Part shown: piece after piece, positions 1 to 64,000 of the stretch
Numbering within the stretch: position 1 is the first letter of the stretch
Layout of the letters: each line of letters starts with the position of its first letter
Source of the DNA: Peptoniphilus gorbachii
GTDB lineage: Bacteria; Bacillota; Clostridia; Tissierellales; Peptoniphilaceae
Direction of reading: 5' to 3'
Length of the DNA stretch: 64,000 nucleotides
NCBI RefSeq assembly: GCF_016908115.1
Contig: NZ_JAFBDH010000003.1
Coordinates: 62,001-126,000 of the forward strand
The notes under the pieces: model-generated
Databases searched by the model: none
Seen by the model: the letters and a program-made list of their open reading frames with translations, nothing else
What the model was told of the DNA's origin: nothing
Translations under genes and position numbers: made by a program

Positions 1-495
1 GTGGGGACTTTTATTAGAATTCCCATACCGGTTTTACCCTTTACCTTGCAACTTTTATTTACTATGCTTGCAGGTTTACTTTTAGGTCCAGAACTTGGTG
101 CAATTTGTGTTCTTGTTTACATAATTTTGGGTCTAATAGGACTTCCAGTTTTCACAGAGGGTGGAGGATTTGGATATATCTTTAAGCCTACTTTTGGATA
201 CATAGTTGGCTTTGCAGTGGGTGCCTACGCTACAGGAAAAATTGCAAATAAAGAAAAGAGACCAGACATGAAAAGACTTCTTACTGCAAACTTCGTGGGA
301 CTAGCTATAGTTTACATATTTGGCATGGTTTACTATTACTTTATCAGCAATTTTTATTTGGCATCTCCAATTGGAGTAAAGGCAATTATAATTTACTGCT
401 TCCTACTTGCAGTGCCAGGAGATATATTTTTGTGTTTTGTGGGAGCTTTTCTCGGCAAGAGATTAATCCCAATTGTAAATAAGAGCTATAACTAA
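1..495 (+). CDS. bioY: Biotin ECF transporter S component BioY (5' end outside window)
   Basis: Membrane substrate-binding (S) subunit of an energy-coupling-factor biotin importer. The visible 164 residues hold about five hydrophobic segments and the BioY signature IPIPVLPFTLQ, followed by a small-residue helix (MLAGLLLGPELGA) and the loop EGGGFGYIFKPTFGY. BioY proteins are usually about 180-190 residues with one helix before the IPIP motif, so roughly 20 residues should lie upstream; the GTG at position 1 is probably internal. It is 10 bp from bioD and so part of a bioY-bioD-bioA operon. Any BirA operator would lie upstream, outside the window. Family assignment is firm; the 5' end is not visible. 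Confidence 0.93.
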   Translation: MGTFIRIPIPVLPFTLQLLFTMLAGLLLGPELGAICVLVYIILGLIGLPVFTEGGGFGYIFKPTFGYIVGFAVGAYATGKIANKEKRPDMKRLLTANFVGLAIVYIFGMVYYYFISNFYLASPIGVKAIIIYCFLLAVPGDIFLCFVGAFLGKRLIPIVNKSYN

Positions 496-505
496 GGAGA
501 AAAAA

Positions 506-1189
506 ATGAGTAAAAATATTTTTGTAACAGGAACAGGAACTGAAATTGGAAAGACCTATGTTGCAGGTCTATTAGTAAAAAAATTAGCTGAAGCCGAAGC
601 TAAATCTTATTACTACAAGGCTGCCATGAGTGGAAATGTAAGAGATAAAAATGGAAAATTAATTCCAGGAGATGCAAAATTTGTAAAAGATTTTGCAAAT
701 ATAGATGAGCCACTTGATGAAATGTGCCACTATGTTTATGAAAATGCTTATTCTCCACACTTGGCAGCAAGAATAGAAGGCGGTCCTATTGATTTGGATT
801 TTGTAATAGAAAAATTTGATGAATTAAAGGAAAAATGTGACTTCATAACTTTAGAAGGATCTGGTGGAATTTTGTGTCCCCTAAGATATGATGAAGAAAA
901 AATTTTCTTAGAAGACTTTATAAAAAAATGTGGTCTTTCATCAATAATTGTAGCTGATGCAGGTCTTGGAACAATAAACAGTGTAGTCTTAACTGCTTTT
1001 TATATGAAGGAAAAGGGCATGAAGGTCAAGGGAATAATTTTTAACAATTACATTCCTGGCGATGTTATGCAAGAAGATAACATTAAGATGTGTGAAATCA
1101 TGAGCGGTCTTAAAGTTCTTGCCTGTGTGAAAAAGGGCGATAAAGACCTTGATATTGATCTAGAAGTTTTAAAAGAAATTTATGAATAG
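506..1189 (+). CDS. bioD: Dethiobiotin synthetase BioD
   Basis: Cytosolic ATP-dependent carboxylase that closes the ureido ring of 7,8-diaminopelargonate to give dethiobiotin, the penultimate step of biotin synthesis. The P-loop GTGTEIGKTYV is at residues 8-18, the substrate-side lysine motif YYKAAMSGN follows near residue 37, and a Gly-rich loop LEGSGGILCP lies near residue 118. Its 227 residues are normal for the family. The start has AAGGAG seven bases upstream. It is followed after 8 bp by bioA, which supplies its substrate. No bioB, bioF or bioW is visible in the window. Confidence 0.95.
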   Translation: MSKNIFVTGTGTEIGKTYVAGLLVKKLAEAEAKSYYYKAAMSGNVRDKNGKLIPGDAKFVKDFANIDEPLDEMCHYVYENAYSPHLAARIEGGPIDLDFVIEKFDELKEKCDFITLEGSGGILCPLRYDEEKIFLEDFIKKCGLSSIIVADAGLGTINSVVLTAFYMKEKGMKVKGIIFNNYIPGDVMQEDNIKMCEIMSGLKVLACVKKGDKDLDIDLEVLKEIYE

Positions 1190-1197
1190 GAGTTATT

Positions 1198-2400
1198 ATG
1201 ATTTGGTATCCTTATGAACAAATGAAAACCATGAAGCCACCCTACAAGGTAATTGATGCCAAGGGAATATATCTTTACACAAAAGATAATAAAATGATTG
1301 ACTCTGTATCTTCTTGGTGGAGCAATATTTACGGCTACAAAAATGAAAAGTTAAATGAAGCAATTATAAATCAAGTGAATAAATTTTCTCATGTAATGCT
1401 TGGTGGTCTCACTCACGATCCAGTGGAAAAACTTTCGAATAAATTAAAAGAATTTTTGCCAGGTGATTTGGACTATCCCTTCTTCTCTGATTCTGGATCA
1501 GTTTCAGTTGAAGTTGCCTTAAAGATGGCACTTCAATTTTACATGAATAAGGGTGAAGAAAATAGAACTATGGTCCTTGCCCTTAACCACGCTTATCATG
1601 GCGATACTTTTAAAACTATGGAAGTTGGCGACGACGAAGACTATCACTTTGTCCTAGAAGCCTATGGCAAAAGCAAATATGTAGTTCACATTCCAACAGA
1701 AATTCCTGCCCTAGAAAAAGCCTTTGAAGAATATGGAGACAAATTAAATTCTTTTATAGTTGAACCACTTTTACAAGGTGCAGGCGGCATGAGAATGTAT
1801 GATATTTCTTTTCTTGAAAGAGCGAGAGAACTTTGCGACGAATATAAGGTGCTTTTGATTTTTGATGAAGTTGCAACTGGATTTGGAAGAACGGGTAATA
1901 GATTTGTTGCAGACTTAGTTTTGCCGGATATAATTTGCCTTGGAAAGGCATTAACTGGTGGCTATATTGGTCACGCAGCAACTGTTGCCAATAAAAAAGT
2001 TTTTGACGCCTTTTATGATGATGAGCCTACTCACGCCCTAATGCATGGTCCAACTTTTATGGGAAATCCCCTTGCCTGTGCAGTTTCTCTTCGTGCAATA
2101 GAAATTTTTGAAGAAGAAAATTTCATGGACAAAATTAAGAGAATTGAAGAAATTGAAAAAGAAGAGATGGAAGGATTTTCTCATCCAAAGATAGAAGAAG
2201 TGCGTGTAATGGGTGGATGTGTATGTATTGAATTAAAAGATGGAAAAGATATAGAAGGTTTCCAAGAATTTGCCTACGAAAGAGGAGTCTTTGCAAGACC
2301 ATTTTTAAAATATATTTACAGCATGGTTCCCTATGTCATAAAGGAAGACGAACTTAGAAAAGTTATGAGAACTATGAAAGAATGGTTTGAAAATAAATAA
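1198..2400 (+). CDS. bioA: Adenosylmethionine-8-amino-7-oxononanoate aminotransferase BioA
   Basis: PLP-dependent class III aminotransferase converting 8-amino-7-oxononanoate (KAPA) to 7,8-diaminopelargonate (DAPA), normally with S-adenosylmethionine as amino donor. Visible signatures: the N-terminal WYPYEQM and SSWWSNIYGY, DSGSVSVEVALKMA for cofactor phosphate binding, the FDEVATGFGRTG aspartate, and the Schiff-base lysine in LGKALTGGYIG. At 400 residues it is slightly shorter than typical BioA (about 430-450), with a compact C terminus. It is the last gene of the biotin operon, 8 bp after bioD, and is followed by an intrinsic terminator. Confidence 0.95.
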   Translation: MIWYPYEQMKTMKPPYKVIDAKGIYLYTKDNKMIDSVSSWWSNIYGYKNEKLNEAIINQVNKFSHVMLGGLTHDPVEKLSNKLKEFLPGDLDYPFFSDSGSVSVEVALKMALQFYMNKGEENRTMVLALNHAYHGDTFKTMEVGDDEDYHFVLEAYGKSKYVVHIPTEIPALEKAFEEYGDKLNSFIVEPLLQGAGGMRMYDISFLERARELCDEYKVLLIFDEVATGFGRTGNRFVADLVLPDIICLGKALTGGYIGHAATVANKKVFDAFYDDEPTHALMHGPTFMGNPLACAVSLRAIEIFEEENFMDKIKRIEEIEKEEMEGFSHPKIEEVRVMGGCVCIELKDGKDIEGFQEFAYERGVFARPFLKYIYSMVPYVIKEDELRKVMRTMKEWFENK

Positions 2401-2412
2401 ATTACTTTAATG

Positions 2413-2440
2413 ATCCCTGATTAATATCGGGGATTTTTTA
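2413..2440 (+). terminator. Terminator of the biotin operon
   Basis: A 9-bp stem (ATCCCTGAT paired with ATCGGGGAT, one G-U) with a 4-base loop at 2413-2434, followed directly by a T run. It lies 12 bp after the bioA stop. Confidence 0.85.
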
Positions 2441-2570
2441 TAAAAATTTTTATAAAGATATAGAGTTTTATTATTTTAATATTAAATGGAAATAATTTTG
2501 ATTTTATTAACTATATGTTAAAATAAGGAGGTAAAGGATTTCTAAGCAAAATGACAAGGAGGATATTATC

Positions 2571-3467
2571 ATGAAAAAATTATATGCACCAAAGGGAATC
2601 ATTCCTGCACCACCTACACCTTTTACAAAGGATGACAAAATTAACGAAGAAGAATATAAGCGCTTATTAAATTATGACATTGAAAGAGGAGTTCATTGTA
2701 TTTGTGTTGGAGGTAGTACAGGTGAATGGTCTACAATGTCAATAGAGGAACGCAAGCAACTTTTTAAAATTGCAGCAGAGGCTATTGGGGATAGAATTCC
2801 AAAAATGGCAACTACGGGATGTCATAGTTTAAGTAAAACTCTTGAACTAACACAGTATGCTGTTGATTTAGGATATGAAAGTATCCTTTTAGTTACACCC
2901 CACTATTTACAACCAGGCTTTGAAGCTACAAAAGATTATTACAGAAAAGTTGCAGAAACTTTTCCAAATTTGGCAGTATGTATATATAATGTTCCACATA
3001 ATACAAATGTAGAATTGCCCGTTGAAGATATAATTGAATTGGCGAAGGTCCCTAATATTACAGGAATGAAACATTGCACTGATCCAACTCTTACAAATAA
3101 AGTAATTGAAGGAACAAAAAATGATTACTTTGAAAGTGCAACAGGTCGTGAAAATATGATACTTGCAAATTTATGTCAAGGTGGAAGTGGTGGCGTAGGA
3201 GTTATGTGTACAATCGTGCCACAAGAATTGGTAAAGATGTATGATTTATTAATGGAAAATAATTGGAAGGAAGCTTTAAAAATTGATGAATCTTTAAGAA
3301 GATTATCTATTTTAATTGAATCTGAACCAAATCCTGCTCCCGTTAAAGAGGTGCTAAATTTGTTGGGCTTTGACTTTGGAGCACCACGTCTTCCACTTCG
3401 TCCTTGTAGCAAAGAGCTTAGAGAAGAAATACGAAAGGAATTAATTAAACTTGGATATGAAGTTTAA
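2571..3467 (+). CDS. DapA-family (dihydrodipicolinate synthase / N-acetylneuraminate lyase) aldolase
   Basis: TIM-barrel class I aldolase of the DHDPS/NAL superfamily, 298 residues, the normal length. The Schiff-base lysine is K167 in TGMKHC, the catalytic tyrosine Y139 in YNVPHNT, and the pyruvate-binding loop reads GGSTGEW rather than the GTTGE of true DHDPS. The arginine that DHDPS uses to bind the aspartate semialdehyde carboxylate (in YNVPxRT) is replaced by Asn144. The C-terminal EPNPAPVKEVLNLLG and RLPLRP are DapA-like. It stands alone between two terminators, with no lysine-pathway or sialic-acid gene nearby. Membership of the superfamily is firm; a pyruvate-dependent aldolase or decarboxylating lyase of unknown substrate is safer than DapA. 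It has AAGGAGG ahead of the ATG. Confidence 0.8.
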   Translation: MKKLYAPKGIIPAPPTPFTKDDKINEEEYKRLLNYDIERGVHCICVGGSTGEWSTMSIEERKQLFKIAAEAIGDRIPKMATTGCHSLSKTLELTQYAVDLGYESILLVTPHYLQPGFEATKDYYRKVAETFPNLAVCIYNVPHNTNVELPVEDIIELAKVPNITGMKHCTDPTLTNKVIEGTKNDYFESATGRENMILANLCQGGSGGVGVMCTIVPQELVKMYDLLMENNWKEALKIDESLRRLSILIESEPNPAPVKEVLNLLGFDFGAPRLPLRPCSKELREEIRKELIKLGYEV

Positions 3468-3503
3468 TTAAAAATTCTATTTTCTTAGATTAATATTTAA
3501 TCG

Positions 3504-3548
3504 AAAAAAGATACTTACTATAAATTCTTATAGGAGTATCTTTTTTTT
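3504..3548 (+). terminator. Terminator after the DapA-family gene
   Basis: Long hairpin with a 12-bp outer stem (3504-3515 with 3535-3546, AAAAAAGATACT / AGTATCTTTTTT) ending in an eight-T run. The A-rich 5' arm could also make it act on the other strand. Confidence 0.85.
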
Positions 3549-3597
3549 ATTTAACAAATTTTATTTTGCGAAAAAAATAATAATAAAATTGTCCCAC

Positions 3598-3625
3598 TTT
3601 ACAAATTCTTTACTTTCTATATATT
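3598..3625 (+). promoter_or_regulatory. Candidate promoter of the ABC importer operon
   Basis: TTTACA (3598-3603), 16-bp spacer, TATATT (3620-3625), about 50 bp upstream of the TTG start. Both boxes are near consensus. Confidence 0.5.
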
Positions 3626-3676
3626 TTTTCTATTTAATTAATAAGTAGAATGGTTGAGGTGAAAGGAGGAGGGGAA

Positions 3677-4753
3677 TTGTCCAAAATTAGCTTAAAAAAT
3701 ATTTGCAAGAAGTATGAAGAAAATGAAGATTATTCTGTAAAAGATTTTTCTATTGACATAAAAGAAAATGAATTTATCGTCTTTGTTGGTCCTTCAGGTT
3801 GCGGCAAGTCCACTAGTCTAAGAATGATTGCAGGTCTTGAAGACATAACTAGCGGAGAACTTTACATTGATGGAAAATTATCCAATGATCTTGCCCCAAA
3901 GGATAGGAACATTGCTATGGTTTTTCAGTCTTACGCACTTTATCCTCATTTATCTGTCTACGACAACATAGCTTTTGGATTAAAAATCAGAAAACTTGAC
4001 AAGAAAATAATTGATGAGAAAGTTAGAAGCACTGCTGAAATTTTAAATCTTACAAATTACTTAAATAGAAAGCCAAAGGATCTTTCTGGAGGACAAATGC
4101 AAAGAGTTGCCTTGGGAAGAGCAATTGTAAAGGAATCTGACATTTTCTTAATGGATGAACCTCTATCAAACTTAGATGCAAAATTAAGAGTTGAAATGAG
4201 AGAAGAAATTGTAAATTTAAAAAACAAGTTGGGTTCTACTGTTATTTATGTAACTCACGATCAAACTGAGGCAATGACAATGGCAACAAGAATTGTCTGC
4301 TTAAATGATGGAATAATTCAACAAATTGGAAGCCCAAGAGAACTTTATACTAATCCAATTAATGCCTTTGTGGCAGGATTTTTAGGGTCTCCTGCAATGA
4401 ATTTTATTGAGGGAAAAATAAAGGATAAGATCTTTTATGACAAGGAAGAAAATAAAATTTTAAGTGGAATAGATTTAGAAGATGGCTTAGTAACTCTTGG
4501 CATAAGACCAGAATCTATTGAACTTTCAAGAGATGAAGGCATGCCTTTTAGCGTCAATTTAATTGAACTTTTGGGGTCTGATTATAATATTTCTGGCAAA
4601 TTATTTGACAATAAAATAATTTTAAAATGCGACCTTGAAAAAAATCCAAAAGACAATGGAGAACTTTTTGTAAAAATCCCAAGAGATAAGGCTTATTTCT
4701 TTGACAGGAATTCTGGAGACAGAATTTTTATAGGTGAAAACTATGAGAGTTAG
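3677..4753 (+). CDS. ABC transporter ATP-binding protein, MalK/UgpC/MsmK type
   Basis: Energising ATPase of a CUT1-type importer for sugars or sugar phosphates. It has Walker A GPSGCGKST, Q-loop VFQSYALYPH, the signature LSGGQMQRVALGRA, Walker B IFLMDEPLSNLD and H-loop THDQTEAM, followed by a C-terminal TOBE/regulatory domain of about 130 residues (MalK-like). I start it at TTG 3677, which has AGGAGG at 3664-3669 with 7-bp spacing; the in-frame ATG at 3650 has no ribosome-binding site and would translate through that site. The result is 358 residues, usual for the family. It is first in an operon with two permeases and a lipoprotein. Confidence 0.92.
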   Translation: MSKISLKNICKKYEENEDYSVKDFSIDIKENEFIVFVGPSGCGKSTSLRMIAGLEDITSGELYIDGKLSNDLAPKDRNIAMVFQSYALYPHLSVYDNIAFGLKIRKLDKKIIDEKVRSTAEILNLTNYLNRKPKDLSGGQMQRVALGRAIVKESDIFLMDEPLSNLDAKLRVEMREEIVNLKNKLGSTVIYVTHDQTEAMTMATRIVCLNDGIIQQIGSPRELYTNPINAFVAGFLGSPAMNFIEGKIKDKIFYDKEENKILSGIDLEDGLVTLGIRPESIELSRDEGMPFSVNLIELLGSDYNISGKLFDNKIILKCDLEKNPKDNGELFVKIPRDKAYFFDRNSGDRIFIGENYES

Positions 4754-5636
4754 TGGAAGAAAGTCTTATGAGAGAAGGCTTGGACTTAAAGAATTTTTTA
4801 TTTATTTTTTTATTCCCTTAGCCCCACTTATAATTTTTTGGTTTTTGCCAATGCTTGCATCCCTTCTAATTTCCTTTACAAATTGGAATTATGTAAGTCC
4901 CAATTTTGACTTAGTTGGAGTAGAAAATTACAAATACATCTTGCAAGATGATTTTTTTTGGCAAGCATTAAAAAACACCCTTGTCTTTGGAATTGGAACT
5001 CTTGTGCCTGTATTATTTTTTGGATTTGTATTTGCGCTTTTTCTCCAAGGAAATTTTAGGGGAAAGGTAATTTATCAGGGATTTTTGTTTTCACCTTGGG
5101 TCACTCCCATGGTTGCCATGTCAATTGTTTGGTCCTGGATGTTAAGAGGGGATGTTGGTCTTATAAATAGGTGCCTTGCCATGATTGGTATAAGTGGACC
5201 TGACTGGTTATCTAATGAAAATACAGCAATGATAGCTGTAATTATAGTAACTATTTGGAAAAACTCTGGCTGGGCAATGTTATTTTACACCGATGCCATG
5301 AGCAAGATTCCCAATAGTTTATTTGAAGTGGGCAAGCTTGAAGGAATAAATATTTTTGAAAAAATAAAATATATTTATTTTCCAATGACAAAGAGGACAA
5401 CTTTTTTTCTATTAATTATGAATTTAATCACATCAATTCAAGCCTATGATCAGTTTTCAGTTTTAACAAGAGGTGGACCTGCTGGCTCCACAAGGACACT
5501 TTTATATCTGTTTTATCAAATGGCCTTTGAAGAGTTTAATATGGGAAAGGCAAGTGCAGTGTCACTTATTATTGTTTTAATTACTGCAATTCTTTCTCTT
5601 CTTATGATTTTTATGAGAAAGAAGGTAGAATCATGA
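4743..5636 (+). CDS. Sugar-type ABC transporter permease, MalF/UgpA family
   Basis: Inner-membrane permease of a CUT1 importer with six predicted transmembrane segments, about 297 residues. The EAA coupling loop reads EVGKLEGINIFEKIKYIYFP near residue 200, where the ATPase docks. It overlaps the end of the ATPase gene. The ATG at 4743 is preferred because AGGTGA sits 5 bp upstream; GTG at 4734 in frame is an alternative. It is translationally coupled to the second permease by an ATGA overlap. Confidence 0.9.
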   Translation: MRVSGRKSYERRLGLKEFFIYFFIPLAPLIIFWFLPMLASLLISFTNWNYVSPNFDLVGVENYKYILQDDFFWQALKNTLVFGIGTLVPVLFFGFVFALFLQGNFRGKVIYQGFLFSPWVTPMVAMSIVWSWMLRGDVGLINRCLAMIGISGPDWLSNENTAMIAVIIVTIWKNSGWAMLFYTDAMSKIPNSLFEVGKLEGINIFEKIKYIYFPMTKRTTFFLLIMNLITSIQAYDQFSVLTRGGPAGSTRTLLYLFYQMAFEEFNMGKASAVSLIIVLITAILSLLMIFMRKKVES

Positions 5637-6454
5637 TGAAAAAAATAGGTAGACATTTTGTTCTCATAATTTTATCAATAATTACATTTTTTCCACTAAT
5701 GTGGATGATGTCAAATTCTTTTAAAACTACAGAATCTATTATGCGAAAGCCTCTTAGCTTTATGCCAGATTTTTTAGATTTGAGAAATTTTATAGGAGCT
5801 TTAAATTTAGCGCCCTTTGATTTATATATTATAAATTCAATTGTCACATCAATAGTAATAGTTATTCTTCAAATTATAACTGGAGTAATGCTTGCCTATG
5901 GTATGTATAGATTTTCTTTTAAACTGAGAGGTCTAATGTTTAAGGGTATACTTTTAACTTATATGCTTCCAGCTGCCACAACTTATGTGCCAAGTTATGT
6001 AATACTTGCAAAATTAAATTTAATAGACACTTTATCTGGGATTATTATTTCCAATGCAGTGGCAGTTTTTACAATTTATATGCTCTATAACACTTTTAAA
6101 GAAGTGCCAAAAGAGTTAATAGAAGCTGCTGAGATGGACGGTGCCAGTGATTTGGACATACTTTTAAAGGTGGTCCTTCCAATTTCAAAATCGACAATAC
6201 TTACAAATGCCTTAATTCAATTTGTAACAATGTATAACAATTACATGTGGCCTTCACTTATTACAAATTCAAAGTCAAAGTATTTGATAAGCGTGGGTTT
6301 AAATAAATTTTTCACATCACAGGGAAATTTTGGTGAAAATTTGCCCCTTTTAATGGCGGGCAACACTATTTCAGTTCTTCCTCTTTTAATTCTATTTATT
6401 GTTTTACAAAAGTGGTTTATAAAGGGAATTTCTGATAGCGGTATTAAGGGTTAA
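5633..6454 (+). CDS. Sugar-type ABC transporter permease, MalG/UgpE family
   Basis: Second permease subunit, 273 residues, six transmembrane segments and an EAA loop (IEAAEMDGASDLDILLKVVLP) near residue 160. The start overlaps the stop of the first permease (ATGATGA). It pairs with the upstream permease to form the heterodimeric channel. The next gene is the solute-binding lipoprotein, 34 bp downstream behind AAGGAG. Confidence 0.9.
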   Translation: MMKKIGRHFVLIILSIITFFPLMWMMSNSFKTTESIMRKPLSFMPDFLDLRNFIGALNLAPFDLYIINSIVTSIVIVILQIITGVMLAYGMYRFSFKLRGLMFKGILLTYMLPAATTYVPSYVILAKLNLIDTLSGIIISNAVAVFTIYMLYNTFKEVPKELIEAAEMDGASDLDILLKVVLPISKSTILTNALIQFVTMYNNYMWPSLITNSKSKYLISVGLNKFFTSQGNFGENLPLLMAGNTISVLPLLILFIVLQKWFIKGISDSGIKG

Positions 6455-6488
6455 TATTAATTAACATAAAAAATTTAAAGGAGAAAAA

Positions 6489-7793
6489 ATGAAAAAATTA
6501 TTCAAAACAGCATTAATTATGCTATGCGGACTTATGCTTTTTACAGGCTGCTCTAGCTCTGCAAAAAATGCAATGAAGACAGAAGAAAAAACAGCAGATT
6601 CAAAGGGAAGAACTGAAATTCAATTTTGGTATGGACTTGGATCAGTTGCTGGCGAAACTATGGAAGAAATTATTAAGGAATTTAACGAATCACAAGACAA
6701 GGTAACAGTTGTTGGAGTTCAACAAGCTGACTACAATGAAACTTTTCAAAAGGTTCAAGCAGCTATTGCAGCTAAAGAACCACCAGCAGTTTATATTGGC
6801 TCAAACATTGAATTAAGAGTTAAAGATGGAATGCTTGCAGATTTAACAAAATACATGGATGACAGAACTCCTCTTGATGATTATCTAGATGTATTTATGA
6901 AACCAGCAATTGTAGACAAAAAGGTTTATGGTTTCCCTGCTTATGGTACAACTCAAGTTATTTATTACAGAAAGGATTTACTTGAAAAAGCAGGTCTTGA
7001 TCCAAAGAAAGTTTATAGCACTTGGGAAAATACTTTTAAATATTCAAAAGAAATTCAAGACAAGGGCATAGCAAAATGGGGACACCTTGTAATGTATAAT
7101 CATGAAAATTTAATGGACCTTGCTCTATCTAATGGTGGAAAAATTTTATCTGATGATGGCAAAAAAGTTTTAATCAACAGCAAGGAATGGGTTGACTCAT
7201 GGAATTTTGTTAGACAACAAATTTTTGAAAATAAAACTACAAAAATTGAATCAGGCGGACAAGGCTGGGAATATTGGTATAGAACTATTGATAATGTAAT
7301 GAATGGAGAAGCTATGTCTTACACTGGTTCATCAGGAGACAAGGGAGATCTTGACTTTACAAAAATTTCTTCTCTCCCACAACCAGGACTTAATGGAAAC
7401 CCAGGAAAGCCAGTAGCAAATGCTCACTCACTTCTTGTGCCTGCAGCAGCTAGTGAAGAACAAAAGAAAGCAGCTTATGAATGGATAGCTTATTTCACAA
7501 GTCCAGAAGTTTCTGCTAAGTGGTCAGAAAAAATTGGTTACATTCCAGTAAGAAAATCTGCAGCAGATGTTGCTGAATATAAAAAATTTATAAAAGAAAA
7601 TCCTTATGCAGGAGTTCCTTATGAACAAGCAATGCACGCATCTCCTGCCTTTATCGACCCAACTGATGGAAAAATTACAGATGCACTTTCAATTGCAGCA
7701 GATAAGGTTGAACTTCAAAATGTAGATGCAAAGACTGCTCTTGACGAAGCAGCAAAAACTGCACAAAAAGCACTTGATGAATTAAACAAATAA
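6489..7793 (+). CDS. Extracellular solute-binding lipoprotein, UgpB/MalE family
   Basis: Lipid-anchored substrate-binding protein of the importer. The signal peptide has a lipobox LFTGC (Cys at about residue 21), then a Ser/Lys-rich linker and a family 1 solute-binding fold (IQFWYGLGS, AYGTTQVIYYRKDLLEKAGLDP, AVANAHSLLVPAAA-type motifs). At 434 residues it is normal for glycerol-3-phosphate or oligosaccharide binders. The linked PHP and HAD phosphoesterase genes favour a phosphorylated ligand such as a glycerophosphodiester, but the ligand cannot be read from the sequence. A strong terminator follows 14 bp after the stop. Confidence 0.9.
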   Translation: MKKLFKTALIMLCGLMLFTGCSSSAKNAMKTEEKTADSKGRTEIQFWYGLGSVAGETMEEIIKEFNESQDKVTVVGVQQADYNETFQKVQAAIAAKEPPAVYIGSNIELRVKDGMLADLTKYMDDRTPLDDYLDVFMKPAIVDKKVYGFPAYGTTQVIYYRKDLLEKAGLDPKKVYSTWENTFKYSKEIQDKGIAKWGHLVMYNHENLMDLALSNGGKILSDDGKKVLINSKEWVDSWNFVRQQIFENKTTKIESGGQGWEYWYRTIDNVMNGEAMSYTGSSGDKGDLDFTKISSLPQPGLNGNPGKPVANAHSLLVPAAASEEQKKAAYEWIAYFTSPEVSAKWSEKIGYIPVRKSAADVAEYKKFIKENPYAGVPYEQAMHASPAFIDPTDGKITDALSIAADKVELQNVDAKTALDEAAKTAQKALDELNK

Positions 7794-7807
7794 AAATTTA
7801 AAAAATC

Positions 7808-7838
7808 AAGCTTTGGGTAATTCCCAAAGCTTTTTTTT
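7808..7838 (+). terminator. Terminator between transporter and phosphoesterase genes
   Basis: Perfect 10-bp stem AAGCTTTGGG / CCCAAAGCTT with a 5-base loop, then eight T in total. It is immediately followed by AAGGAG for the next gene, so some read-through into the PHP gene is likely: no separate promoter fits in the gap. Confidence 0.9.
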
Positions 7839-7848
7839 AAGGAGAAAT

Positions 7849-9162
7849 ATGAAAAATATAATAGAAAATTTAAAAGATGGCTACAGTGAAATTAAATTGA
7901 ATGTAAATTTAGAAGACTTAAATGGGGATTCTCTAAAATTTAGCATAAGGGGAGAAAAATTTTTTATAAGCCTATTTATTTATAGAGATGATAAAATCGT
8001 GGGAAGCATCACTGCAAATAGAGATGTAGAAAGATTTATGGCAAGGGATATTTTAAAATCCTCTAATGGCTTTAAAAATTTAGAAAGTGGGGACTATAGA
8101 ATAACTTATCTTCTTTATAAAGAAGGAGAAGTCCTTTTAAAAATTGAAGATGAAAAAAGTCCCCTTGATGCAATAAAAGAAATTGAAATAGAAAAAGATG
8201 AAATAAAGTGCAGGGAAGAGAAGTGGTATGCTGGAGACTTTCACACTCACACTTTTTATTCTGATGGCAAATTATCACAAGAAGAGAATATAGAAGTTGC
8301 AAAAAAAAGAGGACTTTCATTTTTTTCTCCAACAGACCACAATTTTAATCAGACTAAATTTCCTGACACAGACTTATTAATTATTGAAGGAACAGAAATA
8401 ACATCAAAATTTGGTCATGTAAATGTATTTTTCACTAATAAGTCAGTTTTCGAAAAGCATTCAATTAAGGGGCTTAATAGAGAAGAGTGGATGCTAGAAG
8501 TTTTAAAAGATTTAAAAGGAGAAATATATTCAATAAACCATCCCTTTATGGAAACATATGAATTTTTAGTTGGCGAATATTCTTTAGAGGACTTAAGATT
8601 TATGGAAATAATAAATGATCCAACTTATATGACTTCTATTGATGCCATGGAAAAAGCTTTAAAGGCTTGGGATATACTTCTTAAAAATGGCTACGAAGTC
8701 TATGGAATTGGAGGAAGTGATTCCCATCTTTATCCTAGTGAAAAATATGAAAATGCAGATTATCCATCACTTCTTGGAGATCCAAAGACCTTTATACATG
8801 CAAAAAATCTTTCAAAAGATGAAATAAAAAGATCCATGCTTGCAGGTAAAATTTCTGTATCTCGTGAAAAATTACTTGAACTTAAAAAGATTGGCGACAG
8901 TGAATTTGTCATGGAATTAGAAGAAAATACTTTCCATGGTAAAAAACTTCATATAGAATTAATAGTAGATGGCGAAATTTTTAAAACTTATGAAGATAAT
9001 TTAAAAGTAAATTTAGATTTAGATGAAAATTATCACTATGTAAGGGCAAATGTGAGGTGTGAGGATAAAGAACTTTATGGCTTTACCAATCCCCACTTCT
9101 ACAATTTGGATAAAAGTGAGAAAAAAATAAAAACTTGGAAGGAACTTCAAGACTTACTATGA
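7849..9162 (+). CDS. PHP-domain metal-dependent phosphoesterase (CehA/McbA-like)
   Basis: Cytosolic metallohydrolase, 437 residues. An N-terminal region of about 125 residues (beta-rich, unassigned) precedes a PHP domain with the metal motifs DFHTHTFYSDG (near residue 127), PTDHNF, EGTEIT and the C-terminal GGSDSH. The in-frame TTG at 7813 lies inside the terminator stem, so the real start is ATG 7849 with AAGGAG at 7839-7844. Relatives include phosphodiester and nucleotide phosphoesterases. With the upstream importer and the overlapping HAD gene, a role in breaking down an imported phosphodiester or phosphorylated compound is a reasonable inference. Confidence 0.85.
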   Translation: MKNIIENLKDGYSEIKLNVNLEDLNGDSLKFSIRGEKFFISLFIYRDDKIVGSITANRDVERFMARDILKSSNGFKNLESGDYRITYLLYKEGEVLLKIEDEKSPLDAIKEIEIEKDEIKCREEKWYAGDFHTHTFYSDGKLSQEENIEVAKKRGLSFFSPTDHNFNQTKFPDTDLLIIEGTEITSKFGHVNVFFTNKSVFEKHSIKGLNREEWMLEVLKDLKGEIYSINHPFMETYEFLVGEYSLEDLRFMEIINDPTYMTSIDAMEKALKAWDILLKNGYEVYGIGGSDSHLYPSEKYENADYPSLLGDPKTFIHAKNLSKDEIKRSMLAGKISVSREKLLELKKIGDSEFVMELEENTFHGKKLHIELIVDGEIFKTYEDNLKVNLDLDENYHYVRANVRCEDKELYGFTNPHFYNLDKSEKKIKTWKELQDLL

Positions 9163-9842
9163 TTAAGGCAATTTTATTTGACAAAGATGGAACTCTACTC
9201 AAATTTTCAGATATTTGGGTAGATTCAATTGTAAAATTTTTAAATGAAAAAAATTTAAGTGAAGATAAAAAGAAAAAGCTATTTAAGAAAATTGGTGTTA
9301 AGGAAAATAATGAAGTGGAAGAAAATTCCATTTTATCATCAGAAACAGTAAAGGACTTGGCTCTTATTTTTTCAGAATTTTTAGATGGAGAAATAGATGA
9401 AATATATAGGGAAATCGACGACTTTCTTTTAGAATTTTTAAAGGAAAATAAAGAAGAAATAGTAGAAACTTGCGACCTAAAAAATTTATTTAGTGATTTA
9501 AAAAGTAGAGGCATAATTATTGGACTTTTCACATCAGATAACTTTAGAAATGCAAAATTTTCTATGGAATACTTAAAATTAAATGATTTTATAGATTTTT
9601 ATGCAGCTGCAGATTTATATGAAAAGAAACCTAGCACTGAAAGTCTTGAAATTTTTAAAGAAAAATATTCTCTAAGGGATGAAGAAATTATTATTGTTGG
9701 TGATTCTAAAGTTGATATGATTTTTGGAAAGGACACCATAAAACTTGGCGTCTTGTGTGGCACAGGTTCAAGAGAAATGCTTTTGAAGTACACAGAAAAT
9801 ATAGCAGAAGATCCAAGGGGAGTTTTAAAACTTATCTCATAA
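9159..9842 (+). CDS. HAD-superfamily hydrolase (phosphoglycolate phosphatase-like)
   Basis: HAD phosphatase of about 227 residues. Motif I is LFDKDGTLL at the N terminus (catalytic Asp pair), motif II GLFTSDN, motif III lysine in YEKKPSTE and motif IV VGDSKVDM. A helical cap lies between motifs I and II. The start ATG 9159 overlaps the stop of the PHP gene (ATGA), so the two are translationally coupled. The substrate is unknown; linkage suggests dephosphorylation of a product made by the PHP enzyme. Confidence 0.85.
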   Translation: MIKAILFDKDGTLLKFSDIWVDSIVKFLNEKNLSEDKKKKLFKKIGVKENNEVEENSILSSETVKDLALIFSEFLDGEIDEIYREIDDFLLEFLKENKEEIVETCDLKNLFSDLKSRGIIIGLFTSDNFRNAKFSMEYLKLNDFIDFYAAADLYEKKPSTESLEIFKEKYSLRDEEIIIVGDSKVDMIFGKDTIKLGVLCGTGSREMLLKYTENIAEDPRGVLKLIS

Positions 9843-9879
9843 TAATTTAAATAAAAAATATAGCAAGAAAAAAACTTGC

Positions 9880-9906
9880 AAAAAAATAAGGGCTCCAAGA
9901 GCCCTT
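9880..9906. terminator. Shared terminator between HAD gene and rplY
   Basis: Stem AAGGGCTC / GAGCCCTT (9888-9895 with 9899-9906), 3-base loop. On the minus strand it is followed by a T-rich tract and ends the rplY transcript; on the plus strand only a short TTTT follows. Confidence 0.8.
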
Positions 9907-9918
9907 TTAAAATACAAA

Positions 9919-10554
9919 TTATTCTTCAGTTTCTTCTTTTGCTTCAGTTTCAGAAACAGTAGGAACTTCAGCAGAAGCTTCTTCTCCTTCTTCTGGTTCT
10001 TTTTCTTCTGTTGGTTCAACAAGAGTTGCAACAGTTTCTTCAGAATCAACTTCGATTTTAATATTTTCATCGCCATAAATATCAAGATCAGCAACAGTTA
10101 CTACATCGCCAATTTGCATATCAACAACATTAACAATTGCTTCAGATGGAAGATATTTTGGAAGACAAGTTACAGTTACTTCATTTAATACTTGGATTAA
10201 TGAAGAAGGTTGAACCTTAACTTCATCTCTACCTTCAAGAACAACTGGTACTTCAACACTAAGTTCAGTGTTCATATCAACTTCATATAAGTCAAAGTGA
10301 ACCATTGCATTTTTAATGTGGTGCATTTGAACTTCTTTGAAAAGAACAGAAGTAGGTTCACCATCAACTTCGATTTCAAAGATGTTTGAATATCCTTCAT
10401 CAGAAAAAGCTTTTAATAAATCTTTTTCAAGACCTGATAATAATTTAGCTTCATTTCCCTTTGAATAAAGAACTCCAGGAACTTCACCATTAGCTCTAAG
10501 TTTATCAACTTTGTTTTTACCTTTAGATTCTCTTTTGTTTAAAACTAATTTCAT
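9919..10554 (-). CDS. rplY: Ribosomal protein bL25 / general stress protein Ctc
   Basis: 5S rRNA-binding protein of the large subunit, long (TL5/Ctc) form of 211 residues. The N-terminal L25 domain (LNKRESKGKNKVDKLRANG, GVLYSKG) is followed by the Ctc beta domain and a highly acidic tail rich in Glu from about residue 180. The start is ATG 10554 with GGAGG 6-7 bp upstream; the TTG at 10566 overlaps that site and is rejected. It lies 15 bp downstream of mnmA on the same strand and is probably co-transcribed with it. Confidence 0.95.
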   Translation of the reverse strand: MKLVLNKRESKGKNKVDKLRANGEVPGVLYSKGNEAKLLSGLEKDLLKAFSDEGYSNIFEIEVDGEPTSVLFKEVQMHHIKNAMVHFDLYEVDMNTELSVEVPVVLEGRDEVKVQPSSLIQVLNEVTVTCLPKYLPSEAIVNVVDMQIGDVVTVADLDIYGDENIKIEVDSEETVATLVEPTEEKEPEEGEEASAEVPTVSETEAKEETEE

Positions 10555-10569
10555 ATATACCTCCAAAAA

Positions 10570-11631
10570 TTATTTTATAATACCTGAACCAAGACATACA
10601 TCGCCTTGATAAAAAACACATACTTGACCAGGTGTAACACCCTTAAGTGGTTTTTTCAGTTTAACAACATATTTACCTTTATTATTTTCTAATGTCGCTT
10701 CTTCATCCTTTGCTCTATATCTTATTTTAACAGATAAATCTATAGGTAGAGAAGGATTTTCTGTAATCCAAAAAATATCTTCGACTTCAAATTCATCTTT
10801 ATAAAGCACAGGATTATTAATACCTTGAGCAACAATTAAAAGATTGTTTTTTAAATCTTTGTCGGCAACGAAGAAGGGTTCACCACTTCCAACGCCGCCA
10901 ATGCCAATCCCACGCCTTTGACCTATTGTGTAGTGCATAAGACCAGAATGTTCTCCAATTACCTTGCCCTTTTCGTCCACAATTTTACCAGGTTTAGTAA
11001 AAAGAAATTGATCTAAAAATTCATTAAAATCTCTTTCGCCAATAAAACAGATTCCAGTAGAATCTTTTTTTGAAGCAGTAGAGAGCTTATATTTTTCAGC
11101 AATGCGCCTTACTTCAGCCTTATTTAAATCACCAACAGGGAAGAGAGTTTTTGCAAGTGCTTCTGACTTAACTCTTGACAAAAAATAAGACTGATCCTTA
11201 TTTAGATCGGCACCCTTTAAAAGATAAGTTTTCCCATCAATTTTTTTTGTTCTGGCATAATGTCCCATTGCAATATAGTCAGCATCAAAATCCATTGCAT
11301 AGTCAAGAAAGGCCTTGAACTTAATTTCAGTATTGCACATTACATCTGGATTGGGAGTTCTGCCTTTTTTGTATTCACTAAGGAAGTAAGAAAAAACTCT
11401 ATCTCTATATTCTTTTTCAAAATTGACAGTAAAATATTTAATGTCAAGTTGTGAACAGACAGAGACAACATCAATGTAATCTTCTCTTGCAGTGCACATT
11501 CCGTCATCTTCAGCCCAGTTTCTCATAAAGACAGCTGTAACATCATATCCAGCTTCCTTTAAAAGAATTGCAGACACGGATGAATCCACGCCGCCACTCA
11601 TTCCGAGAATGACTTTTTTGTTTTTTTGCAT
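10570..11631 (-). CDS. mnmA: tRNA-specific 2-thiouridylase MnmA
   Basis: Installs the 2-thio group on U34 of tRNA-Lys, -Glu and -Gln, with sulfur relayed from a cysteine desulfurase. It has the PP-loop GMSGGVDSS at the N terminus, the catalytic cysteine in PDVMCNTEIKF and the second in TGICFIGERDF, plus HYTIGQRRG. The start is ATG 11631 with GGAGG upstream, giving 353 residues, the usual length; the longer reading from 11697 adds a hydrophobic stretch not found in the family. A TATAAT-like -10 lies upstream within that stretch. Confidence 0.96.
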   Translation of the reverse strand: MQKNKKVILGMSGGVDSSVSAILLKEAGYDVTAVFMRNWAEDDGMCTAREDYIDVVSVCSQLDIKYFTVNFEKEYRDRVFSYFLSEYKKGRTPNPDVMCNTEIKFKAFLDYAMDFDADYIAMGHYARTKKIDGKTYLLKGADLNKDQSYFLSRVKSEALAKTLFPVGDLNKAEVRRIAEKYKLSTASKKDSTGICFIGERDFNEFLDQFLFTKPGKIVDEKGKVIGEHSGLMHYTIGQRRGIGIGGVGSGEPFFVADKDLKNNLLIVAQGINNPVLYKDEFEVEDIFWITENPSLPIDLSVKIRYRAKDEEATLENNKGKYVVKLKKPLKGVTPGQVCVFYQGDVCLGSGIIK

Positions 11632-11866
11632 CAATACCTCCAATCCACTTAATAACAATACATAATTATACAATAGTTCGCTTGAAAAATCTAGCATTAT
11701 TTAACAAAATACAAGATTATAGACACATTTGAAGAAAATAAAAATTTCAAAAAAGCTACTATAAAAATATTTTTTATAAAAATAAAATATATAAAAAAAT
11801 TTCAAAAAAAATTACTGTAATATTTATTGACAAAGAAAAATTTATGGAGTAAAATTATAGATTTAT

Positions 11867-11895
11867 TTGACAGAAATTTATTTTTATAGTATAAT
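11867..11895 (+). promoter_or_regulatory. Consensus sigma-A promoter of veg
   Basis: TTGACA (11867-11872), 17-bp spacer, TATAAT (11890-11895): a perfect-consensus promoter, as known for the very strongly expressed veg gene of Bacillus. Confidence 0.93.
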
Positions 11896-11934
11896 GAACA
11901 AGTATTAAAAGTCTTTGGAAGGAATGGGTATCAA

Positions 11935-12201
11935 ATGAATCAAATGCAATTAATAAAGAAAGAGCTTGAAAACCATATAGGAAAAAAAGTTATTGTAAAG
12001 GCCAATAAAGGCAGAAAAAAAATTGTCACTCGCAAGGGAGTTTTAAAGGCAATTTATCCAAGTCTTTTTGTACTTGAAGTCTTTAATGGAGAAGAGCTTG
12101 TTACTGCAAGTTATACTTACTCTGATGTACTTACTTCTACTGTAAAAGTTACAGTTTTAGATGAAGATGTAAGTTATAAAGACGCAAAGATGATTTCGTA
12201 A
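11935..12201 (+). CDS. veg: Veg family protein
   Basis: Small conserved Firmicutes protein of 88 residues, linked in Bacillus to stimulation of biofilm formation and spore outgrowth. The Veg core is clear: HIGKKVIVKANKGRKK, the RKGVLKAIYPSLFVLE segment and a C-terminal SYTYSDVLT. It is driven by a perfect-consensus promoter and closed by its own terminator. The ispE neighbour downstream is conserved in Firmicutes. GGAAGG lies 12 bp before the ATG; ATG 11944 in frame is an alternative. Confidence 0.93.
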   Translation: MNQMQLIKKELENHIGKKVIVKANKGRKKIVTRKGVLKAIYPSLFVLEVFNGEELVTASYTYSDVLTSTVKVTVLDEDVSYKDAKMIS

Positions 12202-12232
12202 AATAAGTGCTGCTTAGGCAGCTTATTTTTTT
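12202..12232 (+). terminator. Terminator of veg
   Basis: AATAAG-TG-CTGC / GCAG-CTTATT hairpin with a 2-base bulge and TTAG loop, followed by a seven-T run, directly after the veg stop. Confidence 0.85.
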
Positions 12233-12332
12233 GCCCAAATTTAATTTTGTTAAAAATTTTTTAATATTAAATCTAGACTTTACAATGATGCAAAAAAATA
12301 AATTATGAATTATAATTAACTTGAGGTGTATT

Positions 12333-13178
12333 ATGATTAAAAAAAAGGCTCATGCAAAGTTAAATTTATCTCTTGATGTTCTGGGAGAAATAGATGGAGG
12401 ATACCACGAAATAAAGACCTTAATGGTAATGACAGATCTATATGACGAGATGACTTTTACTAAGAGTAATAGACTAGAAATAATACCAGAATTTTCCTTT
12501 AATTATAAAGATAATTTAATATATAAAGCTTATGAAATCTTAAAAGAAAAAGTGGGCTATGATCTTCCCTTTAAAGTTGAGATTAAAAAAAATATTCCTA
12601 TTGCAGCAGGTCTTGCTGGTGGAACATCTAATGGAGCACAAACTTTTTACGCCTTAAATGAGCTTTACGATTTAAAAATTCCAAAATCTGAACTTATAGA
12701 AATTTCAAAAATTCTTGGAGCAGATTTTACATATATGATGACTGGTGGAACAAAAATAGCGGAGGGAATAGGAGATATTTTAAAAAGCCTAAGGCCAATT
12801 GAACTTGAAAATGTTTTAATCATAAACCCTGGCTACGGCGTATCAACAAAAGAAGTCTACCAAAAAATAAAAATTGAGGAAAAGAGAATTGATTTTTCTA
12901 ACATTTTAGAGGGTCTTTATAATTTAGACATAGAAAAATTAAATTTTTATCTAAGAAATAAAATGGAAGATGTTGTTTTTAAGATGCACCCAGATTTATT
13001 GGAGATAAAAAATAAATTGAGATCCTTTAATTCGGCTGCTCTTATGAGTGGAAGTGGTGCCAGCATATTTGGAATTTTTCAAGATAAAAAATCCCTGGAA
13101 GAAGCTTATCTATATTTTAAAAAAATTTATAAGTATACATACAAAGTAAGAGTAGGTGAAGGCTTTGGCAGTTTTTGA
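12333..13178 (+). CDS. ispE: 4-diphosphocytidyl-2-C-methyl-D-erythritol kinase IspE
   Basis: GHMP kinase of the non-mevalonate (MEP) isoprenoid pathway that phosphorylates CDP-ME at the 2-hydroxyl. The substrate motif AHAKLNLSLDVLG is N-terminal, the ATP loop IPIAAGLAGGTSNGA is near residue 90, and the GHMP C-terminal motif LMSGSGASIFGIF is near residue 245. The start is ATG 12333 with GAGGTG four bases upstream; the TTG at 12321 precedes that site. The protein is 281 residues, normal. Its 3' end overlaps the next gene by up to 23 bp. Confidence 0.95.
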   Translation: MIKKKAHAKLNLSLDVLGEIDGGYHEIKTLMVMTDLYDEMTFTKSNRLEIIPEFSFNYKDNLIYKAYEILKEKVGYDLPFKVEIKKNIPIAAGLAGGTSNGAQTFYALNELYDLKIPKSELIEISKILGADFTYMMTGGTKIAEGIGDILKSLRPIELENVLIINPGYGVSTKEVYQKIKIEEKRIDFSNILEGLYNLDIEKLNFYLRNKMEDVVFKMHPDLLEIKNKLRSFNSAALMSGSGASIFGIFQDKKSLEEAYLYFKKIYKYTYKVRVGEGFGSF

Positions 13179-13905
13179 CACAGGTCCTGGCATTGTAGGA
13201 CTTTATGAAGTAAAAAGAGACTATTTAAACTATTATGTTGATGACAAATTTGAATATTATGGGCTTTACAAAAGAGATGCTGTAAATGCTCGAATAGAAT
13301 TTTTGCAAAAATTTTTTAAAAAGGATAAAAAGATTTATGTCTTGGATTTTGATGCCATAAATTTTTTTAAGGATAATGATAAAGCAGAATTTGGAGAAAG
13401 GGCATTAAAAAAACATTTAAAGGATAAAAAAATCTTGTGTCTAGGGACAAAACTCACTTCATCTGAAAAAACTTTAGAAAATTTTACAGATTCAGATGTT
13501 TTATATATAGATGTGCCACTACTTATAAATGCTTGTAACGATGGAATTGCTGATGAAATTCTTAAAATGATCTCAGAGGAATATTTTTCCTCTTTAGATT
13601 TAAGCTCCTTTGATTTAATTTTTTTGGCTTCAAGTGGACTTCATTTAAAAAAAGATTTTTTCATAAAATATTTTGATTTAGAAAAAACTGGCACTGAAAT
13701 TTTTTCCAATACTGATGCCATTTTAGAAGATTATAACTACAAAAAGGAAAATTACATAAGAGATTATTTTTATGTGACAGGCTCAAAAAGAGAATTTTAC
13801 TCTAGAGCAGAAAAGCATTTGAGAGAAAAGAATATTTTAAAGGATGGAGAACTTTTAAATGTTTCTTATTTTTTAAAAAAGGGCAATAAAAAAAGTCCCA
13901 AATAA
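13156..13905 (+). CDS. Glutamate racemase-like protein lacking catalytic cysteines
   Basis: About 249 residues that align by eye along the whole length of MurI/RacE: FDTGPGIVGL for the DSGVGGLTV loop, VLDFDAI where racemases have VIACNTA, DKKILCLGT for the second-domain opening, LIFLASSGLHLKK for LILGCTHYPILK, and YVTGSKREFYSRAE for the C-terminal TTG motif. Both catalytic cysteine positions are lost. The only two cysteines (about residues 96 and 127) do not fall at those places. A start at TTG 13165, behind AGGTGAAGG, is as likely as GTG 13156. The gene overlaps ispE, so the two are co-expressed. The function is unknown; a binding or regulatory pseudoenzyme is an inference. Confidence 0.72.
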   Translation: MKALAVFDTGPGIVGLYEVKRDYLNYYVDDKFEYYGLYKRDAVNARIEFLQKFFKKDKKIYVLDFDAINFFKDNDKAEFGERALKKHLKDKKILCLGTKLTSSEKTLENFTDSDVLYIDVPLLINACNDGIADEILKMISEEYFSSLDLSSFDLIFLASSGLHLKKDFFIKYFDLEKTGTEIFSNTDAILEDYNYKKENYIRDYFYVTGSKREFYSRAEKHLREKNILKDGELLNVSYFLKKGNKKSPK

Positions 13906-13913
13906 ATGGGACT
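13887..13913 (-). terminator. Terminator of the tRNA-Ser/SRP RNA transcript
   Basis: On the minus strand AGTCCCA / TGGGACT (7 bp, 6-base loop) followed by seven T, just downstream of the SRP RNA 3' end. The stop codon of the racemase-like gene on the opposite strand lies within this hairpin. Confidence 0.88.
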
Positions 13914-13920
13914 ATATGTA

Positions 13921-14187
13921 GCCATGCACCCAATATCGAAAATTAACCTCACACGTTACCCTTACAGTTAGCTCAAATTAGGCGACCCTTGCGGCACACA
14001 AAAGATCTTACTTAGTGCTGCTTCGATCAAGATCTGACACGGTTCATAAGTTTCTGTTGCGCAGGACCCAATCATCAACACCACTTATAAGGGGCAGACT
14101 GCAAAATTAAAGTCCTCCAATGGGAATTCAGCCCTGCTGTAGCGAATTGCAGGTACAGGACATCGCTAATTTCCCGCTTAGCATGGC
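13921..14187 (-). ncRNA. ffs: Signal recognition particle RNA, large (Firmicutes) type
   Basis: 267-nt RNA with 5' GCCATGCTAAGCGGG and 3' GGGTGCATGGC, which pair to close the molecule. The Alu domain (GCTAAGCGGGAAATTAGCG, then CTGCAATTCGCTACAGCAGGG), the linker GGGTCCTGCGCAAC, and the Ffh-binding helix 8 with GTGTCAG and GAAGCAGCACTAAG are all recognisable against the Bacteria_large_SRP consensus. The apical loop is atypical: where most bacteria have the GGAA tetraloop in a C/G-closed stem, this reads TCTTGATCGA. It lies 2 bp after the CCA of tRNA-Ser and shares its promoter and terminator. Confidence 0.95.
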
Positions 14188-14189
14188 GA

Positions 14190-14279
14190 TGGCGGAGAGA
14201 GGGGGATTCGAACCCCCGATACATTTTCATGTATACTCGCTTTCCAGGCGGGCTCCTTCAGCCTCTCGGACATCTCTCC
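14190..14279 (-). tRNA. tRNA-Ser (GGA anticodon)
   Basis: Class II tRNA: acceptor GGAGAGA / TCTCTCC, anticodon loop CTGGAAA with anticodon GGA, a long variable arm, T-loop GTTCGAATC, discriminator G and genomically encoded CCA (14190-14192). The anticodon stem has one C-A mismatch at its second pair (CCCGC / GCGAG). It is transcribed from its own consensus promoter and runs straight into SRP RNA. Confidence 0.96.
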
Positions 14280-14294
14280 ATAGCCTAGAAAATT

Positions 14295-14323
14295 ATTTTA
14301 CAGTAGATTTACAAAATTGTCAA
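14295..14323 (-). promoter_or_regulatory. Promoter of the tRNA-Ser/SRP RNA transcript
   Basis: Minus strand TTGACA (14323-14318), 17-bp spacer, TAAAAT (14300-14295); transcription would start a few bases before tRNA-Ser. No promoter separates the tRNA from SRP RNA. Confidence 0.85.
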
Positions 14324-14338
14324 GAATAAGGTGATATA

Positions 14339-15325
14339 TTGAAAACGAAGGATATTGTATTAAAAGAATTAGAAAAAAATAGAGCAAATTATATTTCTGG
14401 TCAAGAATTAGCAGAAAAATTAAATATTTCAAGAACTGCAATTTGGAAGGCAATAAATACTTTAAAGGAAAGTGGCTTTCAAATTGAGTCGCAAACAAAA
14501 CTAGGCTACAAACTTTTGGAGAAGGATGACAAATTATCTGAGGAAGGAATAAGAAAGGGACTTAGGGAAGAATTAAAGGACATTGATATAATTGTCTATG
14601 ACGAAATAGATTCAACTAACACTGAAGCCAAGAGGAGACTTTATTCAAGTGATGTAAAAGATTTTACTGTAATAGTTTCTGACATGCAAAAGGGTGGACG
14701 TGGAAGAACAGGAAAGAGTTTCGCATCACCTAAGGGCAGTGGAGTTTACTTTAGCATAATTCTTCACCCTAAAGATTTTTATGATTTTTCTTATTTTGAT
14801 TTGACAACAGTTAAGGCAGCTGTCGCTGTGGTAGAGGGAATAAAAGAAGCAACAGGAAAAGTTGCACAAATAAAGTGGGTAAATGACTTGTTTATTAATG
14901 GCAGAAAAATTTGTGGAATTTTATCTGAGCTTGATGCAGATTTTGAATCCAGAAGTGTGAAATCTGTAATTGTTGGCATTGGAATAAATGTAAATGAGCC
15001 AAAGGACGACAGTTTTAAAGATTTAAAGGACATTGCAGGTTATATTGGAACTGATGTTATAAGAAATGAAATTTTATCAAGCATTTTAAATGCCTTTTAT
15101 GAAAATAATTATGAAAAAAAAGATAAGGAAATTATTGAATATTATAAGACCCATTCCCTAGTAATTGGAAAAGATCTAACTTTTGAATTAAATGGTAAAA
15201 AATATACTGCCAAGGGTGTTGATATTAACGACAAGGGCAATTTAATTGTAGACACAGGAGAAAAAAGAATTACTCTTTCTAGTGGCGAAGTTTCTATAAA
15301 AGGAGATTTTTATAAAAAGGGATAA
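14339..15325 (+). CDS. birA: Bifunctional biotin-protein ligase / biotin operon repressor BirA
   Basis: Activates biotin to biotinyl-AMP, transfers it to carboxylase lysines, and as the dimeric holorepressor controls biotin genes. It has an N-terminal winged helix (LNISRTAIWKAINTL, residues about 27-41), the ligase loop GGRGRTGKSFASP, the KWVNDLFINGRKICGIL substrate motif and a C-terminal SH3-like cap. It is 328 residues, usual for the DNA-binding class. The TTG start has AGGTGA four bases upstream. The regulatory targets probably include the bioY operon at the start of the window. Confidence 0.95.
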   Translation: MKTKDIVLKELEKNRANYISGQELAEKLNISRTAIWKAINTLKESGFQIESQTKLGYKLLEKDDKLSEEGIRKGLREELKDIDIIVYDEIDSTNTEAKRRLYSSDVKDFTVIVSDMQKGGRGRTGKSFASPKGSGVYFSIILHPKDFYDFSYFDLTTVKAAVAVVEGIKEATGKVAQIKWVNDLFINGRKICGILSELDADFESRSVKSVIVGIGINVNEPKDDSFKDLKDIAGYIGTDVIRNEILSSILNAFYENNYEKKDKEIIEYYKTHSLVIGKDLTFELNGKKYTAKGVDINDKGNLIVDTGEKRITLSSGEVSIKGDFYKKG

Positions 15326-15377
15326 CTTTTAAATGCTTTTAAATTATAGTATAATTAAAGGAAGTTGAGGAGAAAAG

Positions 15378-16730
15378 ATGAAGAGCCCTTTGAAAAATGA
15401 AATTGATAAAGTAAAAAATTTAATTTCCTTTGGTATGCCTGCTCACAAGGGCAAAAATTTTTTTGATTTAGACATAAAAAGTGATTTGACAGAAATTTTA
15501 GACACAGATAATCTCCTAAATCCAAAGGGAGCAATTAAGGACCTTCACAGGGAAATAGAAAAACTTTTCACATCAAAGGAGTCCTTTATAACTACAAATG
15601 GATCTACTGGCGCACTTCACATTTCTATAGCTATGGCGACAAGAGCAAAAGATAAAATTTTAATCCAGAGAAATGCCCACAAGTCCATTTATAATGCTCT
15701 TCTTTTAAATGATTTAGAGCCAGTTTATTTAAATACAATTTATGACAAAAACAGGGCCATGTATTTTGGCATTGATGAAAAAGAGTTAAGAGATAAGATA
15801 GAAAAAAATAATATTTCTGCTTGTGTCTTAGTAAGTCCCAATTACTATGGCGGAATTTTAAAATTAAAAGAAATAATAAAAATTCTTCACGAAAAAAATA
15901 TTGCAGTAATTGTAGACGAAGCTCATGGGGCACATCTTTATTTTTCAGACTTAAAGAAATATTCTGCCCTAGATGCAGGAGCAGATTTAGTTATAAATTC
16001 TACTCACAAGATGATTCCGTCACTTACGCAAACTGCCCTAATTCACAGGGGAACAGATAGGTTTTCTCATGAAGAATTATTAAAGTATGTAAATATTTAT
16101 AACTCAACATCGCCATCTTATTTATTTATGCTTTCAATTGAAGCAGGTTTAAAATATATGGATGAAGTCGGAAGAATTGAGCTAAAAAATAGGACTAGAG
16201 ACCTTGAAAATTTAAAGAGAGATATTAATTATAATATTGACTTATATCATGAGTCAATAATAGGAAATGACCCCATGAAATTTTTATTTAGAATTGGGGA
16301 TATGAGTGGCGAAGAAGTTGTAGAAGATTTTTTAAAAAATAAAAATATAAGGCTTGAGATGGGAGACTTATATTACGCTCTTGCCATAATTTCTCCAATA
16401 AATACTAAAGAGGAAATAGAAAAATTAAGAAATGCAATTTTATCCTATAACAATTATAATTTTAAGAAAATTTTGCCCTTTAAATTTGATATTCCAAAGA
16501 TGGGACTAAGTCCAAGAGAAGCTAATTTATCTCAGGGAGAATATATTTCCTATAAGGATTCTTATGGAAGAATTTCCAAGGAAATTATTGCAGCTTATCC
16601 TCCAGGAGTGCCTCTTGTGAGTTTTGGTGAAATTATAGATAATAACGCGATAGAAAGCATTGAAAGATTTTTAAGAGAAGGAATAGAAGTAATTGGACTT
16701 CACAAAGATAAAATTGAGGTAGTTAAATGA
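15378..16730 (+). CDS. Orn/Lys/Arg decarboxylase-family PLP enzyme (YaaO-like)
   Basis: Fold-type I PLP enzyme of the SpeA/YaaO group, 450 residues. The N-terminal GMPAHKGKNF is the hallmark of the family; TTNGSTGALH binds cofactor phosphate, IVDEAHGAHL carries the aspartate, and the Schiff-base lysine lies in NSTHKMIPSLTQ. The C-terminal domain contains AAYPPGVPLV. It opens a Bacillus-like yaaO-tmk-darA-holB-ricT block and overlaps tmk by 4 bp. A TATAAT at 15350-15355 with a poor -35 may serve it. The substrate (arginine, lysine or ornithine) cannot be told; a biosynthetic polyamine role is usual for this short class. Confidence 0.88.
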   Translation: MKSPLKNEIDKVKNLISFGMPAHKGKNFFDLDIKSDLTEILDTDNLLNPKGAIKDLHREIEKLFTSKESFITTNGSTGALHISIAMATRAKDKILIQRNAHKSIYNALLLNDLEPVYLNTIYDKNRAMYFGIDEKELRDKIEKNNISACVLVSPNYYGGILKLKEIIKILHEKNIAVIVDEAHGAHLYFSDLKKYSALDAGADLVINSTHKMIPSLTQTALIHRGTDRFSHEELLKYVNIYNSTSPSYLFMLSIEAGLKYMDEVGRIELKNRTRDLENLKRDINYNIDLYHESIIGNDPMKFLFRIGDMSGEEVVEDFLKNKNIRLEMGDLYYALAIISPINTKEEIEKLRNAILSYNNYNFKKILPFKFDIPKMGLSPREANLSQGEYISYKDSYGRISKEIIAAYPPGVPLVSFGEIIDNNAIESIERFLREGIEVIGLHKDKIEVVK

Positions 16731-17335
16731 GTGCATTTATTACATTTGAAGGACCTGATGGGTCTGGAAAATCCACAATTTGCAATTTAGTTTATGAAGA
16801 ACTTTTAAAAAATAAAGTTAAAGCAATAAAAACTAGAGAACCTGGTGGAACAAGAATTTCTGAAAAAATTAGAGAAATCATACTAGATAAAGATTTAAGT
16901 GAAATGGACATGAGGACTGAAGCTCTTTTGTATTCTGCATCAAGAGCTCAACATACTTATGAAAAAATAATCCCTGCCTTAGAGGAGGGAACTACAGTTC
17001 TCTGTGAGAGATATGTCCTATCATCTCTTGCTTATCAAGGTTATGCAAGGGGTCAAAATTTGGAAGATATTCTTTCTATAAATAATTTTGCAACGGGAAG
17101 GATTAAGCCAGATATTGTCTTTGTTTTTAGAAGCAGGGGAGAAACTCTTAATAGAAAAGATGAGTCTTCTTATGACAGACTTGAAAGAGAGCCAGATGAA
17201 TTTCACAAAAAAGTTCGCGACTACTATAACAACTTGGAAAAAGAAGACAACTATTATTTTATAGATGTTAGTAAAAGTATTGAGGAAGTTTTTTGCGACT
17301 GCATGAAAGTTCTAAAAGAAAGGATGATTTTGTGA
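16727..17335 (+). CDS. tmk: Thymidylate kinase
   Basis: Phosphorylates dTMP to dTDP for DNA synthesis. It has P-loop GPDGSGKST at residues 9-17, the DR-type motif TREPGGT, LCERYVLSSLAYQG and a lid region near RKDESSYDRLE. It is 202 residues, normal. The start overlaps the stop of the decarboxylase gene (ATGA) with GAGGTAG upstream. The 3' end overlaps the GTG start of the first darA gene by 4 bp. Confidence 0.96.
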   Translation: MSAFITFEGPDGSGKSTICNLVYEELLKNKVKAIKTREPGGTRISEKIREIILDKDLSEMDMRTEALLYSASRAQHTYEKIIPALEEGTTVLCERYVLSSLAYQGYARGQNLEDILSINNFATGRIKPDIVFVFRSRGETLNRKDESSYDRLEREPDEFHKKVRDYYNNLEKEDNYYFIDVSKSIEEVFCDCMKVLKERMIL

Positions 17336-17658
17336 AACTTGTAATCGCAATAGTTCAAGATGAAGACAGCGAGAATTTAATAAAAATACTCAACAGAAAT
17401 AATTTTAAGGTTACAAAAATAAGCTCAACTGGAGGTTTTTTGAAATCTGGAAATGTTACACTTCTTTCGGGTATTGAAAACGAAGAAAAAGATAAGTTTA
17501 TGGGAATTTTGGAAGAAAACTCAAAAACTAGAGAAGTTAAAAGAACTATTCAACCAATAAATATTCCCGGTCAAGCAATGATTCCTGTGCCAATAAGTGT
17601 AAAAGTTGGCGGAGCTACAATTTTTGTAATAGATGTAGTTGATTTTAAAAAGTTTTAG
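17332..17658 (+). CDS. darA: PII-like cyclic-di-AMP receptor DarA (PstA/YaaQ)
   Basis: Trimeric PII-like signalling protein that binds c-di-AMP. It is 108 residues from GTG 17332, which overlaps the tmk stop; the upstream ATG at 17293 would add 13 residues out of family. Core motifs: KLVIAIVQDEDS, KISSTGGFLKSGN (nucleotide-binding T-loop region), the long B-loop ending IPVPISVKVGGATIFV. Length and loop composition match Bacillus DarA. It lies between tmk and holB as in Bacillus, but is followed here by a second copy. Confidence 0.93.
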   Translation: MKLVIAIVQDEDSENLIKILNRNNFKVTKISSTGGFLKSGNVTLLSGIENEEKDKFMGILEENSKTREVKRTIQPINIPGQAMIPVPISVKVGGATIFVIDVVDFKKF

Positions 17659-17666
17659 GTGATATT

Positions 17667-17957
17667 ATGAATACGAAAATGATGATAGCAATAGTGCAAG
17701 AAAAATACACAGATGACATAATTGATAGATTTTTAGACGAAGATATTTATGTTACAAGACTTTCTTCCACTGGAGGTTTTTTTAAATCAGGTAATACTAC
17801 ACTTTTATTAGGATGTGAAGAAAGTGATCTTGATAAAATCTATTCTATATTTAAGGAACTAACTGAACCAGAAGATATTCACATAGATGAAGGTGACTTT
17901 AAAGTTTCTGGAGCAACAATTTTTGTTGTGGACTTAGAAGAGTCTAAGAGAATTTAA
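17667..17957 (+). CDS. Second DarA-family PII-like protein, shortened B-loop
   Basis: 96-residue paralogue of the preceding gene. The N-terminal MIAIVQEKYTDD, RLSSTGGFFKSGNTTLL and the closing VSGATIFVVDLE align well. The region between them, which in DarA forms the long Pro-rich B-loop, is shorter by roughly a dozen residues and acidic (EPEDIHIDEGDF). It starts 8 bp after the first copy behind AGGTGA, and its stop overlaps the holB start. It may bind c-di-AMP differently, bind another ligand, or form mixed trimers with DarA; none of this is shown by sequence alone. Confidence 0.88.
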   Translation: MNTKMMIAIVQEKYTDDIIDRFLDEDIYVTRLSSTGGFFKSGNTTLLLGCEESDLDKIYSIFKELTEPEDIHIDEGDFKVSGATIFVVDLEESKRI

Positions 17958-18895
17958 TGTTTTTAGAAAATAATGAAATAATAAATAGCTTGGAAAAAGA
18001 TTTAGTAAATAAGTCTTACAGCCACGCTTATCTTTTTTGTGGTCCAAAGGGAATAGGAAAATTTTCTCACGCAAAAAATTTTGCGAGAGCTATTTTAAAA
18101 GAAGATAGTGAATCTATTAGATTTTTTAGTGGAATAGATGATTATGAGGATGCTGATCTTTTTATTGTAAAAAGTGAGGGCAATATAAAAAAAGAAGAAA
18201 TTGAAGAAATTATTGAAAATTCTTTTTCTAAACCCTATACTGGAAGCCATAAAATTGTAATTATTGACGACTTCGACAAGGTAACAGTAGAAGGACAAAA
18301 TGCACTTTTAAAAACTTTGGAAGAGCCAATGGATTATTTGATTTTAATTTTAATTTCAAACACCATGAAAAAAATTCTTCCGACAATTATTTCTAGGTGC
18401 AGGGTTTTAAAATTTTCTGATGTTACAGTAAAAAGAATAGAAAATTTTTTAAAAAAAGCAAATATTACAGAAAAAAATGCAAGACTTTTTTCTCGCCTTT
18501 CCAATGGAAATGTTAGTCTTGCCCTTAAATATTCTGAAGATCCAGAACTTTTGTCAAAAAGAGAGGACCTAATAAAGGTTCTTGATAAAATTATTAGAAA
18601 TACTGAATTTATTTTTGACGAGCATAAATTTTTTAAAGATAATCGTGAGGATTTTCCTGAGATATTAAATTTTATGCTAACTTGGTATTTGGATTTAGTT
18701 TATGTAAAAAGTGGAAGAGAAGAAAAAATTGTAAATATTGATAAAATAGATTTATTAAAACTAGAGGATGTAAATATAGAAAGAGCTATAAAATCCTATG
18801 ATGCAATTATAAATGCCCTTATTAGATGGGAAAAAAATATAAATTTTGACTTAAATGTGGAGACACTTTTAATGGAATTAGGGGGAATTAGATGA
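17957..18895 (+). CDS. holB: DNA polymerase III delta' subunit
   Basis: Clamp-loader subunit of about 312 residues. It has an AAA+ fold with P-loop CGPKGIGKFSHA near residue 28, VIIDDFDKVTVEGQNALLKTLEEP (Walker B and following helix) and the SRC motif in IISRCRVLKF. The four-cysteine zinc module that delta' usually carries after the P-loop helix is absent. The gene order tmk-darA-holB-ricT supports the assignment. It is overlapped by 4 bp with ricT. Confidence 0.9.
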   Translation: MFLENNEIINSLEKDLVNKSYSHAYLFCGPKGIGKFSHAKNFARAILKEDSESIRFFSGIDDYEDADLFIVKSEGNIKKEEIEEIIENSFSKPYTGSHKIVIIDDFDKVTVEGQNALLKTLEEPMDYLILILISNTMKKILPTIISRCRVLKFSDVTVKRIENFLKKANITEKNARLFSRLSNGNVSLALKYSEDPELLSKREDLIKVLDKIIRNTEFIFDEHKFFKDNREDFPEILNFMLTWYLDLVYVKSGREEKIVNIDKIDLLKLEDVNIERAIKSYDAIINALIRWEKNINFDLNVETLLMELGGIR

Positions 18896-19785
18896 TAGAA
18901 ATAGCTGGAATCAGATTTAAAAGAACTGGCAAAATCTATTATTTTGATCCCATTGATATAGATTTAAAAATTGGAGATTATGTAATAGTTGAAACTGTTC
19001 GTGGACTTGAGTTTGGTGCAGTTGAGCTTTTAAAAGATATAGATGAAGAAAGTATAAAGGGAGAATTAAAACCTGTTATACGTTTAGCAAGCCAAGAAGA
19101 TAAAAATATCAATGTGGAAAATAGGAATAAGGCCAAGGAAGCAATTATAATTTGTGAACAAAAAGTAGAAGAGCATGGTCTTGATATGAAATTAATCTCA
19201 TGCGAGTACACTTTTGACCGCTCAAAATTATTATTTTACTTCACAGCTGATGGTAGAGTTGACTTTAGAGAATTAGTAAGAGATCTTGCCTCAATTTTTA
19301 AAACAAGAATTGAGCTAAGACAAATTGGAGTAAGAGACCAAGCTAAATTTGTTGGAGGACTTGGTTGTTGTGGCAGACCAACTTGTTGTTCAACTTTTTT
19401 AAGTGAATTTTCTCCTGTGTCAATAAAAATGGCAAAGGATCAAAATTTAAGTTTAAATCCTACAAAAATTTCAGGGATTTGTGGTAGACTTATGTGCTGC
19501 CTAAAGTATGAACAAGATGGCTACGAATGTATAAACAAAAAAATGCCTAGAGCTGGCGAAATTGTAAAAACAAAAAGAGGTAAGGCAACAGTAGTATCAA
19601 CTTATACAATACAAGAACTTGTAAAGGTTATGTATGAGGTTGAAGATGAAAAAGAAACTGTTTATCTTGAACTTGATGAGATTAAGAGAACTCGTGAATT
19701 TAACAAAACTTTTATAAATGAATCAAAATCACTTAATGTAGAAGAGTACGACGAAAGTGAACTTGTAGAATTAGAGAGGGATTAG
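18892..19785 (+). CDS. ricT: PSP1-domain protein RicT (YaaT)
   Basis: PSP1-family protein of 297 residues. In Bacillus it is part of the RicA-RicF-RicT complex that influences RNA processing by RNase Y and carries iron-sulfur clusters. The cysteine cluster is intact: LGCCGRPTCCSTF followed by GICGRLMCCLKYE (about residues 157-205). The C-terminal basic/acidic segment is variable. It is translationally coupled to holB by an ATGA overlap. No ricA or ricF homologue is visible in the window. Confidence 0.93.
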   Translation: MIEIAGIRFKRTGKIYYFDPIDIDLKIGDYVIVETVRGLEFGAVELLKDIDEESIKGELKPVIRLASQEDKNINVENRNKAKEAIIICEQKVEEHGLDMKLISCEYTFDRSKLLFYFTADGRVDFRELVRDLASIFKTRIELRQIGVRDQAKFVGGLGCCGRPTCCSTFLSEFSPVSIKMAKDQNLSLNPTKISGICGRLMCCLKYEQDGYECINKKMPRAGEIVKTKRGKATVVSTYTIQELVKVMYEVEDEKETVYLELDEIKRTREFNKTFINESKSLNVEEYDESELVELERD

Positions 19786-19806
19786 GGATAAGTTTTTTCT
19801 TATCCC
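19785..19806 (+). terminator. Hairpin after ricT (weak terminator)
   Basis: Perfect 8-bp stem GGGATAAG / CTTATCCC around a six-T loop, overlapping the ricT stop. Only CTTATT follows it, so termination is likely partial and the hydrolase gene 7 bp downstream may be read through. Confidence 0.55.
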
Positions 19807-19812
19807 CTTATT

Positions 19813-21915
19813 ATGAGAATAAATAATTTTTTAATAAAAATATCAAATAAAATAAATAATTTTTTCAAAAAACACTTTGGGAGAGCTAGTGGATTTGCTT
19901 TTATAATTGTGGCGATAATGTCTTTATTTTCTGCCACATTTTTTTATTACTACATAGAAGATTTTAAGGTGCCTAAAGCTCTTTCTCTTACAATTTTTGC
20001 GGTACTATTTTTTATTTTTTATCTTATAGTATGCTTTTTACTTAAATTTATTTTTCTACTTTTAAAGAGAATTAGGACAAAAAATCTCGCAGTTTATGGG
20101 CTTTTAATTTATGGAATAAAATATTTTTATGAGGAGTGTCTATATTATGTTGATATAGATTATTTTGAAGTAATTTTTATTGGGATAGCTTTTATCGTCA
20201 TAGTCGCCTTTGCAAAATCCTTAATTTCTTTTGCAAAGAATAAAAAGAAAAAGGCACTTATATTTTTACTTCCAAGCACGTTTATTATTGGAGCTTCTAT
20301 TTATTTTATGTTATTTCCTGGATTTAATAGCGGAGAAATCTATGATCTAGCAGGTGAAAAAAATAAAATTGCCACAAAAGCAGAAAAATATGAAGTTGAA
20401 GTAATTGATTATGAAGGAAGACCTGTAGATTTATCTGATTTTGTAGGATATAGTGGTAGGATAAAAAAAGTAAGAGACAAATATTTTGGCAAGACTTTAA
20501 AGGAAACAGAAGTTAAGGGAAGAATTTATGCTCCAAAAAATTTACAAAAAGCGCCAGTTTTATTTGTCCTTCATGGAAATCACAGATTCACTACAAAAAA
20601 TTATTTGGGCTATGATTATTTAGGACACTATTTAGCCAAGAGAGGAATTGCCCTTGTATCTGTTGATGAAAATATGCTAAATGGATTTTTTAAATTTGGT
20701 CTTTCCAATGAAAATGACGCCAGAGCAGTTCTACTTCTAGAAAATATAAAAAATATTTTTTCGAGAAATAAAATTAAAGATAGCGTCCTTTATAACAAAT
20801 TCGACTCAGAAAATATAGCCCTACTTGGCCATTCTCGTGGTGGAGAAGCAGCAGCTATAGCCTATAATTTCAATGAACTAAATCTTCATCCTGACGATGG
20901 AAATATTTATCACGCCTATAATTTTAATATAAAGGCAGTTATAACAGTTTCTCCAACTTACGATCAATACGAACCATCAGATAAGAGTATAATTTTAAAG
21001 GATGTAGACTATCTTACAATAGCTGGCAGTAATGACGCCGACGTAGACGGTTTTGAAGGTATGCTTCTTTATGACAATGTAATATTTTCTGGTAAGAAAG
21101 ATAATTTTAAAGCAGCTCTTTACTTTGGATATGGAAATCATGGCAACTTCAATTCACTTTGGGGCGATTATGATTTAGATCCAGCAGAGGGATTTTTCTT
21201 AAACAGAAAAGAACTATTAAAGGGCGACGATCAAAGAGAAATTTTATCAATTTATAGCCTTAACTTTTTGGAAAATGCCTTTGGAAAAACTTATAACAGA
21301 GAAATTTTTAGGGAAGGACCAAATAAATATAATGACCTTCCAAAGACAAATTACTACAACAGATATATGGACTCAAGTTTTTATAAAATTGCAAATTTTG
21401 AAGAAGATTACGACTTAAATACAAGCTCAATAGAAGGCGGAATTATAAATTTTTATGACTTAAATCAAATTTATGAAGATAGTCATGATTATGGAGAAAG
21501 TGATTCCAAAACTACTGCAGTTTTTATGGAGGCAAAAAAAGGTTCAAATTATGGCTTGAGATTTACAGAAAAAATTCCAAGGGGAAAATTTTTACAATTT
21601 GACATGGAAAATTTAAATTATGAAGAAAATTCAGATAAAATTAGTGTAGAAATTCAAGACACTTGGGGAAATTCATCTTCACTAAATTTATCAAAATATA
21701 AAATTTTAAGTCCAATTACAAAATCCTTTATCTACAAAACTGACTATTTAACAGGTGATTATGTAAAGAGATTTATGCCACAGACAGTTTTAATTCCACT
21801 AGAAGATTTTAAAAATAAAAATAGTGAAATAAATTTAGATGAAATAAATAAAATTGAGTTTAAATTTATGGGTAATTCAAAAATTTCAATAGATAATTTA
21901 GGAATTTCTAATTAA
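19813..21915 (+). CDS. Membrane-anchored alpha/beta hydrolase with C-terminal beta domain
   Basis: 700-residue protein. About 170 N-terminal residues hold four to five hydrophobic helices. They are followed, from about residue 230, by an alpha/beta hydrolase core: VLFVLHGNHRFTTKN (oxyanion strand), nucleophile Ser in LLGHSRGGEAA, the acid in AGSNDADVDGFEG, and His in YGNHGNFNS. The last ~200 residues are predicted beta-rich, resembling a ligand-binding jelly roll (VEIQDTWGNSSSLNLSKY). The closest general relatives I recall are chlorophyllase/PET-hydrolase-type enzymes. No substrate is evident. The start has no clear ribosome-binding site, and expression may depend on read-through from ricT. 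Confidence 0.75.
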   Translation: MRINNFLIKISNKINNFFKKHFGRASGFAFIIVAIMSLFSATFFYYYIEDFKVPKALSLTIFAVLFFIFYLIVCFLLKFIFLLLKRIRTKNLAVYGLLIYGIKYFYEECLYYVDIDYFEVIFIGIAFIVIVAFAKSLISFAKNKKKKALIFLLPSTFIIGASIYFMLFPGFNSGEIYDLAGEKNKIATKAEKYEVEVIDYEGRPVDLSDFVGYSGRIKKVRDKYFGKTLKETEVKGRIYAPKNLQKAPVLFVLHGNHRFTTKNYLGYDYLGHYLAKRGIALVSVDENMLNGFFKFGLSNENDARAVLLLENIKNIFSRNKIKDSVLYNKFDSENIALLGHSRGGEAAAIAYNFNELNLHPDDGNIYHAYNFNIKAVITVSPTYDQYEPSDKSIILKDVDYLTIAGSNDADVDGFEGMLLYDNVIFSGKKDNFKAALYFGYGNHGNFNSLWGDYDLDPAEGFFLNRKELLKGDDQREILSIYSLNFLENAFGKTYNREIFREGPNKYNDLPKTNYYNRYMDSSFYKIANFEEDYDLNTSSIEGGIINFYDLNQIYEDSHDYGESDSKTTAVFMEAKKGSNYGLRFTEKIPRGKFLQFDMENLNYEENSDKISVEIQDTWGNSSSLNLSKYKILSPITKSFIYKTDYLTGDYVKRFMPQTVLIPLEDFKNKNSEINLDEINKIEFKFMGNSKISIDNLGISN

Positions 21916-22013
21916 ATGTTTTAAATAAAAAAATGAGGGTAACATAGTAATATGAGTATTATAGCTTGAGGCTAAATAGTATAAAATAAATTAAATTGCG
22001 GAGGTTTATTATT

Positions 22014-22496
22014 ATGGAAAGTAAATTATTAAAGGGATTAAATGAACAATATAATTTTGAAGTAGCATCTGGATACATTTATTATTCAATGGCCAATTAT
22101 GTAAAAGATAAAGGAATGGATGGATTTGCTCACTTCTTTAATAAACAAGCAGAAGAAGAATTTGCTCACGCAGAAAAGTTAAGACAATTCTTATTTGAAA
22201 TAGATGTAAGACCAGAACTTGAAGGAATTGAAAAACCAGAAGTTGAATTTGGAACATTCACAGAAACTTTTAAGACAGCTTATGAACATGAACAAGAAGT
22301 TACAAGAAGAATTAATAAACTAGTGGATCTTTCAGTTGAAGAAAATGATCACAGAGTAACTTCACTTCTACAATGGTATGTTGACGAACAAGTTGAAGAA
22401 GAAGATAATTTCAGAGGAATTATCGAAAGACTTGAAAGAATCAACGAAAGCTGGGCAGGTCTTTATATCTACGATGCTGAACTTGGCAGAAGATAA
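22014..22496 (+). CDS. Ferritin
   Basis: Iron-storage ferritin subunit, 160 residues, bacterial FtnA type without heme ligand. Ferroxidase-centre residues lie in NEQYNFEVASGYIYYSMANY, EEEFAHAEKLRQF and later QWYVDEQVEEEDNF. The start is ATG 22014 with GGAGG nine bases upstream, the only placement that gives a standard N terminus. It is a single-gene unit closed by a terminator. In an anaerobe rich in hydrogenase and Fe-S proteins it would store iron and limit oxidative damage. Confidence 0.95.
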   Translation: MESKLLKGLNEQYNFEVASGYIYYSMANYVKDKGMDGFAHFFNKQAEEEFAHAEKLRQFLFEIDVRPELEGIEKPEVEFGTFTETFKTAYEHEQEVTRRINKLVDLSVEENDHRVTSLLQWYVDEQVEEEDNFRGIIERLERINESWAGLYIYDAELGRR

Positions 22497-22527
22497 GATA
22501 AATAATATATTTTAAAATAATTTAAAG

Positions 22528-22555
22528 AAGATACCCTTTGTGGGTATCTTTTTTT
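22528..22555 (+). terminator. Terminator of the ferritin gene
   Basis: Perfect 9-bp stem AAGATACCC / GGGTATCTT with a 5-base loop and a long T run. Confidence 0.9.
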
Positions 22556-22565
22556 ATAAATTTTA

Positions 22566-22596
22566 TTGACTTGAACCCAAGGGGCAGGCTTAGACT
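22566..22596 (+). promoter_or_regulatory. Candidate MerR-type promoter with long spacer
   Basis: TTGACT (22566-22571), 19-bp spacer, TAGACT (22591-22596). The spacer contains ACCCAAGGGG, an imperfect CCC/GGG dyad. A 19-bp spacer is typical of promoters activated by MerR proteins; the next gene encodes one, so autoregulation is plausible. Confidence 0.45.
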
Positions 22597-22613
22597 ATAA
22601 GTGGAGGTGGATT

Positions 22614-23471
22614 ATGAAAAGAAATGAAGTTGAAAAAATTACTGGACTTAGACGAAAGGCAATTTTGTATTATGAAGAGAAAAAGTTGATATCTCCAGCC
22701 ATAGAGGAAAATAATTATAGGGATTATTCAGAGGAAGACCTAAATAGGCTTATAAAAATTTCCCTTTACAGAAGACTTGGGCTAAATGTTTCTGAAATAA
22801 AAAATATTTTAGATACAAATAAAAATGAAACCGGGAAAATATTAAGAGATAGGGATTATAAAGTTGAACTAGAAAAAGTCAAAAAGGATTTGCTAGAAAG
22901 AATAATTATGGGCGATGATTTAAAAGAAATCACTGATGAATTAAATTCTTTGGAAAAGGAAGAGAGTATTTATGAGAAACTTACAAGAATTTTTCCAGGA
23001 TATTTTGGTCAAGCTTTTTTTATGGCTTATAAACCCTTTTTAAAAGAAAAGTTAAAAGAAGATGAAGAGAAAGCCTTTAATGATTATATAAATTTTTTGG
23101 ACCATCTTCCTGAAATTGATTTTACAGAAGAAGAAAAAAATTATATAGAAAATTTGACTAGAGATTTTAATAATGAAGATTTGGAAAAAATAAACAGTGA
23201 AAAAATTAAGGCGGCTTATAATATAGAGGACTGGCTAAGGGAAAACAAAGATAATGTAAAGGCTTATGAAGAATTTTTGGAAAGTGAAGCCTATGAAAAT
23301 AGCATCTTAAAGAAAGTTAGGGATAAGATAAGAAAATATATGATTGAAAATAATTATTATGAAGAAGGGATTCCCTTGATTAGAAAAATTAGTCCTTCAT
23401 ATAATAGTTATTACAAAAATCTCTTGAACAGTAATAAGATTTTTTTAGAAAATAAGAGTGATATTAAATAG
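22614..23471 (+). CDS. MerR-family transcriptional regulator
   Basis: 285 residues. The N-terminal winged helix is clear: EVEKITGLRRKAILYYEEKKLISP and the NYRDYSEEDL wing (residues 4-45), then IKISLYRRLGLNVSEIKNIL. A long helical, highly charged region follows and does not match a known effector domain that I recognise; it contains no obvious metal-binding cysteines. Strong GGAGGTGG precedes the ATG. The promoter has a 19-bp spacer. The ligand is unknown. Confidence 0.85.
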   Translation: MKRNEVEKITGLRRKAILYYEEKKLISPAIEENNYRDYSEEDLNRLIKISLYRRLGLNVSEIKNILDTNKNETGKILRDRDYKVELEKVKKDLLERIIMGDDLKEITDELNSLEKEESIYEKLTRIFPGYFGQAFFMAYKPFLKEKLKEDEEKAFNDYINFLDHLPEIDFTEEEKNYIENLTRDFNNEDLEKINSEKIKAAYNIEDWLRENKDNVKAYEEFLESEAYENSILKKVRDKIRKYMIENNYYEEGIPLIRKISPSYNSYYKNLLNSNKIFLENKSDIK

Positions 23472-23484
23472 TTTATAATTATAA

Positions 23485-23516
23485 AAGAGTTGTGATTTTT
23501 CACAACTCTTTTTTTA
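23485..23516. terminator. Bidirectional terminator between convergent genes
   Basis: Perfect 11-bp stem AAGAGTTGTGA / TCACAACTCTT with 4-base loop; seven T on the plus strand, TTTTAT on the minus strand. Confidence 0.9.
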
Positions 23517-23519
23517 ATT

Positions 23520-24422
23520 TTAATTTCTAACTAATAAGTGATCGCCAACTAGGGATTTTTTAAAAATTGTATAAAATTCGCTGTCAAAAAATATTTGATA
23601 ATCTTTATTTATTTTATTTTCAAAAATTAATTTTTCATAAAGTGCTTTTAAATTTTCAATTTTTAATCCAAAGGCAAGAGCAAGGAGAAAATCATCAGAT
23701 TTTGAGACCTTACATTTACATAAATCTTCTTCAACTTTTTCTAGTTCCTTAAATTTTTTGTTTCCCAAAGCTGTCATTTTTGAAAAACTGCTTATTAAGC
23801 TTGCATAAAAAACTAGGGATAGAATTATGCTAATAACTCCAAAAAATTTTTCATTATATACACTTATTACTCCTATGAAAAATAGTAGGGAGAAGATTAC
23901 AAAGGAAATTAAAATTTTAAAAGTCTTTTTTTCTTTTGTTAAAAGTTTTTTTAAAACCATGTCATCTTCAAGAAAATATATAAATTCGTTAAATTTTTTG
24001 TTGTAATTATCTGGTTCTGTCCTTCTTAATCTATCTAAAGTTCTAGTTGAAATTTTATCCTCTTCAAAGGAAAAAAGTATTTGGAAAAGTTTTTTTTCGG
24101 CAGGATCAAGGGCATCAAAATTTAAGTTTTTTAATTCGTAGGATATTTTTTCTTCTCCACTTTTACTTTTATAAAAATTTTTTTCTATTTCTAAATTTCC
24201 GTCGCCATAAACTTTTAAAATCATTGCGATAATTGTGTTGTATATAAAATTTGGTCCCTTATATAGGTAACTTTTTTCGTAGAATTTTAAATCTATATCA
24301 CTTTCTAGACTAGAGTCATTTTTTTTACGTAAAAGAAAGTAACTCATTAATAGAGATAATAATATAAATAATATATTTATTATAAAAAAGTATGTACTTG
24401 ATAAGTTAATTTTAAAATCCAT
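23520..24422 (-). CDS. Membrane protein, possibly related to DUF2207 C-terminal region
   Basis: 300-residue protein. One N-terminal transmembrane helix (residues about 10-32) is followed by a cytosolic winged-helix-like region, two central transmembrane helices (about 170-215) and a C-terminal soluble part ending with a serine/glycine-poor tail. The pattern of a repeated-domain test (IYNTIIAMILKVYGDGNLEIEK, then LDPAEKKLFQILF) is reminiscent of DUF2207 proteins, which also have LxxxGxLxI followed by LxxxExxLL. That resemblance is weak. It faces trxB divergently. No function is assigned. Confidence 0.6.
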   Translation of the reverse strand: MDFKINLSSTYFFIINILFILLSLLMSYFLLRKKNDSSLESDIDLKFYEKSYLYKGPNFIYNTIIAMILKVYGDGNLEIEKNFYKSKSGEEKISYELKNLNFDALDPAEKKLFQILFSFEEDKISTRTLDRLRRTEPDNYNKKFNEFIYFLEDDMVLKKLLTKEKKTFKILISFVIFSLLFFIGVISVYNEKFFGVISIILSLVFYASLISSFSKMTALGNKKFKELEKVEEDLCKCKVSKSDDFLLALAFGLKIENLKALYEKLIFENKINKDYQIFFDSEFYTIFKKSLVGDHLLVRN

Positions 24423-24490
24423 TTAATCACCTCTATATATTATATACAAAAAAATAATTTTGGGTATAATAAATATATTGGAGGGATAGG

Positions 24491-25444
24491 ATGTACGATA
24501 TTATAATAATAGGCGGAGGTCCAGCAGGTTTAACTGCAGGTCTTTATGCTGCTAGAAGTAAAAAGAAAACTTTAATTATAGAAAAGGGAATTGAAGGCGG
24601 ACAAATTGCTGAAACTACCCAAGTTGAAAATTATCCAGGAATTGATACTATTGATGGAGTTGAACTTGGAAAGAGAATGGCTGACCAAGCGAAAAAGTTT
24701 GGCGCAAAAATTGTTATGGACGAGGTTGAGGATCTTGAACTTGAAGGTCAAGTAAAAAAAATTAAGGGTCATGTTGATTCTTATGAAGCTAAGGCTGTAA
24801 TCATTGCAACAGGAGCTTCTCCAAGAGAAATTGGTGCACCTGGAGAAAAAGAATATAAGGGTCGTGGCGTAAGTTATTGCTCTACTTGTGATGCTGCTTT
24901 TTACGAAGATGAAACTGTATATGTTGTTGGCGGCGGCGACTCAGCTGTTCAAGAGGCAATTTTTATTACAAACTTTGCAAAAAAAGTTTACATCATTCAC
25001 AGAAGAGATGAACTTAGAGCTTCAAAAGTTCTTCAAGAAAAAGCCTTTAATAACGATAAAATTGATTTTATTTGGAATACAACTGTAAAGGAAATTAAGG
25101 GCGACAAAATTGTAAATGAAATGATTTTGCATGATACAAAAACTGGAGAAGACAGATCAATTAAATCTGATGATCCTTTTGGAATTTTTGTATTCATTGG
25201 TTATATTCCTATGACAGAAATGTTTAAGGATAAAGTGGAGTTAACAGATGATGGATACATCAAAACTGACGAAGAAATGAGGACAAATGTGCCAGGAGTT
25301 TTTGCTGCCGGAGACATTAGAAAGAAAAGTGTTCGCCAAGTTGTAAACGCTGCTGGTGACGGTGCAGTTGCTGCCATGAATGCACAAAAATATATTGACG
25401 AAGAAGAAGGAAATCTTTACGAAGGTTTTAAGGAGAATAAATAA
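24491..25444 (+). CDS. trxB: Thioredoxin reductase
   Basis: FAD/NADPH-dependent reductase of thioredoxin, 317 residues. It has FAD-binding GGGPAGLTAGLYAARS at the N terminus, NAD(P)-binding VVGGGDSAVQEA, the active-site dithiol C130-S-T-C133 (usual CATC, here CSTC) and the C-terminal FAAGDIR...RQVVNAAGDGA FAD motif. A TATAAT at 24465-24470 precedes GGAGGGA and the ATG. It is a monocistronic unit ended by a hairpin. Confidence 0.95.
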   Translation: MYDIIIIGGGPAGLTAGLYAARSKKKTLIIEKGIEGGQIAETTQVENYPGIDTIDGVELGKRMADQAKKFGAKIVMDEVEDLELEGQVKKIKGHVDSYEAKAVIIATGASPREIGAPGEKEYKGRGVSYCSTCDAAFYEDETVYVVGGGDSAVQEAIFITNFAKKVYIIHRRDELRASKVLQEKAFNNDKIDFIWNTTVKEIKGDKIVNEMILHDTKTGEDRSIKSDDPFGIFVFIGYIPMTEMFKDKVELTDDGYIKTDEEMRTNVPGVFAAGDIRKKSVRQVVNAAGDGAVAAMNAQKYIDEEEGNLYEGFKENK

Positions 25445-25459
25445 AAATTTACAAAAAGA

Positions 25460-25497
25460 AAACATTGCTTGATCTTATTCAAACAATGTTTTTTTAT
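25460..25497 (+). terminator. Terminator of trxB
   Basis: AAACATTG-C-TTGA / TCAA-A-CAATGTTT hairpin (25460-25491) with one internal mismatch and 6-base loop, followed by T run. Confidence 0.88.
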
Positions 25498-25500
25498 TTT

Positions 25501-26865
25501 TTAAACTTCTTTTGTCCAGTCTGCCTTTATTGTGTATCCTATCATTAAGATGGCTCCAATAGTCCAGGAGATTGGATAGAGAAGATAGACATTTTCTATG
25601 GTGTTATAATGTGGGATTACAAATTTTGCTGCCAGAATCCTAAATACGCAAAGGGATAAAATCATTATTAGCATTGGTGGAACTGTCCTTCCTGTGCCTC
25701 TCACTGTGCCTGCAAGGGAGTGCATAATGGCAAGTAAAAAGTAGAAGGGACAGAAAAATTTCGTGGCGAGAACGCCTGCTGCTATTACGTCTGGTTCCTT
25801 TGTGAAAAGCGCTATAACCTTGGGTGCAAAGTTATAAAGCATGGTGCCAGAAATTATTGTGTATATTATTGTCATAAAAAGAGTAGTCCACATTCCTTTT
25901 TTGACCCTATCGATTTTTCCTGCGCCATAGTTTTGTCCTGCGAAAGTGGTTATAGCAAGGCTTAAACTTAGGACTGGCAAGATGTTAAAGCCGTCGATTT
26001 TTATAAAGGCACCAAAGCCTGCCATAGGCATTGCACCAAAAACATTTACGCTAGACTGCATTATTACATTGGATAGGGATATTACTGTGCCTTGAATTGC
26101 TGTAGGTATGCCAACTTTGATTATGCGAATAGACATATCCTTATGAATTTTTATTTTCTTTAAGCTAACTTTATAAATTTCAGGAACCCTAAGTAAAAAT
26201 AAGAGGGCAAGTAGGGCTGAAATAAATTGGCTGATGTTTGTAGCTATGGCTGCACCTCTTACGCCCATGCCAAGATATTTTATAAAAATAAAATCCAGGA
26301 CAACATTTGTAAAGGATGCTATAGAAAGATACAAAAGGGACCTCTTGGAATTTCCCACAGCATTTAAAATGCCTGCCTCCATATTGTAGATGACATTAAA
26401 AATTAGTCCTAGAGAAAAAACTCTAAGGTATTCTATAGACTCAGGCATGACTTCAATTGGAGTCTGCATCTTTTCCAAAAGCCATGGGGCAAAGACATAG
26501 CCCATGATAGAAATCACAAGTCCTAGTACAAGGGCAAGAGCCATAGAAGTGTGGATGGAGACTCTAACATCTTTTCTCGCATTTGATCCTAAAGATTGGG
26601 CAACTATTATGCCAGAACCAACAGCTATACCTTGAGCAAAGGATATAAGTAAGTTTATTAGTGCTGTGCTTGATCCAACTGCTGCCAAGGCACTACTTCC
26701 CACAAAATTCCCAACTATCATTGAGTCAATGGTGTTATAGGTTTGTTGAAGAAGATTTCCTAGTATGAGGGGAATGGAGAAGATGAGAATTGTCTTCCAA
26801 ATACTTCCACTTGTCATTAAATTTTTTTCGAGATTAGATATTTCTTTATCCTTCAATTTAATCAT
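25501..26865 (-). CDS. MATE-family multidrug efflux pump
   Basis: Twelve-helix cation-coupled exporter of the MatE family, about 454 residues. The NorM/DinF-type opening IPLILGNLLQQTYNTIDSMIVGNFVG and the internal repeat in the second half (GIPTAIQGTVISLSNVIMQ) are clear. The start is uncertain: ATG 26865 is the most natural, but a TATAAT lies only a few bases upstream and no good ribosome-binding site is seen. The gene converges on trxB and diverges from hydE. The substrate is unknown. Confidence 0.9.
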   Translation of the reverse strand: MIKLKDKEISNLEKNLMTSGSIWKTILIFSIPLILGNLLQQTYNTIDSMIVGNFVGSSALAAVGSSTALINLLISFAQGIAVGSGIIVAQSLGSNARKDVRVSIHTSMALALVLGLVISIMGYVFAPWLLEKMQTPIEVMPESIEYLRVFSLGLIFNVIYNMEAGILNAVGNSKRSLLYLSIASFTNVVLDFIFIKYLGMGVRGAAIATNISQFISALLALLFLLRVPEIYKVSLKKIKIHKDMSIRIIKVGIPTAIQGTVISLSNVIMQSSVNVFGAMPMAGFGAFIKIDGFNILPVLSLSLAITTFAGQNYGAGKIDRVKKGMWTTLFMTIIYTIISGTMLYNFAPKVIALFTKEPDVIAAGVLATKFFCPFYFLLAIMHSLAGTVRGTGRTVPPMLIMILSLCVFRILAAKFVIPHYNTIENVYLLYPISWTIGAILMIGYTIKADWTKEV

Positions 26866-26981
26866 TCCATTATATTTAAAATTTATTTTTCTAAAAAATT
26901 TTATCACGAATAAATAATATTGTACTTTAAAAGTAAAAAAATTACAAAATTCTATAAATTCAAAAGGCTTTTCTCTATCAC

Positions 26982-27009
26982 TTGATAATTAATTTATAAG
27001 TATTATAAT
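26982..27009 (+). promoter_or_regulatory. Promoter of hydE-hydF
   Basis: TTGATA (26982-26987), 16-bp spacer, TATAAT (27004-27009). Confidence 0.75.
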
Positions 27010-27043
27010 AGATTGTGAACTTTTTAACTAAGATTGGATATGT

Positions 27044-28093
27044 ATGAATAAAATTAAAGATATTTGTGAAAAATTTTATAAAAGTAAAAAAATTTCCTTT
27101 GAAGATTTTAAATTCTTAATGGACTTAAATGAAAAAGATGCTGAAGAACTTTATTCTTTTGCGAGAAAATTGGCTGTAAAAAATTTTGGCAAGGAAATTT
27201 ATATAAGAGGTCTAATTGAGATTAGCACTTATTGTAAAAATAATTGTTATTACTGTGGACTTAGAAATGCAAATAAAAATGCCAAGAGGGTAAGACTTTC
27301 TAAAGATGAAATTTTAGAACTAGCAGAACATTCTGTAAATCTTGGAATTAAGACAATTGTTATGCAAGGTGGAGAAGATGATTTTTATTATTTAGAATAT
27401 TTAAAAGAAATTTTAAGGGAAATAAAAGAAAAATTTAAGGATGTTGCCATTACTCTTTCTCTTGGAGAGAGAGATTTTAAGGATTTTGAAGTCCTAAAAA
27501 ATATTGGAGCAGATAGGTATCTCTTGCGTCACGAAACTTTTTCTAAAAGTCATTATGAAAGGCTTCATCCATCTTCAATGAGCTTTGAAAATAGAATTAA
27601 CTCAATTTATAAATTGAAGGAATTGGGTTTTCAAACTGGCTGTGGAATGATGATTGGATCTCCCTTCCAAAATATGAGAAATTTATATGATGACTTAAAT
27701 TTCATTTTAAAGCTTAAACCTCAAATGGTTGGCATAGGTCCCTTTATACCTCAACATGATACTCCCTTTAGAGATTTTGAGAGGGGAAAGTTAGAAGACG
27801 TTTTAAAAATTTTATCAATCGTAAGAATTGCAGACGAAAAATTACTTTTACCTGCCACAACTGCCCTAGGAAGCATTGACGATTTTGGACGAGAAAAGGG
27901 AATTCTTGCAGGTGCAAATGTCCTTATGCCCAATGTTGGTGCAGAAAAACTAAGGAAAAATTATAAATTATATGACAATAAAATTGGAACGCAAGTTGAA
28001 AACTCTGACGATTTTAAGGGTTTAGAGGAAAAGTTAAATAAGATTTTTTATAAAATTTCTTCTGAAAGAGGAGACTATAATAAAGAAAGGTAG
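27044..28093 (+). CDS. hydE: [FeFe] hydrogenase H-cluster radical SAM maturase HydE
   Basis: Radical SAM enzyme needed to assemble the 2Fe subcluster of [FeFe] hydrogenase. The [4Fe-4S] motif is C64-x3-C68-x2-C71 (in YCKNNCYYCG), followed by VMQGGED and CGMMIGSPFQ, typical of HydE and related BioB-like barrels. Length is 349 residues. It is followed 6 bp later by hydF. HydG, the third essential maturase, is not in the window. The partner hydrogenase is encoded about 10 kb away. Confidence 0.93.
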   Translation: MNKIKDICEKFYKSKKISFEDFKFLMDLNEKDAEELYSFARKLAVKNFGKEIYIRGLIEISTYCKNNCYYCGLRNANKNAKRVRLSKDEILELAEHSVNLGIKTIVMQGGEDDFYYLEYLKEILREIKEKFKDVAITLSLGERDFKDFEVLKNIGADRYLLRHETFSKSHYERLHPSSMSFENRINSIYKLKELGFQTGCGMMIGSPFQNMRNLYDDLNFILKLKPQMVGIGPFIPQHDTPFRDFERGKLEDVLKILSIVRIADEKLLLPATTALGSIDDFGREKGILAGANVLMPNVGAEKLRKNYKLYDNKIGTQVENSDDFKGLEEKLNKIFYKISSERGDYNKER

Positions 28094-28099
28094 ATTTTA

Positions 28100-29275
28100 A
28101 TGGAGCTTAATAAGACAAATTCTGGAAATAGAATTCACATTGGATTTTTTGGAAAAGTAAATGCAGGAAAGAGTTCTATTATTAATGCCTTTGCAAAACG
28201 TGATATATCCATTGTGTCTGATAAAAAAGGAACTACAACAGACCCAGTTTATAAGTCAATGGAAATAAAATCCTTAGGACCTTGCCTTTTAATGGACACG
28301 CCAGGAATAACAGATGATACTGAACTTGGAGAAAAAAGATTAAAGAGAACTGAAGAAGTAATTTTAAAAACAGATATTGCAGTTGTAGTTGTATCTGACA
28401 GAGATACATCAAGTGAAAAAGAATTGATAAAAAAATTTAAGGAGACTCCAGTTCTTGTTCTAATAAATAAAATAGACGAGTTATCTAAAGAGGATATAAA
28501 AAAAATTAGAGATGATTTTTCTGCCTTTAAAGTTGTGGAAGTTTCTGCAATAAAAAATCAAGGCTTTGATATTTTTTTAGAAGAGCTTTTAAAATTTAAA
28601 CCAAAAAAAGAGGAAAAACTTTTTGATGGTTTAGTTGAAAAGAAAGATTTAGTTTTGCTTGTCATTCCTCAAGATATTGCCGCTCCAAAAAATAGATTGA
28701 TTTTGCCACAAGTGCAAGCAATACGTGAGCTTTTAGATAAAAATGCAATGGTCATGATGGTAAAGCTAGAGGAACTGTCAGATATCCTTTTAATTTTAAA
28801 TAAAAAGCCGAATTTAATTGTTGCCGACTCCTCAGTTTTTTTAGAGGTTTATGAAAAAAAACCAGCTGATGTTAAACTCACTTCCTTTTCTGTTTTATTT
28901 GCCAAGTTAAAGGGCGATATTGATGAATACATGAGGGGAGTAGAAGCGCTTAAAAAATTAAATGAAAATTCAAAAATTTTAATTGCTGAATGTTGCACTC
29001 ATGCTCCAGCAGAAGAAGATATTGGAAGAATAAAAATTCCTAATATGATTAGAAAAAAAGTAGGGGAAAATTTAAAAGTTGATGTTAATAGTGGGTCAGC
29101 CTTCCCAGAAAATATTTCTGACTACGATCTTATTATTCAATGTGGCGGCTGTATGTTAAATTCAAAAAATATAAAAAATAGAATAAATACTGCCCAAGAA
29201 AAAAGTATCCCAATTACAAATTATGGCATTGTCATAGCCTATTTCAAAGGGATACTTGATAAAATTGATTTTTAA
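28100..29275 (+). CDS. hydF: [FeFe] hydrogenase maturation GTPase/scaffold HydF
   Basis: GTPase scaffold on which the 2Fe precursor is built before transfer to hydrogenase. It has a TrmE-like GTPase domain with P-loop GKVNAGKSS, G2 GTTTDP, G3 DTPG and G4 NKID in the first 170 residues, then a dimerisation domain. The [4Fe-4S] ligands are in the C-terminal domain, C298-T-H300 and C348-G-G-C351. It is 391 residues. Its promoter is shared with hydE, and a terminator follows directly. Confidence 0.95.
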   Translation: MELNKTNSGNRIHIGFFGKVNAGKSSIINAFAKRDISIVSDKKGTTTDPVYKSMEIKSLGPCLLMDTPGITDDTELGEKRLKRTEEVILKTDIAVVVVSDRDTSSEKELIKKFKETPVLVLINKIDELSKEDIKKIRDDFSAFKVVEVSAIKNQGFDIFLEELLKFKPKKEEKLFDGLVEKKDLVLLVIPQDIAAPKNRLILPQVQAIRELLDKNAMVMMVKLEELSDILLILNKKPNLIVADSSVFLEVYEKKPADVKLTSFSVLFAKLKGDIDEYMRGVEALKKLNENSKILIAECCTHAPAEEDIGRIKIPNMIRKKVGENLKVDVNSGSAFPENISDYDLIIQCGGCMLNSKNIKNRINTAQEKSIPITNYGIVIAYFKGILDKIDF

Positions 29276-29280
29276 AATTT

Positions 29281-29304
29281 GCTGTGGAGACACAGCTTTT
29301 TTTT
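29281..29304 (+). terminator. Terminator of hydEF
   Basis: GCTGTG / CACAGC stem with GAGA tetraloop followed by eight T. Confidence 0.88.
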
Positions 29305-29326
29305 ATTGTATTTTTATTGCGAATTT

Positions 29327-30409
29327 TTAAGCTTGGACTATTTTTAAATCCTTTGACACCTTATTTAGAACTTCGCAACCATCTTCTGTTATTAATACAA
29401 GATCTTCTATACGAACGCCAATACCTTCGTCTAAAAGATAAATTCCTGGTTCAACTGAAAAAATTTGTCCAACTTCAATTTCACTGTCATTAACTGAAGA
29501 AACATCGCCTGCTTCATGACATTCAAGTCCAATAGAGTGGCCAGTTCTGTGAGTGAAATATTTTCCGTAACCCTTTTCTTCAATGTAAGATCTTGCAGCC
29601 TTATCAACATCAGACATCTTATTGCCAGGTTTTGCTGCTGCAATGCCACGAAGATTAGCTTCCTTTACGATTTCGTAAATTTCTCTTGCTCTTTCACTTG
29701 CTTCGCCAATAAAAACTGTACGAGTCATGTCTGATGCATAATTTTTATACATTCCACCAATATCAAGAACAACACAATTGCCTAATTTTCCACAAGTGTC
29801 GTCTGTAGAATGATGAGGATCTGCAGCTGATCTTCCATAAGCTGTAATAGGTTCAAAGGAAACTTCTTCAACACCGTGAGCCTTGTAAATTTCCTTTAAT
29901 TTAGCACTTAGTTCTTTTTCGTTAAGTCCCTTTATAACCCAAGGTATAATTTCTTCCATAACTGCATCATTTATAGCAGAAGATTCACGCATTAAATTTT
30001 TTTCTTCTTCATCTTTAACACGTCTTACTGCGTCTACAATATCTGATCCGTTGATGTATTTTTTGTCAGGGAAAATTTCTTGAAGTCTAAGCAAAAATTT
30101 TGCAGGCCAAAATTTATCAATGCCAATGACTTCATCTTCCTTAATGTATTTTGAAAGTTTTTCAATGCCATCTTCCACATCGTTATACCAAATCAAGTCG
30201 GCAGCAATATCTTTATCTTGTGGAAAAAGTTCATTTATAAGAAGTTTTAAGTCGCCATCTTTATGAAGGTAAAGAGCAAGAGCTCTTTCGCCAGGTTCAA
30301 TTTTTATATCCAATAGATAAAAAATTGCATAAGGATCACTGATTATCAAGTGAGCTAAATTATTTTCTTTCATTTTTTTAATAAGTCTATCAATTCTATT
30401 TTTGTGCAT
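29327..30409 (-). CDS. M24 metallopeptidase (Xaa-Pro dipeptidase/aminopeptidase family)
   Basis: Cytosolic pita-bread peptidase, 360 residues, that probably cleaves X-Pro bonds. There is an N-terminal creatinase-like domain (about 130 residues), then the metal site: two Asp in VVLDIGGMYKNYASDMTR, His in HRTGHSIGLECHE, Glu in SVEPGIYL and Glu in VRIEDLVLI. The ATG has GGAGGA upstream. It is useful for peptide fermentation. It converges on hydF. Confidence 0.93.
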   Translation of the reverse strand: MHKNRIDRLIKKMKENNLAHLIISDPYAIFYLLDIKIEPGERALALYLHKDGDLKLLINELFPQDKDIAADLIWYNDVEDGIEKLSKYIKEDEVIGIDKFWPAKFLLRLQEIFPDKKYINGSDIVDAVRRVKDEEEKNLMRESSAINDAVMEEIIPWVIKGLNEKELSAKLKEIYKAHGVEEVSFEPITAYGRSAADPHHSTDDTCGKLGNCVVLDIGGMYKNYASDMTRTVFIGEASERAREIYEIVKEANLRGIAAAKPGNKMSDVDKAARSYIEEKGYGKYFTHRTGHSIGLECHEAGDVSSVNDSEIEVGQIFSVEPGIYLLDEGIGVRIEDLVLITEDGCEVLNKVSKDLKIVQA

Positions 30410-30478
30410 AATATATCCTCCATTCTTTTTTAAAATATATCACAAAATTTCCACAATATCCATTAAGTAAAATACAAT

Positions 30479-30504
30479 AAAAAATCTGTGGTTTCCCACA
30501 GATT
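30479..30504 (-). terminator. Terminator of the MltG-like gene
   Basis: Minus strand AATCTGTGG / CCACAGATT (9 bp, 4-base loop) then six T. The stop codon of the gene lies in the first arm. Confidence 0.85.
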
Positions 30505-31198
30505 ATTTTTGTGCAAGTGATTTAATTATGTTTGAAACTTTTGATGGCATAAGTATTTCATGACTGCCAGCTGCAAATTTTGTTACGCCAAGCTTATTAC
30601 ATTCATCTACAAAGGCTTGCGTTGACTTAATTGCACCATTTTCCATTAAAGTATTTGCTACATCAGCTGGACTTGCCCCTTCGCTAATATTTATGCTGTA
30701 ACTTTCAAGACTTGTGTTAGAAACTATAGCAAGAACTTCTCTTACAGTAAGTTCTTTGCTAAGATCATAAGCTCCAGGAACAATTTTATTTCCAATTTGC
30801 ATATCATCTACTAATGCATTGTAAGCATTTAAATCTTTTATTAAGCCCTCTGACATTAAAATTTCACCAAGACCTTGGGCGTTTGTGCCTTCTGGAATTG
30901 TAATTTTAGCTGTTGCTTTTTCTACTTCTTGATTTTCTTTCTCTTCTTTTTCGTCAACTACTACAATTGGCTTAACATATTTTTCTTCTTTAAGACCAGC
31001 TAAGACTAAAATTTCGTCTGTAGTTTTTCTAAATTCATCAACTATACCTATTTCAACTTTGCGACTTGAAATTGAATTTAGATAAAGAGAGTCAATTCTC
31101 CACTTGATTACAAAAACCAAAAATAGGAAAAATAAAATTGACAACAAAACTTGCAAAAATTTAATTAAAAAGAGCTTGCCTCTACTAAAATTTTTCAA
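30503..31198 (-). CDS. Membrane-anchored YceG/MltG-like protein without catalytic domain
   Basis: 231 residues from a TTG start at 31198, which has AAGAGG 6 bp upstream; a longer reading would run back through the divergent pseudouridine synthase gene. One N-terminal transmembrane helix (LIKFLQVLLSILFFLFLVFVI) is followed by a linker rich in Glu/Lys and two repeats like the LysM-like N-terminal module of MltG (ITIPEGTNAQGLGEILMSEGLI and INISEGASPADVANTLMENGAI). The catalytic YceG domain with its essential Glu is missing. It could bind peptidoglycan or modulate a synthase complex; function unknown. Confidence 0.75.
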   Translation of the reverse strand: MKNFSRGKLFLIKFLQVLLSILFFLFLVFVIKWRIDSLYLNSISSRKVEIGIVDEFRKTTDEILVLAGLKEEKYVKPIVVVDEKEEKENQEVEKATAKITIPEGTNAQGLGEILMSEGLIKDLNAYNALVDDMQIGNKIVPGAYDLSKELTVREVLAIVSNTSLESYSINISEGASPADVANTLMENGAIKSTQAFVDECNKLGVTKFAAGSHEILMPSKVSNIIKSLAQK

Positions 31199-31271
31199 AA
31201 TAAACCTCTTTTCATCATGTTTTGATATAATTATAACAGCAAAGTTAAAAAATGAAAAGTTTGGAGATATT

Positions 31272-32264
31272 ATGCGAGAAATTACTGTAAATAAAAACGA
31301 CCATGGCAGAAGGCTTGATAGATTTCTTAAAATATATTTTGAAAAAGCACCACTGTCCTTTATATATAAAAATTTGAGAAAGAAAAATATCACTGTCAAT
31401 GGAAAAAAGGCAAAACCCGAAGATATTATCAAAGAGGGAGATAAAATAAAATTATTTTTGGCAGAAGATACAATAAATAAATTTAAAAAGGAAATTAAAA
31501 AATCAAAAAATTCAAAACTACCTGATATTTTATATGAAGATGAGGATATAATTCTTGTAAAAAAACCTGTTAATATGCTGACACACAACGACAGCAAGTC
31601 CTATCAAGACAATGCCCTTGACAGAATGGTTGACTATTTAATTGCAAAAAAAGACTATAATCCAAGGCTTGAAAAATCCTTTAGACCTGCCTTTGTAAAT
31701 AGGCTTGATAGAAATACTTCAGGAATTTTAATAGGGGCAAAAAATTTAAAAAGCCTACAAATTTTAAATGAAGCCATAAAAAATCGCGAGATAAAAAAAT
31801 ATTATGTGACAATTGTTGCTGGAAAGGTTAATAAAGATTTTGATGTCTTTATAAATTTAGTAAAAGGCAAAAATAATGTCATGAAAAAATCTGATGAAAA
31901 TAAGGAAGGAAAAAGGTCAATAACAAAATTTCATCTCTTAAAAAATAAGGGCGACTACTCCCTTCTTTCTGTAAATTTAATAACTGGAAGAACCCACCAA
32001 ATTAGGGCATCCTTAAAGGAAAAAAATCTATTTATAATTGGAGATAGAAAGTATGGATTAGAAAAGGTAAATAAAATTTTTAGAGAAAAGGGTCTTGACA
32101 GCCAATTTTTACACAATTATTTAATAACTTTTGAAAGTGATAAGCTTAAAAATTTAAAGGGGAAAAAATTTATTTATCTTCCAGGGAAAAAAATGACAAA
32201 TATAGCAGAAGAAATTTTTGATGTAAATTTAGGTGATTTATTAAATGAAAAAAATAATTTTTAG
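31272..32264 (+). CDS. RluA/RluD-family pseudouridine synthase with S4 domain
   Basis: rRNA pseudouridine synthase of 330 residues. An N-terminal S4 RNA-binding domain (residues about 12-75, RRLDRFLKIYF, NITVNGKKAK) precedes the catalytic domain with the active Asp in VNRLDRNTSGILI, the ILYEDEDIILVKKP segment and TGRTHQIRASL. The start is ATG 31272 with TTGGAGAT upstream; the frame is open back to 31104, but that would overlap the opposing gene's promoter. The target position in rRNA cannot be told. It overlaps the AddB-like gene by 20 bp. Confidence 0.92.
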   Translation: MREITVNKNDHGRRLDRFLKIYFEKAPLSFIYKNLRKKNITVNGKKAKPEDIIKEGDKIKLFLAEDTINKFKKEIKKSKNSKLPDILYEDEDIILVKKPVNMLTHNDSKSYQDNALDRMVDYLIAKKDYNPRLEKSFRPAFVNRLDRNTSGILIGAKNLKSLQILNEAIKNREIKKYYVTIVAGKVNKDFDVFINLVKGKNNVMKKSDENKEGKRSITKFHLLKNKGDYSLLSVNLITGRTHQIRASLKEKNLFIIGDRKYGLEKVNKIFREKGLDSQFLHNYLITFESDKLKNLKGKKFIYLPGKKMTNIAEEIFDVNLGDLLNEKNNF

Positions 32265-34839
32265 AAATCCAAGAGAAGATTTAGATTTTAAAAATTTAAA
32301 GGGCGAGAATACTTTACTTATCTTGCCCTCACAAGCTTCAATAAATTTTTACATAAGAAATATGCTAAAAAAAGGAATAGACATTACCAAGACAAATTTT
32401 GATAGCTTTGACGGAATAGGTAAAAAAATTAGAAATAAAATGCCTGATCCAATTTTAAAGTACATAATTCTATCAAGGATTTTAAAGGAAAATTTTGAAA
32501 ATATGGAAATTTTTCCAGAAACTGTAGATATAGTATTGGATTTTTTTGAGGATATTTGTGAAAACAATTTGGAAAGTAGGGACCTACTAGAGAATAATGG
32601 TGAGATTTTTAAGGCTCTTGGAGAGGCCTTTGAAATTTACAGAGATTATTTTTATAAGAAGGGGTATGACATTTACGGAAGACCAAAGGAATTTTCTGTG
32701 GAAAATATTTCCTATGATAGCATTATAATTTCTGGATTTTTGGAATTTAGACAAAAGGAAAAAGAAATTATTAAAAAACTCTCAAAAATTGATGACAAAA
32801 ATATTTACATTGACCTGCCCTTTAATTTTATGGAGTCTGATTTAATTTTTTCAACAATAAAAAATTTAGAGGAAGATGGCTTTATTTTAGAGGACAGAGG
32901 ATTTTTAGCTTATAAGGATTATTTAAAAAATAAGCCTATAAAAATTATTTCTTCTAAAAATGATTTTTATAATTTATTTTTCTCCCAGCTAAAAATTCTA
33001 TTAAAGGATAAAAAAAATGAAGATATTGAAATTTTAACTGGATCAAAAAAGCTTGCAGAGAAAATAAAATCAAGAGAAAACTTTGAAGGCTTAGATTTTA
33101 ATCTAGCTAAAAGCGAAAATTCTCTACTAAAAAGTGAATTTATTATTTTAATGGATTATTTTTTAAATAAAAATAAAGAGAACTCCTTAAAAAGACTTAG
33201 ACTATCTTATTTTCCAATAGAGGTAGATGAAATTTCACTAGAAGTGGCTCTTATGGCCTATGATTTTAAGGAAATTTATGAAATAGACTTTTCAAAAATA
33301 AAAAGTCTTGAAATAAAATCAGACTCTGTAGAAAACTTTTTAAGGGGAGTGGACTTTTTAAAAAATGAAGAAATAAAAGAGAAGGCTGACTTAAATTATT
33401 ATTTTGAGTTTTTTGAAAAATATTTAGCTTTTGCAAGAGAAAGAGTCCAAGAAAAAGTTAAAGAAAATCCTGAAAGCTTGGCATTAAGGGACCTAAGATT
33501 TATAGAAAAAATGGAAGAAAACTTTTTGAAAATGAAAAAACTTTCTTCAATTTATAAAGAAATTTCCCTATTTGAGTTTATACTTATTTGCAAAAAATAT
33601 ATTGAAAAATCAAAAGTAGATGATGTGCAAAATTTAGATGCAATAGAAATTGCAAATTATGCCTCCAATTATTATAGGGAATTTAAGGATCTCATTTTAA
33701 TTGGTCTTGATCAGAACTTTGAAAAAAGTAGTAAAAATAATTTTATTTATTCAAGAGAATCTGAAGAAGATATGAAAAAAATCGGTCTTATAAAGGATAA
33801 TTTTGAAAGGGACTATATTTATTTAATTTACGATTTAATTATGTCAGAGGAAATTTTTATTTTAATAGAGGATTATGAAAAGGGTCTTTCAAAACTTTTA
33901 AACAAATTGACTTACGATCTTGACTTAAAAATAGAAGAGCATGAAAAAATTTATTGGACTTCAAGAGTAGATCTTGACCATGAAAGCTTTAACTTAGATT
34001 ACAATATGACTTCAGAGGATTTAAGTGGAGTTAATAAAAAAATTAGAGACAGAAATTATTCTGTTACAGATTTTGACATCTTAAAGGATTGTCCAAGGAG
34101 ATTTCTCTTTGAGAGAGTTTATAAAATTGAAGAGTTGCAAAAAGAATATGAGGATAAATATTATATTAAGATGGGTGACAAATATCATCATATTTTGGAG
34201 AAGTATTTTAAAAGAGAAAGTGCTTTAAATATAGAAACTCTAAAGAAATTAATTCTTGAAGAAGAAAATCTAGGCGATTATGAAAATTTATCCTTCCTTG
34301 AAAAAATTTCTGTTATAAATAGCTTTAATACCTTGAAAAATTACATCGAAAAGGATTTGGAAGAGCAAAAAAAATATGGCTTCATGCCGGAATATTTTGA
34401 AGAAGGATTTTTAATGGATGTAAGGGGACTAAAAATAAAGGGTAGAATTGACAGGATTGATGCCTTAGGAGATAAAGAAATTTTAATTGACTACAAGAGG
34501 TCAAAGGGAAGAACAAAAAAGGAAATTGAAGATTTAAAATCTTTTCAAATGCCACTTTATGCTATAGCAAGAAGAAAAATGGGTAAGAAAATTGCAATGG
34601 CAAGTTATGGATCTATAAAAAAGGCAGAACTTGATACTGTTATAAAAAATTCTGATATTTTGCCAAAAGATGACAGTAAGAAATATTATTTTTCAGAGGA
34701 AGAATTAAGTGAACTGCTAAAAAAAGTTGAAGAAGAGATAATTTATATGACAAATAGCATTACTTCTGGAGACTATAATTCTACATGTAGCTGTGATAAG
34801 TGTGATTACAAAGAAATTTGTGAAAATAAGGAGATTTAA
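32245..34839 (+). CDS. AddB-like PD-(D/E)XK nuclease / inactive helicase
   Basis: 864 residues. The C-terminal third is an AddB/RecB-type nuclease: YSVTDFDILKDCPRRFLFE (first cluster cysteine), KMGDKYHHILE, GRIDRIDALGDKEILIDYKRSKG (catalytic Asp and ExK-like DYK) and the last cysteines in CSCDKCDYKEIC, so a [4Fe-4S]-stapled nuclease. The N-terminal two thirds is poorly conserved, with no visible Walker A, and is shorter than in classical AddB (over 1100 residues). AddA is not adjacent; the next gene is a folate enzyme. It is co-transcribed with the upstream pseudouridine synthase. Confidence 0.8.
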   Translation: MKKIIFRNPREDLDFKNLKGENTLLILPSQASINFYIRNMLKKGIDITKTNFDSFDGIGKKIRNKMPDPILKYIILSRILKENFENMEIFPETVDIVLDFFEDICENNLESRDLLENNGEIFKALGEAFEIYRDYFYKKGYDIYGRPKEFSVENISYDSIIISGFLEFRQKEKEIIKKLSKIDDKNIYIDLPFNFMESDLIFSTIKNLEEDGFILEDRGFLAYKDYLKNKPIKIISSKNDFYNLFFSQLKILLKDKKNEDIEILTGSKKLAEKIKSRENFEGLDFNLAKSENSLLKSEFIILMDYFLNKNKENSLKRLRLSYFPIEVDEISLEVALMAYDFKEIYEIDFSKIKSLEIKSDSVENFLRGVDFLKNEEIKEKADLNYYFEFFEKYLAFARERVQEKVKENPESLALRDLRFIEKMEENFLKMKKLSSIYKEISLFEFILICKKYIEKSKVDDVQNLDAIEIANYASNYYREFKDLILIGLDQNFEKSSKNNFIYSRESEEDMKKIGLIKDNFERDYIYLIYDLIMSEEIFILIEDYEKGLSKLLNKLTYDLDLKIEEHEKIYWTSRVDLDHESFNLDYNMTSEDLSGVNKKIRDRNYSVTDFDILKDCPRRFLFERVYKIEELQKEYEDKYYIKMGDKYHHILEKYFKRESALNIETLKKLILEEENLGDYENLSFLEKISVINSFNTLKNYIEKDLEEQKKYGFMPEYFEEGFLMDVRGLKIKGRIDRIDALGDKEILIDYKRSKGRTKKEIEDLKSFQMPLYAIARRKMGKKIAMASYGSIKKAELDTVIKNSDILPKDDSKKYYFSEEELSELLKKVEEEIIYMTNSITSGDYNSTCSCDKCDYKEICENKEI

Positions 34840-35385
34840 ATGGATAAAAAAGAACTTAGAAAAAAATATACAAAAGTAAGAGCAGAAATTCAAAATAGAG
34901 ATGAAAAAAATGAAAAAATTAGAGAAGAACTAAAAAATTTAGAAATTTATAAAAATGCAAAGTCTGTATTTATATTTATATCCTATAAAAGTGAAGTGGA
35001 TACAAAAAAAATCATTAATATGATAATTGAAGATGGCAAAAAACTCTTGGTACCCCTTGTAAAAGGCAGTGAAATGATTGCCGTTGAAGTTAAGGGAATA
35101 GAGGACTTAGAAAAAAATAAAATGGGAATACTTGAACCAAAGTCTGGTGAAGAGGTAAAAGATGTGGATTTAACAATTACACCAGGACTTGCTTTTGATA
35201 AAGAAGGCTATAGACTTGGCTATGGCGGAGGATATTATGACAAATTTTTTGCCAAAGTTGATACCATAAAAATGGGCATTGGCTATTCAGATCAAATTGT
35301 AGAAAAAGTTATTCACGAAGATTATGACAAAAAACTAGACTATCTTTTGACAGATCAAGGCTTAGTAAAATTTGGTGCTAAATGA
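34840..35385 (+). CDS. 5-formyltetrahydrofolate cyclo-ligase
   Basis: Converts 5-formyl-THF to 5,10-methenyl-THF using ATP. It has the N-terminal KKELRKKYTKVR, VFIFISYKSEVDT, and the C-terminal hallmark GYRLGYGGGYYDKF near residue 125. The protein is 181 residues, normal. It directly abuts the AddB-like stop and overlaps the next gene by 4 bp, so the four genes from the pseudouridine synthase onward form one operon. Confidence 0.95.
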   Translation: MDKKELRKKYTKVRAEIQNRDEKNEKIREELKNLEIYKNAKSVFIFISYKSEVDTKKIINMIIEDGKKLLVPLVKGSEMIAVEVKGIEDLEKNKMGILEPKSGEEVKDVDLTITPGLAFDKEGYRLGYGGGYYDKFFAKVDTIKMGIGYSDQIVEKVIHEDYDKKLDYLLTDQGLVKFGAK

Positions 35386-36071
35386 ATAGAGATTACCCAA
35401 AAATAGAAGCAAAAACTTGGAAGTGGATTCTTGCGCTAATTTTAACTCTTGCTTCCTTTTATGGAGTTAGCCTTTTATTTTATGCCTTAAAAATAAACAA
35501 TGAAATAATAATGGCAAGTGCTGTTAGTGCAATTTCTCTTCTATCACTTTTAACTATAGATAAAAAATTTATTAAGAAAATATTTTTACCTATAAGGGCC
35601 AAGGATGTACTTTATATAATTATTGGACTTGGTTTTTCCCTTATAGCAATTTTAATTTCATCAATTCTAGTGCAAAAACTTGGAATAGAGGGCAGTAACA
35701 ATCCAATTTTTGATGTTTTGACAGAAGATAATTTCAAAAGCTTTTTCCTTTCAACATTGATTCAATTTATTGCTGAAGAGATTATTTTCATCATCCCTTT
35801 TCTATTTGTTATAAATAAGGTAAAAATTGAAAATAATATAATTAAGACAATACTTGCAATATTAATTTCATCAATAATTTTTGGGGCAATGCACCTTTCA
35901 ACCTATGATTTTAATATTTTACAGGCAGTTTTAATAATTTCAATAATTAGAACTGGTTTAAGTATGTCCTATGTTATTTCGAAAAATTTAAGTGTAACTT
36001 ATATTATTCACATAATTTACGATTGGACTTTAATCTTTATATATATTGCCGCAGGGCAAATGATAAAATAA
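35382..36071 (+). CDS. CPBP-family intramembrane protein (CAAX protease-like)
   Basis: 229 residues with about seven transmembrane helices. The Abi/CPBP motifs are present: an EE pair in FIAEEIIFIIPF (motif 1; the usual downstream Arg is not evident), FGAMHLS with His (motif 2) and VTYIIHIIYDW with His (motif 3). Members can be prenyl-protein proteases or bacteriocin-immunity-like proteins. With the motif-1 Arg missing, catalytic activity is uncertain. It is the last gene of the operon. Confidence 0.8.
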   Translation: MNRDYPKIEAKTWKWILALILTLASFYGVSLLFYALKINNEIIMASAVSAISLLSLLTIDKKFIKKIFLPIRAKDVLYIIIGLGFSLIAILISSILVQKLGIEGSNNPIFDVLTEDNFKSFFLSTLIQFIAEEIIFIIPFLFVINKVKIENNIIKTILAILISSIIFGAMHLSTYDFNILQAVLIISIIRTGLSMSYVISKNLSVTYIIHIIYDWTLIFIYIAAGQMIK

Positions 36072-36076
36072 ATAAA

Positions 36077-36104
36077 GCCGCGACTTTTTAGTCGTGGTTT
36101 TTTT
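36077..36104 (+). terminator. Terminator after CPBP gene
   Basis: GCCGCGACT / AGTCGTGGT stem (9 bp with two G-U), TTTT loop, T run. Confidence 0.88.
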
Positions 36105-36330
36105 ATAAGGTTACATTTTTTTTATTTTTAAGAAGACGATGAAAATGATTACATATTCTCACAGTAAAATAATTAATAGAATTTTTAATAGGAAAAATAT
36201 AAATAAATAAATAAAAAAAATAAAAAAACTTTACTATTGTTTACGAATTGAATTATTTTATAGGAAAAAAAAATAAAAATTAAACCTAAAAGTATAAATA
36301 TAAACAAATCGTTAAAGTTATTCTCAATCC
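36105..36330. other. AT-rich intergenic stretch, no gene seen
   Basis: About 225 bases of nearly pure A/T between a terminator and the gdh promoter. I find no supported gene, hairpin or repeat. A 23-codon reading frame at about 36139 has no ribosome-binding site. The A-tracts could act as an UP-like element or curved DNA for the strong promoter downstream (inference). Confidence 0.6.
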
Positions 36331-36359
36331 TTGAACTTAATTTGCCTATTTGATATAAT
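36331..36359 (+). promoter_or_regulatory. Promoter of glutamate dehydrogenase gene
   Basis: TTGAAC (36331-36336), 17-bp spacer, TATAAT (36354-36359). It overlaps the upstream end of the open frame, which shows that the frame's first start cannot be real. Confidence 0.88.
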
Positions 36360-36411
36360 TATGACTGTAAGAAATGGTTATCACGATATACATAAAGGAG
36401 AGTGTAAAAAA

Positions 36412-37677
36412 ATGACAGATACTTTAAATCCGTTAGTAGCAGCTCAACAAAAGGTTAAGGCTGCATGTGACAAGCTAGGTTGCGACCCAGCAGTTTATGA
36501 ACTTCTAAAAGAACCTGAAAGAGTTATTGAAATTTCTATTCCAGTAAAAATGGATGACGGTTCAGTAAAAGTTTTCAAAGGTTGGAGATCAGCTCACTCA
36601 TCAGCAGTTGGTCCTTCTAAGGGCGGAGTTAGATTCCATCCAAATGTAAACCTTGATGAAGTTAAAGCTCTTTCTCTTTGGATGACTTTCAAAGGTGGAG
36701 CACTTGGCCTTCCATACGGTGGAGGAAAAGGTGGTATTTGTGTAGATCCATCTGAACTATCTGATAGAGAATTAGAACAACTTTCAAGAGGTTGGATAAG
36801 AGGACTTTACAAATATCTTGGTGAAAGAATTGATATTCCAGCACCAGATGTTAACACTAATGGACAAATCATGGCTTGGTTCCTTGATGAATGGATCAAA
36901 GTTAACGGAGACAGACAAGATATCGGAATGTTAACTGGTAAACCAGTTGGACTTGGCGGATCTGAAGGAAGAAACGAAGCAACAGGTTTTGGTGTTGCTG
37001 TAGTAACTAGAGAAGCTGCAAAACGTGAAGGAATTGATTTCAAAAACGCTAAAATCGCAGTTCAAGGATTCGGTAATGTTGGATCTTTCACAGTTAAAAA
37101 CATTGAAAGACAAGGCGGAACAGTTTACGCTTTAGCTGAATGGGACAAAAAAGAAGGAAACTATGCTCTATATAACGAAAATGGACTAGATTTCAAAAAA
37201 CTTCTTGATTATAAGAACGAACACCACACTCTAATTGGTTACCCAGATGCAGAACAAATTTCTGCTGACGATTTCTGGACAAGAGAATGGGATATCTTAA
37301 TTCCAGCTGCTCTTGAAAATGTAATCACTGGTGATGTTGCTAAAAAACTTAATGTTAAATTAGTTTGTGAAGCAGCTAATGGTCCTACTACTCCAGAAGG
37401 AGATAAAGTTCTTGCTGAAAGAGGAATTAAACTTACTCCAGACATTTTAACTAACTCTGGTGGAGTTCTTGTTTCTTACTACGAATGGGTTCAAAACCAA
37501 TACGGAATGTACTGGACTGAAGCTGAAGTTGAAGCAAAACAAGAAGCTGACATGATGAAAGCTATTGAAGGCGTATTCCATGTTTGTGATGAATATGATG
37601 TAGTTCCTAGAGAAGGAGTTTACATGTACGCAATCAGATCTATTGATAAAGCTATGAAACTTAGAGGATGGTATTAA
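36412..37677 (+). CDS. gdhA: Glutamate dehydrogenase (catabolic type)
   Basis: Oxidatively deaminates glutamate to 2-oxoglutarate, the entry step of glutamate fermentation. It is 421 residues from ATG 36412 (AAGGAGAG upstream). Substrate lysines lie in SKGGVRFHP and GLPYGGGKGGI, the nucleotide fold in AVQGFGNVGS, and there is the C-terminal NSGGVLVSYYEWVQN. The sequence reads throughout like the Peptoniphilus/Clostridium hexameric enzyme, supporting the host assignment. Codon use is strongly biased compared with neighbours, consistent with high expression. It is monocistronic, with a strong promoter and terminator. Confidence 0.96.
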   Translation: MTDTLNPLVAAQQKVKAACDKLGCDPAVYELLKEPERVIEISIPVKMDDGSVKVFKGWRSAHSSAVGPSKGGVRFHPNVNLDEVKALSLWMTFKGGALGLPYGGGKGGICVDPSELSDRELEQLSRGWIRGLYKYLGERIDIPAPDVNTNGQIMAWFLDEWIKVNGDRQDIGMLTGKPVGLGGSEGRNEATGFGVAVVTREAAKREGIDFKNAKIAVQGFGNVGSFTVKNIERQGGTVYALAEWDKKEGNYALYNENGLDFKKLLDYKNEHHTLIGYPDAEQISADDFWTREWDILIPAALENVITGDVAKKLNVKLVCEAANGPTTPEGDKVLAERGIKLTPDILTNSGGVLVSYYEWVQNQYGMYWTEAEVEAKQEADMMKAIEGVFHVCDEYDVVPREGVYMYAIRSIDKAMKLRGWY

Positions 37678-37702
37678 TTCCGACTCTTAAATAAAAGACT
37701 AA

Positions 37703-37730
37703 AAACCGCAGCATTTGTTGCGGTTTTTTT
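37703..37730 (+). terminator. Terminator of gdhA
   Basis: AAACCGCA / TGCGGTTT stem (8 bp, 8-base loop) followed by a T run. Confidence 0.9.
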
Positions 37731-37845
37731 GTGCCTTTAAAAGCTATAAAATTAAAAACTTTAGATTTAATATAAATTTAAAGAAAAAATTTAATATGAT
37801 AAAATATTAGTTATAAAATACTTTTATTTATGAAGGAGGATAAGA

Positions 37846-39132
37846 ATGAAAGAATTTAAGAAATTATTTTTTGCACTTATATTTATTTTGTTTTTAGGTG
37901 CAAGGGTCTATGCCTATGACTTTGACACACCCCTTGTTATAAATGGTGTGGATTGTGAGACAGCCTATAAGAGTGATCAAAATTATTATGGATTTATTTC
38001 CAATGATCGAACTTATGTGCCTTTGAGATTTATAAGTGAAACTTTAAATTTTAAAGTCAACTATGAAGAAGCTAGCCGCAACATTAAAATTTCAGCTAAT
38101 GGATATGAAGTGAAAATGAATACAAAGAGCAAAGATTATGAGACAAATGGCGTGAAAAAAACTATGGATGTCGCTCCAATTATTTATAATAACCGCACTT
38201 ATATACCAATTAGATATGTTGCAGAAGCTCTTAATGTTGATATAAGTTGGAATCCTAATGACAAGGCTGTTTATATAGGAAATGCTCTTAAAGCTGACGG
38301 GAAAGATTTTTCTATATTTAAAAAATTAGATTTTTCAAAATATGGATTTGATCTTTATGTAAAAAAAGACTTCGAGAAAAATATTTTAATTGAAGAATCA
38401 CCTCAAGAAAAACTTGTAAATTTTTATGACAAGAATCTTTATAAAAAAGGAAGCATGAATGGACTTGTTGCATCTATTGGAACAGAAAATGAAAGGGCAA
38501 TATTCCCAGCACTTAATGTCTATCATGAAGATGGAAAAGTGCTTGTTAGATATGAATTTTCTGACAGTAGTTTAAAAAAATTGGACCCAAATCTAAAGGG
38601 AAGCGACAGTGTTCTAAAATTATTCCAGGAATCTTTTGAAATTCCAAGCAAGAATATTTTTCCTAAATTTGATCTAGATAATTCTAATAAGACAAAAAAT
38701 ACAGAAGTAAAAACTAAAAGTGAGGAAAAAGTTGTAAATAAGGAAATAGATAAGGATTACTCTACTTTTACTTTTGGAAATCCTAAGGTCACTATAAAAA
38801 TTCCTAAAGATCTTATGAAAGATTTAATTGTTGAAAAAAATAAAGGAGTTAATGGACCAGTTCTTTATATTCGCGACAAAAAAACTGCTCAAGAAGGAGA
38901 TCCTACTTTTTATGGTATGATTAGATTTTATGAGCAAGTCCATGAGAAAAAGGGTCAATATGTAATGTACGATGAAATGTATAAGATTATTGATTCTAAG
39001 GGACCTATAAAGACAGTTGAAGGAATTGCAATAGATGCCCAAGTGGATTTTCGCGACAAGAAAAAAACTAAGCATTATTTGGATGTAAGTAAGAGAGTTA
39101 GGGAAGAAGTAAAAGTTACAGTAGAAAAATAA
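37846..39132 (+). CDS. Secreted protein with copper-amine-oxidase-N (stalk) repeats
   Basis: 428 residues: N-terminal signal peptide (cleavage likely after VYA, about residue 23), then one CuAO-N module made of two halves (RTYVPLRFISETL and RTYIPIRYVAEAL) up to about residue 145. A 270-residue C-terminal part of unknown fold follows, split by a Lys/Asp/Thr-rich linker. This module is a common cell-envelope domain in Firmicutes and does not imply amine oxidase activity. AAGGAGG precedes the ATG. A terminator follows. Confidence 0.85.
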   Translation: MKEFKKLFFALIFILFLGARVYAYDFDTPLVINGVDCETAYKSDQNYYGFISNDRTYVPLRFISETLNFKVNYEEASRNIKISANGYEVKMNTKSKDYETNGVKKTMDVAPIIYNNRTYIPIRYVAEALNVDISWNPNDKAVYIGNALKADGKDFSIFKKLDFSKYGFDLYVKKDFEKNILIEESPQEKLVNFYDKNLYKKGSMNGLVASIGTENERAIFPALNVYHEDGKVLVRYEFSDSSLKKLDPNLKGSDSVLKLFQESFEIPSKNIFPKFDLDNSNKTKNTEVKTKSEEKVVNKEIDKDYSTFTFGNPKVTIKIPKDLMKDLIVEKNKGVNGPVLYIRDKKTAQEGDPTFYGMIRFYEQVHEKKGQYVMYDEMYKIIDSKGPIKTVEGIAIDAQVDFRDKKKTKHYLDVSKRVREEVKVTVEK

Positions 39133-39138
39133 AATTTT

Positions 39139-39164
39139 AGGCTCTATTAATGGAGCCTTTTTTG
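39139..39164 (+). terminator. Terminator of the CuAO-N gene
   Basis: AGGCTC / GAGCCT stem with 8-base loop, T run. Confidence 0.8.
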
Positions 39165-39186
39165 TTTCATATAATTTTTAATGTGC

Positions 39187-39220
39187 AAGGAAAAAAGTGG
39201 AAGCAAGAGCCTCCACTTTT
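39187..39220 (-). terminator. Terminator of the hnd operon
   Basis: Minus strand AAAAGTGGA / TCCACTTTT (9 bp) around a 10-base loop, with T residues on the downstream side. It is just after the hndD stop. Confidence 0.82.
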
Positions 39221-39238
39221 TATTTTTTTTAAATAACA

Positions 39239-40975
39239 TTAAATTTTTTCTCTTGGTGAGTAAGATGTATGAAGTAGGTCGTGAGCTCTTTCACCATAAG
39301 GTTTTCCTAGGTAAGTTTCATAAATTTCTTTTATCATTGGATTTTCGTGAGCCTTTCTGAATTTTTTATTTTTGTCAATGTCATAAAGGGCTCTTTGTCT
39401 CTTCAAAAGAATTTCTTCGTGACCATGGTGATAAGGTTGACCGCCGCCACCAATGCAACCACCAGGACAAGCCATAATTTCAATGGCATCAAAGTTGTAC
39501 TTTTTGCTCCTTATGCCATCTAATAATTTTCTTGCGTTGCCAAGTCCATGAGCAATGCCAACTTTTAAATTCAAGTCGCCAATTTTAACTTGGGCTCCTC
39601 TTATGCCCTTTAGACCTCTTAGTTCTTCAAATTCAATTTTTTCAAGTTCCTTGCCAGTTAACCATTCGCTGGCAGTTCTTATAGCTGCTTCAATTACTCC
39701 ACCTGTTGTGCCAAAAATTGTTCCTGCGCCAGAAGATTCGCCCATTAATTTATCAAATTTGCCTTCTTCAAGGCCCTTAAAGTCTATGCCGTAAAGTTTT
39801 ATCATTCTGCCAAGCTCTCTAGTTGAAAGGACATAGTCCACATCGCGAATATCCTTTGTGCCAAGTTCTGATCTTGCTGCTTCAGCTTTTTTTGCTGTGC
39901 AAGGCATTACTGAAACCATGACAATGTCCTTGGAAGGGATTCCTGTTTTATTTGCATAATATGTTTTTACCATGGAACCCATCATAATTTGTGGGGACTT
40001 ACAACTTGAAGGAATGTCTAACATATCGGGATAATTCATTTCAATAAATCTAACCCAGGCTGGACAGCAGGAAGTTAAGATTGGAAGAGTTTTGTTGTTT
40101 TCGATTCTATCAACCAGTTCACTTGCTTCTTCCATAACTGTTAAGTCTGCTGAAAAGTCTGTGTCAAAAACTACATCAAAGCCAAGTTTTCTAAGAGCTG
40201 TGACAAGTTTTCCTGTGGTAACTTCGCCAGCTTCCATGTCAAAGAGTTCTCCAATAGCAACTCTAATTGATGGGGCAACTTGAACTACTACATGTTTCTT
40301 TGGATTTTTTATTGCATTAAAAACTTTATCCGTTGCATCAATTTCTACTATTGCACCAGTTGGGCAAACTGCCACACATTGACCGCAGAAGGTACAAGAA
40401 CTTTCAGCGAGAGAAATATTAAAGGCAGGGGCAACTATGGCGTCAAAGCCACGATTTAGTCCACTGAGAGTTCCTACAGTTTGAACTTCATTACACATTG
40501 TTTCGCATCTTCTACACATTACACATTTATTGGGATTTCTGTAAATAGAATTTGAAGAAGCATCAACTTTGTGCTGCATTCTTTCGCCCTTGTAGGCAAT
40601 TTCTCTTATGCCCATTTTTTCTGCTAAGGCTTGAAGTTCACAGTTTAAATTTTTAGGACACACTAGACAGTCCTTTGGATGATTGGAAAGAAGAAGCTCT
40701 AGGTTAATTTTTCTTGCCTCAACTGCCTTTGGAGTATCTGTCTTTACTATCATTCCTTCAGTTATTTCTTCAGAACAAGCTGTACAAAGTTTTGGTCTTC
40801 CCACAACTTCAACCATACATATTCTACAGCTTGATGGTTTATTTTTGTAATTAAAGTTAGGAAGCTTCATATGACAAAGTGTAGGGATGTCGATGCCAAT
40901 TTCTTTTGCGGCGTCTAATATTGTCGTGCCTTCCTTAACTTTTAATTTTTTATCATTAATAACACAATTTATCAT
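39239..40975 (-). CDS. hndD: [FeFe] hydrogenase catalytic subunit HndD
   Basis: Catalytic subunit of the tetrameric NAD(P)-linked hydrogenase, 578 residues. In order it has an N-terminal [2Fe-2S] domain (SSCRICMVEV, LCTACSE), the His-Cys3 cluster region (HPKDCLVCPKNLNC), two [4Fe-4S] motifs (CVMCRRCETMC, CTFCGQCVAVCP), the H-cluster cysteines in TSCCPAWVRF, MPCTAKKAE and MACPGGCIGGGGQP, and a small-subunit tail. All ligand motifs appear intact. It is the last gene of the operon, 9 bp after hndC. HydE and HydF upstream mature it. Confidence 0.96.
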   Translation of the reverse strand: MINCVINDKKLKVKEGTTILDAAKEIGIDIPTLCHMKLPNFNYKNKPSSCRICMVEVVGRPKLCTACSEEITEGMIVKTDTPKAVEARKINLELLLSNHPKDCLVCPKNLNCELQALAEKMGIREIAYKGERMQHKVDASSNSIYRNPNKCVMCRRCETMCNEVQTVGTLSGLNRGFDAIVAPAFNISLAESSCTFCGQCVAVCPTGAIVEIDATDKVFNAIKNPKKHVVVQVAPSIRVAIGELFDMEAGEVTTGKLVTALRKLGFDVVFDTDFSADLTVMEEASELVDRIENNKTLPILTSCCPAWVRFIEMNYPDMLDIPSSCKSPQIMMGSMVKTYYANKTGIPSKDIVMVSVMPCTAKKAEAARSELGTKDIRDVDYVLSTRELGRMIKLYGIDFKGLEEGKFDKLMGESSGAGTIFGTTGGVIEAAIRTASEWLTGKELEKIEFEELRGLKGIRGAQVKIGDLNLKVGIAHGLGNARKLLDGIRSKKYNFDAIEIMACPGGCIGGGGQPYHHGHEEILLKRQRALYDIDKNKKFRKAHENPMIKEIYETYLGKPYGERAHDLLHTSYSPREKI

Positions 40976-40984
40976 AATTCACCT

Positions 40985-42754
40985 CTATTTAGGTTCCACA
41001 ACTGCACCTACAGGACATGTCTTAAAGCAAGTTCCGCAGGCTATGCACTTGTCCTCATTGATTTCGTGCTTTTCCTTAGGATTACCTGAAATACATTTTA
41101 CAGGACATTCTCTTGCACATCTGTGACAGCCAATGCACTTATCCTTATTTATTTTGTAGGCTCTCTTAACTTCATGTCTTGCATATTTTAAGTATTCGTC
41201 AGGGAAATACTTCATAGTGGATAAAATTGGGTTAGGGGCAGTTTGTCCAAGTCCACAAGCAGCCGAATTAATTATGTTGTGACATAAATCCTCAATTTTT
41301 TGTAAATCTTCCTCTGAACCCTTGTCATCTAAAAGATTTTTAAGCATTTCAAGAAGTCTTTTTGTTCCAACTCGACAAGGTGTGCACTTTCCACAAGATT
41401 CGTCTTGGGTAAATTCAAGATAGAATTTTGCAATCTCAACCATGTCGTTGTCTTCGTCCATGACAATAAGCCCACCAGAACCCATCATGGCACCAATTTC
41501 CTTTAAAATTTCATAATCTATTGGCGTGTCAATATTTTCCTTGGTAATCATGCCACCAGAAGGTCCGCCAATTTGTACTGCCTTAAATTTTTTGCCATTT
41601 GGAATACCGCCGCCAATGTCGTAGACAATTTCACGAATAGTTATGCCCATAGGTACTTCAACAAGTCCAACATTATTTACCTTTCCTGCTAGGGCAAAAA
41701 CTTTTGTGCCTTTAGATTTTTCTGTTCCCATGGAAGTGAACCAGTCAGTTCCACGCAAAATAATTTTTGGAATATTTGCATAAGTTTCTACATTATTTAC
41801 AGTAGTAGGCTTACCCATATAGCCCTTTACACTAGGGAAAGGTGGTTTTCTAGTAGGCTCGCCTCTTTTGCCTTCAACAGAATGTATAAGTGCAGTTTCT
41901 TCGCCGCAGACAAAGGCGCCTGCTCCATACCTAATTTCAATATCAAAATCAAAGCCAGAATTAAAAATATTTTTGCCTAAAAATCCATAATCTCTAGCTT
42001 GAGAAATGGCAGTTTTTAGTCTATGAATGGCAAGGGGATATTCTGCTCTAATATAAACTACGCCATGCTTTGCACCAGTTGCATATCCTCCAATAGTCAT
42101 AGCCTCAACAATAGAATTTGGGTCGCCTTCCAAAATACTTCTATCCATAAAGGCACCAGGGTCGCCTTCGTCAGCATTGCAGAAAATATATTTTTCTTCT
42201 CCTGGAGAATTATATGTATTTTGCCATTTTATTCCAGTTGGGAAACCTCCACCACCACGACCACGAAGTCCAGATGCTTTTATAAGATCAATTACATCTT
42301 GCGGAGTCATTTCAGTTAAAACTTTTAAAAGGGCTTGATAGCCATCGTAGGAAATATAGTCGTCAATATTTTCTGGGTCAATTTTGCCACAGTTTTTTAA
42401 AGCGACACGAGTTTGTTTTCCATAAAAACTCATTTCTTTTTGGTTGTAAATCGGCTCTTTGTTTTTTGGATTTTTGTAGAGAAGTCTCTTGACAGGTCTA
42501 CCATGAATAATGTGTTCAGCAACAATTTCATTTACATCATCTGGACTTACATGAGTGTAAAAAACATTGTCGGGTTCTATTTTTACAATGGGACCTTCGC
42601 CACAAAAGCCAAAACATCCAGTTATCATTGCTTCAACATCTCTGATTTTATAGTGCTCAATTGCCCTGTCAAAATTTTCTTTAATTAAATCACTTCTTGC
42701 AGAGACACAACCAGTACCCTTGCAAATAAGTATTTGTAATCTTAAATTATTCAT
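40985..42754 (-). CDS. hndC: Hydrogenase flavoprotein subunit HndC (NuoF-like)
   Basis: FMN- and NAD(P)-binding diaphorase subunit, 589 residues. It has an N-terminal thioredoxin-like [2Fe-2S] domain (CKGTGCVSA, CFGFCGEGP), NuoF core with GLRGRGGGGFPTG, the NAD site and FMN loop (CNADEGDPGAFMDR), the [4Fe-4S] motif ESCGKCTPCRVG and a C-terminal 2x[4Fe-4S] ferredoxin (CIGCHRCARECP, CIACGTCFKTCP). This build is typical of hydrogenases that exchange electrons between NAD(P)H and ferredoxin; electron bifurcation is possible but not shown. Its start overlaps hndB by 8 bp. Confidence 0.95.
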   Translation of the reverse strand: MNNLRLQILICKGTGCVSARSDLIKENFDRAIEHYKIRDVEAMITGCFGFCGEGPIVKIEPDNVFYTHVSPDDVNEIVAEHIIHGRPVKRLLYKNPKNKEPIYNQKEMSFYGKQTRVALKNCGKIDPENIDDYISYDGYQALLKVLTEMTPQDVIDLIKASGLRGRGGGGFPTGIKWQNTYNSPGEEKYIFCNADEGDPGAFMDRSILEGDPNSIVEAMTIGGYATGAKHGVVYIRAEYPLAIHRLKTAISQARDYGFLGKNIFNSGFDFDIEIRYGAGAFVCGEETALIHSVEGKRGEPTRKPPFPSVKGYMGKPTTVNNVETYANIPKIILRGTDWFTSMGTEKSKGTKVFALAGKVNNVGLVEVPMGITIREIVYDIGGGIPNGKKFKAVQIGGPSGGMITKENIDTPIDYEILKEIGAMMGSGGLIVMDEDNDMVEIAKFYLEFTQDESCGKCTPCRVGTKRLLEMLKNLLDDKGSEEDLQKIEDLCHNIINSAACGLGQTAPNPILSTMKYFPDEYLKYARHEVKRAYKINKDKCIGCHRCARECPVKCISGNPKEKHEINEDKCIACGTCFKTCPVGAVVEPK

Positions 42755-43136
42755 GTGACACCTCTTTTTCGTATTCGAGGGTTTGACTCTTCATAGAAGC
42801 AACATTTAAGATAAAATCTTTTATAGCATCAGTGTTAAGAGAATCGCTTTTTACATTTGCACAGACATTAAATTTTATTTCAATGTTAAACTTTTCTTTT
42901 TGATTTGGATCATCTTTAAATAAAAATTTGCAGTTGCGCATACCCTTTGCGCGTACAAAACTTTTTAAGTCATCAAAAACTTTTTCTATTTCTGCATATT
43001 TTTCACTTTCGTTGCCAGTTATAAAAATTTCTATAACATCATCGTCTTGCATTTCGCCAATATCTCTTAAAATAGTTTGGTGATGCCTTGATTCTTTTAT
43101 AGAAAGAAGTTTTTCCAAGGAATCTATTTTTGCCAT
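42747..43136 (-). CDS. hndB: Hydrogenase accessory subunit HndB, cysteine-poor
   Basis: 129-residue subunit between hndA and hndC, the hndB position. HndB proteins have a thioredoxin-like fold, often with a [2Fe-2S] cluster on four cysteines. Here only two cysteines remain (in RNCKFLF and NVCANVK), so a canonical cluster cannot form. A structural role is likely (inference). Position, size and the C-terminal FNIEIKFNVCAN strand support the name. It overlaps hndC. Confidence 0.78.
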   Translation of the reverse strand: MAKIDSLEKLLSIKESRHHQTILRDIGEMQDDDVIEIFITGNESEKYAEIEKVFDDLKSFVRAKGMRNCKFLFKDDPNQKEKFNIEIKFNVCANVKSDSLNTDAIKDFILNVASMKSQTLEYEKEVSHE

Positions 43137-43160
43137 AATTACCTCCTTTGTATAGTTTTT

Positions 43161-43667
43161 CTATTTACTTACTTCTTCTAATTCTTTTCTGTGAGATGCA
43201 ATAATTTCTTTTACATCTGCCACTTCAACATGACCATAAATTTTGTCATTTACACGAACTACTGGACCAATGCCACAGGCACCAACACATCTAATAGAAT
43301 TGACATTAAATAGACCGTCTTCACTAAGTCCATCTCCATCCACATTTAATTCATCTCTAAAGGCCTTCATAATTTCTTCTGAGCCCTTAACAAAGCAAGC
43401 TGTACCAAGACAGACGTCGACTTTAAATTTTCCCATTTTCTTTTCATTAAAGAAGGAATAAAAAGTTACTATGCCATTTATTTTGCTTGCAGGAAGATTA
43501 GTAAGTCTTGCTATATAAATTTGGAGTTCCTTTGGAAGATATCCAAAAATATCTTGAGCGTAGTGAAGAATACTAATAATATTGTTTTCCTTATTATCAA
43601 AAGTATCTATGTAGTCTTTTAAACTCTTTAAGAGAGCATTATCTAGGCTCATGGTTTTTAACTTCAT
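43161..43667 (-). CDS. hndA: Hydrogenase [2Fe-2S] subunit HndA (NuoE-like)
   Basis: Thioredoxin-like ferredoxin subunit, 168 residues from ATG 43667 behind AGAGGTGG; GTG 43676 in frame overlaps that site. Cluster cysteines lie in VCLGTACFVKGS and RCVGACGIGPVV. The N-terminal helical part (ISILHYAQDIFGYLP) is typical of NuoE. It is the first gene of the hnd operon and hands electrons between HndC and the other subunits. Confidence 0.94.
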   Translation of the reverse strand: MKLKTMSLDNALLKSLKDYIDTFDNKENNIISILHYAQDIFGYLPKELQIYIARLTNLPASKINGIVTFYSFFNEKKMGKFKVDVCLGTACFVKGSEEIMKAFRDELNVDGDGLSEDGLFNVNSIRCVGACGIGPVVRVNDKIYGHVEVADVKEIIASHRKELEEVSK

Positions 43668-43799
43668 ATCTACCACCTCTTATTTAATTGTAATACAATG
43701 AAAAGGTTTTATCAAAGAAAAGGAAGATTTTTTTAAAATTTATTATAATAAAAATCTTAAAAGAATAGTAAAGATAAAAATAGAGCTTTAAAAATATAC

Positions 43800-43827
43800 A
43801 AAAAAAAAAAAGGAGCCGAGGCTCCTT
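43800..43827 (-). terminator. Terminator of the F420-ligase-like gene
   Basis: Minus strand AAGGAGC / GCTCCTT stem with CTCG loop followed by ten or more T. Confidence 0.9.
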
Positions 43828-43848
43828 AAATTTATATTTTTAGATTAA

Positions 43849-45033
43849 TTATTCAGTTGCAAAGTTATCGAAGTAACCTTGAATTAAAACTACTGGAGTT
43901 CCTTTGTCTCCTGAACCACTAGTCAAGTCACAAAGACTTCCTAATAAGTCAGTGATTCTTCTTGGTGTTGTTCCAAGAGTTTCATTAGTTCCAACTAAAT
44001 CTTTATTTTTGTGAGAAATTTTTTCTTTCATTGCAGCAGTTGCATGTTCTGCATCCATGTCTTTAAGATCAGTATCTGCAATATATTTTATTTTAAGTTC
44101 GCTTGGTGTTCCAGCAAGTCCCTTAGTGTGAGCAGGAGAAACTACTGGGTCAGCAAGTTCCCAAATTTTTCCTACTGGATCTTTAAAGGCACCGTCGCCA
44201 TAAATCATTACTTCGATTTCTTTATTGTATTTATCAATTAATTTCTTTTGAACAGCATTTACAAATTCTTCACCATCTCTTGGGAATAATTTTAATTTGC
44301 TTTCAGATGCAAAGTTTGATCCAAGAAGACCAAAATCTTTATTAAAACCACTGCCATTAATTGATTCATTTAAGATATCATCAAGGCCAAGAACAACTTT
44401 TGCTCCTGCATCTTTTAGAAGTCTCTTAATAGAAAATCTTGTGTGAGTTGAACCAATAAGAACTTCATCTGTATAATTTAAAATTGTCTTAGGATCATTT
44501 GAGAAGTGGATTTCACAGTTGCCGCCACAAATTTCTTTGTAAAGACTTACATAGTCAATACCTGTAAATTCGTGTTTAACAACTTCACCAAAAATTCTTC
44601 TATAATCTTTTTCTTCTAGCACATCTGTGAAAGGATTGATCTTTGCTTCATAAAGAAGGTTTGGATCCATTAGTGAGTTTCCAACTTCATCAGAAGGGTA
44701 GGAGAATAGAAAATGGATTTTCTTTCCTGATTTTGCGATTCCTCTTAATATTGTTGAAAATCTGTTACGACTTAAAATAGGAAATACAATTCCGATTTCT
44801 CCATCATATTTATTATTAATATCACAAGCAATGTCATCTATAGAGACATAATTATTTTGAGCTCTTGCAACAAGTGATTCTGTTACTGCGACAACATCTC
44901 TATCTTTCATAGAAATATTTTCTGATTCAAGAGCTTTTCCTAGGGAATCAACGACAATATCTACTAGATTGTCTCCACTTTTTACAATCGGTGTACGGAT
45001 TCCACGTACTACTGTTCCAATGTATCTTTGCAT
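43849..45033 (-). CDS. Coenzyme F420-0:L-glutamate ligase homologue (CofE-like)
   Basis: 394-residue protein with a CofE-type core: IGTVVRGIRTPIV at the N terminus, DRDVVAVTESLVARAQ, YGDGAFKDPVGKIWELADPVVSPA and the late GTTPRRITDLL, motifs by which F420 glutamyl ligases are recognised. The family makes gamma-glutamyl bonds with GTP. No other F420 gene (cofC, cofD, fbiC) is in the window, and the lineage is not known to use F420, so another substrate, such as a folate-like or unknown glutamylated cofactor, is likely. It has its own consensus promoter and terminator, suggesting steady expression. Confidence 0.82.
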   Translation of the reverse strand: MQRYIGTVVRGIRTPIVKSGDNLVDIVVDSLGKALESENISMKDRDVVAVTESLVARAQNNYVSIDDIACDINNKYDGEIGIVFPILSRNRFSTILRGIAKSGKKIHFLFSYPSDEVGNSLMDPNLLYEAKINPFTDVLEEKDYRRIFGEVVKHEFTGIDYVSLYKEICGGNCEIHFSNDPKTILNYTDEVLIGSTHTRFSIKRLLKDAGAKVVLGLDDILNESINGSGFNKDFGLLGSNFASESKLKLFPRDGEEFVNAVQKKLIDKYNKEIEVMIYGDGAFKDPVGKIWELADPVVSPAHTKGLAGTPSELKIKYIADTDLKDMDAEHATAAMKEKISHKNKDLVGTNETLGTTPRRITDLLGSLCDLTSGSGDKGTPVVLIQGYFDNFATE

Positions 45034-45085
45034 AATTCCTCCTACATTTAAACAACATTTAAATAAATTACTTTTTTACTTCAAA

Positions 45086-45114
45086 ATTATACACGATGTC
45101 TTTTGAAATGTAAA
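45086..45114 (-). promoter_or_regulatory. Promoter of the F420-ligase-like gene
   Basis: Minus strand TTTACA (45114-45109), 17-bp spacer, TATAAT (45091-45086). Confidence 0.85.
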
Positions 45115-45240
45115 ATATTTTTTTTGAAAAAATTTAAAAATATTTAGAATAATTGAAAAAATACATAAAATTAATAAATTCACTGTACATTTGTAACCAC
45201 TTTGTAATATAATTATTAGAGATTATAGAAAGGTGTAATT

Positions 45241-45939
45241 ATGATTAAATTTGAAAATGTATTTAAGGAATACAACAATGGTGTTACTGCACTTTCAAAT
45301 GTAAGTATAGAAATACCTCGTGGTGATTTTTTATTTTTAGTTGGACCATCTGGCGCCGGAAAATCTACTATGATTAAACTTTTAATTAGAGAAGAAAAAG
45401 CTAATCGTGGAAAAATTTATATTGGCGACAATGAAATAACAAAACTATCTAAATATATGATACCTAAGTTAAGGAGAAATATTTCTGTTGTGTTCCAAGA
45501 CTACAGACTATTAGAAAAAAAGACTGTTTATGAAAATGTGGCTTTTGCCCTTGAAATTCTTGGAGAGTCAAAAAAAGAAATAAATGAAAAAGTTGATTAT
45601 GCTCTTGATCTTGTAAATTTAAGTGACAAGAAAAAAGCTTATCCATCTGAACTTTCTGGTGGAGAATCACAAAGAGCTTCTATAGCAAGAGCGATAGTAA
45701 ATAAAGCACCCTACCTTGTATGTGATGAACCAACAGGAAATCTTGATGAGTCTACAGCTTGGGACATTATGAGTGCTTTAAAAAATATTAATGATGATGG
45801 TAAAACTGTCATAATGGCAACTCATGCAGTTAATATTGTAAATAAATTTAACAAGAGAGTTGTAACTTTAGATCAAGGACAAATTATTTCAGATATTAAA
45901 GAAGGAGGTTATTATGAAAATAATAAGACAGTTCTTTAA
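45241..45939 (+). CDS. ftsE: Cell division ATP-binding protein FtsE
   Basis: ATPase of the FtsEX complex, which signals across the membrane to switch on cell-wall hydrolases at division. It has Walker A GPSGAGKST, signature LSGGESQRASIARAI, Walker B LVCDEPTGNLD and His in ATHAVNIV. It is 232 residues, normal. ftsX follows with a 26-bp overlap, its GAAGGAGG inside ftsE. The promoter region upstream is AT-rich, with a TATAAT at 45208-45213. Confidence 0.95.
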   Translation: MIKFENVFKEYNNGVTALSNVSIEIPRGDFLFLVGPSGAGKSTMIKLLIREEKANRGKIYIGDNEITKLSKYMIPKLRRNISVVFQDYRLLEKKTVYENVAFALEILGESKKEINEKVDYALDLVNLSDKKKAYPSELSGGESQRASIARAIVNKAPYLVCDEPTGNLDESTAWDIMSALKNINDDGKTVIMATHAVNIVNKFNKRVVTLDQGQIISDIKEGGYYENNKTVL

Positions 45940-46816
45940 TGTTGTGAAAGAATCTTTTTCTGGCCTTTGGAGAAATAAGACAATGTCTTTTACATCTATT
46001 ATATCCATTGCTGCAATGCTGACACTTTTTGGCGTTGTAATGCTTATGATAGTAAACTTAAATGGATTTGCTTACCAAACTGGAGAAAAGTTGGATAAGG
46101 TTGTTTTCTTCTTAAAAGATGAGGCAAGCCCAAGTGATGTCAATGATTTTATTGACGAACTTCATAACAATAATAAGGTTAAAAAAGTTTCTTATGTTTC
46201 AAGAGATGAAGCTTTAAAGGAATTTAAAGAAAGTTTTGGAGATAATTCCAAAATATTAGAAAATATTCCTGGTGGAAACCCTCTACCAGCATCAGTTACT
46301 GTTGAAATGAAGAAATTATCTTATGGAAAAGAAATAGAAGATAAATACAAGGACCTTCCAATTGTTGAAGATCACAATTATTATTATGATTTTGTTACTC
46401 AAATGATAAAAGTTCAAAATGGAGTAAAGTATGTTGGAGCAGGAATAGTTCTTATTTTATTTCTTGTATCTGTTCTAATTATTCACAATACTATTAAGAT
46501 TGCAATTTCAAATAGAAGAAAAGAAATAAACATCATGAAATATGTTGGGGCAACTAATACCTATATAAGAGGACCTTTCCTAATTAATGGAATAATTTTT
46601 GGTGTAGTTGGTGCTTTGATAGCAGGATTTATAACTATGAAACTCTATGAAATTTTATTCGACAGATTAAATCCTCAACTCTATGATATTACTCATGTGG
46701 ATTTGGTGTCCGCTCTTGCTATTAGGACAGATTTATTTATAATCTTCCTTTGTATTGGAGTGGGAATAGGCTTCTTTGGAAGTTTATTTTCAACTAAAAA
46801 ATTTTTGGATGTGTAG
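45914..46816 (+). CDS. ftsX: Cell division membrane protein FtsX
   Basis: Type VII-like ABC permease that does not transport but couples FtsE to extracellular hydrolases. It is 300 residues: a first helix (TSIISIAAMLTLFGVVMLMIV), a large extracellular loop (about residues 50-170) and three further helices near the C terminus, including the conserved INIMKYVGATNTYIRGPF segment. The M23 hydrolase gene that it likely activates follows 13 bp later. Confidence 0.95.
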   Translation: MKIIRQFFNVVKESFSGLWRNKTMSFTSIISIAAMLTLFGVVMLMIVNLNGFAYQTGEKLDKVVFFLKDEASPSDVNDFIDELHNNNKVKKVSYVSRDEALKEFKESFGDNSKILENIPGGNPLPASVTVEMKKLSYGKEIEDKYKDLPIVEDHNYYYDFVTQMIKVQNGVKYVGAGIVLILFLVSVLIIHNTIKIAISNRRKEINIMKYVGATNTYIRGPFLINGIIFGVVGALIAGFITMKLYEILFDRLNPQLYDITHVDLVSALAIRTDLFIIFLCIGVGIGFFGSLFSTKKFLDV

Positions 46817-46829
46817 GTGAAAATTAGTG

Positions 46830-48053
46830 ATGTATAGTAAGAAAAAGATTCTTGCAATATGTCTAGCAGCACTTATGGCTGTCCCAAGTGGTGCTATTGC
46901 TAAGAGTTCAAAGAGTCTAACTATTGAAAAAAATAAAAAGAAACAAGAACAAAGAGAAGTAAAAAATAAAATAAAAAAGCAAAAAAGCAATATTTCAAAT
47001 ACTGAAAGTGAAAAGAAAGTTGTAAATGATGAAATTGTCAATTTAGATGAAAGAATTCAAGTAACTTCTGCAAAAATTTCAACTTTAGAAGGTGAAATTA
47101 GTAGTTTAAATAAAGACATAAAAGAAAATCAAGATAAACTAGAAGAAGCTCAAGTAAATCTTGAGGAAAATACAGAAGCACTTCGTATGAGACTAAGAGA
47201 AATGTATAAGAGAGGTAATGTTAATTTCCTTGAAGTAATTTTAAACTCTAAGGACATAGAAGAATTACTTAGAAATAATGAAATTATTTCTTCTATAGCT
47301 AAGGCTGATAGAGAATTAATTGAATTTATTGGTGAACAAATTGAAACTATAAAGGAAAGTGAACAAAGACTTCAAATAGATAAGGCTAAATTATCAGCAA
47401 ATAAGGCAGCAGTCATAAATGAAAGACAAACTTATCAAGCTGCTATTGATGCAAAAAATAATTACATGAAGGTTTTAGAGTCAAACTTAGAATTATACAA
47501 GGCAGAATTTGAAAAAGCTCAAGCAAATTGGGATAGTTTAGATGCAGAAATAGTAAGACTTCAAAAACAAATTTCAGAACAAAAGAAGGCTGAAGAAGCT
47601 GCTGCAAGAGCAAGAAAGGCTACTAGAGTTCACAGCAATATTTCCGTATCTTCTGCACCTAGAAATGGACAAAGTTATACTTGGCCAGTACCTGGTCACT
47701 ATTCTATTTCCTCACCTTTTGGATATAGAATACACCCAATACTTGGCTATTCAAAATTTCACTCAGGAGTAGATATTCCTGCACCAAGTGGCACGCCAAT
47801 TGTTGCTGCCAAGTCTGGTACAGTAATTATGTCAAAGCTAATGAGTGGTTATGGAAATGTAGTAATGGTTGATCATGGCGACACAGTTACAGTGTATGCT
47901 CACTGTTCAACTCTAAATGTAGGTGTTGGCGAATCTGTAAAAGCTGGCGATGTTATTGCCTTTGTTGGTTCAACTGGTCTTTCAACAGGAGCACATTTAC
48001 ATTTTGAAGTGAGGGTTAATGGATCTCCTGTAAATCCATTGGGATATGTTTAA
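46830..48053 (+). CDS. Coiled-coil M23 peptidoglycan endopeptidase (FtsEX effector, EnvC/PcsB-like)
   Basis: Secreted cell-wall hydrolase, about 407 residues. A signal peptide (cleavage near AIAKS, residue about 25) is followed by a long coiled coil (about 30-250) rich in Lys/Glu, then a LytM domain with zinc ligands in KFHSGVDIPAPSGTP and GAHLHFEV. The coiled coil is the part that docks to FtsX in related proteins. GTG 46827 (6 bp from AGGTGA) or ATG 46830 may start it. Being in an operon with ftsEX supports a division role. Confidence 0.92.
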   Translation: MYSKKKILAICLAALMAVPSGAIAKSSKSLTIEKNKKKQEQREVKNKIKKQKSNISNTESEKKVVNDEIVNLDERIQVTSAKISTLEGEISSLNKDIKENQDKLEEAQVNLEENTEALRMRLREMYKRGNVNFLEVILNSKDIEELLRNNEIISSIAKADRELIEFIGEQIETIKESEQRLQIDKAKLSANKAAVINERQTYQAAIDAKNNYMKVLESNLELYKAEFEKAQANWDSLDAEIVRLQKQISEQKKAEEAAARARKATRVHSNISVSSAPRNGQSYTWPVPGHYSISSPFGYRIHPILGYSKFHSGVDIPAPSGTPIVAAKSGTVIMSKLMSGYGNVVMVDHGDTVTVYAHCSTLNVGVGESVKAGDVIAFVGSTGLSTGAHLHFEVRVNGSPVNPLGYV

Positions 48054-49222
48054 TGAAAAATAATAAATTTTTAAAAATTATAGCAGTTGTACTTCTTGTG
48101 ATTACAACTGCTTTTGTTACAAGAATAATAACTGTAAGACAGGTTTTATCTTCCAATGAAAATTTTGGCAAGGTAATAGTCTTAGAAAAATATTTGAGAG
48201 AAAATTATCTTTACAATAAAGATATTAAAGATGAAAATTTAGAAGCTGGTCTTTTAAAAGGTCTCGTTGCAGGTTTAGCTGACCCTTATTCACAATATCT
48301 TACATCAGATGAAATGAAAAAATTATCTGAAACTACTACGGGAAAATTTCAAGGCATTGGAGTTATAATTTCTCCCGATGAAGACGGAACTGTGACAGTA
48401 ATTTCGCCAATTAAGGGTTCGCCTGCTGATAGAGCTGGAGTAGAATCTGGAGATAAAATTTTAAAAATCAATGGAAAAGATTTTTCTGCAGAAAAAATAA
48501 ATGAAGCATCAAAGGAAATGCGTGGCGAAAAGGGAACTACTGTTAAAATTTTGCTTCTAAAAAAGAAAAATTTAAAGACAAAAGAAGTTGAAATTAAAAG
48601 AGAAGAAATTAAAATCGATTCTATTATAAAAAATAAAATTGGAGACATTGGCTACATTGGCATAACAATGTTTGATGAAGAAACTGGAAAGGACTTTGTA
48701 AAGGCTTTAAATGAACTTACAAAAGAAGGCGTAAAGGGAATAATCCTTGACATGAGAGGAAATCCTGGCGGCGTAGTTGACGCTGCAGTTGAAATAGGCG
48801 ATGCGATTCTTCCAAAATCCACTTTTGTAACTTTAAAAGACAACAAGGGTGAAATAGTTCAAGATTATAAATTAGACGACAAGTATAATGACATCAAAAT
48901 GGTTGTACTTGTTAATGAAGGCTCTGCCTCTGCATCAGAAATTTTATCTGGTGCCATAAGAGATCTTGATAGAGCAAAAATTATTGGAAAGACAACTTAT
49001 GGAAAAGGCGTAGTGCAAAATGTAATATCTTTGCCTGAAGGCGATGGTTTAAAACTTACAACCTCAGAATATTTTACTCCAAAGGGTAAGTCCATTAATA
49101 AAATTGGAATAAAACCAGACATAGAAATTGAACTTCCAGAAAATATTAAGGGAATTGGAATTGATTACATGGACACAGACACTCAACTTAAAAAAGCAAT
49201 AGAAATTATAAAGGAAAAATGA
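48053..49222 (+). CDS. S41-family carboxyl-terminal processing protease (CtpA-like)
   Basis: Membrane-anchored serine protease, 389 residues. It has an N-terminal transmembrane anchor, YSQYLTSDEMKKL helical region, PDZ domain (GIGVIISPDEDG to about residue 180), then the S41 core with RGNPGGVVDAAVEIGD, the nucleophile Ser in NEGSASASEILSGA and the general-base Lys in GKTTYGKGVVQ. The start overlaps the M23 stop (TAATG). In this position it may process or activate the neighbouring hydrolase (inference). Confidence 0.93.
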   Translation: MKNNKFLKIIAVVLLVITTAFVTRIITVRQVLSSNENFGKVIVLEKYLRENYLYNKDIKDENLEAGLLKGLVAGLADPYSQYLTSDEMKKLSETTTGKFQGIGVIISPDEDGTVTVISPIKGSPADRAGVESGDKILKINGKDFSAEKINEASKEMRGEKGTTVKILLLKKKNLKTKEVEIKREEIKIDSIIKNKIGDIGYIGITMFDEETGKDFVKALNELTKEGVKGIILDMRGNPGGVVDAAVEIGDAILPKSTFVTLKDNKGEIVQDYKLDDKYNDIKMVVLVNEGSASASEILSGAIRDLDRAKIIGKTTYGKGVVQNVISLPEGDGLKLTTSEYFTPKGKSINKIGIKPDIEIELPENIKGIGIDYMDTDTQLKKAIEIIKEK

Positions 49223-49226
49223 AATT

Positions 49227-49250
49227 AGCAGCTTTCGGGCTGCTTTTTTT
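49227..49250 (+). terminator. Terminator of the ftsEX operon
   Basis: AGCAGC / GCTGCT stem with 6-base loop, T run, 5 bp after the S41 protease stop. Confidence 0.88.
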
Positions 49251-49350
49251 ATAAAAATTTTATTTTTCAGGGTATAAATTTATATAAGACTGAAAAATTA
49301 CAAAAGTTTGTATTTATTTTATTTTTTAAGATAGAAATTTGGAGGTTTTT

Positions 49351-49801
49351 ATGATAAAAAGTATTGCACACATTGGTCTCACTGTAACAGATCTTGATAG
49401 ATCCATAAAATTTTATAGAGATATTCTAGGGCTTTCTTACCTATATGTATATGGAAGGTGAGTCCACAGATAAATTATTTAATGGCAAAGATTTAAGCGT
49501 AAAAGTTTGTTATTTAAGTTCTAAGGAAGGTGATGGATACCCAGATGTGGAGTTAATAAACTTTGAAAGAGAACAAGTTAAAAAAGATAGTCCATCTCTT
49601 TTTAAAACTTCTATTTCAGAACTTTGCTTTGAAGTAGAAGATATTGAAAAGTTTTATAATTTTTTAGTAGATAGTGGTGTAAAAGTTATGTCAGAGCCAC
49701 AAGTTTTTGATTCAAGTAAATATGGATTTGGAAAAAGCAAGGCAATATATTTTTACGATCCCGATGGAAATATTTTAGAAGCAATAGAAAGTGTTAAGTA
49801 A
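49351..49801 (+). pseudogene. Glyoxalase/VOC-family gene with frameshift
   Basis: GGAGG at 49341-49345 precedes ATG 49351, which encodes a standard glyoxalase I-like N terminus (IAHIGLTVTDLDRSIKFYRDILGLSY) but stops at TGA 49459-49461. The rest of the protein continues in the +1 frame from about 49442 (YMYMEGESTDKLF to the C-terminal FYDPDGNILEAIE). One extra C at 49441, or a loss of 2 (or 5) bases, explains it. Metal and substrate residues of the second half are intact. It could be a true pseudogene, a phase variant or a sequencing error. The intact gene would encode about 150 residues. Confidence 0.85.
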
Positions 49802-49809
49802 TTTAAATA

Positions 49810-49841
49810 AAAAAAAATCTACTGAATAAAAATCAGTAGAT
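49810..49841 (-). terminator. Terminator of tRNA-Cys
   Basis: Minus strand ATCTACTGA / TCAGTAGAT (9 bp, 7-base loop) followed by eight T. Confidence 0.92.
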
Positions 49842-49846
49842 TATTA

Positions 49847-49920
49847 TGGAGGCGACAACCGGATTTGAACCGGTGATAAGGGTGTTGCAGACCCGTGCCT
49901 TACCACTTGGCTATGTCGCC
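49847..49920 (-). tRNA. tRNA-Cys (GCA anticodon)
   Basis: Acceptor GGCGACA / TGTCGCC, anticodon loop CTGCAAC with anticodon GCA, T-loop GTTCAAATC, discriminator U typical for cysteine, and an encoded CCA at 49847-49849. Confidence 0.96.
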
Positions 49921-49931
49921 ATAACAACATT

Positions 49932-49960
49932 AGTATAGCAGAGAAAGATAAAAATTTCAA
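49932..49960 (-). promoter_or_regulatory. Promoter of tRNA-Cys
   Basis: Minus strand TTGAAA (49960-49955), 17-bp spacer, TATACT (49937-49932), about 10 bp before the tRNA. Confidence 0.85.
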
Positions 49961-50082
49961 GATAAATTTACAATAAATTCATTTGTGTAAAAATTTTTTA
50001 TAAAAAGTATTAATTATAAAAACAATTTGAATATTTTTTGGTAAGATAGGATTAATCTAAGACATATTTATAGGGGGATAAA

Positions 50083-50559
50083 ATGAAATTACTTATATTA
50101 GTTGACAATAAAAATGCCATTGCAAAGGATGGAGAACAAATTTTATTTGTAGATAATGATTTAGAAATGTTTAAAGAATACACTACAAATAATATTATTG
50201 TAATGGGTAGACACACCCTGGATGCTATTGGAAGACAACTTCCCAATAGAATTTCTGTTGTTTTTACAAGATCAAATAGAGAAGATAAAAAAGATTTATT
50301 TTATGTTGATTCAATAGAAAAACTTGAAAATATTATGAAAAAGTATCCAGACAAGGAAGTTTTTGTAATTGGTGGAGCAGAAATAGTAAAACTTTTGTGG
50401 GATAGGATTGATGAGCTTATTGTGACAAGAGTGGACACTGTAGTTGAAGGTGCAGATACTTTCATTCCAGACTTTAAGGATTTTGAATTGCTGGATAAAT
50501 CTGAAATCTTTGATCCAAATTACAGGGTTTATCACGAAAAATGGAAGAGAAAAAAATGA
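50083..50559 (+). CDS. folA: Dihydrofolate reductase
   Basis: NADPH-dependent reduction of dihydrofolate, 158 residues. NIIVMGRHTLDAIGRQLPNR holds the NADP-binding G-R-x-T motif, and VFVIGGAEIVKLL is the C-terminal Gly-Gly motif; the LFVDNDLEMFKEYT helix provides the acidic substrate residue. The N-terminal loop is shortened relative to E. coli. No thyA is nearby. The gene overlaps the response-regulator start (ATGA), so the three genes share a transcript. Confidence 0.9.
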   Translation: MKLLILVDNKNAIAKDGEQILFVDNDLEMFKEYTTNNIIVMGRHTLDAIGRQLPNRISVVFTRSNREDKKDLFYVDSIEKLENIMKKYPDKEVFVIGGAEIVKLLWDRIDELIVTRVDTVVEGADTFIPDFKDFELLDKSEIFDPNYRVYHEKWKRKK

Positions 50560-51230
50560 AAATTTTACTTGTTGAAGATGAAGAAAAACTTTTGGAAACT
50601 ATAAAAGAAGGCTTAGTTCACTGTGGTTATGCTGTTGACACAGCCCTTGATGGTGAAGAAGGATCTTTTATGGCTTTTACAAATGATTATGACCTCATTA
50701 TTTTAGATATAAATTTGCCCCAAAAAGACGGATTTGAAATTTTAAAAGAAGTTAGAGCTAGGGATAGGGAAGTAAATATTATTATGCTTACTGCCCTTTC
50801 TGATATTGATGATAGGGTAAGGGGTTTTGATCTTGGAGCAAATGACTATGTCTTAAAGCCCTTTCACTTTGAGGAATTAAAGGCGAGAATTAGGTCACTA
50901 CTTAGAAGAAAAACTACAATAAAAGATGCAGTGATAGAAACAAAGGGCATAAGTTTTGACACAACAAAGAGAACTTTTAATATAAAGGGAGAAAATTTAA
51001 AACTTACAGCTAAGGAAGCCGGCATCTTGGAATATTTATTTTTCAATTTGGGAAGATATGTCACAACAGAAGAACTCATGGAACATGTTTGGAATGATGA
51101 AGTAGATATATTTTCCAATGTTGTTAGAGTTCACATGTCTGCCCTTAGAAAAAAATTAAAGGCAAAATTAGGAAAAAATATTATAAGAAATGAAATAGGA
51201 AAGGGCTATATTATTGATGAAGAAAATTAA
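50556..51230 (+). CDS. OmpR-family response regulator
   Basis: Two-component DNA-binding regulator, 224 residues from ATG 50556. Receiver domain with acidic pocket (LVEDEEK), phospho-acceptor Asp in LIILDINLPQKDG, Thr in MLTALSD and Lys in VLKPFHFEE. The winged helix at the C terminus ends RNEIGKGYIID. GGAAGAG lies upstream. It is followed with overlap by its histidine kinase. Confidence 0.94.
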   Translation: MKILLVEDEEKLLETIKEGLVHCGYAVDTALDGEEGSFMAFTNDYDLIILDINLPQKDGFEILKEVRARDREVNIIMLTALSDIDDRVRGFDLGANDYVLKPFHFEELKARIRSLLRRKTTIKDAVIETKGISFDTTKRTFNIKGENLKLTAKEAGILEYLFFNLGRYVTTEELMEHVWNDEVDIFSNVVRVHMSALRKKLKAKLGKNIIRNEIGKGYIIDEEN

Positions 51231-52365
51231 AGATATTAAGAATACTCTGGTTTTCAAGCTGATTTTTTCCATAATTTTAATTTTTATAATTATGACTGCT
51301 ACATCTAATTACATTATTGGCAAGTATCAAGAAAAAAGAATTTTAGATATTGGCGAAAAAATTGTCCAGGAAGAAGGGAAAAAGGGCGACAATTATTTCA
51401 TAGTCCTTGAAGATTCTAAATTAAAATCTACAAAAGAGATAAAAAACTTTTCTCTTATAGTTATTTCCTCAACAATTGCTCTTGGATCTCTTGGTTATTA
51501 TGTCTTAGTTTCAAGACTTTTAAGACCACTAAAAAAATTAAAGGAAAGAGTTCAAAAAATTGATGTAGATAATATAAAGAGTGAAGAAAATATATATATG
51601 CCAGGGGAGTCTCAGGAAATTGAGGAACTTTCTCTTGCCTTTGAAAAGTCCCTTGATAAAATTTATTCAAGCTATGCAAGGGAAAAATCTCTTTCATCGG
51701 CAATTGCCCATGAGTTAAACACACCAATTTCCATAATGAAGTCCTCTCTTGAAATTTATCTAATGAAAAATAAAATTTCTGATGGAGAGTTAAAAGATTT
51801 AATAGATAATTTTGACGAAAATATTGATAGGATTTCAAAAATTATTGAATCACTTTTATTTTTAAATCGCAGGGAAAATGCCCTTTTAAGAAATTTTAAC
51901 ATAAAAGATTTAGTGGAAGAAGTTGCCTTTGACTTGGAGGATAGGGCAGAAGAAAAAAATGTTAAGATTATTTCTAATGTGGAAAATAAAATAATTTATT
52001 CTAATGACATTTTGTTAGAGAGAGTTCTTTTTAATCTTGGTAAAAATGGAATACTTTATAACATTGAGGGCGGAAGTCTTAATTTTTATTTTAAAGAGAA
52101 TGAAAAAAATTATTTTATTGAAGTAAGAGATACTGGCATTGGCATAAGTGATGAAGATAAAGATAAAGTTTTTGATTTATTTTATAGAGTTGATGGATCC
52201 AGAAATCGAAAAAGTGGAGGATACGGAATTGGCTTAAATCTCGTAAAAAATATTATGGAAAAATTAAGAGGAGATATAAAAATTTTAGACAATATAAATG
52301 AAAAGGGCGAAAGTATAGGAACCATATTTGAAATAATTTTGCCAAAAATAAAAGAGACCCAATGA
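51217..52365 (+). CDS. Sensor histidine kinase
   Basis: Membrane kinase of about 382 residues. TM1 (about 12-35), a short extracellular loop of about 40 residues, TM2 (about 77-98), HAMP-like linker, phospho-His in SSAIAHELNTPIS (about residue 165), ATPase domain with N-box NLGKNGILYN, G1 VRDTGIGIS and G2 SGGYGIGLNLV. The sensing loop is too short for a folded ligand domain, so it may sense the membrane or envelope state (inference). The start is ATG 51217; TTG 51214 is in frame. It forms a pair with the regulator. Confidence 0.92.
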   Translation: MKKIKDIKNTLVFKLIFSIILIFIIMTATSNYIIGKYQEKRILDIGEKIVQEEGKKGDNYFIVLEDSKLKSTKEIKNFSLIVISSTIALGSLGYYVLVSRLLRPLKKLKERVQKIDVDNIKSEENIYMPGESQEIEELSLAFEKSLDKIYSSYAREKSLSSAIAHELNTPISIMKSSLEIYLMKNKISDGELKDLIDNFDENIDRISKIIESLLFLNRRENALLRNFNIKDLVEEVAFDLEDRAEEKNVKIISNVENKIIYSNDILLERVLFNLGKNGILYNIEGGSLNFYFKENEKNYFIEVRDTGIGISDEDKDKVFDLFYRVDGSRNRKSGGYGIGLNLVKNIMEKLRGDIKILDNINEKGESIGTIFEIILPKIKETQ

Positions 52366-52376
52366 GGTCTCTATTT
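52353..52376. terminator. Bidirectional terminator between kinase and lepB
   Basis: AGAGACC / GGTCTCT stem (7 bp) with CAATGA loop; the kinase stop TGA is in the loop. T-rich on both sides. Confidence 0.8.
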
Positions 52377-52897
52377 TAGTTTATTTCATTTATAAATTTC
52401 TTTGAATTTATTGGAAAAATTCTATAAAAAGGATGGGATTTTATATCTTTTATTTTAATGGGACCAAAAATCCTCGAATCCACAGATCCTCCAGGACTTC
52501 TGTTATCGCCAAGGACAAATAATTCATCCTCTTTTATTTCAAAATCCCTTGTTGGTGATAGGGTGTAGGGTTTTTCCTTAAAATATTTTTCCTCTAAAAT
52601 TTTTCCGTCAATATAAATTGAGCCATCATAAATTTCAATCTTTTCTCCAGGAAGTCCAACAATTCTTTTAATTAGCATTTTATTTTCAGAAGAAGATTTA
52701 AAGACAACAATGTCTCCTCTCTTAAAATCTCTTTTGAATCTGTAAAGGGATGAGGACAAAATTATGTCATTGGGTTTTACAGTTGGATACATTGAAGTTT
52801 GCTGAACTCTAACTATATTAAAGAGAAAAGTCCTTATTACAAGGGCAAGTATGACTGCAATAATTATAATTTTTATGTAAGATAAATCTTTTTTCAT
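52376..52897 (-). CDS. lepB: Type I signal peptidase
   Basis: Cleaves signal peptides of secreted proteins at the outer face of the membrane. 173 residues, the short Gram-positive form: one N-terminal transmembrane helix, catalytic Ser in QQTSMYPTVKPND, catalytic Lys in KMLIKRIVGLPGE, and box E GDNRSPGGSVDSRIFG. It stands alone and converges on the kinase gene. Confidence 0.94.
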   Translation of the reverse strand: MKKDLSYIKIIIIAVILALVIRTFLFNIVRVQQTSMYPTVKPNDIILSSSLYRFKRDFKRGDIVVFKSSSENKMLIKRIVGLPGEKIEIYDGSIYIDGKILEEKYFKEKPYTLSPTRDFEIKEDELFVLGDNRSPGGSVDSRIFGPIKIKDIKSHPFYRIFPINSKKFINEIN

Positions 52898-52979
52898 TAT
52901 TACCTCCTTTTTTATTATAGCATTAAGGACAATTTGTTAAAATGGGATTTTTTCGTGTTATAATGTTTTTGGTGAAAAT

Positions 52980-54536
52980 ATGATTATTTTAAGAAATATT
53001 AAAGTTCCCTACGACAAGGACGAAAAGTTTTTGCGAGGGAAAATTGAAAAGGAACTAAACAAAAAGGATTTTGACTATAAAATTTACAAAAAATCCCTAG
53101 ATGCCAGACGTGAAATTAATTATGTCTACCAAGTTTTAGTGGACCTTGATTTAAAAGACATAGACAAGAAAACTATTAAGAGACTTAAAAATAATATTGA
53201 TGAATTTCAAGAAGAAAAGCTTGAAGTTAAAAATATTAATAATATAAAAACTGCGGTCATAGTTGGAACTGGACCTGCGGGACTTTTTGCTGCCTATTTA
53301 CTTTCAAAAGAGGGCGTAAAGGTAACTCTAATTGAAAAAGGCAAGGCTGTTGATGAAAGGGTAAAGGACATTGAAAGACTTCACGAAAGTGGTGAGCTTG
53401 ATGAAAATTCCAATGTGCAATTTGGAGAAGGTGGTGCAGGAACTTTTTCTGACGGAAAACTTACATCCAGATCAAAAGATAAGAGGGTTTCTCATGTTTT
53501 TGACATCTTTGTGAAAAATGGCGCACCAGAAGATATTTTATACGAGCAAAAGCCCCACATTGGTACAGATATTTTGCGCCATGTTATAAAAAACATGAGA
53601 CGTGAAATTGAGACTCAGGGCGCAAGATATAAATTCAGCGAAAAACTTTTAGATCTTGACATAAAAAATGGAAAAATCAATAAAATTATAACAGACAAGG
53701 GAGAATATTCTGCCGATGCCTATATCTTGGCTCTTGGAAATTCTGCAAGAGATACTTTTTCTATGCTTGATAAATATAATTTACTTGAGCAAAAACCCTT
53801 TGCTGTAGGCTTTAGAATTGAGCATTTAAGGGAAAATATTGAAAAAGCTCAGTATGGCATGCTATCAGATAAACTTCCAGCAGCAACTTATCAGCTAAAT
53901 GTTACAGATAAAAATGAAGCCCATTCTGTTTACACCTTTTGCATGTGTCCTGGCGGCTATGTAGTAAACTCTTCTTCAATAAAAGGTGAGCTCTGCGTAA
54001 ATGGCATGTCTTATCACGATAGATCTGGTGAAAATTCAAATTCAGCAATAGTTGCTACTATTGATGATAAAATTTTTGGAGAGGAAAATTTAGCTGGCAT
54101 GAATTTTCAAAATGAAATTGAAAAGAAAGCCTATGAAATGGGTCAGGGCAAGGCACCAGTGCAAAGAGTGAAAGACTTTTTTGAAAATAGAGTTACAGAA
54201 GAACTTGGAGAAGTCAGACCAACTTTTAAGCCAGGTTATGTTTTTGCCGATTTAAATAAAATTTATCCAGAATCTATTAATCAGGCTATAAAAAATGCCT
54301 TAAGGGTCATGGATAAAAGAGTTCATGGATTTTCAAGTGATGACGCAATCCTAACGGGAGTGGAAACAAGGACATCTTCGCCAGTTAAAATTGTAAGAGA
54401 TAATTATAGAAGCATAAAAGTTGAAAATTTATTTCCAATAGGAGAGGGTGCAGGTTATTCTGGAGGAATAATTTCTTCTGCCCTTGATGGACTTAAATGT
54501 GCCATAGAAATTTTAGAAGGAGACAAAAAATGTTAA
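52980..54536 (+). CDS. Uncharacterised FAD-dependent oxidoreductase (COG2509 family)
   Basis: 518-residue flavoprotein: a roughly 85-residue N-terminal basic alpha/beta domain, then FAD-binding VIVGTGPAGLFAAYLLS, EGGAGTFSDGKLTSRSKD, the family-specific CMCPGGYVVNSSS and the C-terminal GVETRTSSPV and GEGAGYSGGIISSA. The family is widely conserved in Firmicutes, but its substrate is not known. A TATAAT (52959-52964) lies upstream with GGTG before the ATG. The 3' end overlaps trmL by 7 bp. Confidence 0.88.
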   Translation: MIILRNIKVPYDKDEKFLRGKIEKELNKKDFDYKIYKKSLDARREINYVYQVLVDLDLKDIDKKTIKRLKNNIDEFQEEKLEVKNINNIKTAVIVGTGPAGLFAAYLLSKEGVKVTLIEKGKAVDERVKDIERLHESGELDENSNVQFGEGGAGTFSDGKLTSRSKDKRVSHVFDIFVKNGAPEDILYEQKPHIGTDILRHVIKNMRREIETQGARYKFSEKLLDLDIKNGKINKIITDKGEYSADAYILALGNSARDTFSMLDKYNLLEQKPFAVGFRIEHLRENIEKAQYGMLSDKLPAATYQLNVTDKNEAHSVYTFCMCPGGYVVNSSSIKGELCVNGMSYHDRSGENSNSAIVATIDDKIFGEENLAGMNFQNEIEKKAYEMGQGKAPVQRVKDFFENRVTEELGEVRPTFKPGYVFADLNKIYPESINQAIKNALRVMDKRVHGFSSDDAILTGVETRTSSPVKIVRDNYRSIKVENLFPIGEGAGYSGGIISSALDGLKCAIEILEGDKKC

Positions 54537-54994
54537 ATATAGTATTTTATGAACCGGAAATTCCCTTTAACACAGGTGCAATTGCAAGAACTTGTGGACT
54601 TACTCACACTAGGCTTCATCTTATAAAGCCGCTTGGTTTTTCTGTTGACGATAAACACCTAAAAAGGGCAGGGCTTGATTATTGGCATCTTGTAGATATA
54701 AATTATTACGATTCCTATGATGAACTTGTGGAAAAATATCCAGATAGCAATTTTTATCTTGCCTCTACTAAGGCAAAGAAAAAATATTCTGATGTGAAAT
54801 TTAAGGATGGCGACTTTATAGTTTTTGGACCAGAAACTCGAGGTCTTCCTGAAGATTTAATTTTTGGAAATTATGACATGGCAATAAGAATTCCCATGTT
54901 AAAGGATTATGGAAGGAGTTTAAATTTGTCGAATTCTGCAAATATTATTTTGTTTGAAGCTTTAAGACAACTTGATTTTTTAGATTTAGAATAA
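54530..54994 (+). CDS. trmL: tRNA (cytidine/uridine-34 2'-O)-methyltransferase TrmL
   Basis: SPOUT methyltransferase of 154 residues that methylates the wobble ribose of tRNA-Leu. Motifs: YEPEIPFNTGAIARTCGLT, FGPETRGLPEDLI and LNLSNSANIILFEALRQ near the C-terminal knot. The start is ATG 54530 behind AAGGAG; the longer reading from 54497 adds basic residues absent from the family. Confidence 0.94.
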   Translation: MLNIVFYEPEIPFNTGAIARTCGLTHTRLHLIKPLGFSVDDKHLKRAGLDYWHLVDINYYDSYDELVEKYPDSNFYLASTKAKKKYSDVKFKDGDFIVFGPETRGLPEDLIFGNYDMAIRIPMLKDYGRSLNLSNSANIILFEALRQLDFLDLE

Positions 54995-55030
54995 TTTTTA
55001 AGAAATAATTTTAAATAAGGAAGGATTAGC

Positions 55031-57328
55031 GTGAAGGAAGTAAAAATCTCTGTAAGAAATTTAATAGAATTCGTCAAGAGGTCTGGCGACATCGACAGGA
55101 GATTTTTTTCCAACAAAAGAGCTGTCGAGGGCATAAGAGCACATCAAAAAGTCCAAAGGGAATACTCCAAAGATTTTTTGACAGAAGTTTTTTTGAGAAC
55201 TACAGAAGAAATTGAAGACATAAATTTCACTGTGGAAGGTCGCGCCGACGGAATTGAAGTTTCAGATGAAGTTACAGTTGACGAAATAAAATCAACTACA
55301 AGAGACTTAGAAGATCTTAAAAAGGAAGAAAATATAATGCACTGGGCACAGGCAAAGTGCTACGCCTATATTTATGCCAAGGACTATGAACTTGACAAAA
55401 TAAATGTCATGCTGACTTACTACCAACTTGAAACAGAAGAAACTTTAAATATAAAAAAGAATTTTTCCTTTGGAGAACTTCGTGACTTTTTCATGGAAAC
55501 TTTAATGGAATATTTGGAGTTTTCCAAGAGAATTGTCCAGTGGAAAGATACAAGGGATGAGTCCATAAAAAAATTAAAATTTCCCTTTAAAAATTTTAGA
55601 AAGGGTCAAAGAGAACTTTCAGTTGCAGTTTATAATACAATTGATGATGAAAATAAATTATTTGTAGAGGCGCCAACGGGCATTGGCAAGTCCATTTCTA
55701 CGATTTTTCCAACAATAAAAGCCATGGGAGAAGATAAAATTGACAAGGCCTTTTATCTAGTGGCAAGGTCTACGGGTAAACAAGCTGCAAAAGATGCTCT
55801 AGAAAGACTTTTAAATAAAAAATTAAAACTAAAGATTACAATTGTTACTGCAAAGGAAAAAATTTGCTTAAATGACAAAGTTTCTTGCAATCCCAAGGAT
55901 TGTCCCTATGCCAAGGGACATTTTGATAGGGTAAATGACGCCATAATAGATATTTTTGACTCCTGCGATGATTTTTCCAGAGAAAATATAGAAAAATTTG
56001 CAAGGCTTCACATGGTCTGTCCCTTTGAATATCAATTGGACTTATTGGACTTTTCTGACTTTATTGTATGCGACTACAATTATATATTTGACCCAACAGT
56101 TTATTTAAAGAGATTTTTTGAAAACTCTATGCTAAAATTTAGCCTCTTAGTAGACGAGAGCCACAATCTATTGGAAAGAGGTAGAGAAATGTATTCGGCA
56201 GAAGTTTTTATTGGAGACTTGGAAAAACTTTTAGAACTCCTTCCAAAAAAGAGAAAGGCAAGCAGAAAACATCTTGTGAGTGCAATAGAAGAATTTAAAA
56301 ATTTGGGAGATAAAACTTATTACACTTATGATTCTTTTTTAAAATTTAATGGAGAAGTGGAGAAACTAGTTTTTTCCATGAATGATTTTTTAACTAAGGA
56401 CAAGGAAATTGAAGGTTATGAAGATGCTCTTGACATTTATTTTAAAATTTTTAAGTACATAAAAATTTTGGAATACTACAACAAGGACTTTGTCTCCATA
56501 AAAAGCCATGACTCTGTAAAAATAAAATCCTTAGATATTGCGCCAATTTTTGAAAATATTTTGAGGACTCCAAGGTCTTCTGTATTTTTCTCAGCAACCC
56601 TAAACCCAATAAAATATTATGGGAAACTTTTAGGAGCAGATGAAAGGACGAACTATTACAAGATAAAATCGCCCTTTGATCCAGAAAATTTAGCAGTTCT
56701 TAGAAACAATAAAATCTCAACAGTTTATAGAGATAGAGAAAATTCAATTGATGAAATAATTGAAAATCTTAAAAATTTTTCTAATGATGAGGGAAACTAT
56801 ATTTTCTTTTTCCCCTCTTATTCCTTTATGGAAAGTGTCTACGAAAAATATCTTAAAGTAGACCCTGATGCAGTAAAACAGGATAGGGAAATGTCAGAAA
56901 GTGACCGCCAAGAATTTTTAAATAATTTTACCTTTTCTTCTAGCACTAAGGCTTTTGCAGTTATGGGGGGAGTTTTTTCTGAAGGAGTAGACTTAATTGG
57001 AGAGAGATTAAGAGGTGTCGCCATTATAACTGTGGGGCTACCTGGACTATCTTATGAGAGAAATATATTAAAGAGCCACTTCCAAAAAAAATACAATAGA
57101 GGTTACGAGTACGCCTACATTTATCCTGGCATGATAAAAGTTGTGCAAGCGGCGGGACGCGTTATAAGAACAGAAAATGACAGAGGAAAAATTCTTTTAA
57201 TGGATAAGAGATTTTCCCTTGAGCCCTACAAATTTTTGCTGCCAAGTCACTGGAAGATTTATGACTTTATGGACTCAGCTGAAATTAGTGGAATTTTAAA
57301 GAATTTTAATGAAGAAAAAGAGAAGTAG
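55031..57328 (+). CDS. DinG/XPD-like helicase fused to an N-terminal PD-(D/E)XK nuclease domain
   Basis: 765 residues. Residues about 1-175 look like a Cas4/RecB-type nuclease (GRADGIEVSDEVTVDEIKSTT holds Asp and ExK). From about 195 a superfamily 2 helicase follows: Walker A EAPTGIGKS, an XPD-like cysteine group (ICLNDKVSC, CPYA, VCPFEY) for a [4Fe-4S] cluster, Walker B DESH, then FFSATLNP, GVFSEGVDL and AGRVIRTENDRG. The GTG start has GGAAGGA upstream. It is probably a DNA repair or structure-processing enzyme; the exact role is unknown. Confidence 0.87.
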   Translation: MKEVKISVRNLIEFVKRSGDIDRRFFSNKRAVEGIRAHQKVQREYSKDFLTEVFLRTTEEIEDINFTVEGRADGIEVSDEVTVDEIKSTTRDLEDLKKEENIMHWAQAKCYAYIYAKDYELDKINVMLTYYQLETEETLNIKKNFSFGELRDFFMETLMEYLEFSKRIVQWKDTRDESIKKLKFPFKNFRKGQRELSVAVYNTIDDENKLFVEAPTGIGKSISTIFPTIKAMGEDKIDKAFYLVARSTGKQAAKDALERLLNKKLKLKITIVTAKEKICLNDKVSCNPKDCPYAKGHFDRVNDAIIDIFDSCDDFSRENIEKFARLHMVCPFEYQLDLLDFSDFIVCDYNYIFDPTVYLKRFFENSMLKFSLLVDESHNLLERGREMYSAEVFIGDLEKLLELLPKKRKASRKHLVSAIEEFKNLGDKTYYTYDSFLKFNGEVEKLVFSMNDFLTKDKEIEGYEDALDIYFKIFKYIKILEYYNKDFVSIKSHDSVKIKSLDIAPIFENILRTPRSSVFFSATLNPIKYYGKLLGADERTNYYKIKSPFDPENLAVLRNNKISTVYRDRENSIDEIIENLKNFSNDEGNYIFFFPSYSFMESVYEKYLKVDPDAVKQDREMSESDRQEFLNNFTFSSSTKAFAVMGGVFSEGVDLIGERLRGVAIITVGLPGLSYERNILKSHFQKKYNRGYEYAYIYPGMIKVVQAAGRVIRTENDRGKILLMDKRFSLEPYKFLLPSHWKIYDFMDSAEISGILKNFNEEKEK

Positions 57329-57407
57329 AATCGTAGAAATTTATAGATAATTGTGATATATTTTAGTAAAGCACAATAATACAAATCAAAAGAAAGAAAG
57401 GAATAAT

Positions 57408-57575
57408 ATGAAAAGTAAGGGCCTAAAAATTGCATTAATTACTTGGATAATAGTTGTACTTATAAGAAAGTTTGTAGAATTAAATATAATCTATGAAGCC
57501 ATAATATGGTTCGCTATTTATTTTGTTTTATCTAAGTTAGCCGATAAGTTAATGGAGAGTAAAGCAGATAAATAA
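57408..57575 (+). CDS. Small membrane peptide, 55 residues
   Basis: Short reading frame with GAAAGGA 7 bp before ATG 57408. It encodes a basic N terminus (MKSKGLK), a hydrophobic helix (IALITWIIVVLI), a charged turn (RKFVELN), a second hydrophobic helix (IIYEAIIWFAIYFVL) and a charged tail (KLADKLMESKADK). It lies 71 bp upstream of a CPBP-family gene and in the same direction. I do not recognise a family; a small immunity-type, toxin-like or accessory membrane peptide is possible. Confidence 0.6.
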   Translation: MKSKGLKIALITWIIVVLIRKFVELNIIYEAIIWFAIYFVLSKLADKLMESKADK

Positions 57576-57646
57576 TTTATATAAAACAAAAGAAAAATAA
57601 TCTTTTACAAAGAAAAAATCATTGAAATATATAAGGAGGTTTTAAA

Positions 57647-58534
57647 GTGAACTTAGAGATGAAAAAAGTTTTAGAAAAAATTGGATATGCGACATTTGTT
57701 TCTTTTATTATTTATATTTTTTTAGCATCAATTAAATTTAAAGGAGGTCCCGGCTCTTTTTTCGTATTTAGGTCTCTTTTAAATCCAATTTCAATATTTA
57801 TTGGCTTTAGTTGTTTTTTTGGTATTCATATTAGGGATTTTTTTAGAGATTTAATCAAGGGAATAAAAGAAATAAAAGTAAAAGAGCTAATTTTATTTTT
57901 AAAGTATGTTTTTATTTATCAGGGAATTATTATTTTAACAACAAATTTAGATGTTTTACAAGAAATGAGCAATGATTCGACTAGTTTTATTGATTTTTAT
58001 GTAAGCATTACCATGATATTATTTGTCTTATTTGAAGAATATATTTTTAGGTATTTAGTCCAAAGAAAGTTAATGAATGTCACAAGTGACTATGGGATAC
58101 TATTTATGGCAATAGTTTTTGGACTATTTCATTATGGAAAATATAAATCAGGTTTTTTATTTGGTATTGCAGTAGGAATTATTTACGCAATAACAGAAAA
58201 TATCACTTGTACCGTAATAATTCACTATTTTTTAAATTCAATTGTACCCTTGAGGATTGCAGTATTTTTTCAAAATCTTTTTACGGCACAAAATATTGAA
58301 TTAGCAGAGATAAATAAGATGACAGGATTTATAAGTATACTCTTGGGAGTTATTTTAATTATTGGACAATCTTTGTTAAATAAAAATTTTGTAGCTAATT
58401 TTAGTCAAAGGGAAAGGGAAATTCTTAAAAAAATAGTGAAAGAGATTAAATATTTGCCTGAACTTATAAAGACATTTCCCCTTAATATAGGTCTTATTTT
58501 TAGATTTTTTATTTTCCTACAAAAATATTTTTAA
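57647..58534 (+). CDS. CPBP-family intramembrane metalloprotease
   Basis: 295 residues with about eight hydrophobic helices. Motif 1 is intact, EEYIFRYLVQRKL (EExxxR), motif 2 FGLFHYGKY carries His, and motif 3 TVIIHYFLNSIVP carries His and Asn, so it is likely catalytic. GTG start with AAGGAGG upstream. Unlike the CPBP gene at 35382, it keeps the motif-1 arginine. In other Firmicutes such genes sit in peptide-processing or immunity loci. The substrate is unknown. Confidence 0.85.
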   Translation: MNLEMKKVLEKIGYATFVSFIIYIFLASIKFKGGPGSFFVFRSLLNPISIFIGFSCFFGIHIRDFFRDLIKGIKEIKVKELILFLKYVFIYQGIIILTTNLDVLQEMSNDSTSFIDFYVSITMILFVLFEEYIFRYLVQRKLMNVTSDYGILFMAIVFGLFHYGKYKSGFLFGIAVGIIYAITENITCTVIIHYFLNSIVPLRIAVFFQNLFTAQNIELAEINKMTGFISILLGVILIIGQSLLNKNFVANFSQREREILKKIVKEIKYLPELIKTFPLNIGLIFRFFIFLQKYF

Positions 58535-58632
58535 AATTTTAATCTTCTGAGCATAAAAAGGCATAGATTTGTTATAAAATTTTTTAATGGGATAAATTGC
58601 ACAAAAAATAGAGAAAATTTATCACAAATAGC

Positions 58633-58661
58633 TTTACAAATAGGGACTTATGTGGTAGTAT
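58633..58661 (+). promoter_or_regulatory. Promoter of the rpmG-secE-nusG-rplKA operon
   Basis: TTTACA (58633-58638), 17-bp spacer, TAGTAT (58656-58661), about 60 bp before rpmG. A terminator-like hairpin lies between it and the gene. Confidence 0.7.
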
Positions 58662-58679
58662 TACTTAGTAAATTAGAAG

Positions 58680-58703
58680 GAGCCAAAGGCGGCTCTTTTT
58701 TTT
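58680..58703 (+). terminator. Terminator hairpin in the rpmG leader
   Basis: GAGCC / GGCTC stem (6-base loop) and eight-T run, only 19 bp before the rpmG ATG and downstream of the candidate promoter. It may end the CPBP transcript or act as a leader attenuator. Confidence 0.75.
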
Positions 58704-58721
58704 AGCACTGGAGGTGTTTTT

Positions 58722-58871
58722 ATGGCAGATAGAGTAGTACTTGAATGCACACAATGTAAAAACAGAAATTATGTGACATATAAGAACAAGAAAAATACTA
58801 CTGAAAGATTGGAACTAAAGAAGTATTGTAAATTCTGTAAAGAGCATACAACTCACAAAGAAACTAAGTAA
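58722..58871 (+). CDS. rpmG: Ribosomal protein bL33
   Basis: 49-residue zinc-type L33. The C+ form ligands are visible as [10 protein letters not shown] and [17 protein letters not shown] lies upstream. It precedes secE and nusG as in many Firmicutes, and begins the translation/secretion operon. Confidence 0.95.
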
Positions 58872-58880
58872 GGAGGATTT

Positions 58881-59096
58881 ATGGCTACTAAAACAGCACC
58901 TAAGACTGAAGAAAAAAAAGGCGGTCTAGGTAGATACTTTAGAGGTGTGAAATCTGAATTCAAAAAAGTTGTATGGCCTACTAAGGATACTGTAATCAAA
59001 TATTCTATAATAGTAATTGTAGCAGTTATTTTGTCATCTTTACTATTATTAGCATATGATAAAATCATAATGTTTTTATTTGGTTTTATTTATTGA
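58881..59096 (+). CDS. secE: Preprotein translocase subunit SecE
   Basis: Small single-span SecYEG subunit, 71 residues. The conserved amphipathic stretch GVKSEFKKVVWPTKDTV (residues about 22-38) precedes the transmembrane helix IIVIVAVILSSLLLLAY. AAGGAGG precedes the ATG. Confidence 0.96.
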   Translation: MATKTAPKTEEKKGGLGRYFRGVKSEFKKVVWPTKDTVIKYSIIVIVAVILSSLLLLAYDKIIMFLFGFIY

Positions 59097-59110
59097 TTGG
59101 AGTGTTTTAG

Positions 59111-59653
59111 TTGGATACACAAGAACTTAATAGTAATGAAGCTTCAAAATGGTATGTAATTCACACTTATTCAGGTTATGAAAAAAAGGTAAAGGCAAAC
59201 ATGGAAGCTATGGTTCATAATCGTGGTATGGAAGATGTAATCTTCGACATTAGAATTCCTATGGAAGACTATGTTGAAACTAAGGATGGAGTCTCAAAGG
59301 CAAAGGAAAGAAAGATGTTTCCTTCTTATGTCCTAGTAAACATGATTATGAACGACGAAACTTGGTATCTTGTGAGAAACACAAGAGGAGTAACTGGTTT
59401 CGTTGGACCAGCTTCAAAGCCTGTGCCACTTACTGATGAGGAAGTGTTACTACTTGGAGTTACAGATAGCAAAGAGTTATTTGATAACTATGAGATAGGA
59501 GAAGTTGTCAAAGTTATTAATGGACCATTTAAAGATTTAGTTGGTAAAATTGATGACTTCAATTATGACAAGGCTAAGGTTAAGGTATGTATCTCAATGT
59601 TTGGAAGAGATACAATAGTTGAGTTGGATTTCAATCAAATTATTAAAGAGTAA
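59111..59653 (+). CDS. nusG: Transcription termination/antitermination factor NusG
   Basis: 180-residue RNA polymerase-bound elongation factor. NGN domain: [47 protein letters not shown] domain: [21 protein letters not shown] start with GGAGTG upstream. It lies between secE and rplK. Confidence 0.96.
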
Positions 59654-59660
59654 GAAATGT

Positions 59661-59686
59661 GTGGGAGGGTAAACCCGCATTACCAC
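59661..59686 (+). promoter_or_regulatory. L1-operator-like hairpin upstream of rplK
   Basis: GTGGGAGGGTAAACCC-GC-ATTACCAC: outer GTGG/CCAC and inner GGG/CCC stems. It retains the GUGGGAG and ACCAC halves of the L1-binding site of 23S rRNA (helices 76-78), so it is a likely site for L1 feedback on the rplKA mRNA. Confidence 0.65.
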
Positions 59687-59700
59687 AAGGAGGAAATAAA

Positions 59701-60126
59701 ATGGCAAAAAAAGTCATAGCATTAGTAAAATTACAAATTCCTGCAGGAAAAGCTACACCAGCTCCACCAGTTGGTACTGCACTAGGACCTCATGGTGTAA
59801 ACATCATGCAGTTCACAAAGGAATTTAACGCAAAGACTCAAGATCAAGCAGGTATGATTATCCCTGTTGTTCTAACAGTTTATCAAGATCGTTCTTTCAC
59901 TTTTATCACAAAGACTCCACCAGCTGCAGTTCTTATTAAGAAAGCTCTTAATATGGCTAAGGCAAGTGGTGAACCTAACAAGAAAAAAGTTGGAAAATTG
60001 ACAAAGGCTCAAGTTGAAGAAATAGCTAAAACAAAGATGCCTGATCTTAACGCAGCAAGCATTGAAGCTGCTATGGAAATGATCGCAGGTACAGCTAGAA
60101 GTATGGGTATAGAAGTAGAAAGATAA
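59701..60126 (+). CDS. rplK: Ribosomal protein uL11
   Basis: 141 residues. [27 protein letters not shown] opens the protein and [12 protein letters not shown] lies mid-way; it binds the GTPase-centre rRNA. The start is ATG 59701 with AAGGAGG 8 bp upstream; the reading from 59659 runs through the operator-like hairpin. Confidence 0.97.
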
Positions 60127-60152
60127 GTGGGAGGCTAAGCCGCAAGTACCAC
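60127..60152 (+). promoter_or_regulatory. L1-operator-like hairpin upstream of rplA
   Basis: GTGGGAGGCTAAGCC-GCAAG-TACCAC: same outer GTGG/CCAC, with inner GGC/GCC in place of GGG/CCC. This change keeps the pairing and supports an RNA structure. It copies GUGGGAGGC and UACCAC of the 23S rRNA L1 site. Confidence 0.68.
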
Positions 60153-60165
60153 GAAGGAGGTAAAT

Positions 60166-60867
60166 ATGCCAAAAAGAGGTAAAAAATATCAAGATAGCGC
60201 AAAGCTAGTAGATAAATCAAATTTATATGATGTAAATGAAGCTCTTGACTTAGTTACAAAAACTGCTAAGGCAAACTTTGACGAAACAGTTGAACTTGCA
60301 GTAAGACTTGGTGTTGACCCAAGACACGCTGACCAACAAGTAAGAGGTACTGTAGTACTTCCTAATGGAACAGGTAAAGAAATTAGAGTTCTTGTTCTTG
60401 CTAAGGGAGAAAAAATTAAAGAAGCCGAAGCAGCAGGAGCTGACTACGCAGGTGGAGAAGAATTAGTAGAAAAAATTCAAAACGAAAACTGGTTTGATTT
60501 TGATGTAATTATTGCAACTCCAGACATGATGGGCGTAGTTGGTAAAATCGGTAGAGTTCTTGGACCAAAGGGACTTATGCCAAACCCTAAATCAGGAACA
60601 GTTACATTTGATGTAGAACAAGCTGTAAAAGAAACTAAAGCAGGTAAAGTTGAATATAGAGTAGACAAGGCTGCAATCATTAACGTTCCAATCGGGAAAG
60701 TTTCTTTTGGAGTAGATAAACTTGCTGAAAACTTTAAGACAATTTCAGATGCTATAATAAAAGCAAAACCAGCATCTGCAAAGGGTCGTTATTTAAAATC
60801 AGTAACAGTTTCATCAACAATGGGTCCTGGAATTAGAATCAACGGACAAAAATTAACGGAAAAATAA
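60166..60867 (+). CDS. rplA: Ribosomal protein uL1
   Basis: 233 residues. It carries [31 protein letters not shown], and [13 protein letters not shown] in the L1 RNA-binding face. It is both a ribosomal protein and, in many bacteria, the translational repressor of its own mRNA. It is followed by two terminators rather than by rplJ. Confidence 0.97.
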
Positions 60868-60884
60868 AAACACCTAAGATAAAA

Positions 60885-60920
60885 AAACCCCTCAACTTCT
60901 TATGAAGCAGGGGTTTTTTT
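60885..60920 (+). terminator. First terminator after rplA
   Basis: AAACCCCT / AGGGGTTT outer stem with inner TTC/GAA pairs, then seven T. Confidence 0.92.
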
Positions 60921-60923
60921 ATT

Positions 60924-60953
60924 GGACTTAAGTTTAAACTTAAGTCCTTTTTT
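60924..60953 (+). terminator. Second terminator after rplA: perfect palindrome
   Basis: Perfect 24-bp inverted repeat with centre AAGTTTAAACTT (60924-60947) followed by six T. Symmetric, so it could also serve as a protein site or a minus-strand hairpin. Confidence 0.8.
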
Positions 60954-61018
60954 ATGAGAAATTTTTAAATTAACTTTGTGAGAATTTTATGAAATCTTAA
61001 ATTTTTTAAGAAAAGGAC

Positions 61019-61047
61019 TTGCAATTTAAAAAATAAAAAGCTATAAT
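61019..61047 (+). promoter_or_regulatory. Promoter of the yitT-family leader
   Basis: TTGCAA (61019-61024), 17-bp spacer, TATAAT (61042-61047). The predicted transcript start is about 280 nt before the gene. Confidence 0.8.
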
Positions 61048-61053
61048 ATCAAA

Positions 61054-61330
61054 TGTTGATTTAAGTATTTTACGGTGGTTACCGAAATAAAGGTAGTTTT
61101 TATCTGATGCTAAAGTTTACGAGTTAAGAGCCTTCTATATGCCTGATGTGGTAGATAAAAAGCTAAAAAGTAACTATTACGCTCAGAGTTTTTACAAGAA
61201 AAAATCAGCAAATAATAAAGCATCAACACCACGAGATTGCAAAAGTACGAAGGGTTATCCTTACGACCGACAGCAGTCTTTTTTTGTTGGTTGGATACCC
61301 TTCTTATATTGCGAAATATTAAGGAGGTGT
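61054..61330 (+). ncRNA. Long structured leader RNA upstream of yitT-family gene, class unassigned
   Basis: About 280 nt of 5' untranslated RNA. Visible pairings: CGGTggttACCG near 61073-61084; a near-perfect 12-bp stem 61094-61105 with 61153-61165 (TAGTTTTTATCT / AGATAAAAAGCTA, one bulge) enclosing a 47-base loop region; and a long hairpin 61249-61303 (GAAGGG-TATCC / GGATA-CCCTTC) with inner ACCGACA / TGTTGGT and a seven-T loop. A short piece, GCTAAAGTTTACGAGTTAAG, recalls the 3' side of M-box RNAs, but the required GTTAGGTGAGG box is absent, so I do not assign a known riboswitch class. Confidence 0.55.
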
Positions 61331-61334
61331 TAAA

Positions 61335-61976
61335 ATGCTAAATCAAAAGCTGGCTTGGTTTAAATTAACAAGAACAGGACTAATTAATATTATTTTAGGG
61401 TCTATGATTGAGTCATTTACAATTGTAAATATCCATATTCCATCACAAATTACAGAAGGTGGAATCCTAGGCCTTGCATTATTAGCTTATAAGACCTTTG
61501 GTATAAACCCATCAATTCTAAGTCTAATAATGGACGTGATTTGTATCCTTATTGGAATAAATATTTTTGGAAAGGCATTTTTAAGAAAGACTTTATTAGC
61601 TTCTTTATTTTTCGCTATTTTCTATAAGATATTTTCCCTTATGGGTCCAATTGTTCCTAATCTTTATAGCTATCCATTTTTGGCAGCTATATTTGGAGGC
61701 ATTGGCATTGGACTAGGTTGTGGACTTGTAGTATCTCAAGGAGGAGCCTCAGGTGGAGACGACGCCTTGGCCCTTGTAGTATCAAATAAGACTAAGATAA
61801 ATATTTCTTATGCCTACTTACTAATGGACGTAATTGTCTTAGTAATGTCCTTAACTTATATTCCTCTTGCTAGAATAATTTACTCTCTAGTTACTACAAC
61901 GGTATCATCTGTTTTAGTAGGTCAATTTGAGATTAATGTTAATCCAACAGTGGAAAAAACAAATCTTTCTATTTAA
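61335..61976 (+). CDS. YitT-family membrane protein
   Basis: 213-residue integral membrane protein with five to six helices. ITEGGILGLALLAY and VSQGGASGGDDALALVVS are the typical YitT repeats, and the C-terminal DUF2179-like cytosolic domain of full-length YitT proteins is absent. AAGGAGGTG precedes the ATG. It lies between rplA and rplJ with its own promoter, leader and terminators, unusual for this ribosomal block. The transport substrate is unknown. Confidence 0.85.
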   Translation: MLNQKLAWFKLTRTGLINIILGSMIESFTIVNIHIPSQITEGGILGLALLAYKTFGINPSILSLIMDVICILIGINIFGKAFLRKTLLASLFFAIFYKIFSLMGPIVPNLYSYPFLAAIFGGIGIGLGCGLVVSQGGASGGDDALALVVSNKTKINISYAYLLMDVIVLVMSLTYIPLARIIYSLVTTTVSSVLVGQFEINVNPTVEKTNLSI

Positions 61977-62017
61977 AATTTTATTTTAAGGTAAGGATTT
62001 CCAAGTTTATATATGAA

Positions 62018-62042
62018 AAAGAGTAGCTTAGCTACTTTTTAG
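62018..62042 (+). terminator. First terminator after yitT-family gene
   Basis: AAAGAGTAGC / GCTACTTTTT-type stem (AGTAGC core) with TTA loop. Confidence 0.7.
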
Positions 62043-62043
62043 T

Positions 62044-62093
62044 AAAAAAATAGTGTAAGAAGGAAAGTAATTCCTAGCTTGCACTATTTTTTT
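62044..62093 (+). terminator. Second terminator after yitT-family gene
   Basis: Long stem AAAAAAATAGTGTAAG with CTTGCACTATTTTTTT, capped by GGAA / TTCC; the T run forms part of the stem. Confidence 0.85.
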
Positions 62094-62347
62094 ATGAAGA
62101 TTAGCGTGACGAGTTTTTTTAGGCTTAAAAGATCCGAAAACTTTGGAACTTACATTTTTTATAAAGATGTATGAGAAAAATTTGAAAGGCTTTAGAGCTG
62201 GGAAAAATAATAAAATTAAGTTTAAAATAATTTTTAAATCATAAAAATAGAAAAAACTTTATAAACCTTATAAAATTCTATATAATAGGAGAAAATAAAA
62301 AATAGATAAGATGAAAGAAAAAAAATAAAAATAAATACAAATAATCA
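62094..62347. other. AT-rich intergenic stretch, no gene seen
   Basis: About 250 bases upstream of the rplJ promoter. I find no supported reading frame, tRNA or clear hairpin. Confidence 0.6.
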
Positions 62348-62376
62348 TTGACAAATCTCCAAAGACTGTATATAAT
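62348..62376 (+). promoter_or_regulatory. Consensus promoter of rplJ-rplL
   Basis: TTGACA (62348-62353), 17-bp spacer, TATAAT (62371-62376): perfect consensus. Confidence 0.93.
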
Positions 62377-62383
62377 ATCAATG

Positions 62384-62490
62384 TTACTAAGCCGCAGACA
62401 GTAGGGGGCAATGCCATAAATCCTACCGAGGTTTGAAATTCGGATTTATTTGATTTTCACATCTCACGGCGGCGTGAGATTTTTTATTTT
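62384..62490 (+). promoter_or_regulatory. Ribosomal protein L10 leader with attenuator
   Basis: Recognisable L10-leader RNA: CCGCAGACAGTAGGGGGCA-type core with ATAAATCCTACCGAGG (the kink-turn and conserved arm bound by the L10-L12 complex), followed by a perfect terminator ATCTCACG / CGTGAGAT with GCGG loop and T run (62461-62486). Binding of excess L10(L12)4 promotes termination and limits rplJL expression. Confidence 0.9.
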
Positions 62491-62503
62491 TGGGGGTGAA
62501 AAA

Positions 62504-63040
62504 TTGAAAGAAGAAAAATTACAATCAAAACAAGCCCTAGTAGATGAAATTAAAGAAAAAATTCAAGGTGCACAGTCAATTGTACTTGTAAACTATAGAG
62601 GTCTAACAGTTGAAGAAGTAACTGAACTTAGAAGCAAGTTTAGAGAAGCAAAGGTTGATTATAAAGTTTACAAAAACACAATGATGAGACGTGCTTTTGA
62701 AGAATTAGGTGTTAATGGTCTTGAAGAATTTTTAAAGGGACCAAGCGCTATTGCTTTCGGAATGGAAGATCCAGCATCCGCAGCAAAAATTTCATCTGAG
62801 TTTGCAGAAGATCATGAAGCATTAGAAATTAAAGCAGGATATGTTGATGGAAAAGTATTATCTCTTCCTGAAGTTGACGCACTTGCTAAATTACCATCTA
62901 AGGAAGTTCTTGTTGCACAAGTACTTGGTGGCTTGAACGCACCAATCCAAGGATTTGCTAATGTATTAAATGGAACATTATCAGGATTCGCAAGAGTTAT
63001 TGCACAAATCGCTGATAAGAAAGAAAATGAAGCAGCATAA
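62504..63040 (+). CDS. rplJ: Ribosomal protein uL10
   Basis: 178 residues from TTG 62504 with GGGGGTGA upstream; the longer reading from 62450 passes through the leader terminator. Motifs: IVLVNYRGLTVEEVTELR, YKVYKNTMMRRAF, GPSAIAFGMEDP; the C-terminal helix binds L12 dimers. It represses its own operon through the leader. Confidence 0.95.
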   Translation: MKEEKLQSKQALVDEIKEKIQGAQSIVLVNYRGLTVEEVTELRSKFREAKVDYKVYKNTMMRRAFEELGVNGLEEFLKGPSAIAFGMEDPASAAKISSEFAEDHEALEIKAGYVDGKVLSLPEVDALAKLPSKEVLVAQVLGGLNAPIQGFANVLNGTLSGFARVIAQIADKKENEAA

Positions 63041-63087
63041 TTAGTATGCAAAGAAATTAAAACTTATAAAAATTATGGAGGAATAAA

Positions 63088-63471
63088 ATGTCAGAAAAAG
63101 TAGAAAAATTAATTGAAGAAGTTAAAGAACTTACAGTATTAGAATTATCAGAAGTAGTTAAGGCTCTTGAAGAAGAATTCGGAGTATCAGCAGCAGCTCC
63201 AGCAGCAGTAGCAGCAGCTCCAGTAGCAGGTGGCGCAGCTCCAGCAGCAGCTGAAGAAAAAACTGAATTTGATGTAATTATTACTGAAGCAGGACAAGAA
63301 AAAGTTAAAGTTATTAAAGTAGTTAAAGACTTAACTGGACTTGGACTTAAAGATGCAAAAGCAGTAGTTGACGGAGCACCTAAAGCAGTTAAAGAAGGCG
63401 TTTCAAAAGACGAAGCTGACGAAATCAAAGCTAAACTTGAAGAAGCTGGAGCAACTGTAGAAGTTAAATAA
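63088..63471 (+). CDS. rplL: Ribosomal protein bL12
   Basis: 127 residues. N-terminal dimerisation helices, an Ala/Pro-rich hinge ([15 protein letters not shown]), then the C-terminal [25 protein letters not shown] factor-binding domain. GGAGG precedes the ATG. It is followed by a terminator; rpoB is not seen next. Confidence 0.97.
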
Positions 63472-63495
63472 TTTAACTTAGTTAAATTTAAAAAG

Positions 63496-63522
63496 AACTG
63501 TCCCAGACGGGGCAGTTTTTTT
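63496..63522 (+). terminator. Terminator of rplJL
   Basis: AACTGTCCC / GGGGCAGTT (9 bp with one G-U), AGAC loop, seven T. Confidence 0.93.
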
Positions 63523-63562
63523 ATAGATACATAGTTAACTTAAAATTATATAAGGATAACAA

Positions 63563-64000
63563 ATGAAAATTAAAGAATTAACTCTTATACCAATTCTTGG
63601 GACTATAATTTTTTTAACTAGTCTTATAAAAATTCCAAGTATTTTTCAAGGTGCAGAATTTCAAATGTCTGCACCAATGTCAGTACTAATTGCAATGACA
63701 TTTGGTCCCAGAATTTATATTTTAGCTGGTTTAATAGGATCCTTTTTATCTTTCTTTACGGGTATATCAAATATTTATGGAATTATTGTGGCCTTGGTTT
63801 TTAGGATAGGTGTCCTTGTTTTTATACTGCTAATAAAGAATAAAAAATTTTGCCTATTATTTGCATCTTCTTTTGGAACAAGCCTATCGAGAATAGTTTT
63901 ATCAAAATTATTAGGACTACCACTTATAAGTCTTTTGATACCTGCTATCCCAGGTATGATAATAAGTGGCGTATTAGCAAAATTATTTTATGAAAAAATT
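63563..64000 (+). CDS. Multi-spanning membrane protein, ECF-S-like (3' end outside window)
   Basis: AAGGATAA precedes ATG 63563; 146 codons run open to the window edge. About five hydrophobic helices: LIPILGTIIFLTSLIKIPS, MSAPMSVLIAMTFGPRIYILAGLIG, IIVALVFRIGVLVFILLI and others. The Gly-rich second helix and size recall substrate subunits of ECF transporters or related small permeases, but I cannot name a substrate. The following sequence is needed to close it. Confidence 0.6.
   Translation, partial: MKIKELTLIPILGTIIFLTSLIKIPSIFQGAEFQMSAPMSVLIAMTFGPRIYILAGLIGSFLSFFTGISNIYGIIVALVFRIGVLVFILLIKNKKFCLLFASSFGTSLSRIVLSKLLGLPLISLLIPAIPGMIISGVLAKLFYEKI

Follow-up and report, generated by a model that had tools for sequence, protein, structure and literature searches.

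The 64,000-nucleotide stretch of Peptoniphilus gorbachii DNA that was analysed, called the window below, contains a conserved leader RNA that probably represents a new orphan riboswitch class controlling one gene, which encodes a short YitT-type membrane protein. Judged from comparison of related sequences, the best reading is a combined transcription/translation platform behind a putative orphan riboswitch domain, and a riboswitch is the most economical explanation of a covarying RNA followed by a switch-like platform. In the first-pass annotation the leader was described as structured, as belonging to no assigned class and as compatible with a ligand-responsive RNA; it is indeed unassigned, structured and conserved, and ligand sensing is a step that we infer. 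If the leader is a riboswitch, the ligand of the RNA offers a route to the YitT substrate. The riboswitch classes of human-associated anaerobes would also grow by one, and the interlocked terminator, terminator-loop helix and Shine-Dalgarno (SD) hairpin would be an addition to riboswitch designs.

The leader interval (61048-61334) lies between rplA, which ends at 60867, and a 213-aa open reading frame with a YitT_membrane match. The features of the leader are listed in Table 1. The promoter had already been noted far ahead of the gene; it is present, and its position is kept in 18 of 23 representative leaders, in which a promoter-like site has a -10 element ending 17-25 nt 5' of P1. The mean best score of these sites among the representatives was 9.5 of 12 compared to 7.6 in shuffled sequences, with scores at several individual loci no better than chance. 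From the promoter position, transcription would be expected to start near 61054. A coding role for a 64-aa open reading frame at 61139-61333 was rejected, as it had no Pfam or NCBIfam match and its ATG is missing in two leaders (L004 and L006).

Table 1 Features of the leader and its gene (window coordinates; + denotes the forward strand).
Feature	Position	Strand	Evidence
Sigma-70-type promoter TTGCAA-17-TATAAT	61019-61047	+	Read from sequence; position conserved in representatives
Aptamer-like domain	61072-61234	+	Covariance model R1 match, 150.5 bits
P1 5' strand GGUGGU, partner ACCAC 61228-61232	61074-61079	+	Both-sided changes at 4 of 6 pairs
P1a hairpin, UACC 61080-61083 / GGUA 61092-61095	61080-61095	+	96.6% of cells paired, 2 double-change pairs
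Conserved UUUUUAUCUGAUGC, of which UUUUUAUCUG is near-invariant	61097-61110	+	Alignment and folds
P2, UCUGA 61103-61107 and GC 61109-61110 with GCUCAGA 61181-61187		+	Alignment and folds
P2b 5' strand, partner 61170-61178	61112-61120	+	Sequence varies, pairing retained
P3 (61129-61133 / 61160-61164) and P4 with apical CUGAUGUG 61143-61150	61129-61164	+	P4 double changes at 5 of 6 pairs
Hexaloop UGAUGU, proposed pseudoknot partner GCAUCA 61220-61225	61144-61149	+	Complementarity in alignment rows
P5 hairpin UUUUU/AAAAA	61189-61204	+	One pair U-A to C-G in 4 of 41 rows
GCAUCA, 3' strand of proposed pseudoknot	61220-61225	+	Pairs with hexaloop (proposed)
Intrinsic terminator, AGAUUGC 61234-61240 / GCAGUCU 61273-61279, U-tract to 61285	61234-61285	+	
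b/b' helix, terminator loop 61249-61260 with 61293-61303 behind U-tract	61249-61303	+	
Anti-SD hairpin c/c', SD AAGGAGG 61321-61327	61297-61331	+	Bases in common with b'
yitT-like gene, 213 aa, PF02588, without DUF2179	61335-61976	+	Pfam E 5.2e-34

No Rfam match was obtained in the leader at the gathering cut-off, either in the whole window or in 13 leader loci including the window's own, and a permissive search with E up to 10 gave only sub-threshold matches, nearly all of them located at the double terminator that follows rplA. The Rfam search, which had been suggested with the first-pass annotation, thus leaves the leader without a family. The double terminator itself (60879-60953) consists of tandem hairpins, the second being the palindrome GGACTTAAGTTTAAACTTAAGTCC followed by a U-tract. 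The leader and yitT form a unit that interrupts the rplA-rplJ order. Before rplJ, a ribosomal protein L10 leader (RF00557, 69 bits) was identified at 62374-62495 with its own strong promoter at 62348-62376. Elsewhere in the window, a bacterial large SRP RNA (202 bits) lies beside a tRNA on the minus strand at 13922-14279.

The conserved domain is composed of P1, P1a, a long arm of P2, P2b, P3 and P4, and P5, and contains ~65 near-invariant bases. Folding of 43 leaders with the hexaloop held open gave broadly the same P2-P2b-P3-P4 arm, in which helices were thin or shifted in a few leaders; P2b in particular was present in the folds and thin in some, e.g. L120. Two alignments were scored for paired cells and for double changes. 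In A1, a sequence-only MAFFT alignment that is independent of the model's structure, 88.3% of cells were paired compared to 83.5% when shuffled and 40-52% when slid, and 17 pairs carried double changes; shuffles as high were found in 0 of 500 for four measures and 1 of 500 for the fifth. The model alignment A2, which is fitted to the model's structure, had 89.2% of cells paired and 20 double-change pairs (0/500 shuffles as high). Conservation and covariation in relatives, which had been named beforehand as a test of the leader, were both found through the model search and these alignments.

Strand swaps among the 23 representatives were added because kinship can mislead covariation counts. The representatives were chosen to share fewer than 60% of their 8-mers, and L007 was left out because its leader is cut off. 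P2b bound its own partner with -7.2 kcal/mol compared to -3.3 kcal/mol for swapped partners, and P4 with -4.2 compared to -1.7 kcal/mol, with 0 of 5000 permutations as good in either case, while support was modest for P1 (93/5000) and P3 (161/5000). The predicted helices are supported by covariation, P2b and P4 best. Folding energy was distinctive for the whole 281-nt leader (z = -2.29, 5/200 shuffles as good) and unremarkable for the 163-nt aptamer alone (z = -0.76, 37/200 shuffles as good); the proof of the predicted structure is comparative rather than energetic.

Two of the three pairings drawn at first pass differ from the conserved ones. The proposed 12-bp stem (61094-61105 with 61153-61165) had to be given up: the full complement of TTTTTATC occurs there in 1 of the 23 representatives, the window itself. 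A second pairing, CGGTggttACCG, can be drawn, but the pairs that covary are those of P1 and P1a instead. A 20-base stretch had also been likened to the 3' part of the M-box (ykoK) Mg riboswitch. This stretch belongs to the P2b arm, whose sequence varies, and lacks conservation; the resemblance is accidental, and the M-box model gave no match to the leader even at E 10.

A loop pseudoknot is probable in the domain from the complementarity of the hexaloop to GCAUC, whose five inner pairs are intact in 41 of 41 distinct rows. Both strands are invariant and therefore provide no covariation, and the pseudoknot stays a proposal. The nested alternative suggested by single-sequence folding, in which the first UGAUGC pairs with GCAUCA, was rejected, since all five inner pairs were present in just 32 of the 41 rows.

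The distribution of the leader was determined by three kinds of search. A DNA search of 101 genomes returned near-identical leaders (92-97%) in six genomes beyond the window's own. Thirteen more genomes had diverged leaders, 70-85% identical where they matched. With each species represented by one genome, a pattern scan returned 38 stretches, 31 of which were genuine; the named ones belong to Peptoniphilus, Anaerococcus, Aedoeadaptatus, Finegoldia, Urinicoccus and Neofamilia and to metagenome genomes. The other 7, together with 3 viral matches, were discarded as chance, the best model match across those ten loci having E 0.2. Candidates were chosen partly via the motifs UUUUUAUCUGAUG and CUGAUGUG. 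Neither motif was required in the search with a covariance model built from 34 leader sequences, which detected a single copy of the leader in each of 42 genomes, out of 130 for the window's family, spanning 14 of its 39 genera. Matches in the order (42 of 249 genomes) and in a class sample (6 of 391) all fell within the window's family, under stricter filters by which weak relatives could be missed. No match to the leader was obtained by blastn in plasmid and phage collections.

The only genuine pattern match outside the window's family was in Fundicoccus ignavus (Aerococcaceae), where a single leader copy is present with its yitT (L033:6305-6476). This copy was probably acquired by horizontal transfer. 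A clearly diverged RNA subclass (genus g23, loci L101-L104; 74-77 bits) has lost the first GAUGC and retains the hexaloop, GCAUC and the platform.

The gene controlled by the leader would be yitT, since a YitT open reading frame lies directly downstream in 42 of 43 leaders and the 43rd (L007) ends at a contig edge, its yitT lying on another contig together with the leader's final 46 bases. The window's protein matches the YitT family PF02588 with 117.9 bits (cut-off 24.3) as its sole domain and is missing the C-terminal DUF2179 of the long form. The classic YitT form carries DUF2179, according to an excerpt of PMC4944035. An AlphaFold model of the protein (pLDDT 86) gave an uninformative best PDB match (Z 4.6), and no sequence relative of known structure was detected (sole match E 0.47).

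Short YitT orthologues (at least 155 bits) were found in 51 genomes of the family, 42 with the RNA and 9 without. No diverged copy was recovered from the 9 RNA-less genomes with filters off (best 16.7 bits, E 0.045). No known riboswitch adjoins yitT in the RNA-less loci of the family, where the T-box at L138 is more than 2 kb away, or at 20 loci outside the family. A tree was built from 40 YitT proteins; L135, L136, L138 and further proteins that were not selected, or that the motif did not pick up, are absent from it. The 20 RNA-bearing rows fell on one side of a branch supported at 100/100. This tree suggests a single origin of the RNA, together with one YitT clade. The RNA-less L133, L134 and L139 nest inside the RNA-bearing side, which indicates that the RNA was probably lost there. 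At the RNA-less g7 loci L133:2700-2902 and L135:2800-3000, GGTAGTTTTCATG or GGTGGTTTT was seen by eye shortly after a promoter-like stretch, perhaps left over from a leader that was lost.

The expression platform following the domain was tested in the same representatives. A terminator hairpin with at least 5 U is present in 21 of 23; L115 and L118 have none and were omitted from the platform tests because they lack the U-tract. Conservation of the terminator stem is too high for the swap test to be informative (328/5000). The best-supported part is the b/b' helix, which confirms the long 3' hairpin described at first pass: own partners had a mean of -16.2 compared to -8.4 kcal/mol for those of other leaders (0/5000 permutations), and the helix reached -12 or better in 18 of 21 representatives, being weaker in L113, L116 and L120. 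The anti-SD hairpin c/c' also preferred its own partner (-9.6 compared to -7.0, 0/5000 permutations), and an SD-covering hairpin was read from the folds in 19 of 21 representatives, the exceptions being L113 and L120; the SD motifs were picked after inspection of the sequences. The first-pass annotation did not include the terminator, the proposed loop pseudoknot or the anti-SD hairpin.

Because b' pairs with both the terminator loop and the SD region, the terminator and the SD hairpin are interlocked with b/b' in a single device, and the overlapping helices together with the terminator make up a platform able, on comparative grounds, to adopt two states. The b' strand is transcribed only past the U-tract; b/b' therefore cannot prevent termination and would act in transcripts that escape it.

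An antiterminator linking the domain to the terminator was sought among 40 segment pairs, and none was convincing. Pairing of b' with the 5' U-run segment scored 5/1000, yet was no stronger than with shuffled partners, and pairing of b' with P5 scored 9/1000; two such values out of 40 pairs are about the multiple-testing expectation. This test used consensus anchors for all rows, a few of which deviate from them at a single base; the shuffle values for the target 'loop' were meaningless and are disregarded. An extended P1 was no better than its shuffles (mean -9.8 compared to -10.5) and was rejected. Base sharing was seen in two unusual members: in L120 the 3' strand of P1 overlaps the 5' strand of the terminator, and in L118, which has no terminator, the 3' strand of P1 is complementary, by eye, to the stretch just 5' of the SD. 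This sharing suggests that the folded domain means 'on'. That the search found no aptamer-terminator link would suit a leader that merely stabilises the mRNA, or one that arises incidentally from a long UTR with a terminator, in either case without regulated switching. Such a leader is highly improbable, as it would hardly account for compensatory changes across 14 of the family's genera or for the way in which the b/b' and c/c' helices interlock.

In the proposed riboswitch mechanism, the terminator would form while the domain is unoccupied and most transcription would stop. In transcripts that escape, the terminator would occupy b, so that b' would cover the SD and keep the gene off. A ligand that stabilises the domain would disfavour the terminator, allowing b to pair with b' and freeing the SD, and YitT would be made. 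The on-direction is taken from the base sharing between P1 and the off-hairpins in L120 and L118 and from the MerR-type neighbours of sister yitT genes, which are of an activator class. The YitT protein probably transports the ligand or a related compound, either out of or into the cell.

A conserved structured leader with a terminator and an SD hairpin would look alike if it were an attenuator bound by a protein or a tRNA, since such ligands leave similar traces. The window copy also lies among ribosomal protein genes, but the upstream genes differ between genomes, so that the ribosomal setting is local. Most protein-binding RNA sites need fewer than ~65 near-invariant bases, and the domain has about that number in addition to a possible loop pseudoknot. 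Neither a T-box nor another Rfam match was found in the leader, and YitT, as a membrane protein, is unlikely to regulate its own leader; a tRNA or a regulator that binds RNA could do so. A protein- or tRNA-binding attenuator is accordingly judged unlikely compared to a small-molecule riboswitch.

Gene neighbours provide leads to the riboswitch ligand. A MerR-type regulator is divergent from yitT at 4 of 5 RNA-less loci of genera g9 and g19 in the same family and, outside the family, at 3 of the 23 loci that could be read. By eye, this neighbour is missing at L138 (g19) and at 20 of the 23 readable other-family loci; six further such loci were unread, with no motif to orient them. A 19-bp spacer is present in 6 of the 7 MerR-adjacent promoters, a spacing of the kind on which MerR regulators act as activators according to PMC8113463. 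The six of those seven regulators that were scanned contain MerR and GyrI-like domains, the latter below the Pfam cut-off in L140 and L169, and GyrI-like proteins are recognised as small-molecule binders in an excerpt of PMC5684135. The occurrence of GyrI-like MerR regulators beside sister yitT genes hints at a small organic effector. It is tentatively proposed that the class may sense a small, possibly toxic organic compound, also the signal of the GyrI-like MerR regulators, and would use a three-helix relay to turn on YitT as an exporter. In this relay the terminator loop would serve as an anti-anti-SD, and a single event would govern both termination and translation.

Metal genes adjoin yitT in several lineages and nucleotide genes in two. 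A riboswitch for a divalent metal (Zn, Mn, Cd or similar), with YitT as a metal transporter or accessory, would fit the Zn/Cd-type P1B ATPase divergent from yitT in genus g7 (profile scan of L135 only), the ZIP (ZupT-like) genes adjoining yitT in L110 (with the RNA) and L137 (without it), the ZnuB-like gene preceding yitT in L153 (by eye only) and the acidic residues E41, D142, D143 and D165, which are invariant in the YitT clade. A metal ligand is nevertheless improbable: the g7 and g19 loci are without the RNA, and these neighbour occurrences were counted without statistics. ZntR and CueR have short metal-binding tails, whereas GyrI-like domains are found in the MerR regulators that neighbour sister yitT genes. 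It is very unlikely that the riboswitch binds a nucleobase, nucleoside or pyrimidine precursor. Adenosine deaminase, pyrF and pyrE genes follow yitT in L118, as does pyrF in L119, but these are two lineages only, most of 33 loci have by eye no close same-strand gene after yitT, and the pyrimidine genes may be ordinary neighbours.

YitT proteins are still listed as uncharacterised in Pfam, and the sections available of three accounts of YitT (PMC10240068, PMC10533825 and PMC4944035) name no substrate. A literature search for YitT together with riboswitch returned nothing, and neither YitT nor Peptoniphilus was found in the main texts, supplements aside, of PMC8632094, PMC7266159, PMC8040213 and PMC2864571. 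The novelty of the class holds relative to Rfam 15 and this literature search.

Among known systems, the MerR/GyrI-like regulators beside sister yitT genes are protein sensors, and RNA-bearing and MerR-bearing rows are separate in the tree. Guanidine riboswitches presumably differ from the leader in sequence and fold, and the leader, unlike them, is without an Rfam match. Guanidine riboswitches activate exporter genes, as stated in an excerpt of PMC7736828. The leader resembles them as an RNA ahead of the gene of a small membrane protein, a gene that may be switched on for the removal of a compound. With riboswitches that have a terminator or an SD-sequestering platform, the leader shares a conserved compact 5' domain, its own promoter, and a terminator and SD hairpin before the gene. 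Unlike in those riboswitches, the terminator loop of the leader captures the anti-SD arm behind the U-tract and so joins the two platforms.
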